From: an uncultured Gemmatimonadota bacterium | GTDB taxonomy: Bacteria > Gemmatimonadota > Gemmatimonadetes > Gemmatimonadales > Gemmatimonadaceae | Assembly: GCA_902825965.1 (NCBI GenBank) | Contig: CADEDA010000028.1 | Span: 1 to 34,111 of the forward strand | Reading direction: 5' to 3' | Length of the DNA stretch: 34,111 bases | Shown here: positions 1 through 34,111 of the stretch, in pieces | Numbering within the stretch: position 1 is the stretch's first letter | Layout: each line of letters begins with the position of its first letter | Made by a program: the position numbers and the translations under genes | The notes under the pieces: generated by a model | Databases searched by the model: none | Told to the model about the DNA's origin: nothing | What the model saw: the letters and a program-made list of their open reading frames with translations, nothing else

Positions 1-1523
1 CGCGCCATGCGCGAGAGGCCCACGGAGAACTGGTTGGCGATGAGCTCGCCCACCGAGCGGATGCGGCGGTTGCCCAGGTGGTCGATGTCGTCCACATGGC
101 CGCGGCCCTCGTGCAGCTCGACGAGGTAGCGGATGATCGCCACGAAGTCCTCGGTGGAGAGGACGGTGTGGCTCGCCGGCGTGTTGAGGTGCAGGCGCTG
201 GTTGATCTTGTAGCGGCCCACGCGGCCCAGGTCGTAGCGCTTGGGGCTGAAGAACAGCCGCTCGAGCGCCTGCTTCGCCGTCTCCTTGTTGGGCGCGTCG
301 CCCGGCCGGAGCAGCGAGTAGATCTGCTTGAGCGCCTCGTCCTCCGACTTGGTCGGATCCTTGAGGAGCGTGTTCTTGATCAGCATCGACTCGGCGCGGC
401 CCGAGGCCACGAAACACGAGACGCGCGAGATCTCCGCCTTCCGCAGGCGCTTGACCATCGTGACGTTGAGCGCCTGGCCGGCCTCGGCGAGCACCTCGCC
501 CGACGCCGGGTCGACCACGTCCTGGCCGAGCGTGCGCGGCTGCGGGCGCTCCTCACGCTCGAACGCGTCCAGCTCGTCGCGGAGGTCGACCGTCTGGTAG
601 GACGCGAAGACCTTGATCGAGTCGATCTTCTGGCGGCGGAGGCGGTTGTACACCTCCTCCGTCAGCTCGTCGCCTTCCTTCACCAGGAGGTTCGCCTCGG
701 CACGCTCGCGCTCGGCGCGGGCCTTCTTGGTCTTCGCCTTCGGGGCGTCCTCGGCGGTCGCCTCACCGGGCAGTTCGACGGCCTCGGCGATGATCGCCCC
801 GATGATCTCGCGGTCCCGGCCTTCCTTGCGCTTGGTGAGGTCGAGCTCGCGCACGCCGAAGAAGAGGCGATAGATGTCCGCATTGCTCCCGTAGCCGAAG
901 GCGCGGAGCAGCGCCGTGGCCGGGAACTTCTTCTTCTTGTCGATGTGGACGTAGACCACGTCGTGGATGTCGACCGTGAACTCGACCCACGAGCCGCGGA
1001 ACGGGATGATGCGCGACGAGATGAGCCGCTGGCCGTTGGGGTGCGTGCTCTCCTCGAACACCACACCCGGCGAGCGGTGCAGCTGCGAGACGATCACGCG
1101 CTCGGCGCCGTTGATCACGAAGGTCCCGAGGTTCGTGAGCAGGGGCAGCTCGCCGAGGTAGACCTCCTTCTCGATCTGGTTCTTGACGCGCTTCTTCTTC
1201 TCGTCGGCGGGGTTCTCCTCGAACACCGTCAGCACGAGGGTCGCCTTGAGCGGCGCCGAGTACGTCATGTCGCGCTCGATGCACTCCTCGACCGAGTACT
1301 TCGGCTCGCCGAGGGTGTAGCGCTTGAAGTCCAGCGAGAAGTTCTCGTGGACGTCGGTGATCGGGAAGAGGTCCTTGAAGACCCGCTCCAGGCCGACGTC
1401 TTCGCGGTCATTGGCCGCCGCGTCGAGCTGGAGGAGCGAGTCGAAGGCGCGAGTCTGGATGTCGAGCAGGTGCGGCATCTGCATGCCGTGCTCGAGCTTT
1501 CCGAAGGAGATCTGCGTGATCAT
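1..1523 (-). CDS. rpoB: RNA polymerase beta subunit, N-terminal part (cut by window edge)
   Basis: This encodes the first 507 residues of the beta subunit of RNA polymerase, part of the catalytic core; the rest lies beyond base 1. The protein begins MITQISFGKLEHG and shows beta-specific blocks, for example LLTNLGTFVINGAERVIVSQLHRSPGV split across the protrusion, then RSVGELIANQFSVGLSRMA near the rifampicin/fork region at the window edge. Between the lobe region and LTEEVYNRLRR lies a charged, Ala/Lys/Glu-rich stretch (about residues 240-275) that looks like a lineage-specific linker. The ATG at 1521-1523 is chosen because homology starts there; no strong Shine-Dalgarno is visible. It follows rplL after a 224-base gap that contains a strong hairpin, as expected for the rplJL-rpoBC unit. 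Identity is certain; the exact start is likely. Confidence 0.97.
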   Translation of the reverse strand, partial: MITQISFGKLEHGMQMPHLLDIQTRAFDSLLQLDAAANDREDVGLERVFKDLFPITDVHENFSLDFKRYTLGEPKYSVEECIERDMTYSAPLKATLVLTVFEENPADEKKKRVKNQIEKEVYLGELPLLTNLGTFVINGAERVIVSQLHRSPGVVFEESTHPNGQRLISSRIIPFRGSWVEFTVDIHDVVYVHIDKKKKFPATALLRAFGYGSNADIYRLFFGVRELDLTKRKEGRDREIIGAIIAEAVELPGEATAEDAPKAKTKKARAERERAEANLLVKEGDELTEEVYNRLRRQKIDSIKVFASYQTVDLRDELDAFEREERPQPRTLGQDVVDPASGEVLAEAGQALNVTMVKRLRKAEISRVSCFVASGRAESMLIKNTLLKDPTKSEDEALKQIYSLLRPGDAPNKETAKQALERLFFSPKRYDLGRVGRYKINQRLHLNTPASHTVLSTEDFVAIIRYLVELHEGRGHVDDIDHLGNRRIRSVGELIANQFSVGLSRMA

Positions 1524-1558
1524 AGCCACCCGGGGTTCACCCGTGAACAGGCGAAAAC

Positions 1559-1598
1559 CGCCTCGCCCCCGGACGGAGGAGCCGTCCGGAGCGAGGCG
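1559..1598 (-). terminator. rplL-rpoB intergenic hairpin (attenuator or processing site)
   Basis: Two nested perfect stems are visible: CGCCTCGC (1559-1566) with GCGAGGCG (1591-1598), and CGGACGG (1570-1576) with CCGTCCG (1582-1588), with a five-base loop. In the minus-strand transcript it is followed by GGTTTTC, a short U stretch, and lies about 35 nt before the rpoB ATG. In E. coli the equivalent gap holds a partial terminator and an RNase III site that lower rpoBC expression relative to the ribosomal proteins. A similar role here is inferred. The rest of the 224-base gap shows nothing recognisable. Confidence 0.6.
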
Positions 1599-1747
1599 AA
1601 AGGAGCTTCAGTTGTGGAGCTGGTGGTGCCGGTGCTGCGTGTGGAGCAAGTGAAACGCGTGCATCGCTGGAGACCGAGTAAGGGTGAAAGGTCGTGCGGG
1701 AGGCGCCGCTGGCTGGGCCGTCGGCGCCGTCCCGACCCCCTTCGCCC

Positions 1748-2134
1748 TTACTTGACCTCGACCACGGCGCCTTCGGCCTCGAGCTTCGCCTTGATCGTCG
1801 CGGCCTCGTCCTTCGAGACGCCCGTCTTCAGCGTCTGCGGCGCGCCGTCCACCATGTCCTTCGCTTCCTTGAGGCCCAGGCCGGTGAGCTCGCGCACCAC
1901 CTTGATGACCTGGATCTTCTTGCCGCCGGCTTCCTTGAGGACGACGTCGAACTCCGTCTTCTCCTCGGCGACCGGGGCCGCGGCGCCACCACCCGGCGCG
2001 CCACCAGCGGCGACGGCGGCGATGGTCACGTTGAACTTCGTCTTGAACGCGTCGATGAGTTCCGTGAGCTCGACGACCGACATCGCGCCGATCGCCTCGA
2101 GGATCTCGTCCTTGCTCAGAGTAGCGTTAGCCAT
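1748..2134 (-). CDS. rplL: 50S ribosomal protein L7/L12
   Basis: This is the stalk protein that recruits translational GTPases to the 50S subunit and is present in several copies per ribosome through L10. At 128 aa it has the family's usual length. The N-terminal dimerisation domain ([20 protein letters not shown]...) is followed by an Ala/Gly/Pro hinge (about residues 40-55) and the C-terminal domain with the conserved [27 protein letters not shown] and VDGAP blocks. The ATG is preceded by GGAGAA at good spacing. It lies 65 nt after rplJ, and that gap holds two small hairpins. It is the last ribosomal-protein gene before rpoB. Confidence 0.98.
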
Positions 2135-2156
2135 TGTTCCGTTCTCCAGAGTGTTC

Positions 2157-2195
2157 CCCCAGGGATCCTGGGGCGTGTGATCAGGCGGACGCCTG
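2157..2195 (-). promoter_or_regulatory. tandem hairpins in the rplJ-rplL gap
   Basis: Two adjacent inverted repeats fill most of the 65-nt gap: CAGGC/GCCTG (2182-2186 with 2191-2195, 4-nt loop) directly after the rplJ stop, and CCCCAGG/CCTGGGG (2157-2163 with 2167-2173, 3-nt loop) just before the rplL ribosome binding site. They could stabilise a processed rplL mRNA or tune L7/L12 excess over L10. That role is inferred; only the pairing is seen. Confidence 0.45.
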
Positions 2196-2199
2196 GGGG

Positions 2200-2685
2200 T
2201 TAGTTCGAACCTTCGAGCTGCGTCTTCTTCGCTTCGAGGGCGAGGGCGAACATCATCAGCACGCTGTTGAACGTGCCGACGAGGATCGACAGCGCCTCGT
2301 CCCGCGTCGGCAGCGACGCGAGCTTCTTGACCATCGCCTCGTCGATGACGGCGCCTTCGTACAGGCCGCCCTTCACCGCCGGACGGGCGTCGTTCTCCTT
2401 GGCGAAGTCCGTGAGGAGCTTCGCCGCGGTGATCGGGTCCTTCGCCACCACGACGCCGGTCGGCCCCTTCAGCTTCTGGGTCGTCAGGCCGGCCTCATGC
2501 ACCGCCCGCAGCGCGAGGGTGTTCTTGATCACGACGTACTCGACGCCCGCCTTGCGGAACCGGCGGCGGAGGTCCGTCATGCGCTTGACGTTCAGGCCCG
2601 TGAAGTCGGTGTAGATGACCCCCTCGGCCGTCGTCAGCTTGTTCTTCAGCTCGGCGACGAGCTGTTCCTTGTCGGATCGCTTCAT
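2200..2685 (-). CDS. rplJ: 50S ribosomal protein L10
   Basis: L10 anchors the L7/L12 stalk to 23S rRNA near the GTPase centre. The 161-aa product starts [17 protein letters not shown] and shows the family's N-terminal RNA-binding domain ([35 protein letters not shown]) and the C-terminal helix that carries L7/L12 dimers ([24 protein letters not shown]). It starts 7 nt after rplA, so it has no separate leader. In E. coli the L10-L12 complex represses at a long rplJ leader. Such a leader is missing here, so any L10 feedback must act elsewhere (inference). Confidence 0.97.
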
Positions 2686-2692
2686 CGTCGGC

Positions 2693-3379
2693 TTACCGGT
2701 ACGGGTTGGTATCGATGCGGACGCCGGGGCCCATGGTGCTGGACACCGCGACCGTCTTCACGTACACGCCCTTCGAGGCCGCCGGCTTGGACCGGATGAT
2801 CTGGTCCATGAACGCGGTGAAGTTCGTCTCCAGCGCGTCCACGCCGAATGAGACCTTGCCGATCGGGGCCTGCACGTTGCCGGCCTTGTCGACGCGGAAC
2901 TCGATCTTGCCGGCCTTCGTCTCCTTGACCGCACGCGCCACGTCGAACGTGACCGTACCGGCCTTCGGGTTCGGCATCAGGCCGCGGGGACCGAGCACAC
3001 GACCGAGCTGGCCGACCTGTCCCATCTGGTCGGGCGTCGCGATCATGACGTCGAACTCCGTCCAGCCTTCCTTGATCTTGGCCACGAACTCGGTGCCGAC
3101 GAAATCGGCGCCGGCGGCCTCCGCTTCCTTCGCCTTGTCGCCGACGGCGATGACGAGAACGCGGACCGGCTTGCCCGTGCCGGCCGGGAGGACGACCGTG
3201 CCACGCACGACCTGGTCGGCATGACGCGGATCGACGCCGAGGCGGACCGCGATCTCGACCGTCTCGTCGAACTTCGCGAACGCAGCGCCCTTCACGATCT
3301 CGAGCGCGGCCTTCGGGCCGTACGACGGGGCCGTGACCTTGCTCGCCGCGGCACGGTACTTCTTGCCATGCGTCTTCAT
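2693..3379 (-). CDS. rplA: 50S ribosomal protein L1
   Basis: L1 forms the mobile L1 stalk of the 50S subunit and in many bacteria represses its own rplKA operon. The product is 228 aa. It contains the family blocks [45 protein letters not shown] and [19 protein letters not shown]. The frame stays open upstream into and beyond rplK, but the real start is the ATG at 3377-3379. It matches the family N-terminus ([11 protein letters not shown]), has GGAGGTG just upstream, and overlaps the rplK stop by ATGA (3376-3379), which implies translational coupling. Confidence 0.97.
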
Positions 3380-3798
3380 CCCTTCACCTCCACGCCCATC
3401 GAGCGGGCCGCGCCGGCGATCATCGCCATCGCGGACTCGAGCGAGTCGCAGTTGAGGTCGGGCATCTTGAGTTCGGCGATCTTCCGGACCTGCGCCTTCG
3501 AGATCGAGCCGACCTTGTTGCGGTTCGGCTGACCCGAGCCCTTCTCGATCCCTGCCTCTTTCTTCACGAGGAACGCCGCGGGCGGCGTCTTCAGGATGAA
3601 CGAGAACGACTTGTCGGCATAGATGGTGATCTCGACGGGGAGAATCGCATCCTGGCCCTGCGTCCGAGCGTTGAACTCTTTGCAGAAGCCCATGATGTTG
3701 ATTCCCTGCGGACCCAATGCGGTGCCGACGGGCGGGGCCGGATTCGCCTTGCCTGCAGGGATCTGCAGCTTGACGAAACCGGTGACCTTCTTTGCCAT
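3376..3798 (-). CDS. rplK: 50S ribosomal protein L11
   Basis: L11 binds the GTPase-associated centre of 23S rRNA and is needed for RelA activation. At 140 aa it has the standard length. The N-terminal domain ([27 protein letters not shown] split around the PxxG motifs, then [15 protein letters not shown]) and the C-terminal RNA-binding domain ([31 protein letters not shown]) are complete. AGAGGA lies 9 nt before the ATG. The 289-base gap upstream separates it from nusG and may contain its own leader or promoter. Downstream it overlaps rplA by four bases. Confidence 0.98.
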
Positions 3799-4087
3799 CG
3801 TTGTCCTCTGGTGCGTTGAGCGGCCGCGGGCGCGGCCCTGACCGGGCGCGCTGACGCGTGTCGCTGACTCCCACGGTGTGTTTCACGACGTCGTGGTATC
3901 CGTCGGTGCGCTCCTCGGCGAACCATCCGCCCGCCCCGCGCAAAGGCCCTCCAACTGCAGGGGGAGGTGTGAGGTGGGAGGTGGGAGGAACTGCACTCTC
4001 ACCGCCACGGCTCTCATTCCAACCCGACCCGCATCCAGCCGGAGCGGCGCTGTTCCCGCCGCTCCCCACACATCTCACACCTGCAAC
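3799..4087 (-). promoter_or_regulatory. nusG-rplK leader region with inverted repeats
   Basis: This 289-base gap is non-coding on both strands. It holds AGGTGTGAGGTG (3965-3976) and its near-perfect inverted copy CATCTCACACCT (4071-4082, 11 of 12). Between them is a 9-bp perfect hairpin, GGAGCGGCG/CGCCGCTCC (4041-4049 with 4057-4065). A short G/C hairpin (about 3822-3837) precedes the rplK ribosome binding site. A G-rich plus-strand stretch gives the mRNA a C-rich segment. In other bacteria L1 binds a structured rplK leader; no L1 motif could be assigned here. No convincing promoter was found. Confidence 0.4.
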
Positions 4088-4630
4088 TCAATGCCCCTTG
4101 AGCTGCAGGTAATCGAGCTCCACCGACGTCGGGCGCCCGAAGAGCGACACCGAGACGCGGACCTTGCCCTTGTCCACCATCACTTCCTCGACCGTGCCGT
4201 TGAAATCCGTGAACGGCCCGTCCGTGATCGCCACGGCCTGCCCGACGAGGAACGGGATCTCCTCCTTCGGCAGCGCCACTTCCTCTTCGACCGCGATCCC
4301 GAGCAGCCGCTTCACTTCCTCATCCCGCAGCGGCTGCGGATCGCGATCCTTGCCGACGAACTTGATGACGCCCTGGATGGCGTTGATGGTGTGGAGCGTC
4401 TCCTCTCCCACCACCATCTCCACGAGCACATAGCCCGGGTAGACCTTCCGTTCGACGGTCACCTTCTTGCCGTTCTTGATCTCGACCACCTGCTCGGTCG
4501 GGACCAATGCCTGCCGGATGGCACGCGACTCCGCCGGAGCCGGATCCGCGTCGATCTTCCGCTGGATCAGCATCCGCACCTTGTTCTCGTGCCCCGACGT
4601 CGTCTGGATGGCGTACCAGCGGTGCGTCAC
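4088..4630 (-). CDS. nusG: transcription elongation/antitermination factor NusG
   Basis: NusG binds RNA polymerase over the cleft, promotes processivity and links transcription to Rho or the ribosome. The 180-aa product has the NGN domain (HRWYAIQTTSGHENKVRMLIQRKI, VYPGYVLVEMV) and a C-terminal KOW domain (about residues 125-180, VGQAVAITDGPFTDFNGTVEEV, VSLFGRPTSVELDY). Translation starts at GTG (4628-4630), chosen because the family N-terminus begins there; a G-rich GGGGGC lies upstream. It is 5 nt after secE, the near-universal secE-nusG pair. A 289-nt gap follows before rplK. Confidence 0.98.
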   Translation of the reverse strand: MTHRWYAIQTTSGHENKVRMLIQRKIDADPAPAESRAIRQALVPTEQVVEIKNGKKVTVERKVYPGYVLVEMVVGEETLHTINAIQGVIKFVGKDRDPQPLRDEEVKRLLGIAVEEEVALPKEEIPFLVGQAVAITDGPFTDFNGTVEEVMVDKGKVRVSVSLFGRPTSVELDYLQLKGH

Positions 4631-4635
4631 GTGGA

Positions 4636-4869
4636 TCAGCCCCCGAACAACGAGGGGATGAGCCGCACGAGGACGCCCTGCAGCAGGAGGTCGAGGAGCC
4701 AGATCAGCCCGCCCACGAGCAGCGACAGGATGATCACGCCGATCGAGAGCTGCCGGATCTGGAGGCGGTCCGGCCAGGTGACCTTCTTCATCTCCGCGAC
4801 GACGTCGTGATAGAACGTCACCACGCGAGACGGAAGGCTGGGCGCGGGCGCCACGACCTCGTTCGCCAT
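4636..4869 (-). CDS. secE: preprotein translocase subunit SecE
   Basis: SecE clamps SecY in the SecYEG protein-export channel. The 77-aa product is the short, single-span form typical of most bacteria. It has the amphipathic segment with the hallmark EMKKVTWPDR (about residues 26-35) followed by one membrane helix (about 43-66). The ATG at 4867-4869 has AGGAGA 9 nt upstream. The frame is open further upstream, but that part overlaps rpmG and has no SecE similarity. It starts one base after the rpmG stop codon and is followed by nusG after 5 nt, so rpmG-secE-nusG is one operon. Confidence 0.96.
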   Translation of the reverse strand: MANEVVAPAPSLPSRVVTFYHDVVAEMKKVTWPDRLQIRQLSIGVIILSLLVGGLIWLLDLLLQGVLVRLIPSLFGG

Positions 4870-4870
4870 C

Positions 4871-5023
4871 TTACTTCGTCTCCTTGTGGACCACGTGCTT
4901 GTTGCAGCGCGGGCAGTACTTCTTCCACTCGACGCGCTCCGGATGCAGGCGCTTGTTCTTGGTGGTGAAGTAGTTGCGGTTCTTGCAGTCGCTGCACGCG
5001 AGGATGATCTTGTCGCGCGGCAT
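4871..5023 (-). CDS. rpmG: 50S ribosomal protein L33
   Basis: The 50-aa product begins [19 protein letters not shown] and is a complete zinc-ribbon L33 with two CxxC pairs (C10/C13 and C37/C40). It is therefore the zinc-binding C+ form, not the C- paralogue made under zinc starvation. The ending [15 protein letters not shown] is typical. GAGAGAG precedes the ATG. It is the first gene of the rpmG-secE-nusG unit and has a promoter candidate about 100 bases upstream. In many bacteria a tRNA-Trp gene sits beside rpmG or secE; none is present here. Confidence 0.96.
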
Positions 5024-5119
5024 AACGCTCTCTCAGGCAACAGGTTCGCAGGTGCGTCCAATCGAGGACACACCGGGCCACCCCGCCCCCGGAACGGGGC
5101 GCAAGGCGGCGAGCCTTGA

Positions 5120-5148
5120 AAGGTAGAGGGCCCCTAGGGGTGATGCAA
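5120..5148 (-). promoter_or_regulatory. promoter for rpmG-secE-nusG
   Basis: In minus orientation TTGCAT (5143-5148) and TACCTT (5120-5125) are separated by exactly 17 bases. The spacer contains the perfect palindrome CCCCTAGGGG (5131-5140). The sequence after the -10 (TCAAGGCTCGC) closely matches that of the tRNA-array promoter. A start near 5113 would give a leader of about 90 nt before rpmG. The hexamers are seen; activity is inferred. Confidence 0.5.
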
Positions 5149-5241
5149 GTCCCGATGGTTGACGGGGTTCCGCACCCGCCGCAGCACCCAAAGCCTCTCC
5201 CGCGGCCGGTCTCTGCACAGGGCGCCAGCCCCCCAGCCAGC

Positions 5242-5257
5242 GTCAGGGATCCCTGAC
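5242..5257. promoter_or_regulatory. 16-bp perfect palindrome GTCAGGGATCCCTGAC
   Basis: This sequence equals its own reverse complement over all 16 bases. It lies about 95 bases upstream of the rpmG promoter -35 and downstream of the tRNA array. It is a candidate binding site for a dimeric regulator. As RNA it has almost no loop, so a terminator role is less likely. Confidence 0.4.
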
Positions 5258-5316
5258 CAAACGGTCCACGCGACCGCATCCGGCGGCAGCAACGCCGAGG
5301 GCCTCCGGAACGCCAA

Positions 5317-5349
5317 AGGGGCGCCGCGACAAACCGCCGCAACGCCCCT
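5317..5349 (-). terminator. hairpin after the tRNA array
   Basis: In the minus transcript AGGGGCG pairs with CGCCCCT over a 19-nt loop and is followed by TTTGGCGTT. It lies 17 bases beyond the 3' end of tRNA-Thr(GGU). It probably ends or processes the tRNA transcript. The large loop and the short U run make this a moderate call. Confidence 0.45.
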
Positions 5350-5366
5350 CGCGAGTCTCCGACACA

Positions 5367-5439
5367 AGCACGCAACCGGGATCGAACCGGTGACCTCATC
5401 CTTACCAAGGATGTGCTCTACCGACTGAGCTATGCGTGC
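5367..5439 (-). tRNA. tRNA-Thr (anticodon GGU)
   Basis: A 73-nt cloverleaf folds cleanly. The acceptor stem is GCACGCA/TGCGTGC, the D arm GCTC/GAGC, the anticodon loop TTGGTAA and the T arm ACCGG-TTCGATC-CCGGT, with discriminator T. CCA is not encoded. It is the fourth and last tRNA of the array and reads ACC/ACU codons. Its position corresponds to E. coli thrT. Confidence 0.96.
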
Positions 5440-5479
5440 AACCACCATCCACGATCTGCCATCCACAATCCAAACAGAG

Positions 5480-5552
5480 AGCGGGAGACGGGGCTCGAAC
5501 CCGCGACATCAAGCTTGGAAGGCTTGCGCTCTACCAGCTGAGCTACTCCCGC
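5480..5552 (-). tRNA. tRNA-Gly (anticodon UCC)
   Basis: A 73-nt cloverleaf with acceptor GCGGGAG/CTCCCGC, anticodon loop CTTCCAA and T loop TTCGAGC. CCA is not encoded. It is third in the array and reads GGA/GGG codons. Its position corresponds to E. coli glyT. It lies 40 bases upstream of tRNA-Thr(GGU) in transcription order. Confidence 0.96.
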
Positions 5553-5621
5553 ACGACCCCGGCGACCGACCCCGCGTCGCCTCGATCCATCACCTACCGC
5601 TCACATCACCACTCTGCCTCA

Positions 5622-5704
5622 TGGTGGGGGAAGGATTCGAACCTTCGAAGGCATAAGCCGGCAGATTTACAGTCTGCTCCCGTTGGCCACTTGGGTACCC
5701 CACC
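5622..5704 (-). tRNA. tRNA-Tyr (anticodon GUA)
   Basis: An 83-nt class II tRNA with a long variable arm. The acceptor is GGTGGGG/CCCCACC with discriminator A, and the anticodon loop is CTGTAAA. CCA is not encoded. It is second in the array, matching E. coli tyrU. GUA would be a target for queuosine; no queuosine gene is in this window. Confidence 0.96.
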
Positions 5705-5743
5705 GCATCATCCCCAGTCGACCGCGGAAGCTGCCCTTCCCAG

Positions 5744-5816
5744 AGCCGACGGCGAGGATCGAACTCGCGACCGCCCGATTACAAATCGGGTGCTCTACCA
5801 GCTGAGCTACGTCGGC
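5744..5816 (-). tRNA. tRNA-Thr (anticodon UGU)
   Basis: A 73-nt cloverleaf with acceptor GCCGACG/CGTCGGC and anticodon loop TTTGTAA. CCA is not encoded. It is the first tRNA of the array, 26 bases downstream of a near-consensus promoter -10, and corresponds to E. coli thrU. With tRNA-Thr(GGU) it reads three or all four Thr codons. Confidence 0.96.
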
Positions 5817-5842
5817 TAACCGATGCCCGGCGCGAGCTTTGA

Positions 5843-5871
5843 AGGATAGTCGGAGCCGGGCGAGGGGTCAA
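5843..5871 (-). promoter_or_regulatory. promoter of the tRNA array
   Basis: In minus orientation TTGACC (5866-5871) is followed after 17 bases by TATCCT (5843-5848), the best sigma-70-type match in the window. Transcription would start about 20 bases before tRNA-Thr(UGU). The region after the -10 (TCAAAGCTCGCG) is GC-rich, like discriminators of stringently controlled stable-RNA promoters. That control is inferred from known cases. Confidence 0.7.
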
Positions 5872-5894
5872 TCAGTGCAGACGGCGGATGCGCA

Positions 5895-5946
5895 GCGACA
5901 GACGCGAGCGACAGACGCGAGCGACTGACGCGAGCGACGGACGGGA
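5895..5946. repeat. 13-bp tandem repeat, four copies
   Basis: The unit GCGACAGACGCGA occurs twice exactly (5895-5907, 5908-5920), then with one change (5921-5933) and with three changes (5934-5946). It lies between the cysS stop and the tRNA-array promoter. CGGCGGA (5882-5888) and TCCGCCG (5954-5960) form an inverted pair around it, so the cysS 3' end could fold into a repeat-bearing hairpin. Confidence 0.8.
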
Positions 5947-5962
5947 GCGGCCGTCCGCCGCC

Positions 5963-7372
5963 TCAGCGCGCCTTCCACTTCGTACCCACGGCCGAATCCT
6001 CGATCACCACGCCCTTCTCCTCCAGCCCCTTCCGGATCGCGTCGGCCGCGGCGAAGTCGCGGCGGGCACGCGCCTGCTTCCGCTCCTCGAGTTGCTGCTC
6101 CACCCATTGCGCGAACGCGGCGTCCGCGTTCACGCGGTCGGGCACCAGCTCGAAGATCCCATCCACCATCGCGAACACCTCGCGCGCACGGCTGAGCGCC
6201 CCGGCATCACTGCCCCCTGCGTCCAGCTCCTTGTTCGCCGCCCGGATGAAGTCGAACAGCGCCGCCACGGCCCCCGGCGCGTTCAGGTCGTCGAACAGCG
6301 CGTTGCGCACCTCGTTCTCGAGATGGTCCGCGGCGTCCTCCAACCCCCGCGTGCCACCCCGGGCGTCCTTCAGCCGCTCGGCGAAGTCCGCCACACGCCG
6401 CACCGCCTCCATCGACCCCTCGAGCGCCTCGCCCGCGAGGTTCAGCTGCTTGCGGTAGTGCGTCGAGTACACGAAGTGCCGCACGGCCGCCCCACTCACG
6501 CCGTTCGCGCGCAGGTCGGCCACGTTCTGCACGTTGCCGACGCGCTTGGCCATCTTCGCGCCGTCGGTGAGCAGGAACTCCCCATGGCTCCAGCAGCGCG
6601 CGAACGGCTTGCCGGTGGCCGCCTCGCTCTGCGCGATCTCGTCCTCGTGGTGCGGGAACACCAGATCGATGCCACCCGCGTGCAGGTCCAGCGTCTCCCC
6701 GAGGATCGACATGGCCATCGCCGAGCACTCGAGGTGCCAGCCCGGACGTCCGCGTCCCCACGGCGAATCCCAGGCCGCTCCGCAGGCCTCATCCTCCGGC
6801 TTCGCCGCCTTCCAGAGCGCGAAGTCCTGGGCGTTCTCCTTGGAGTAGTCGTCCTGCGCCACCCGCGCCCCCGACTGGATCTCCCGGGTATCGAGCCGCG
6901 AGAGTCGACCATAGGCCGGGAACTTCCCGATCGCGAAGTACACCGAGCCGTCGTCCGCGAGGTACGCGACGCCGTTGGCGATGAGCCGTTCCACCAGCTG
7001 GATCATCTCCGCGATGTAGGCGGTCGCCCGCGGATAGTGCTCGGCGTCCTCGATGCGCAGGTACTTCCGGTCCTCGTGGAAGATCGTGACGACCGGATCC
7101 GTCACCTCGCGGATGCTCTTCCCCTGCTCCGAGGCGCGCTTGATGATCTTGTCGTCGACGTCGGTGAGATTCATCACCTGCTCGACCTTCCAGCCACGCA
7201 GCCGCAGGGCGCGGCGCAGCAGGTCCTCGAACAGGAACGTGCGGAAGTTGCCGAGGTGTGCGGGATTGTAGACCGTCGGGCCGCAGGTGTAGAGCCGCAC
7301 CGTCTCGCCGTCGGCGGGCGCGAACGGTTCGACGCTGCGGGACATCGTGTTGTACAGACGGAACTCGGGCAT
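5963..7372 (-). CDS. cysS: cysteinyl-tRNA synthetase
   Basis: This class I enzyme charges tRNA-Cys with cysteine in the cytoplasm. The 469-aa protein has the HIGH-like motif PAHLGN (about residues 37-42) and the expected zinc ligands C30, C216, H241 and E245. The KMSKS loop is atypical: it reads KMAKR (273-277) followed by VGN. The C-terminal helical and anticodon-binding domains appear complete (end KGVVIEDSAVGTKWK). The ATG at 7370-7372 lies 6 nt after a TAGCTT hexamer and has no Shine-Dalgarno, so the mRNA is probably leaderless. The downstream neighbour is the tRNA array, on the same strand but with its own promoter. Confidence 0.97.
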   Translation of the reverse strand: MPEFRLYNTMSRSVEPFAPADGETVRLYTCGPTVYNPAHLGNFRTFLFEDLLRRALRLRGWKVEQVMNLTDVDDKIIKRASEQGKSIREVTDPVVTIFHEDRKYLRIEDAEHYPRATAYIAEMIQLVERLIANGVAYLADDGSVYFAIGKFPAYGRLSRLDTREIQSGARVAQDDYSKENAQDFALWKAAKPEDEACGAAWDSPWGRGRPGWHLECSAMAMSILGETLDLHAGGIDLVFPHHEDEIAQSEAATGKPFARCWSHGEFLLTDGAKMAKRVGNVQNVADLRANGVSGAAVRHFVYSTHYRKQLNLAGEALEGSMEAVRRVADFAERLKDARGGTRGLEDAADHLENEVRNALFDDLNAPGAVAALFDFIRAANKELDAGGSDAGALSRAREVFAMVDGIFELVPDRVNADAAFAQWVEQQLEERKQARARRDFAAADAIRKGLEEKGVVIEDSAVGTKWKAR

Positions 7373-7378
7373 CCGTGA

Positions 7379-7406
7379 AAGCTACCGGACGGCCTGAATC
7401 GGGCAA
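7379..7406 (-). promoter_or_regulatory. cysS promoter, predicted leaderless
   Basis: In minus orientation TTGCCC (7401-7406), a 16-base spacer and TAGCTT (7379-7384) are followed by six bases and then the cysS ATG. The predicted transcription start coincides with the start codon. Confidence 0.55.
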
Positions 7407-7429
7407 CGGTCGCGCGGCCCGCGCGGCGG

Positions 7430-8356
7430 TCATCGATGCGGGTAGGCGGGCAGCGGCCCCAGCCCCTCCTCGGCCACACGCGAGGCCCGCACGCGCACGC
7501 CGACGTCGCGGCAGAGCGCGAGGATCGCCTCGGGGGTGCTGCCGAGCAGCGGGACCCGGAGCCGGCGCCCGCGGCGCGCGAGACTGGGCAGGCGGCTCGC
7601 GAGTCGCGCCATGGCGTCCTCGGGACTCCGCACCGCCAGCTCGAGCACGCTGCGCGTGGCCCGGCGCACCGGCCCCAGGCGCCCGCGCTCGAGCGGCAGG
7701 GTCCGGTCCGCGAGCCCGTAGGCGGCGAGCGTGGACTCCTCCCGCGTCGCGAGCAGCAGCGCGATGCCGCGGTCGGCCACGCTGCGCAGCAGGCGTACAC
7801 CCTGCCGCCGTTCCTCGGGCCCACAGAACGCGAAGGGTTCGTCGCAGCAGATGAGCCCGGGCGCCGCCAGGAGCGCTTGGGCCACCACGACGCGCAGGCG
7901 GTCGATGGCGTCGAGTTGGCCCAGCCGCGTGCGGGACCGGCCACGCAGCCCGACGCTCGCCATGAGCGGGACGAATCGTGTGGGTGCCGCGAGCGCATCG
8001 TCCTTGAGCGCGAGGACGTCGGCGTGGAACGCGAGGGCCTGACGGACGGTGAGGAAGTTGTACTCCCAGGGTCGCGCGCCGATGAGTTGCGGGCGCACCG
8101 CGCCGGGGTCGGGACTGCCGCGCCAGTGGATGCTGCCGGCAGTGGCGGCGGCCTGGCCGGCCGCGAGCAGGAGCAGGCTGCTCTTCCCGGCACCGGCCGC
8201 ACCGGTGACGGCGATGACCTCGCCGGGCAGCACGGCGAATGAGAGGTCGTCGAGCGCGACGGCTTCGCGGGTGGAGCCGAGGATGCCGGCACGCCAGCGG
8301 CGCGAGACGTGCTCGAATGTCAGGACCGCGGCGGCGGGAGCGACAGGCGTGTGCAT
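7430..8356 (-). CDS. solitary ABC-type ATPase with degenerate signature and H-loop
   Basis: The 308-aa protein has an ABC nucleotide-binding domain (about residues 10-215) and a C-terminal extension of about 90 residues. Walker A is GAAGAGKS (52-59) and Walker B ends LICCDEPF (168-175). The signature that should read LSGGQ is replaced by LGQLDAIDR (145-153). The H-loop histidine is replaced by arginine in LLATREES (R205). These changes suggest weak or altered ATP hydrolysis, or a regulatory role. No permease gene is adjacent; neighbours are cysS and an AI-2E permease. TACCTT (8387-8392) could be its -10. The substrate is unknown. The family fold is certain; transport function is not. Confidence 0.8.
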   Translation of the reverse strand: MHTPVAPAAAVLTFEHVSRRWRAGILGSTREAVALDDLSFAVLPGEVIAVTGAAGAGKSSLLLLAAGQAAATAGSIHWRGSPDPGAVRPQLIGARPWEYNFLTVRQALAFHADVLALKDDALAAPTRFVPLMASVGLRGRSRTRLGQLDAIDRLRVVVAQALLAAPGLICCDEPFAFCGPEERRQGVRLLRSVADRGIALLLATREESTLAAYGLADRTLPLERGRLGPVRRATRSVLELAVRSPEDAMARLASRLPSLARRGRRLRVPLLGSTPEAILALCRDVGVRVRASRVAEEGLGPLPAYPHR

Positions 8357-8444
8357 GTGCCGAACATGCAGCCGCGCCCCGCAGCCAAGGTATCACGCGC
8401 GCGCGCCGAGCGGCGAATCGTGTCGCGCCGGCTCAATGCGGCCA

Positions 8445-8469
8445 CGCCGCGCCTGGGCTCAGCGCGGCG
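8445..8469 (-). terminator. hairpin spanning the stop codon of the AI-2E permease gene
   Basis: CGCCGCGC (8445-8452) pairs perfectly with GCGCGGCG (8462-8469) over a 9-nt loop. The stop codon (8459-8461) lies in the loop. No U tract follows in the minus transcript. It likely marks the end of the YbjN-pspA-permease operon. Confidence 0.45.
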
Positions 8470-9604
8470 GTTCGGGTCGGCTGCGCTGCAGCGCCTCGAT
8501 CTTCTTCCGCTGACGGCGCGAGAGCACGGGAAGCACGACGGCCCCGGAGCGCTCGGCATCCTGGTACACGCGTGCGATGAGCACGCGGCGGATGAGCACC
8601 ATCACCACCGCGAGCGTCGGCACGGCGACCAGGAGACCGAAGGGACCGAGCAGCTTGCCGCAGATGAGCACCGACATGATGGTCAGCACCGGCGGCAGGT
8701 CCACCTTGCGGTGCATCAGCAGGGGGACCACCAACTGGTTCTCGGCGATGTGGATGATGCTGCCGAGCAGGATGACGAGCAGCGCCTTGGTGCCGCCGCC
8801 GTCCTCGGGCAGCACGAAGAGGGCGGGCAGCAGGGTCGAGACGAAGGTGCCGAAGAACGGCACCACCGCGACGAGGCCGGTGAAGATGCCGAAGGCGAGC
8901 CAGTACGGGACGTCGAGGATCCAGAGCCCGACCGCCGTGAGAGCCGCGAGCGTGACCATCGCGAGCAGCTGGGCGATGGTCCAGGCGCGCAGGGTCTCGC
9001 TGAGGGCCTCGATGACCTCGCTGGCGGCATCGCGGTGCCGGGGCGGCGTCACCGAGATCGCGAGGTCGCGGTAGAGGTCGGGCCGCAGCGCGAAGTAGAT
9101 CGCCATCACGAGGACGGCGACGAGGTTGATGGCGAGATGCAGGGTGTCGAAGAGCCGCGGCACGAGGGCGCCGAGGATCTTCTGGGCCTCCTCGAGCGCG
9201 ACGGCGAAGATGCGATGTTCGCCGGGCACGAGCACGTCCTGCATGCCGGGGATGGTCGCGAGGACGCGCTCGAGTCCGCGTTCCCACTCCCCCACCACCA
9301 CAGGGAGCACCTGCACGAGCTGCCGGGTCTGCTCCACCACCGGCGGGACGAGCAGCGAGCCGACGAAGCCCAGGGCGGCGAGGGTGCCGAAGAGGGCGAG
9401 GGCGAACGCCGCGCCCCGGGGCATGCGCGTGCGCGAGACGAGCACGTCGGTGACGGCCGAGAGATAGACCGCCAGCAGGATGCCGAGGAACAGCAGCAAC
9501 AGCAGATCGGCCACCGTCCCTGCCAGCCAGAGCAGGAGGACGGTGACCAGGATCGCGGTGAAGCCCGGCAGGATCCAGACGCGCCGGGTGTTGGGGTCAT
9601 TCAC
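8459..9604 (-). CDS. AI-2E family transporter (PerM/YdiK-like)
   Basis: A 381-aa polytopic inner-membrane protein of the AI-2E/UPF0118 family, whose members have been linked to autoinducer-2 export, Na+/H+ exchange or unknown substrates. Two N-terminal helices (about residues 10-50), further helices near 65-90 and 155-175, then a C-terminal bundle are visible. The conserved region includes VPYWLAFGIFTGLVAVVPFFGTF and the following HIAENQLVVPLLMHRKVDLPP. The cytoplasmic tail is basic (SRRQRKKIEALQRS). It starts with GTG at 9602-9604, preceded by GGAGGTG. It follows pspA after 35 nt, probably in one operon. Confidence 0.9.
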   Translation of the reverse strand: MNDPNTRRVWILPGFTAILVTVLLLWLAGTVADLLLLLFLGILLAVYLSAVTDVLVSRTRMPRGAAFALALFGTLAALGFVGSLLVPPVVEQTRQLVQVLPVVVGEWERGLERVLATIPGMQDVLVPGEHRIFAVALEEAQKILGALVPRLFDTLHLAINLVAVLVMAIYFALRPDLYRDLAISVTPPRHRDAASEVIEALSETLRAWTIAQLLAMVTLAALTAVGLWILDVPYWLAFGIFTGLVAVVPFFGTFVSTLLPALFVLPEDGGGTKALLVILLGSIIHIAENQLVVPLLMHRKVDLPPVLTIMSVLICGKLLGPFGLLVAVPTLAVVMVLIRRVLIARVYQDAERSGAVVLPVLSRRQRKKIEALQRSRPEPPR

Positions 9605-9639
9605 GCGGCAGCACCTCCGCGCGGGTCAGGCTCGGGCAC

Positions 9640-10407
9640 TCAGCGCTTTCCCTTGTCCTCGACTTCGGCATTGACGGTCTCCTCGCCGGCGCCGAGGCGC
9701 TTGGCCTGCGTCGGCTGGCCGGAGCCGAGGAGTCCCATCTTCTGCTTGAGCGCGGCGAGCTGCTGGTCCGCGTTCGCGGAGCCGGCGGTCTTCTCGAGGC
9801 GCTTGAAATCGTGCGCGAGCCGGTCGCCCGAGAACTCCTCGTCGATCTCGGTGCTCGCTTTGATCATGCGCTCGTTGCTGGTGATCTTCTCCTCCATCCG
9901 CGCGAAGGCCTCGAAGGCCGACTTCTCGGACATGGAGGACATGGTCTCGGAGATCTTCTGCTGCGCCTGGGCCCGCCGCTGCCGCGCGAGCAGGAGGTTC
10001 TTCTTGCGCTTGGCTTCCTCGATCTTGTCGTTGAGGTCGCGCAGCGAGTTCTTGAGCTTCTCGGTCTCGAGCTGGTGCGCCTGCCAGGTGGTCTCGAGGG
10101 CGCGGCCGTGCTCCTCGTGCTCCGCCTGCCGCACGAGGGCCTGCTTGGCGAGGTCGTCGCGGCCTTCCTTCACCGCGAGCATCGCCTTGTTCTCCCAATC
10201 GGCGGCGGCCTTGTACTCCGCCTCGGCCTGGTCCTTCAGGCGCTTCTCGTCCGCGATCGCCGCGGCCACCTGCTGCTTGGCCTTGGCGAGCTGGTTGCGC
10301 ATGTCGGTCACGATCTGGTCCAACATCTTCTCCGGATTCTCCGCCTTGGAGATCAGGTCGTTGATGTTGGACTTGAGCAGCGTGGCCAGCCGGTCGAAGA
10401 TCCCCAT
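9640..10407 (-). CDS. pspA: phage shock protein A / IM30 family (ESCRT-III-like) protein
   Basis: PspA/IM30 proteins coat and repair the cytoplasmic membrane under envelope stress. The 255-aa protein begins MGIFDRLATLLKSNINDLISKAENPEKMLDQIV, the canonical amphipathic helix and first hairpin. It continues as long coiled-coil helices rich in Ala, Lys and Glu (about residues 25-190). The C-terminal tail is about 45 residues longer than the helical core and ends in a charged, low-complexity stretch. AGAGGC precedes the ATG. It lies 2 nt after the YbjN-like gene and 35 nt before an AI-2E permease. No pspF, pspB or pspC is present in the window, so regulation differs from E. coli. Confidence 0.95.
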   Translation of the reverse strand: MGIFDRLATLLKSNINDLISKAENPEKMLDQIVTDMRNQLAKAKQQVAAAIADEKRLKDQAEAEYKAAADWENKAMLAVKEGRDDLAKQALVRQAEHEEHGRALETTWQAHQLETEKLKNSLRDLNDKIEEAKRKKNLLLARQRRAQAQQKISETMSSMSEKSAFEAFARMEEKITSNERMIKASTEIDEEFSGDRLAHDFKRLEKTAGSANADQQLAALKQKMGLLGSGQPTQAKRLGAGEETVNAEVEDKGKR

Positions 10408-10409
10408 CG

Positions 10410-10805
10410 TCAGCGCGCCTCTTTGAAGGTCGCCAGCTCGCGCAGGTGCGCCGCGAGGGCCAAGGTGATGCTCTCGTAACTCGCCTGGAACTCCTCGTAA
10501 TCGAGGTGTGCCAGCTCGAGGGCTTCGGTCAGGACGATCTCGCCGTTCTGGATCCCGTAGGAGCCGTGCAGCAGATCGGTCGCATTCAGTTCGAGCAACC
10601 GCCGGCAGAGCGCGTCGGCCTTCGCGGGCAGGCTCATCACCTTCACCCGCAGCACGACGACCGGCGGCGAATGATGGACGACGACGGTCATGTCGAGGGC
10701 ACCCCCGGGGTTGATCGCCCAGAGGCCCGGCTCGATCTCCTGATAGGACGCACCCTCGGCCGCGAGCTTCCCGAGGAACCCTTCGATCTTTTCCGGCGTG
10801 ACCAT
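10410..10805 (-). CDS. YbjN-like domain protein upstream of pspA
   Basis: This small protein (131 aa from the ATG at 10803-10805, MVTPEKIEGFLGKLAAEG) resembles the YbjN/putative sensory transduction regulator family, whose fold is like type III secretion chaperones. Visible features are a first helix, the strands LWAINPGGALDMTVVVHH and VVVLRVKVMSLP, then LCRRLLELNATDLLHGSYGIQNGEIVLTEAL and a final helix. A GTG at 10863-10865 would add 20 residues. It is disfavoured because it sits in a 10-bp hairpin stem and the extra residues show no family pattern. It lies 2 nt before pspA, so the two are surely co-transcribed. It may act as a PspA partner or regulator (inference). Confidence 0.75.
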   Translation of the reverse strand: MVTPEKIEGFLGKLAAEGASYQEIEPGLWAINPGGALDMTVVVHHSPPVVVLRVKVMSLPAKADALCRRLLELNATDLLHGSYGIQNGEIVLTEALELAHLDYEEFQASYESITLALAAHLRELATFKEAR

Positions 10806-10862
10806 ACGGACCCGTTGGAGAGGGGACGCCCTCGCGTACGCGGAGGGTGTGTCGGAAAGTTT

Positions 10863-10895
10863 CACCCCCGGCGGGCTTAACGCCAGCCGGGGGTG
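10863..10895 (-). terminator. intrinsic-type terminator after the regulatory-like domain gene
   Basis: CACCCCCGGC (10863-10872) pairs perfectly with GCCGGGGGTG (10886-10895) over a 13-nt loop. In the minus transcript the stem is followed by AAACTTTCC. It lies 24 bases beyond the stop codon at 10920 and separates that gene from the YbjN-pspA operon. Confidence 0.65.
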
Positions 10896-10919
10896 AGGGT
10901 TACAACCGCTTCCGCGCGG

Positions 10920-12254
10920 TCAGCGCGACCAGATGACGACCGCGCCGCAGCCGTTGAAGTCGTTGAACTGGGGCGGCGAGTTGGACGCGGTGTAGACCTC
11001 GACGCGCTTGGCGCGGGCCATCGCGCTGTTCTCCTCCTCCGCCGACAGGTCCCCGTTGTCGTACCCCTCGAGGAAGAACCGCGGACGACACCACTCCGAG
11101 CCCCGCCGCAGGTACAGCATGGGCCCCTGCCGAGTCTGGCGGATGTTGGTGCGCGGAATCATGGACCCCACGATCGTGGAGTTGACGACCGCGAACTTGG
11201 AGAGCGCGGAGTCCGAGACGAAGAACCCGATTCCGCGGGCACGCCGCGTCTCGAACTGCAATTGGGCGGCGGTCATCGCCTGCCCGGTCACGTTGACGGC
11301 CGCCAGTTCCTGGGGGATGCGTTGGAGTGCGACGTCCTCGAGCTCGGTATCGTCGCCCAACGGCTCGAGCGCGACCAGGGACGGGACGAACCCGAGGGCG
11401 CGGGCCACGAGCTGACCGGAGCGTCGCGGAACGTCCACGATCACGAACCGGCCCTCGTCGTCGGTGCGGGCGCGCCGCGTGGAATCGCCGGAGAGGGCGA
11501 CCACCGCGCCCGCGAGGCCCTTCTCGTCCGGTCCCAGGAGCCGTCCGCGGACCCGGGTGAGCAGCGCGTGCGGGGCGACCGTGAGGTCGCGGCGGGCGAC
11601 CGGCATACCATTGAGCCCGACGATCACGTCGCCGCTCGCGACGGAATCGGTCGCGGCGACCAAGGCGACCTCGGCGTCGGTGGGCACACCGCAGAGCGTG
11701 TAGAAGCCGTTGGCATTGGCGGAGTCGAGGGACGCCCGGACCACGCGCTCGAACTGCCCGGTCCCGATCCGCGTCTCGTACCAGCGAGCCCCCACCGGGA
11801 TGCCGGCGGCCAGTTCACCCTCGGGCGTGCGCAGGTCGCCGATGAGGATGCCCTCGGTCTCCCCCAGTGCGGTCCCGCAGACCGCGCGCTGGTAAGCGAT
11901 ACGCGACGGGGTGGCGAGCAGCACGGTGCTGATGCCGGCGCTGCCGACCGTCACGGCCACCTGCAGGGGCGGCAGGGCGAGCGAGTCGAGCCAGGGTGCG
12001 GCGAAGGCCACCGTGGCCGTTCCGGCCGCCACTCCCGCGAACTCGAACCTGCCGTTCTCGTCGGTGATGGCGCGGCGATTCGCACCCAACAGCACCACCT
12101 CGGCATCGGCGATGGGCTTGTTGGTGCGGAGCGAGTCGTGCAGCACGCCGCGCAGGGTCGCTTGCGCGACCAGCGGCGCGGCGTGGAACATGAGCAGGCC
12201 GACCAGTGCGAGGACCGCGGTCCTCGCGAGTGGCGTGCGCTGGGATCTCTGCAT
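10920..12254 (-). CDS. secreted protein with two carboxypeptidase-regulatory-like domains and a plug-like tail
   Basis: The 444-aa product from the ATG at 12252-12254 has a clear signal peptide (MQRSQRTPLARTAVLALVGL, then FHAAPLVAQ with cleavage near residue 31). The first carboxypeptidase-regulatory-like beta-sandwich follows (about 32-95, with TDENGRFEFAGV). The second is near 225-295 (TDDEGRFVIVDVP). The C-terminal 120 residues resemble the plug of TonB-dependent receptors (ending near FNGCGAVVIWS) with no beta-barrel after it. Such barrel-less proteins recur in Gemmatimonadota; their role is not established. The frame is open 69 codons upstream, but those residues do not look like a signal peptide. 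It lies between sdaAA and the pspA operon; no link is evident. Confidence 0.75.
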   Translation of the reverse strand: MQRSQRTPLARTAVLALVGLLMFHAAPLVAQATLRGVLHDSLRTNKPIADAEVVLLGANRRAITDENGRFEFAGVAAGTATVAFAAPWLDSLALPPLQVAVTVGSAGISTVLLATPSRIAYQRAVCGTALGETEGILIGDLRTPEGELAAGIPVGARWYETRIGTGQFERVVRASLDSANANGFYTLCGVPTDAEVALVAATDSVASGDVIVGLNGMPVARRDLTVAPHALLTRVRGRLLGPDEKGLAGAVVALSGDSTRRARTDDEGRFVIVDVPRRSGQLVARALGFVPSLVALEPLGDDTELEDVALQRIPQELAAVNVTGQAMTAAQLQFETRRARGIGFFVSDSALSKFAVVNSTIVGSMIPRTNIRQTRQGPMLYLRRGSEWCRPRFFLEGYDNGDLSAEEENSAMARAKRVEVYTASNSPPQFNDFNGCGAVVIWSR

Positions 12255-12363
12255 CGAGGACCTGCTGGCTCGGGTGGGCGTGCGTGTCGGGCGCGTCGCG
12301 AGCGTAGCGAGCGTCCGGTATCGCCGCGTCATCGCTGGCCCGCGGCCCGTTCCATTACCCCGC

Positions 12364-13242
12364 TCAACTCCGACGTATTTGTACCAGCCGCTCGCGGGAA
12401 AGTTTTCGACCGGTCGGTGTGGCGGCCAGTCCGCCGCCGGCGGTCTCGCGGTAGCGGACATCCATCTCGCGGCCGATCTCGCCCATGGTATCGATCACCT
12501 CGTCGGCGGGGATGGCGAAGGTGATGCCGGCCATGGCCATCTCCACCGCGGCCAAGGCGATGGCGGCCCCGGTGGCGTTGCGGAACACGCAGGGCAGTTC
12601 CACGAGTCCGCCCAGCGGATCGCAGACGAGCCCGAGGGTCCCTTGCTGCGCCAGTGCCACCGCATGGCCGACCATACTCGGCGTGCCGCCGAGCATCTGG
12701 GTGGCCGCTCCGGCGGCCATGCCGGCGGCCGCGCCGGTCTCGGCCTGGCACCCGCCCTCGGCACCGGACAGGGAGGCCCGTTGCGCGACCACGGCACCGA
12801 TGAGTCCGGCCGTCGCGAGCGCATCGATGAGCACCTCGTCGCCGAGTCCCTTGTCGCGCGCGATGCCGAGGATGACGGCGGGCAGCACGCCTGCGCCGCC
12901 GGCGGTGGGGGCCGCGACGATGACCCCCATGGCCGCATTGACCTCCTGCACCGCGAGCGCACGCATGAGCACGTCGCGGAACAGCGTCCCGGCCAGCGGG
13001 CCGGCCGGGCCGGTGCGCAACTTGGCCGCGTCGCCGCCGACCAAGCCGCTGTTGGAGCGGAGGTCGCCGGTGAGTCCCTGCTCCACCGCGTGGCGCATGA
13101 CGGCGAGTGCGCGCGCGAGCGCCTCGCGGATCTCCGCGACGGGGCGTCCTTGGTCGCGGGCCTCGAGCGCGAGCGCCGCGGTGGCGAGACTCACCCCACG
13201 TGCCTCGGCGTCGCGGATGGCGTCGTGCAGCGAGCCGTACAT
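12364..13242 (-). CDS. sdaAA: L-serine dehydratase, alpha chain (iron-sulfur)
   Basis: This subunit holds the [4Fe-4S] cluster of the two-subunit serine deaminase that turns L-serine into pyruvate and ammonia. The 292-aa protein has the three expected cluster cysteines: C165 in GAEGGCQAE, C207 in GLVCDPLGG and C218 in ELPCVFRNA. It also has the SSN-like block SNSGLVGGDAAK and VIVAAPTAGGAGVLPAV. The start ATG (13240-13242) overlaps the sdaAB stop by one base (TGATG), so the chains are translationally coupled. Order and coupling are as in the Bacillus-type sdaAB-sdaAA operon. Confidence 0.96.
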   Translation of the reverse strand: MYGSLHDAIRDAEARGVSLATAALALEARDQGRPVAEIREALARALAVMRHAVEQGLTGDLRSNSGLVGGDAAKLRTGPAGPLAGTLFRDVLMRALAVQEVNAAMGVIVAAPTAGGAGVLPAVILGIARDKGLGDEVLIDALATAGLIGAVVAQRASLSGAEGGCQAETGAAAGMAAGAATQMLGGTPSMVGHAVALAQQGTLGLVCDPLGGLVELPCVFRNATGAAIALAAVEMAMAGITFAIPADEVIDTMGEIGREMDVRYRETAGGGLAATPTGRKLSRERLVQIRRS

Positions 13243-13916
13243 CAGCCGCCCACCTTGTCGATGCGATGCGTCCAGCGGACCCAGGGGAGCGCGCGCAAGG
13301 CGTCGCGGACCTCCTCGCCGGGCTGTTCGTCCACCTCGATCACCATGAAGGCATCGCCGCCGCGGTGCTTCCGGCTCAGGCGCAGGGTCGCGATGTTCAC
13401 GCCCGCGTCGCTGAGGATGCCGGCGATGCGGGCGATGCTGCCCTTCACGTCCTCCGCCACCATGACGATGGTGTGGTGCGACCCATCGACTTCCACCGGA
13501 TAGCCGTCGATCTGCGAGACCTTGATCCGGCCGGCCCCGAGCGATGCACCGAGCATGACGTGGTGCCGGTGCTGGCGCTTGACGGTGATCCGCACAGTGT
13601 TGGGATGTACCTCGGGTTCATCGCCGAGCGTGGTCTTCTCGAAGCGCCAGTCGAGTCCTTCCTTCTCGAGGATCTGCAGCGAGTCACGCAGGCGCTCGTC
13701 GTCGGGCCGGAAGCCGAAGAGCCCGCCGACGATCGCCTTGTCGGTGCCGTGTCCTTCGCCGGTGCGCGCGAAGGAGCCGTGGAGCTCGATCAGTGCCGAC
13801 TCGGGTGTGCCGGCGACGAGGTCGCGGGCGATGAGCCCCAGGCGGCAGGCGCCAGCGGTGTGGCTGGACGACGGGCCGACCATGACGGGGCCGATGATAT
13901 CGAGTATGGAAACCAT
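13242..13916 (-). CDS. sdaAB: L-serine dehydratase, beta chain with ACT domain
   Basis: The partner of the alpha chain. The 224-aa protein starts MVSILDIIGPVMVGPSSSHT, the family's substrate-loop motif, followed by GSFARTGEGHGTDKAIVGGLFG. The C-terminal ACT domain (about residues 148-220, IVMVAEDVKGSIARIAGIL, GVNIATLRLSRK) probably senses an amino acid, most likely serine. The ATG (13914-13916) lies 6 nt after TAGCTT without a Shine-Dalgarno, so the message is probably leaderless. The promoter overlaps the polypurine arm of the neighbouring four-helix element. Confidence 0.96.
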   Translation of the reverse strand: MVSILDIIGPVMVGPSSSHTAGACRLGLIARDLVAGTPESALIELHGSFARTGEGHGTDKAIVGGLFGFRPDDERLRDSLQILEKEGLDWRFEKTTLGDEPEVHPNTVRITVKRQHRHHVMLGASLGAGRIKVSQIDGYPVEVDGSHHTIVMVAEDVKGSIARIAGILSDAGVNIATLRLSRKHRGGDAFMVIEVDEQPGEEVRDALRALPWVRWTHRIDKVGG

Positions 13917-13922
13917 GACAAG

Positions 13923-13950
13923 AAGCTAAGGAGCGAGAAGCGAGAGGAAA
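13923..13950 (-). promoter_or_regulatory. sdaAB promoter, predicted leaderless, overlapping the repeat arm
   Basis: In minus orientation TTTCCT (13945-13950), 16 bases, TAGCTT (13923-13928), 6 bases and then the sdaAB ATG. The -35 and spacer lie inside the polypurine arm (13929 onward), while the -10 lies just outside it. Confidence 0.45.
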
Positions 13951-14057
13951 GAGCGAAGCGACGAGGAGCGAGAGGGAAGACGGAGAGGGAAGACGGAGAG
14001 GGAGGACGGAGGGGGAGGACGGAGGGGAGAGGACGAAGGCGGGAGAAAAGGCTCAGG
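13929..14057. repeat. left polypurine arm of the four-helix-bundle element
   Basis: The plus strand is almost pure A/G with few C. It contains a 13-bp tandem repeat of about five copies (13970-14035, unit GAGAGGGAAGACG). Words shared in inverted orientation with the right arm are AGGAGCGAG (13929-13937), CGAAGC (13954-13959), AGGAGCGA (13964-13971) and AGGCTCAGG (14049-14057). Confidence 0.75.
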
Positions 14058-14109
14058 GACGGGAGGAATCGATTCCGCCCTCCTGGCTCTTGGTCGAGAG
14101 AATGGAGGC

Positions 14110-14472
14110 ATGTCCACTGCGCAGAAGCCGACAGCCCTGCTCGCCGATCGGCTGACGCACTTCGGCGGGCGTGTCTGCGCGCTGGTGCGTCGTGCGTCAC
14201 GCGAGCCGGCACTCGAGAACATCTTCCGACAGCTCGCGCGTTCGGCCACGTCGCCGGCCGCCAGCTACGCCGAGGCGCGCGAGGCTGTCTCAACGCGCGA
14301 CTACGTCTACAAGCTCAAGCTGTGCGTGAAGGAACTTCGCGAGACGTTGGCGTGGCTTCGCATGGCGAGCGGAGCCGGATTCCGTTCGGCCGAGATGGAC
14401 GCGCTGGCGCGCGAGTGCGATGAGCTGATCGCCATCACCGTGACCTGCATCCGCCGCGCCAAGGGCTCCTGA
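14110..14472 (+). CDS. four-helix-bundle protein (23S rRNA intervening-sequence / bAvd-like family)
   Basis: The 120-aa protein matches the small four-helix-bundle family known from ORFs in 23S rRNA intervening sequences and from the Avd protein of diversity-generating retroelements. The diagnostic stretch is RSATSPAASYAEAREAVS followed by DYVYKLKLCVKELRETLAWL (about residues 44-84). These correspond to the family's S-N-EA and DF-K-KE-ET-WL patterns. The protein is basic and wholly helical with no membrane segment. It lies on the strand opposite sdaAB and uvrA and is enclosed by complementary low-complexity arms. The stop codon falls within the right arm. There is no reverse transcriptase, template repeat or 23S rRNA gene nearby. 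The family's function as a free-standing gene is unknown; nucleic-acid binding is inferred. Confidence 0.85.
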   Translation: MSTAQKPTALLADRLTHFGGRVCALVRRASREPALENIFRQLARSATSPAASYAEAREAVSTRDYVYKLKLCVKELRETLAWLRMASGAGFRSAEMDALARECDELIAITVTCIRRAKGS

Positions 14473-14559
14473 GCCTGTGTCTTCCCCTTCCCCCTCCCCC
14501 TCCCCCTCCCCCTCCGACGTCGCTCCTGCTTCGTCCCCCTCGCGTTCGCTCCTCGCTCC

Positions 14560-14560
<1 letters not shown>
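14468..14560. repeat. right polypyrimidine arm of the four-helix-bundle element
   Basis: The plus strand is nearly all C/T, with tandem CCCCCT units (about 14481-14515). Inverted copies of left-arm words occur in collinear order: CCTGAGCCT (14468-14476), TCGCTCCT (14520-14527), GCTTCG (14528-14533) and CTCGCTCCT (14552-14560). The arm ends at the last base of the uvrA stop codon. Confidence 0.75.
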
Positions 14561-17376
<2,816 letters not shown>

Positions 17377-17446
17377 AGTCAGGTAAGATCGGGGACGTGG
17401 CGTCGCAATGGAAGCGGAGCCTTTCGCCGGAGTCATGCCGACCCGC

Positions 17447-17452
17447 TAGATT
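17447..17452 (+). promoter_or_regulatory. -10 element of the TPR-transglutaminase operon, predicted leaderless
   Basis: TAGATT is followed by exactly six bases and the GTG start at 17459. A -35 is not clear; TTTCGC at 17422 would need a 19-base spacer. No Shine-Dalgarno at usual spacing is present. Confidence 0.45.
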
Positions 17453-17458
17453 CGAGGG

Positions 17459-18388
17459 GTGACCGATCCGTTCGGACCCCGCGAACCCGTCTCTGCGCCC
17501 GATCCCGAGCAGTTGCCGCTCGGCATGTTCGAGGGCGTGCCGCTCGTCCCGATCGAGACCTACGGTCCCGACGACGAGGTGATCATCATCCCCGTGCGCG
17601 AGCCGCCGGTCTGCGGAGAGTGGTCCTACGACGACAGCGAGCTGGAGGAGCCGAAGTTCGTGGCGCGGCGCATCGACGGTGTGGCGGCGCCGACCATGAA
17701 GGCGACACCCATCGCGCCGATCCGCGCCGTACTGGACACGCGCGCACCCCGTGGCGTGCAGATGCACCCCCCCGCGTCGGCCGTCCCCGCCCCGATGGCG
17801 GCGACCAGCGACACCGCCGTGCGCGCCTCGCGCCCGACGATCGACGCACTGCGGGTGGCGTTCGAGCAGTCGCCGGGGGACACGGCGCGCGTGCTGGCCT
17901 ACGTCGCGGCGCTCGAGAAGAAGAATGACGCGGCGACCGCCCTGGCCGTGCTCGACACGGCCGAGGCCGCCGGCGCGGACGGGCTCGCGATCACCTGTGC
18001 GCGGGTGAGTGCGCTGGGCGCCAAGCTCCGCTACGACGACGCGGAGAAGGCGCTCAAGAAGGCGGCGAAGCTGGCGCCGGACTCCGCCGAGGTGTTGGTG
18101 CAGACCGGCATCCTCGCCTGCCGGCGCGGACGCTGGCGCGATGCGGTCGAGCCCCTGCAGAAGGGGGTGGGACTCGCCCCGGAGCACGCGGTGGCGCACT
18201 ACTACATCGGCGAGGCGCTCAACCACATCGACGACAAGCAGGGCGCGCTGGCGGCGTACCAGCGTGCGGCCGAGCTCGAACCCGACCATTGGCGTGCCCT
18301 CAAGGGCGTCGGGATCGTCCTCGATCGGCTCGGGCGTTCGTCCGAAGCGGCGGTCTTCTACCGTCGCGCCCGAGAAGCCCAGCGCTGA
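17459..18388 (+). CDS. tetratricopeptide-repeat protein
   Basis: This 309-aa cytoplasmic protein begins with about 125 residues that are acidic and Pro-rich, with no recognised domain (one visible block is IETYGPDDEVIIIPVREPP). TPR-type helical repeats fill about 127-309, with typical units at AAKLAPDSAEVLVQTGILACRRG, GLAPEHAVAHYYIGEALNHI and AELEPDHWRALKGVGIVLDRLG. It is a likely scaffold for protein contacts. GTG is chosen as start because a -10 hexamer lies six bases before it and the frame closes upstream. It is the first gene of a five-gene operon and overlaps the next gene by one base (TGATG). Confidence 0.85.
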   Translation: MTDPFGPREPVSAPDPEQLPLGMFEGVPLVPIETYGPDDEVIIIPVREPPVCGEWSYDDSELEEPKFVARRIDGVAAPTMKATPIAPIRAVLDTRAPRGVQMHPPASAVPAPMAATSDTAVRASRPTIDALRVAFEQSPGDTARVLAYVAALEKKNDAATALAVLDTAEAAGADGLAITCARVSALGAKLRYDDAEKALKKAAKLAPDSAEVLVQTGILACRRGRWRDAVEPLQKGVGLAPEHAVAHYYIGEALNHIDDKQGALAAYQRAAELEPDHWRALKGVGIVLDRLGRSSEAAVFYRRAREAQR

Positions 18389-20022
18389 TGCCGACCCTCG
18401 TCCATCCCGCCCCCCACCGCGGTCGCAACCGCACCGCCGCCGCCCTGCTCATCCTCGCCGCCTGGACCGTGGGCGTGGGACTGCTCGTGCGCCGCGAGTT
18501 CTTCCGCGAACGGGCCGCCGTGCTGGCCGAGGCGGCACTGCGCCTGGGGCCGAGCACGAGCTTCTATGCCGTGGAGCAGGGCGACCGGCAGATCGGCTTC
18601 GCCTCCACCACCATCGACACCTCCCGGACCGCGTTCGAGGTGGTTGACTACTTCATCGCCGACCTGCCGGTGGCCGGGCAGGCCGTGCGCGCCTCGGCGC
18701 GCTCCGTGATCTCGCTGTCGCGCGCGCTCACCGTGCGGACGTTCGACGTGCAGATCGAATCGGCGGTCGCACCGATGAGCGTCACCGGCTACGCCGAGGG
18801 TGACTCGGCGTTGGTGTATGTGATGAACGTGCCGGGCCAGCCGACGGACACGCAGCGGCTCGCGGTGAACGGCCCTGTCCTGCTGCCGACGATGATCCCC
18901 GCGGCGGCGATGCTGGTGGCCGAGCCGAAGGTGGGCCGCACGGTGACCATCGCGAGCTTCGACCCCGCGACGATGTCCGCGCGGGACCTGACGCTGCGGT
19001 TCGCGGCGGAGTCGCTGTTCACGCTGGTGGACAGCGCGCGCTTCGACTCGACGGCGATGGCATTCGTGCCCGCGCTGCGCGACACGGTGCGCGCCTGGAA
19101 CCTGGTGCCGACCGAGGGCCAGGGCTTCAGCGGCTGGGTGGACGCACAGGGGCGCGTGGTGGCGTCCACGCAGCCCGGCGGCATCCGCATCACGCGGATG
19201 GCCTACGAGATCGCGTTCGAGAACTGGCGCCGCGCCCGCGGTGCCACGCCGCAGGCGACGGGTCTCGCGGCCGGCGGGACGCGCGCGGCGGCCGGCGGCG
19301 CCGCGGACGGACAGGCAGTGGGCGACCTGCTCGAGGGCACGGCGATCGCCGCCGGCGCGATCCCGCGCAGCGCCAGCGCCCAGAGCCTGCGGGTGCGGCT
19401 CTCGGGCAGCGCCCTCGACGGGTTCGACCTCCAAGGCGGGCGGCAGCAGCTGCGCGGCAACGAACTGCTGGTGACGCGCGAGAGTGCCGACGTGCTCGAG
19501 GCGGACTGGTCGCTGGCGACGCGGAGTGCGGGCTTCCGCACGCGGTTCGAGCCCGAGCTGCGCGAGGAACCGCTGCTGCAGGTGCGCGACCCGGCCATCA
19601 TCGGCCTGGCGCTGCGCATCACGGGCAACGCCCGCGACCCGCGCGTGGTGGCCGAGCGGATCAACCGCTGGGTGCACGACTCGCTCGAGAAGGTGATCAC
19701 CCTCTCCGTGCCCAATGCGACGCAGGTGTTGCGCACGCGGCGCGGCGACTGCAACGAACACACGCAACTCTTCACCGCGCTGGCGCGGGCGGTGGGCATC
19801 CCCACACGCATCGCGACGGGCGTGGCGTACGTGAACGGCAAGTTCTACTACCACGCGTGGCCGGAAGTGCGGCTGCGCGACTGGGTCGCGGTCGATCCCA
19901 CCTTCGGGCAGTTCCCCGCCGACGCGGCGCACCTGCGCTTCGTGCGCGGCGGGCTGACCCGGCAGGGGGAGCTGCTCCGACTCGTCGGCACACTCCGCAT
20001 CGAGGTGTTGGACGTCCGATGA
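18388..20022 (+). CDS. membrane-anchored transglutaminase-like protein
   Basis: The 544-aa protein has one N-terminal membrane helix (about residues 16-34) and a large extracytoplasmic part. A C-terminal transglutaminase-core domain (about 400-515) has an apparent Cys-His-Asp triad: C455 in RRGDCNEHTQLFTALARAVG, H489 in FYYHAWPEV and D503 in VAVDPTFGQ. Such bacterial domains act as proteases, amidases or cross-linkers at the envelope; the substrate is unknown. The middle region (about 50-390) is beta-rich and not recognised. The ATG at 18388 is preferred over an upstream in-frame start inside the TPR gene. It overlaps the ABC ATPase gene by ATGA. Confidence 0.85.
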   Translation: MPTLVHPAPHRGRNRTAAALLILAAWTVGVGLLVRREFFRERAAVLAEAALRLGPSTSFYAVEQGDRQIGFASTTIDTSRTAFEVVDYFIADLPVAGQAVRASARSVISLSRALTVRTFDVQIESAVAPMSVTGYAEGDSALVYVMNVPGQPTDTQRLAVNGPVLLPTMIPAAAMLVAEPKVGRTVTIASFDPATMSARDLTLRFAAESLFTLVDSARFDSTAMAFVPALRDTVRAWNLVPTEGQGFSGWVDAQGRVVASTQPGGIRITRMAYEIAFENWRRARGATPQATGLAAGGTRAAAGGAADGQAVGDLLEGTAIAAGAIPRSASAQSLRVRLSGSALDGFDLQGGRQQLRGNELLVTRESADVLEADWSLATRSAGFRTRFEPELREEPLLQVRDPAIIGLALRITGNARDPRVVAERINRWVHDSLEKVITLSVPNATQVLRTRRGDCNEHTQLFTALARAVGIPTRIATGVAYVNGKFYYHAWPEVRLRDWVAVDPTFGQFPADAAHLRFVRGGLTRQGELLRLVGTLRIEVLDVR

Positions 20023-20777
20023 TCGAACTCCTGAAGCTCAGCAAGCAGTACGGGGACTTCACGGCGGTCGACGCGATCGACCTCGTGGTCCCGCGCGGCG
20101 AACTCTTCGGCTTCCTGGGACCCAACGGGGCCGGCAAGACGACTACGCTTCGCATGATCGCCGGGATCCTCAAGCCGACCGGCGGGACGATCCGCGTGGC
20201 GGGGGTGGACATGGCGGCCGACCCGATCACGGCGAAGTCGAAGCTCGGGTTCATCCCCGACCGGCCGTTCATCTACGAGAAACTGACCGGTGCCGAGTTC
20301 CTGCGCTTCGTCGCGGGGCTCTACGACCAGCAGGGCGAGGAGATCGAGCATCGCGCACGCGAGCTGCTGGCGCTGTTCGACCTCGAGGAATGGCGCGACG
20401 AACTCGTGGAGAGCTACTCGCACGGGATGCGCCAGAAGCTGATCATCTCGAGCGCCTTCGTGCACCGCCCCGAGGTGATCGTGGTGGACGAGCCGATGGT
20501 GGGCCTGGACCCCAAGGCGGCGCGCATCCTGAAGGACCTGTTCCGCGAGTACACGCGCCGCGGGCATACCATCATCTTCTCGACCCACACGCTGGAGGTG
20601 GCCGAGTCGTTGTGCGACCGGCTGGCGATCATCGTGAACGGGAAGATCCGCGCCTACGGCACCATGGAGGATCTGCGCCGCGACCTGCAGGGCGGCGAAC
20701 GCGGGCTCGAGGAGATCTTCCTCCGACTCACCGGCGAGAACGCCGCGCGCAACCTGGTCGATGTCCTCGACGCCTGA
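20019..20777 (+). CDS. ABC transporter ATP-binding protein
   Basis: A complete 252-aa nucleotide-binding subunit. It has Walker A GPNGAGKT (34-41), the Q-loop region, signature YSHGMRQ (133-139), Walker B VIVVDEPMVGLD (153-164) and H-loop H190 in FSTHTLEVAE. The signature variant SHGMRQ is common in exporter-type (ABC-2) ATPases. It starts by ATGA overlap with the transglutaminase gene and its 3' end overlaps the permease gene by 17 nt. It surely energises that permease. The substrate is unknown; the context suggests export or envelope maintenance. Confidence 0.95.
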   Translation: MIELLKLSKQYGDFTAVDAIDLVVPRGELFGFLGPNGAGKTTTLRMIAGILKPTGGTIRVAGVDMAADPITAKSKLGFIPDRPFIYEKLTGAEFLRFVAGLYDQQGEEIEHRARELLALFDLEEWRDELVESYSHGMRQKLIISSAFVHRPEVIVVDEPMVGLDPKAARILKDLFREYTRRGHTIIFSTHTLEVAESLCDRLAIIVNGKIRAYGTMEDLRRDLQGGERGLEEIFLRLTGENAARNLVDVLDA

Positions 20778-22518
20778 CCTGTCGGCGGCGCTGCCGCCAC
20801 GCGCGAGCGGGAGCCAGCGCACGGTGGGCGTGCTGCCCGACCCGCCGCTGCTGCACCTGCTCTCGCCCAAGTGGCTGACCGCCCGCGCGCGGACCATGCA
20901 GGGCGAGAAGGGCCGCGGCGTGCGCTTCGCGATCCTCGGGTTCACGGGCGTCCTGTTCTGGGCGTTCATCTTCGGCGTGCTGTGGCGGCTGCTGAACTAC
21001 TTCCGCAGCGTGGACGAGATCGGCGCACTGCTCGCGGGCAAGCTGCTCGGCCTCGTGCTGCTCGGCTTCAGCTCCATCCTGCTGCTCTCCAACGTGATCA
21101 CGGCGCTTTCGAGCTTCTTCCTCGCGAAGGACCTCGACATGCTCGTCGCGGGACCCGTCGACTGGCTGCGGCTCTACGGCGCCAAGCTGCTCGAGACCAT
21201 CATCGCGTCGAGCTGGATGGTGTTCCTCGTCTCGATCCCGATGTTCTCCGCCTACGGCTTCGTGTACGACGGCGGGCCGCTGTTCCCGCTGTTCGTGGTA
21301 CTCGTGATGCTGCCGCTGTTCGTGATCCCGGCGGTCGTCGGTTCGGCGCTGACGCTCACGCTCGTGAACGTGTTCCCCGCGCGTCGCACCCGCGACATCC
21401 TGTCGGTGATCGCGGTGCTGGCGGCCGGCGGCATCGTGCTGCTGTTCCGGCTCATCCGTCCCGAGCAGCTGGCGCGGCCCGAGGGATTCCGGAACCTCGT
21501 GGATTTCATCGCGGTGCTCCGCACGCCCACCTCGCCCCTGATGCCGAGCGAGTGGGTGCAGAAGGCGACGATGGGCTTCCTGAACGGGCAGACCGACTGG
21601 TTGGCGGTGTACCTGCTCTGGACGACCGCCGCCGCGGCGGTGGTGCTGGGGGCGCTGCTGCACCGCTGGCTCTACCTCACCGGCTACAGCAAGGCGCAGG
21701 AGAGTGCGCAGCGCTTCGTGCGCGGGGGCGGGTGGCTGGCGCGCGTGGGCCGCTGGCTGCTCTCCCCGTTCGGCGTGCTGCGGCGGGAGCTGGTGCTGAA
21801 GGAGCTCCGCCTGTTCTTCCGCGACACGACGCAGTGGTCGCAGCTGATCCTGCTGGCGGTGCTGGTGGTCGTGTACGTCTTCAACATCAAGTACCTCCCG
21901 CTGCGCGGCGAGGGCATCACGTTCTTCCTGGTGAACGTGGTGCCGTTCCTCAACCTCGTGCTGGCGGGGTTCGTGCTCGCCTCCATCGCGGCGCGCTTCA
22001 TCTTCCCCGGTGTCTCGCTCGAGGGCCGCACGCTGTGGCTGCTGCGCTCGAGCCCCATGCACGTGCGGGACCTGCTTTGGGCCAAGTTCTGGGTGGGGAC
22101 CACGCCGCTGCTGCTGCTCGCGGTCGCGATCGTGGGCGTGACCGACTACCTGCTGCAGGTGAGCGACTTCATGTTCTTCGTGTCGGTCGCGAGCATCACG
22201 CTCATGACCTTCGCACTCTCCGGGCTGGCGATCGGCTTCGGCACCATGTTCCCGCAGTTCGAGACCGAGAACGCGGCGCAGATCCCGACCAGCTTCGGGG
22301 GCCTGGTGTACATGATGGCCTCGGTGGCGGTGATCGGCGGGGTGGTGATCCTTGAGGCGCGGCCGGTCTATGGGTATCTCTCGGCCAAGGCCTACGGCAC
22401 CGAAGCCGACGCGACGGAGATGGTGATCGGCTTCGGGCTGGCAGCCCTCCTCTGCATCGCCGCCACGGTGGTGCCGATCCGGATCGCCCTCTCGCGGCTC
22501 GAGGCCGTCGAACGATGA
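20761..22518 (+). CDS. ABC exporter permease (large ABC-2-like membrane protein)
   Basis: The 585-aa membrane protein has two halves of about six helices each (about residues 55-245 and 275-580) separated by a cytoplasmic segment around 300-350. It resembles the putative ABC exporter family in which one polypeptide carries both membrane halves. Helix-rich blocks include LLGLVLLGFSSILLLSNVI, LLLAVAIVGVTDYLLQVSDF and the motif SPMHVRDLLWAKFWVG between helices. The ATG start lies inside the ATPase gene. The downstream GNAT gene overlaps by ATGA. No substrate can be read from the sequence. Confidence 0.88.
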   Translation: MSSTPDLSAALPPRASGSQRTVGVLPDPPLLHLLSPKWLTARARTMQGEKGRGVRFAILGFTGVLFWAFIFGVLWRLLNYFRSVDEIGALLAGKLLGLVLLGFSSILLLSNVITALSSFFLAKDLDMLVAGPVDWLRLYGAKLLETIIASSWMVFLVSIPMFSAYGFVYDGGPLFPLFVVLVMLPLFVIPAVVGSALTLTLVNVFPARRTRDILSVIAVLAAGGIVLLFRLIRPEQLARPEGFRNLVDFIAVLRTPTSPLMPSEWVQKATMGFLNGQTDWLAVYLLWTTAAAAVVLGALLHRWLYLTGYSKAQESAQRFVRGGGWLARVGRWLLSPFGVLRRELVLKELRLFFRDTTQWSQLILLAVLVVVYVFNIKYLPLRGEGITFFLVNVVPFLNLVLAGFVLASIAARFIFPGVSLEGRTLWLLRSSPMHVRDLLWAKFWVGTTPLLLLAVAIVGVTDYLLQVSDFMFFVSVASITLMTFALSGLAIGFGTMFPQFETENAAQIPTSFGGLVYMMASVAVIGGVVILEARPVYGYLSAKAYGTEADATEMVIGFGLAALLCIAATVVPIRIALSRLEAVER

Positions 22519-23018
22519 AGAAACCCAAGCCGGACGCCGGCGCGGCGCTGCACACGCGGATCACGCGGGCCAACGAGACCGACATCCCGTCGCTGCTCTC
22601 GCTGAACAACCGGTACGCCTCCGCCGGCCTCACGTTGGCGCGGACGCCGGAGTTCGCGGCGAACCACCTCGCCGACTACCGGGTGCTGCGCGATGCGAGC
22701 GGGGGCATCGTCGGCTGCGTGGCGCTCGACGAGTACTCGCCCTCGGTGGCCGAGGTGATCTCGCTGGCGGTGGACGGCGATGCGCAGGGGCTCGGGCACG
22801 GGCGCGCCCTGATCGCGGCGGCCGTGGAACTCGCACGCACGCGCGGCTACACCGAACTCTTCGCGGTCTCGTACTCGGACGAGCTCTTCCTCGCCTGCGG
22901 GTTCGACCGCGTGCCGCTCGCGACGTACCCGGAGAAGATCAGCCGCTACCAGAAGGTCGACAAGACGGAGATCGAGGTGGGCGAGAAGCACTGCTTCGCC
23001 CGCCGTCTGGGGCGCTGA
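22515..23018 (+). CDS. GNAT-family N-acetyltransferase, similar to short-form N-acetylglutamate synthase
   Basis: The 167-aa protein has the GNAT fold. The acetyl-CoA binding loop is GLGHGRALIAAAVELARTRG (about residues 94-113), preceded by the strand VAEVISLAVDGDAQ. The ending (ELFAVSYSDELFLACGFDRVPLATYPEKIS) is like short ArgA-type enzymes, where AELFLRxGF and a P-K-I motif occur. It could acetylate glutamate or another amine; the assignment is tentative. It is the last gene of the TPR-transglutaminase-ABC operon (ATGA overlap). An argJ gene lies 9 kb away. Membership in a transport operon argues for another substrate. Confidence 0.75.
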   Translation: MKKPKPDAGAALHTRITRANETDIPSLLSLNNRYASAGLTLARTPEFAANHLADYRVLRDASGGIVGCVALDEYSPSVAEVISLAVDGDAQGLGHGRALIAAAVELARTRGYTELFAVSYSDELFLACGFDRVPLATYPEKISRYQKVDKTEIEVGEKHCFARRLGR

Positions 23019-23067
23019 CGGCTACAACTTCCGTACACCGCGCCCGCGCCTCGCGCCGCGGCGACGG

Positions 23068-23096
23068 CTGAACCGCGCGACCGGGGCCGATACCTT
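23068..23096 (+). promoter_or_regulatory. response-regulator promoter, predicted leaderless
   Basis: CTGAAC (23068-23073), 17 bases, TACCTT (23091-23096), then six bases to the GTG at 23103. The -10 plus two bases (TACCTTTC) are identical to the rpmG promoter. Confidence 0.5.
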
Positions 23097-23102
23097 TCGG
23101 AC

Positions 23103-23840
23103 GTGGCCCATCCCTCCCGACTCCCGGTCGCGCGCATCTTGATCGTCGAGGACAACGACGACCTCGCCTTCGGGCTCCGTCGCGCGCTCGAGGCGGCGGG
23201 CCATGAGGTGGAGGTGGCCTCCGACGGCCGCGAGGCCCTGGCCGCCGTGAAGGGCTTGCCCCCGCAGCTCATCATCCTCGACCTCATGATGCCGGGGCTC
23301 GACGGCTTCACCGTCCTCGAGCGCCTGCGCCGGCTCGGGCACCTCATGCCGGTGTTGATCCTGAGCGCGCGGAGCGAGGAGGCGGACAAGGTGCGCGGCT
23401 TCCGCGCGGGTGCGGATGACTTCGTGACCAAGCCGTTCGGCGTGCGCGAGCTCGTGGAGCGCGTGGCCGCCCTGCTGCGCCGCTCGGGCACGGCGGGCCT
23501 CAACGCGGGCACCACCGCCGCCGAACCGGCCGAGCTGCCGTCGGTGCTCGAGTTCAGCGACGTCCGCGTGGACATCGCCGGACGGCGGGTCACGCGCGGC
23601 GGCCAGCCGATCGCGTTGTCGCCGCTCGAACTCGACCTACTGCTCACGCTCGCACGTTTCCCGGGCGTGGCGCTCTCGCGCCGGATGCTGCTGCGCGACG
23701 TCTGGGGCCACGCGCCGGACGTCCGCACACGCACGGTGGACCTGCACGTTGCCGAACTGCGCCGCAAGATCGAGTCGGTCCCCAGCGAGCCGCGCCACAT
23801 CATCACCGTCTTCAAGACGGGGTACCGGTTCGACCCATGA
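23103..23840 (+). CDS. OmpR-family response regulator
   Basis: The 245-aa protein has a receiver domain with acidic pair E16/D17, phospho-acceptor D60 (IILDLMMPG), switch S88 and K110 (DDFVTKPFG). A Ala/Thr-rich linker follows (about 128-148), then a winged-helix DNA-binding domain (about 150-243, ALSPLELDLLLTLARFPG, RTVDLHVAELRRKIE, TVFKTGYRF). It overlaps the histidine kinase gene by ATGA, so the two form a pair. GTG is used as start because the predicted transcription start coincides with it. Targets are unknown; the convergent TonB receptor and later Spy-like genes make envelope or metal stress plausible (inference). Confidence 0.95.
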   Translation: MAHPSRLPVARILIVEDNDDLAFGLRRALEAAGHEVEVASDGREALAAVKGLPPQLIILDLMMPGLDGFTVLERLRRLGHLMPVLILSARSEEADKVRGFRAGADDFVTKPFGVRELVERVAALLRRSGTAGLNAGTTAAEPAELPSVLEFSDVRVDIAGRRVTRGGQPIALSPLELDLLLTLARFPGVALSRRMLLRDVWGHAPDVRTRTVDLHVAELRRKIESVPSEPRHIITVFKTGYRFDP

Positions 23841-25198
23841 TGCGCCGGCCGCCATGGCTCTCGCGCGGACGCCTGGCACTGGTGCTGGGACTCGCCGCCG
23901 CGGCGGCGACCGCGATCACGCTGTTGCATCGAGCCTCGGAGCGGAACTTCCTGGCCGAGTACGCCAAGGGCCTGACCGTCTCGGCGGCATTCTCCGCGGA
24001 CGCGCTCTCGGATCGCCTGCGGCAGCGCGGCGCCACCGAGCCGGGCGCCGTACTCAGTGAATCGGCCCTGCCGTTCTTCAACATCGCGGCGCCGGATGAC
24101 CGGACCCAGCGTACGGCGCTCATCGAACTCCGCGACGGCCAGCTCCGACTCGTGGCGGCGAGCCGCGCCGGCGCGGACCGCCGCACGCCGGCGACGACGC
24201 CGGTCCCCACGGACCTGCGGCCCGACGCACTGGACCACGCCCACTACGCCGGCGCGCTGCGCGCGTCCGCCGATTCGACCGCGACGGGCATCGGCACCGG
24301 ACTCGCCGGCCGGCCCGTGGTCTACGGCATCGCATCCGTGCCGGGCACGCCGTGGCGACTGCTGCGGGAGCGCGAGGTCGAGGAACTGCGACGGTTGATC
24401 CGCCCGGGGCTCATCCTCACCGACGTCATCTTCGCGGCCCTCGCGCTGCTCGTGCTCGCGGTGCTGCTGGTGGTGTGGCGGTCGACCTTCCTGCGGCGCG
24501 AGACGGAGCGCGTGCAACTGCGCGCGACCTTCGTGGCGAGCATCTCCCATGAGTTGCGGACGCCGCTCACGCAGATCCGGATGTACGCCGAGATGCTGCG
24601 CCTGGGCCTGCTGGCCGCACAGGAGGATCGGGAGCGGGCGATCGGCGTGATCGAGAAGGAGTCCACCCGGTTGTCGCTGCTGGTGGAGCGCTCGCTCACG
24701 TTCGTGCGCGCCGGGCAGGCGCTGCCCGCGGATGGCGCGGCCGCCGCGATCCCGGTCGCCACCGCCCTGCACCGCGCGGCCGAGGCGATCGCGGCGCTGG
24801 CCGACGAACGCGGGGTGCGCATCGGTCTCGATGCAGAGCCGGGCGCACAGGTGCGCATCGCGGCGGACGACCTGCACCAGGTGCTGCTGAACCTGCTCGA
24901 CAACGCGATCAAGTACGGTCCTGCGGGCCAGCAGGTGCAGCTGCACGCCACGCGGCGCGAGCAGACCGTGCGCATCGAGGTGCGCGACGAGGGGCCGGGG
25001 GTGTCGGCCGAGGAGGCCGCGACCATCTGGCAGCCGTTCATCCGCGGCGCAGCCGCGCGCGACGGCAGCGCCGGCTCCGGCATCGGCCTGGTGGTGGTGC
25101 GCGACCTGGTCGCCCGCGCGGGGGGCCGCACGATGGTCGCGCCGCGGGTGGACGGGATACGCGGCGCGACATTCATCGTGGAGCTCCCGAGCGCCTAG
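23837..25198 (+). CDS. sensor histidine kinase
   Basis: The 453-aa kinase has membrane helix 1 (about residues 12-31), a periplasmic sensor of about 155 residues with no recognised domain (it includes ALIELRDGQLRLVAAS), helix 2 (about 190-214), a dimerisation domain with H238 in ISHELRTPLTQIRMY, and a catalytic domain. The catalytic domain has N356 (LLDNAIKYG), DEGPG (384-388) and GSGIGL (413-418). There is no HAMP domain; helix 2 runs almost straight into the H-box helix. It partners the upstream response regulator and ends 18 bases before the convergent TonB receptor gene. Confidence 0.95.
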   Translation: MMRRPPWLSRGRLALVLGLAAAAATAITLLHRASERNFLAEYAKGLTVSAAFSADALSDRLRQRGATEPGAVLSESALPFFNIAAPDDRTQRTALIELRDGQLRLVAASRAGADRRTPATTPVPTDLRPDALDHAHYAGALRASADSTATGIGTGLAGRPVVYGIASVPGTPWRLLREREVEELRRLIRPGLILTDVIFAALALLVLAVLLVVWRSTFLRRETERVQLRATFVASISHELRTPLTQIRMYAEMLRLGLLAAQEDRERAIGVIEKESTRLSLLVERSLTFVRAGQALPADGAAAAIPVATALHRAAEAIAALADERGVRIGLDAEPGAQVRIAADDLHQVLLNLLDNAIKYGPAGQQVQLHATRREQTVRIEVRDEGPGVSAEEAATIWQPFIRGAAARDGSAGSGIGLVVVRDLVARAGGRTMVAPRVDGIRGATFIVELPSA

Positions 25199-25216
25199 CG
25201 ACGGCCGGCGAGCGGA

Positions 25217-28200
25217 TCAGGTGCCGCCCTGTTGTCCGAAGGGGAACTTGATCCGGTCGGGCAGCTTGGCCCACTGCGCCGGCGTGAGGGCTGCCTCCAC
25301 CGTCTTGAGCGAGCGCTGCAGTTCGCGCACGATCGCGAGGTTGATCTCCTGCAACCGCGGCCCGAGTGCCCCCATGTCGGGACGCCCGTTGTTCGCCGTG
25401 AGCATGCGCGCGATCTCGTCCCCGCGCGCATCGACGAACACGCGGTACTGGGCGGCCGCGGCGTGCACCGCGTCGCGCTGCGGCGCCGTGAGGGCGAGTC
25501 CGAGCGAGTCCGCACGCTCAAGCAGTGTGTCGAGCGGGTACGGGACCTGGCGCAGCAGCCGGCGCTTGACGACCTCGAGCGAATCCGCACCGCCGTTGCC
25601 GGTGAGCGCCTGCAGTTGGGCCTTCGCGGGATCGGTGCCGAGCGTCACCTGGCCGCGGAGCGCGAGTTGGAACGGCGCGCCGAACGGATTGCGCCGGCCG
25701 CTGGGCGTCCCGAAGCGCTGGTTCACGGCATAGCGGTATGCCCGCAGCCCCGCGTCGTAGCCCGTGACGGTGAGCAGCGTGCGATCGGGGACCTGCGGTT
25801 GTCCCCAGCCGCGAAGCTCGTTGCCGTGGATGATCCGGTCGAGCCCTGCGAGCGTGTTCGAGGCGATGACGGCGAGCGTGAGCCGGTCGTCGAAGCGGCG
25901 GCTGCGCGGCTTCCAGTTGAGCTGCAGGTCGAGCTGCGGTGTCCAACCCGTGCGGCAGGCGTTGCGGGCCGCCACGCGACCGGCTTGCGCGCGCAGGCAG
26001 TCGGCGGCGCGTCGGTCGGTCGCGCGCAGCAGCTCCGCCATCGACGCCGCGACTGCGTCGCTGCCTGCGTCGCCACCCACGGCGCGCGGCACGAACGCGC
26101 GGTCGTTGCGCGCGCCGTCCGCGTTGACGTCGCCGTTGACCATCGGAGTGTACGGCGCACCCGAGATCCAGCGACCGATGACGGCGAGTTCGAACCCGCG
26201 CGGGAACGCGGTGAACTGCTGCGCCACCACCTGGTGGCGGCGCTCGAGGTCGCTCGTGCCCCACTCGGCGCGATTGGGATCGCCCGCGGTGGTGGGCGCC
26301 GCTGCGCCGAGCCCGAAGCCGTTGGCGACGTCGCGGGCGCGCACGTAGGTGTACGAGAAGGAGGTGCCGCCACCGCGGAACGAGGGACCGGCCACCGTGA
26401 GCGTCGCCTGCGTCGTCCGCGAGTGCGCTCGGGATCCGATCGCGAGCACCGGACCGAACGCCGCCTGCGGGCGCGTCCCGTTCCCGGTCGCCGCGCCGGT
26501 ACCCGGCGCGATGTCGCCCGACGCCGTGAAGACCGGGCGCCCGGCCTCCTGATCGAGCGTGAACGCCGCGGCCCCGAGGTTGCGATCGACCGCGAAGGGC
26601 GCGCGCGACCCCTCGGAGTGGACCACCTCGGCGGCGACCGCGAAGCGCAGCTTGAACTGCCGCGAGTAGCCGAGTGAGGCCCGCAGCACCTCGGGTGCCC
26701 CGAAGCCGTCGTCGAAGAGCAGCACCGTCGGCCGCGTGGAGGCGACCGACGGCGCACCACCGAGGCAATCCGCGGGTGCGTCCACCGTGCCGGCCGCGAA
26801 CGCGCTCCAATCCGGCGTGGGGATGGCAGTGCCCGCGCAGAGCACCTGCTGCTGCGCACCCGCGAGTCCGGTGCCGTTCGCGACCGCGCCGACGAGCCCG
26901 GCGGGCACGGTGCCGCGGAACACACCCACGCCGCCCTTGATGGTGCCCGCCGGAATGCCCGCGACGTTGCCCAACAGGTAGGTGAATCCGAGCCGCGGGG
27001 CGACGCGGACGTGGCGTGGCCATGCATCGGTGCGGCGACCGAAGGCCGCAGCGACCGCAGGATTGGCCGCCGGCACTCCCGCGAGGCGCGTCGATTCCAC
27101 CCGCCCGCCGTACACGACCTGCAGCGAGGGCGACACGCGCCAGGCGTCGGCGAGATACAGTCCGCCGGTGGTGGTGCCGGCGCGCTGCTCCGTGCCGCCG
27201 AGCGTGCGGGCGTAGAGTGCCGGCTGCGCGGCGTCGAGGTCCGCGAGCGAGTTGTAGACGTAGGTCCCGGCCTGGTTCCCGACGCCCGTGATCGCGCTGC
27301 GCTGGGCGTTCACCAGCGCGCCGAGCTTGAGACGGTGGCCGCCGCCCACCAGCCACGAGACTTCGTTGCTCACCTCGAGCAGTTCCGCATCGACACGGCG
27401 CGGGAGGCTCGGATTGGCGCCGAACTGCAACTGCGCCTGGGCGCTGCGCCCGTCGGCGAACCGCGACGTCACCGTGACGACACCCACCGGCCCGGGTGCC
27501 GCGGGGTCGAGCGACTGCCGGTCAGCGGAGGCGTAGGCCCGGAACTCGTTGATGAACGCTCCCACGCTCGAGGTGAGCGAGGCCAGCAGGCCGCCGCCCC
27601 GGCTCTCGGTCTCGCCGCGCACGCTGGGGAGCGCGAGCCCGCCGAATCGCGTGGCGTTGAGCGAGGTCTGCCGCAGGTCGGCCCGCAGCAGCAGGGCGGA
27701 TGACGCGCTCAGGTCCCAGTCGAACCGCACCAGCGAGGAGAGCGCGTGCTGCCGCCGGCGCGCGGGCAGGCCGCCGGTGCCCGCGAGGCCGTTGCCGCGC
27801 GCGAACTGCAGGAACCGCGCGAGCGAGTCCGGTGCGAGACCGAGGTTCGTCGCGATCGGTGCCGAGGCGTCGAGCAGCGACGCCATGCCCTCGCTGCGCG
27901 CGTCGTAGTCGAGCGCCGTGAAGTAGTAGGCGCGGTCGCGCACCAGCGGTCCGCCGAGCCCGAAGCCCAGCGTACCCTGGCTGAATCGTTGGTCGAAGGT
28001 CCGCGACGGGATGGTGGGGAACTGCAGCGGCGCGGGCTGCCCGTTGAGAGTCGCGGTGCCTTGGGTGCGCGACGTGCCGGCGAGCGTGGTCGTGGCGACC
28101 TGTCCGCCCGAGAACTGCCCGCGCGCCGGATCGAAGGCGTTGGTGACCACACGCACGGAGCGCACGCTGTTCTGCGGCACGTTGCCGAAGAGGAACGAGC

Positions 28201-28816
28201 TGCCGTCGAGCGTGACGTTGTTCTGGTTGGCCGGCTGCGCGGCCACGGAGAACCCGCCCTGCGTGCTGTCGCCGCCGGCGACGGCGACGACGCCGGGCAC
28301 GAGGGTCGCGGCGGCGCTGAGGTCACCGGGGGTGAGCGGGAAGCGCTGCAGGAATGCCTGCGGCACCACCGCCTCGGTCGCACCGGCGGTCGACGACGGC
28401 GTGGCGCCGGGCCGTGTATTGCGCGCCCGGACGTCCACCTGTGCGAGTGTGGTCGCGTTCTGCGACAGACGCACATCGGCGACGAGCCGGTCCTCATCAC
28501 CCCGCCGCGCGAGATCGAACGTCGCGGGCCGCAGGCCGATGGCGTTGACGGTCACGCGGAACTGCGACCCTCCATCGCGGAAGAGCAGCGTGTAGCGCCC
28601 GTCCGCGCGCGACGTGGTGCTGCGGCTCACCCCGGTGGCCAGCGCGACGACCGTGATGCGCGCCCCGGCGACCGGGAGGCTGTCCGGACCTGTCACGCGT
28701 CCGGCGATGATCTCGGTGGTGGTGCCGAGTTGTGCGTGGAGTGGGGTCGCAGGCGCGGTGAGTGCGGCGACGGCGGCGAGCGCGAGCGCGAGCAGTGCAC
28801 GGTGGCGAGTGAGCAT
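25217..28816 (-). CDS. large TonB-dependent receptor with C-terminal LTxxQ tail
   Basis: A 1199-aa outer-membrane receptor from the ATG at 28814-28816 (signal peptide MLTRHRALLALALAAVAALT, ending near HAQ). An N-terminal carboxypeptidase-regulatory-like domain (about 34-110) is followed by a plug (GDLSAAATLVPGVVAV, NQNNVTLDGSSF, FSGGQVATTT) and a long OmpA/Oar-like barrel rich in aromatic strand ends. About the last 115 residues are not barrel. They are helical and hold two Spy/CpxP-type motifs, LTAPQ (1109-1113) and LTPAQ (1177-1181), 68 residues apart. A GTG at 28849 would add 11 residues ahead of the signal peptide and is less likely. It is convergent with the histidine kinase and divergent from the propeller gene. 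The ligand is unknown. Confidence 0.9.
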   Translation of the reverse strand: MLTRHRALLALALAAVAALTAPATPLHAQLGTTTEIIAGRVTGPDSLPVAGARITVVALATGVSRSTTSRADGRYTLLFRDGGSQFRVTVNAIGLRPATFDLARRGDEDRLVADVRLSQNATTLAQVDVRARNTRPGATPSSTAGATEAVVPQAFLQRFPLTPGDLSAAATLVPGVVAVAGGDSTQGGFSVAAQPANQNNVTLDGSSFLFGNVPQNSVRSVRVVTNAFDPARGQFSGGQVATTTLAGTSRTQGTATLNGQPAPLQFPTIPSRTFDQRFSQGTLGFGLGGPLVRDRAYYFTALDYDARSEGMASLLDASAPIATNLGLAPDSLARFLQFARGNGLAGTGGLPARRRQHALSSLVRFDWDLSASSALLLRADLRQTSLNATRFGGLALPSVRGETESRGGGLLASLTSSVGAFINEFRAYASADRQSLDPAAPGPVGVVTVTSRFADGRSAQAQLQFGANPSLPRRVDAELLEVSNEVSWLVGGGHRLKLGALVNAQRSAITGVGNQAGTYVYNSLADLDAAQPALYARTLGGTEQRAGTTTGGLYLADAWRVSPSLQVVYGGRVESTRLAGVPAANPAVAAAFGRRTDAWPRHVRVAPRLGFTYLLGNVAGIPAGTIKGGVGVFRGTVPAGLVGAVANGTGLAGAQQQVLCAGTAIPTPDWSAFAAGTVDAPADCLGGAPSVASTRPTVLLFDDGFGAPEVLRASLGYSRQFKLRFAVAAEVVHSEGSRAPFAVDRNLGAAAFTLDQEAGRPVFTASGDIAPGTGAATGNGTRPQAAFGPVLAIGSRAHSRTTQATLTVAGPSFRGGGTSFSYTYVRARDVANGFGLGAAAPTTAGDPNRAEWGTSDLERRHQVVAQQFTAFPRGFELAVIGRWISGAPYTPMVNGDVNADGARNDRAFVPRAVGGDAGSDAVAASMAELLRATDRRAADCLRAQAGRVAARNACRTGWTPQLDLQLNWKPRSRRFDDRLTLAVIASNTLAGLDRIIHGNELRGWGQPQVPDRTLLTVTGYDAGLRAYRYAVNQRFGTPSGRRNPFGAPFQLALRGQVTLGTDPAKAQLQALTGNGGADSLEVVKRRLLRQVPYPLDTLLERADSLGLALTAPQRDAVHAAAAQYRVFVDARGDEIARMLTANNGRPDMGALGPRLQEINLAIVRELQRSLKTVEAALTPAQWAKLPDRIKFPFGQQGGT

Positions 28817-28876
28817 GCTGCAACGTCGGCCGTCGGTGCCATCGCTCACAATCGCCGACGGCGCCGATCGCTGTCT

Positions 28877-28940
28877 GGAAGTTGTACGACCGCCCGGCGC
28901 GGTCTACTGATCTGCCGCGGCGCGCGGAAAGTTGCACGCC
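28877..28940. promoter_or_regulatory. direct repeat in the divergent TonB receptor/propeller promoter region
   Basis: GGAAGTTGTACGAC (28877-28890) recurs as GGAAAGTTGCACGCC (28926-28940), with the GTTG cores exactly 50 bases apart. The first copy contains TTGTAC, which with a 17-base spacer faces TACTGA (28905-28910), a possible promoter for the propeller gene. It may be an operator pair; that is inferred from spacing only. Confidence 0.35.
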
Positions 28941-28957
28941 TCACCCGTGAGGATCCC

Positions 28958-30160
28958 ATGTCCCGGTCGTGCCATCGCCTGCGGCGCCGCGTCGCTTCCA
29001 TCGTCATCGCCGGCAGCGTCGCCGGCGCGCAGTTGCCGGCGCAAGTGCCCGCGCAGGTGCCGGTGCAGCTGCTGCCGCCGCCGGACGTAGAGTTCGCGGA
29101 GCCGTTCAGTGCGATGGGGGTCGGCGCGCTGCGCGAGCTGCGCGACGGCCGTGTGATCGTCGCGGATGCGCGGGAGCGCCTGCTGCACCTGGTGGACCTC
29201 GCCCGCGGCAGCGCCCGCACGCTCGCGCAGGAAGGCAGCGGCCCGCGAGAGTTCGGCAGCCCCAACCGACTGCTGCCCATCGCCGGCGACTCCACGCTCG
29301 TCTACGACCTCGGCAACCAGCGCTACCTGCTGCTCGACCACGAGGGGAACGCCGTCACGACCTGGAGACCGTCCTTGGAGGGTGCAGGCGGCGGACGATT
29401 GAACCTGCTCACGCCGGCCCGCGGCAGCGACGCGGCCGGCCGCCTCTACGTGGAGGCGCCGCCGGCAGCGCGGCGTGATGGGTCGTTCGCCACCGAGGAT
29501 TCGGCCGCGATCCTCCGGATGGACCGCCGCAGCGGGCGCGTGGACACCATGGCCTTCGTACGCGTCGCCGGCCTCCGTTCGTCGGTGCGCGACGGTCGGA
29601 GACTCGTGACGGCGGGTGGCGGCAATCCGTTGACGCCGCGCGACGAATGGGCCGTGTTCCCCGATGGTCGTGTCGCCATCGCACGGCACGCGCCGTATCG
29701 GATCGACTTCGTGTTGCCCGACGGCAGCGTCCGTCGTTCCGCGCCGATCCCGTTCACTCCACGCGCGATCACGCAAGCGGACAAGGACGAGGAGGAGGAA
29801 CGCCGCCGCCTCGCGAACCTGGAGCGGATGAACCAGTCCATCCGCCTGCCGGACGGGAGCACCATTGCGCCGGGACGGCTCGTCGCGACACCGCCGCTGG
29901 AGAACTTCCCGGCGACCAAGCCGCCGTTCCGCGCGGGCTACGGCAGCGTGCTGGCGCGGCCGAACGGGGAACTGTGGGTGCGCCGGCTGGAGCCGGCGGG
30001 TGCGCGCGGCGTGCTCTACGACATGATCGACGCGACCGGAGCGCTGCTGCACCAGGTCCGGCTGGAGGAGCGGACGGCCGTGGTCGGGTTCGGCGTGGCG
30101 GCGATCTACACCGGACAGGTAGACCGCGACGGACTGGTCACGCTGCGGCGCCATCGCTGA
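28958..30160 (+). CDS. secreted beta-propeller-like protein
   Basis: The 400-aa protein has a signal peptide (MSRSCHRLRRRVASIVIAGS with cleavage near AGAQ) and repeated short strand motifs typical of six-bladed (NHL/6-blade) propellers. These include ALRELRDGRVIVADARERLLHLVD, GSGPREFGSPNRLLPIAGDS, DEWAVFPDGRVAIARHAPYRIDF and ARPNGELWVRRLEP. The acidic stretch DKDEEEERRR (about residues 270-285) forms a linker helix. The true start is set by GAGGAT 6 nt before the ATG; the frame remains open far upstream, antisense to the receptor gene. Function is unknown. Such proteins are frequent in Gemmatimonadota. Confidence 0.8.
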   Translation: MSRSCHRLRRRVASIVIAGSVAGAQLPAQVPAQVPVQLLPPPDVEFAEPFSAMGVGALRELRDGRVIVADARERLLHLVDLARGSARTLAQEGSGPREFGSPNRLLPIAGDSTLVYDLGNQRYLLLDHEGNAVTTWRPSLEGAGGGRLNLLTPARGSDAAGRLYVEAPPAARRDGSFATEDSAAILRMDRRSGRVDTMAFVRVAGLRSSVRDGRRLVTAGGGNPLTPRDEWAVFPDGRVAIARHAPYRIDFVLPDGSVRRSAPIPFTPRAITQADKDEEEERRRLANLERMNQSIRLPDGSTIAPGRLVATPPLENFPATKPPFRAGYGSVLARPNGELWVRRLEPAGARGVLYDMIDATGALLHQVRLEERTAVVGFGVAAIYTGQVDRDGLVTLRRHR

Positions 30161-30176
30161 GGGGCGATGGCGCCGC
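30145..30176. terminator. strong hairpin between convergent propeller and YIP1 genes
   Basis: GCGGCGCCATCGC (30145-30157) pairs perfectly over 13 bp with GCGATGGCGCCGC (30164-30176). The TGAGGG loop contains the propeller gene's stop codon. It ends 11 bases before the convergent YIP1 gene's stop. There is no U tract on either strand. Confidence 0.6.
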
Positions 30177-30186
30177 CGCGGGCGCC

Positions 30187-30912
30187 TCAGTTCGACATCA
30201 ACTGCAGGAGCATGAGTCCGCCGGCGACCCAGGCGATCAGCCCGACCGCCACGCCCTTGCCCATGCTCACCTTCCCCATCTTGGTCACGCCGATGACGAT
30301 GAGCACGGTGGACCAGAGCACGAACAGGTCGAAGCGCATGCCGAGTCCCGTCTGGAACAGCGAGCCCGCCGGATCCATGAACCGCGCCGGCCCGAGTGAA
30401 TACTGCCCGCGCGAGATGAACTCCGACCCATTGAGCAGCGCGCCCTGCAACGCGATCGAGATCTGCTCGATGACGCGCGGCACGAACGCGAAGCCGACGA
30501 CCTTGAGCGCGCCACCGAAGTTCAGCTCCGCGCCGACGACCTTCGCGCCCACGAAGGTGACGACGCCGACGCAGAACATCATGATCGGGAACATGAGCGC
30601 GAGGCCATAGACATTGGCGAACCGCGTCCAGGTCCGCGTGGCCGAGATGATCTCCTCCGTCACCTCAGGACCCGAGGCGCGCATCTGCTCGGCGATCTTG
30701 GCGAACTCCGCGTCGTAGACGCCGCTCATCGGCCCGCGGTTCGCCACCGCGAGCAGCGTGACCAGCACGGTCACGAACAGCACCATGACACCGAAGCCGA
30801 CGGACGGGCCGCGGGTGAACAACTTCGCCGGGGCGACGATGGTATCGATCAGGTCATCGAGGAACCCCGGCTTCTCAGCGGGGGGACTGCCGGATGCGGA
30901 CGCGTCGGCCAT
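30187..30912 (-). CDS. YIP1-family integral membrane protein
   Basis: A 241-aa membrane protein with a soluble N-terminus (about 35 residues, Ser/Ala/Pro-rich, then FLDDLIDTIVAPAKLF) and about five membrane helices (near 42-60, 108-130, 140-160, 190-210 and 220-238). The layout and the start motif DTIVAPAKLF-RGP resemble bacterial YIP1/Yip1-domain proteins, whose function is unknown. AGGAGAG precedes the ATG at 30910-30912; the longer open frame upstream overlaps the terminator of the next gene and is not used. It is transcribed in the same direction as the Spy-like gene, but a terminator separates them. Confidence 0.75.
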   Translation of the reverse strand: MADASASGSPPAEKPGFLDDLIDTIVAPAKLFTRGPSVGFGVMVLFVTVLVTLLAVANRGPMSGVYDAEFAKIAEQMRASGPEVTEEIISATRTWTRFANVYGLALMFPIMMFCVGVVTFVGAKVVGAELNFGGALKVVGFAFVPRVIEQISIALQGALLNGSEFISRGQYSLGPARFMDPAGSLFQTGLGMRFDLFVLWSTVLIVIGVTKMGKVSMGKGVAVGLIAWVAGGLMLLQLMSN

Positions 30913-30989
30913 GCGGGCTCTCCTGCGAGGGAATTGTCGTCGGGGGTGCTGGAAAGCTGCCCTGCGGCAACAGCGCGCGCAAACGAAGA

Positions 30990-31013
30990 CGCCCGGCACT
31001 TCCGTGCCGGGCG
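30990..31013 (-). terminator. rho-independent terminator of the Spy-like gene
   Basis: CGCCCGGCAC (30990-30999) pairs perfectly with GTGCCGGGCG (31004-31013). In the minus transcript the loop is GGAA and the stem is followed by TCTTCGTTTG. It lies 29 bases past the stop codon at 31043. This is the clearest intrinsic terminator in the window. Confidence 0.8.
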
Positions 31014-31042
31014 CTCCGTCCACCTGCGACCCGACCGTTGTG

Positions 31043-31813
31043 TCAGATCGCGTCGTTCGGCCGCGGTGCAGGACCCGATGCAGGACCCGGTCCGGGACGC
31101 CGCATGCCGTCCGGACGCCGCATGCCGTCCGGACGCCGCATGCCGTCCGGACGCCGCATCCCCTCCGGGCCACGCATGCCACCGTTCCCACGACCGTCAC
31201 GACCGACACGACCGGCGCGCGGGCGGTCGTCGCGGGCGGCACGCAGGCCGCGCTCGAAGCCGCGACGCTCGGCCTGCATCTCACGCACCTTCTGACGCTG
31301 CGTGTCCGTCAGCACCCGGTCCGCGGCGGCCCGCAGACTCGAGTCCCGGCGACGCGCCTGGTCGAGTTGTGGTTGCATCGCCTCCCGGTCCGCGCGCGCC
31401 TGTGCCTGCATCCGCAGCCGCATCGAATCCCCCGGGACCGACGCGCGCCCCGGTGCCTCGCGGGCCGCGCGCTGGCGCTGCATCAGCGAGTCGCGATGCG
31501 CGCGGAGCCGCGTCTGCAACTGCGTACGCTCGGTGTACTGGATGCGCTCGAGCGAATCGAGTTGCGCGACCTGTCGCGGCGTGAGTTCGAGCTGCCGACG
31601 GGCGTTGAGCAACGCGGTGACATCCGCGGGCCCGTCAGCGCGGCCCGGTGCACCACGCATGCCGGGACCCTGTGGCCCAGCGGGAGCGCCAGGTCCGCCC
31701 GGGCCACCGGGGCCACCGGGCCCGCGGCCCTGCGGGGGTTGCGCGCTCACGAGCGCCGGCGCGAGGAGCAGCGCGCCGACAAGGAGGGGGAAGCGGCGGA
31801 AGGTGCTTGGCAT
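31043..31813 (-). CDS. Spy/CpxP-like periplasmic LTxxQ-motif protein
   Basis: The 256-aa exported protein (signal peptide MPSTFRRFPLLVGALLLAPA, cleavage after VSAQ) has a Gly/Pro-rich linker (about 26-60). A helical domain follows with two Spy-type motifs, LTPRQ (77-81) and LTDTQ (168-172), separated by long Arg/Gln/Glu-rich helices. A C-terminal tail carries tandem MRRPDG hexapeptides (about 213-245). Spy and CpxP are periplasmic chaperones or stress sensors. The spacing here (about 91 residues) is wider than in E. coli Spy, so homology covers motif and composition rather than the whole fold. TGAGGA precedes the ATG. A much longer open frame upstream is antisense to argJ and is not coding. 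Confidence 0.8.
   Translation of the reverse strand: MPSTFRRFPLLVGALLLAPALVSAQPPQGRGPGGPGGPGGPGAPAGPQGPGMRGAPGRADGPADVTALLNARRQLELTPRQVAQLDSLERIQYTERTQLQTRLRAHRDSLMQRQRAAREAPGRASVPGDSMRLRMQAQARADREAMQPQLDQARRRDSSLRAAADRVLTDTQRQKVREMQAERRGFERGLRAARDDRPRAGRVGRDGRGNGGMRGPEGMRRPDGMRRPDGMRRPDGMRRPGPGPASGPAPRPNDAI
31101..31172. repeat. 18-bp tandem repeat inside the Spy-like gene
   Basis: The unit CGCATGCCGTCCGGACGC occurs three times exactly (31101-31118, 31119-31136, 31137-31154) and once degenerate (31155-31172). It encodes the MRRPDG hexapeptide repeats. Identical DNA copies suggest recent expansion and possible length variation between strains. Confidence 0.9.
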
Positions 31814-31871
31814 GATCCGGTCCTCAGGTGCGAGTGATGCTGCGGCGACTCCGCCGCGGTCACTCAGGAGA

Positions 31872-31883
31872 CGTCCCGGGACG
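31872..31883. promoter_or_regulatory. 12-bp perfect palindrome between the Spy-like gene and argJ
   Basis: CGTCCCGGGACG is self-complementary over 12 bases in the 123-base divergent region. TATCTT (31906-31911) downstream of it could be the argJ -10. It is a candidate operator for either gene; there is no further support. Confidence 0.3.
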
Positions 31884-31936
31884 CGCGACGTTAAGCCGGG
31901 CGCAGTATCTTCCGCTCTCCACCCGCCACGCGACCG

Positions 31937-33112
31937 ATGACCGCTCCGCTGTTCCACGACGTCCCCCGCTTCCCGCGCGGATTCCGCTGCGCCTCGCGCA
32001 ACGTCGGCCTCAAGCCCAGCGCCAAGGACCTCACGATCTTCGTCAGCGAGGTCGACGCGGCCGCCGCTGCGGTGTTCACGCGCAACCACTTCCCCGGGGC
32101 GCCGATCATCCTCGGGCGCGAGACCATCCGTGGTGGGCGGCTGAAGGCGATCGTCGCCAACAGCAAGGTGAGCAACGTCGCCACCGGGGACCGCGGCGTC
32201 ACCAACGCCCGCCGCATGGCCACGGCCGCCGCGATGGAACTCGACACCACGGCCGAGCGCGTGCTGGTGAGCTCCACGGGCGTGATCGGTGTGCAACTCC
32301 CGGTGGAGAAGATCGAACACGGCATCGTCGGCATGGCCGCCGAACTGCAGGCGGACCCGCTGGTCGGTGCCGAGGGGATCATGACCACCGACACGCATCC
32401 CAAGGCGCTCTCGGCGAGCGTCGGCGATGCGACCATCACCTGGGTGGCGAAGGGCTCCGGCATGATCGAGCCCACCATGGCGACCATGCTGTCGTACATC
32501 TTCACCGACGCCGCACTCGACGCCGCGACACTCGACCGCCTCCTGCGGCAGGCGGTCTCCGGCTCCTACAACATGCTCAGCGTGGACACCGACACCAGCA
32601 CCTCCGACACCTGCGCGATCCTGGCGAACGGACTCGCCGGCGCGGTGGACGAGGCGGAGTTCGCGCGCGTGCTGGCTGCGGGCTGCGTCCGCATGACCGA
32701 GATCCTCGCGCGCGACGGTGAGGGCGCGGAGCACCTCCTGCGGGTGACCGTGCGCGGAGCCCTCAACGAGCACGAGGCGCGACGGATCGCCAAGTCGGTG
32801 CTCAACTCGCCGCTGGTGAAGACCATGGTGCACGGCGCCGACCCCAACGTGGGCCGCTTGCTCATGGCGGTGGGCAAGTGCTTCGAATGCACGATCCGCC
32901 CGGCGTCCACCGACGCCTGGATCAACGGCACGCAGGTGGTCCGGGGCGGTGAGCGGCTGGAGTTCGAGGACGCCGTGGTGCGGAACACGCTCAAGGCGGA
33001 GGTGGTGGACCTCGAGATCGCGTTGGGCGTGGGTGAGGCGCGCGCGACGGCCTACGGCTGCGACCTCACCAAGGGGTACGTGGACGAGAACGCCTCGTAC
33101 TACTCGTCCTGA
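31937..33112 (+). CDS. argJ: divergent ArgJ (glutamate/ornithine N-acetyltransferase)
   Basis: ArgJ transfers the acetyl group from N-acetylornithine to glutamate in the arginine cycle and self-cleaves into two chains. The 391-aa protein has the cleavage motif KGSGMIEPTMATML with nucleophile T183, the oxyanion block STGVIG (about 113-118) and SVDTDTSTSDT. Several normally fixed positions differ. The GNANACTG block reads NSKVSNVATG (75-84). The DPNWGR block reads ADPNVGR (301-307). The C-terminus ends YVDENASYYSS instead of the usual INADYRT. It may be a lineage variant or have another acyl specificity. It is divergent from the Spy-like gene and no other arg gene is adjacent. Confidence 0.88.
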   Translation: MTAPLFHDVPRFPRGFRCASRNVGLKPSAKDLTIFVSEVDAAAAAVFTRNHFPGAPIILGRETIRGGRLKAIVANSKVSNVATGDRGVTNARRMATAAAMELDTTAERVLVSSTGVIGVQLPVEKIEHGIVGMAAELQADPLVGAEGIMTTDTHPKALSASVGDATITWVAKGSGMIEPTMATMLSYIFTDAALDAATLDRLLRQAVSGSYNMLSVDTDTSTSDTCAILANGLAGAVDEAEFARVLAAGCVRMTEILARDGEGAEHLLRVTVRGALNEHEARRIAKSVLNSPLVKTMVHGADPNVGRLLMAVGKCFECTIRPASTDAWINGTQVVRGGERLEFEDAVVRNTLKAEVVDLEIALGVGEARATAYGCDLTKGYVDENASYYSS

Positions 33113-33131
33113 GCGGCGCGACGCCGCTCAG
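33109..33131. terminator. bidirectional hairpin containing both stop codons
   Basis: CTGAGCGGCG (33109-33118) pairs perfectly with CGCCGCTCAG (33122-33131) around a CGA loop. The argJ stop (33110-33112) and the convergent gene's stop (33128-33130) both lie in the stem, one per arm. There is no U tract. Confidence 0.6.
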
Positions 33132-33802
33132 CCGCCCTTCTCGATCCGTGCGTGCGCGCGCTTCTCGCTCTCCGCGAGCAGCTTGGTCACGAAGCGCTGG
33201 CCCTCGCTGACCCGCTCCATCTCGATCGCGATGGCGTCGACGGCGCTCTCCAGGCGGCGCAGGCGATCCGCGTTGTCGAGCTCGAGCTTCGACTCCTCCT
33301 TGGCCCCGCCCCGATTCCAGATGCGGCGCGCGTAGGCGATCGCGATCGGGGCGAAGACGAACACCGAGAGGATCGCGACGATCGGCGTGAGGTCCATATT
33401 GAGGATGTTCCGTGAAGGTGGCGGTTCGGCGGTGAGGCTGCCCGGTGCCCGGGCGATCAACTGCCCCGTGCTCGAGATGTCACGCTCGATCTGCAGGATA
33501 CGCTCGTCGAGCAAGCGGATGCGCGCCTCGATACCCGCACGGTTCACCCCCGTGGCCTTCTCCAACTCCGCGGCGAGTTCCTCACGCCGGCCGGCGGCGG
33601 AGTTGAGCTGTCGCGACAGCTCCGAACGCTGCTGGCGGAGCGTGGACACCTCGGCGGCCGTCTGCGGCACCTGCGTGAAGACCCCGAGCAGCGGCGCCTC
33701 GGCCGGCGCCGGTGTGGCGGAAGGGGCGGCGGGCGCGGGCGTGTTCGGCGTCTGGCTGGTGGCCTGCTCGCTCGACGGGCTCACGGCGGTGGGGGTGCGC
33801 AT
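33128..33802 (-). CDS. coiled-coil single-pass membrane protein
   Basis: The 224-aa protein has a Pro/Ala/Thr-rich N-terminus (about residues 1-38), a coiled coil (about 48-115, with STLRQQRSELSRQLNSAAGR), a short Pro-rich linker, one membrane helix (about 139-158, LTPIVAILSVFVFAPIAIAY) and a second helical, charged C-terminal segment (about 165-222). No family is recognised. The ATG at 33800-33802 lies five bases after TAGGTT (33808-33813), suggesting a leaderless message; a TTG two codons earlier would overlap that hexamer. It is convergent with argJ and lies 33 bases downstream of the permease gene. Confidence 0.75.
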   Translation of the reverse strand: MRTPTAVSPSSEQATSQTPNTPAPAAPSATPAPAEAPLLGVFTQVPQTAAEVSTLRQQRSELSRQLNSAAGRREELAAELEKATGVNRAGIEARIRLLDERILQIERDISSTGQLIARAPGSLTAEPPPSRNILNMDLTPIVAILSVFVFAPIAIAYARRIWNRGGAKEESKLELDNADRLRRLESAVDAIAIEMERVSEGQRFVTKLLAESEKRAHARIEKGG

Positions 33803-33835
33803 GCCCAAACCTACGGCATTCCGGCGCTCCCGGTG

Positions 33836-34111
33836 TCAGGCCCGGCGGCGCCACCAGAGGTAGACGGGCACCCCCGCCCCGAGGACCAAGGTCCCGCGAA
33901 GGGCGTTCATGGGGTTGGAGACGATCGCGCCGAGTACGACATAGGCGGCCGCGAGGAGGAACAGCGCCGTGCTCCACGGGTGCAGCGGCGCACGGAATCC
34001 GGACGGATCCGACGCGCGGCGCCGATAGACGAGGAGTGTCGCGGCGGTGAGTCCGAAGAAGATCCAATCGGCGAACGTCACCCAGTCGAGCAGGTCGCCG
34101 TAGCTGCCGCT
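33836..34111 (-). CDS. APC-family amino-acid permease, C-terminal fragment (cut by window edge)
   Basis: The reading frame runs unbroken from the window end to a stop at 33836-33838, giving the last 91 residues of a larger protein. Three membrane helices are visible, with the pattern DWVTFADWIFFGLTAATLLV, then FRAPLHPWSTALFLLAAAYV and NPMNALRGTLVLGAGVPVYL. The P-W-ALFLLAAAYVVL and N-P-GxxLxxGxPVY pattern is typical of the end of APC/L-type amino-acid transporters. The GTG at 34079-34081 is internal, not a start. The substrate cannot be told from this part. Confidence 0.75.
   Translation of the reverse strand, partial: SGSYGDLLDWVTFADWIFFGLTAATLLVYRRRASDPSGFRAPLHPWSTALFLLAAAYVVLGAIVSNPMNALRGTLVLGAGVPVYLWWRRRA

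Follow-up and report, generated by a model that had tools for sequence, protein, structure and literature searches.

Why does an array of four tRNA genes, in the order known from Escherichia coli, stand upstream of secE at a locus from which tuf is missing? The window (the whole stretch of DNA analysed, 34,111 nt from an uncultured Gemmatimonadota bacterium) carries on its minus strand tRNA-Thr(UGU) (5743–5816, the equivalent of thrU), tRNA-Tyr(GUA) (5622–5704, tyrU), tRNA-Gly(UCC) (5479–5552, glyT) and tRNA-Thr(GGU) (5367–5439, thrT), each called by ARAGORN and Rfam; the Rfam search returned nothing besides tRNAs. Downstream of the array and in this order come rpmG, encoding L33 (4871–5023, minus), secE (4636–4872, minus; a scanned reading frame with the start codon inside the frame), nusG (4088–4630, minus), rplK and rplA, and cysS (5963–7372, minus) is the immediate upstream neighbour, a position conserved across the phylum. 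A preliminary description, made from the letters of the window alone, had placed the four tRNAs on one strand upstream of rpmG-secE-nusG and had matched their order to that of E. coli. Both points hold: the annotated E. coli chromosome reads Thr-Tyr-Gly-Thr, then tuf, secE, nusG, rplK and rplA. Thus, among the features of a tufB operon, the window has the four-tRNA order on one strand and (rpmG)-secE-nusG-rplKA downstream, and lacks tuf directly after Thr(GGU).

Is the shared order inherited? We scanned across phyla for Tyr-Gly-Thr with short spacers and recovered at least 120 records; because the scan accepts short spacers only and this count is a lower bound, it shows presence and not frequency, and Bacillota, Actinomycetota and Cyanobacteriota lay outside the survey. 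Among the matches listed, the array occurs in Bacteroidota, Pseudomonadota, Myxococcota, Elusimicrobiota, Fidelibacterota (Marinimicrobia), Chlorobiota, Thermodesulfobacteriota, Planctomycetota, Nitrospirota, Fibrobacterota, Acidobacteriota, Cloacimonadota, Poribacteria, Rokubacteria and Gemmatimonadota. Where the stretch of a listed match is long enough, Thr(GGU) is usually followed by tuf and then by (rpmG)-Trp-secE-nusG; tuf is missing after the array in some Pseudomonas, Larsenimonas, a Poribacterium, a Myxococcota record and others among these matches. Genomes with a single tuf carry it at the array in Flaviramulus, Bacteroides and members of the Chlorobiota, Planctomycetota, Fibrobacterota and Cloacimonadota, and ~16 kb downstream of the array in Pseudomonas and Larsenimonas. 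Such reciprocal positions are the pattern expected of differential loss. In one deltaproteobacterial record (TMED58, L103), rpmG and tRNA-Trp come after the array but secE and nusG were not found in the stretch, and the genome's single tuf lies on the array's strand, ~4 kb upstream of it. In a Bacteroidales record (L180), the whole Thr-Tyr-Gly-Thr array is tandemly duplicated, with tuf before tRNA-Trp, and this record was rejected as a tuf-less case.

tRNA clusters are often rearranged, and Brandis 2021 (PMC8046335) describes these four tRNAs as highly variable, so the order could in principle have arisen independently in E. coli and in the window. The same order, strand and flank (tuf or rpmG/Trp, secE, nusG) nevertheless recur in many intermediate phyla, which leaves convergence with a negligible likelihood. 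Because the intermediate phyla have the same order, mostly with tuf after Thr(GGU), the gene-order comparison indicates that the order is shared with E. coli through common ancestry. The ancestral tRNA-tuf-secE cluster put forward in the preliminary description is therefore upheld, and tuf is kept at this position by relatives within the window's own phylum and family.

Is tuf truly absent from the window's locus, as first described? The position that it occupies in relatives is here a gap of 343 nt (5024–5366, minus) without EF-Tu similarity: the best six-frame profile score was −6.9 bits, which all 40 shuffles equalled or surpassed. As a positive control, 90-nt pieces of tuf were implanted: at a random mutation rate of 20%, all 15 trials gave scores above 0 bits, and at 30%, 87% of the trials did; a very short or strongly decayed remnant could escape detection. 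Thus, tuf is missing from the locus and no remnant was detected in the gap. EF-Tu profile searches of the whole genome, which is ~95% complete, found a single EF-Tu; it opens contig C3 and runs from codon 26 on. This sole detectable tuf precedes rpsJ-rplC-rplD, the str/S10 position at which the remaining copy had been expected. The contig edge cuts off its upstream, fusA side and the genome is slightly incomplete, which leaves a small chance that a second tuf exists elsewhere. The genome may hold more than one EF-G gene: contig C39 ends within a frame with an EF-G-like N-terminus (L007), and contig C5 carries a full-length EF-G-like frame of 705 aa (L005).

The genome's tuf sits at the end of a contig, and in many related drafts a contig breaks off at a tuf close to secE, so an assembly artefact has to be weighed, in which tuf is present at the locus and was collapsed owing to two near-identical copies. 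We consider this highly improbable: the window's contig is unbroken through the gap, and seven other members of its genus are without tuf before rpmG, including G004 and G072, which are assembled in few contigs and have one tuf elsewhere.

How often was tuf lost? Within the phylum, we compared 60 loci around secE, some of which end early at contig ends; their general layout is cysS-Thr-Tyr-Gly-Thr-(tuf)-rpmG-secE-nusG. The window belongs to genus g1 of a large family, f1. Five members of the family (G022, G015, G024, G025 and G080) keep tuf at this exact spot, as do a large part of the order, most of the class and family f9. The genera g1, g3 and several others are without it, and parts of f2 and f5 have lost it separately. 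On a tree built from five proteins of the neighbourhood, at least ten changes of tuf state are required. The better resolved RpoB tree of the family, from which the window's partial RpoB was omitted and in which its genus is represented by three relatives, contains three to four separate tuf-less groups; on it, one common tuf-less clade is rejected (AU p 3e-4), and with that a single origin of the tuf-less state in the family. Because relatives in both the phylum and the family still have tuf here, the comparison points to repeated differential loss, tuf having been lost more than once.

The tRNAs fared differently. The array copies of Thr(UGU), Thr(GGU), Tyr and Gly(UCC) are the only ones detected in the assembly, whereas tuf had a second copy; the tRNAs would thus have been kept as irreplaceable, tuf being dispensable as redundant. 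tRNA-Trp has a place between rpmG and secE in other phyla and, within this phylum, in the more distant f9 genomes; in the window's genome, it is found in a His-Trp-Glu-Glu cluster on another contig.

What occupies the gap? The preliminary description had seen a terminator-like hairpin and a new promoter there, and the promoter is the part that conservation in relatives bears out. Folding predicts a strong hairpin just after Thr(GGU) (5307–5360, minus), a weak candidate for a terminator: its stem is strong, its z is only −2.0, its U-run is weak, stems occur in other loci too, and a terminator scan made no call on it. The presumed rpmG leader (5020–5130, minus) folds more stably than shuffles (z −3.5, equalled by 1 of 200) and could be a regulatory leader. 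Two promoter-like elements flank the array. P1 (TTGACC-N17-TATCCT; 5843–5871, minus) lies upstream of it and is similar in most relatives' loci. P2 (5111–5148, minus) lies before rpmG and consists of TTGCAT (5148–5143), N17, TACCTT (5125–5120), T and CAAGGCTC (5118–5111). It emerged as a conserved block from an alignment of the gap in members of the genus and one g3 species; it differs from the E. coli consensus, and a plain sigma-70 consensus scan missed it.

In the window's genus and in g3 and g67, rpmG is preceded by P2 in the general form TTGCNN-N17-TACSTT-N-CAAGGCTC. All 10 loci from g1 and g3 in the first set contain P2, and it is conserved across 8 members of the window's genus. With three mismatches allowed, the full element occurred in 21 of 118 family genomes, in 18 of these 21 just upstream of rpmG (g1, g3, g67), and the reversed-pattern control gave 0 matches. 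A relaxed motif, CTTG-N20-TANNTT-N-CAAGGCTC, gave 33 matches in ten genomes (at loci that include L330, L332, L335, L336, L339 and L341) against 0 in the reversed control. By Pfam, ten genes after such matches encode S12, S1, Ffh, LepA (a call that rests on the order of domains), L19, S16 (twice), YqeY, SecG and an ATP synthase component, which places the motif before rpsL, rpsA, rplS, rpsP, ffh, lepA and secG. Because the relaxed matches precede ribosomal and other growth genes, P2 looks like a putative promoter type of growth genes in this family. The conserved CAAGGCTC is located where a start site is expected, and P2 is predicted to initiate transcription of rpmG-secE-nusG. At ffh, the ATG follows CAAGGCTC by one base, suggesting a leaderless ffh mRNA.

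Where did P2 come from? One candidate, that rpmG inherited the promoter of tuf after the deletion, was rejected: P2 was not found in the Thr-tuf or tuf-rpmG spacers of tuf-bearing relatives. Alternatively, P2 could be ancestral to the whole family and have been lost in the other genera, instead of having been gained twice. The likeness of the g1 and g3 elements over ~24 positions would fit such a descent, but P2 before rpmG is absent from the sampled tuf-bearing relatives and from the other tuf-less genera, including those between g1 and g3 on the RpoB tree, on which a single origin within the family was rejected. Moreover, the motif recurs in these genomes, so repeated recruitment is plausible. 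We regard an ancestral P2 as unlikely and favour separate gains in g1 and g3.

Does P2 matter to the unit? The other tuf-less loci have Thr(GGU)-rpmG gaps of 15–171 nt and presumably still depend on P1. As most tuf-less relatives have this short gap without P2, and the hairpin is a weak terminator candidate, tuf might have been lost in the window too while the array and rpmG-secE-nusG stayed one P1-driven unit, with P2 a minor internal site. The conservation of P2 in g1, g3 and g67 and its resemblance to the sites before rpsL, rpsA and rplS argue against this, as does the fact that rpmG retains P2 where the array has moved off; we judge it improbable that P1 drives everything. Such detachment is seen in five of the 10 P2-bearing loci of the first set (G072, G067, G038, G018 and G073), where the array lies kilobases away from rpmG (3.3 kb in G072, 2.7 kb in G067). 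In the three Gemmatimonas-like g3 genomes among them (G067, G018, G073) the array itself is split: Thr(GGU) is parted from Thr-Tyr-Gly by 1.3 to ~42 kb and positioned between Thr-Tyr-Gly and secE. None of the other tuf-less loci of the family has its array parted from rpmG; G079 has an insert inside the array, and both G079 and G074 are rearranged without P2. Because P2 has few (two) independent origins, its association with detachment is suggestive and does not amount to a test.

Taken together, the locus is very probably the remnant of an ancient tufB unit that lost a redundant tuf and kept its tRNAs, P2 having arisen separately in g1 and g3. The ancestral unit would have followed cysS and read P1-Thr-Tyr-Gly-Thr-tuf-rpmG-(Trp)-secE-nusG. 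The redundant tuf copy would have been lost from it, the str/S10 copy staying; a P2-type promoter would then have arisen between the array and rpmG in the window's genus and, separately, in g3. With P2 gained, rpmG-secE-nusG would no longer depend on P1, and the array may afterwards have drifted away in several species. More tentatively, tuf loss could have triggered the same series repeatedly: a growth-gene promoter typical of the lineage gained before rpmG at least twice, secE-rpoBC freed of the tRNA promoter and a gene order that is among the most conserved in bacteria broken up, with promoter gain as the step that permits operon break-up. This is a possibility that we find somewhat doubtful. 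The locus offers a clean example of a very old operon cluster coming apart. One family preserves loci with tuf kept, with tuf lost and a short gap, with a new promoter and with the array drifting away, and because these intermediate states all survive there, the order of steps is testable. A recognisable, putative growth-gene promoter type is also exposed in a poorly studied phylum.

How does the locus compare with known systems? The tufB operon of E. coli and Salmonella is thrU-tyrU-glyT-thrT-tufB (PMC6134099); the window has the same four anticodons in the same order upstream of secE-nusG-rplKA. In contrast to that operon, it is without tuf, keeps rpmG before secE, has cysS upstream and carries a second promoter-like element before rpmG. 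Differential loss of a duplicated tuf is credited to Lathe and Bork 2001 in the papers through which we cite that work (PMC1780047, PMC8046335). As summarised there, two ancient tuf copies existed and one was lost in different lineages, as here; compared with that account, the losses are now resolved inside one phylum, and several separate losses leave the array in place. The ancestral-cluster reading is thus already published, and the locus largely adds one more case to a known process. The sequel to tuf loss, P2, looks new, and a limited literature search found no description of promoter gain before rpmG. Brandis 2021 (PMC8046335) reconstructed a gammaproteobacterial tufB operon that includes these four tRNAs, inferred that the ancestor of Firmicutes had a tufB operon (citing Lathe and Bork 2001), placed rpmG and tRNA-Trp beside secE and cysS upstream in Bacilli, and described operons disconnected after insertions. 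The window resembles these operons in the genes that make up the tufB and secE units and in their order, in having rpmG by secE, in the loss of a single gene and in the breaking of joined operons. Whereas that study covers mainly Gammaproteobacteria and Bacilli, in the window cysS neighbours the tufB tRNAs and promoter gain goes with the break-up.
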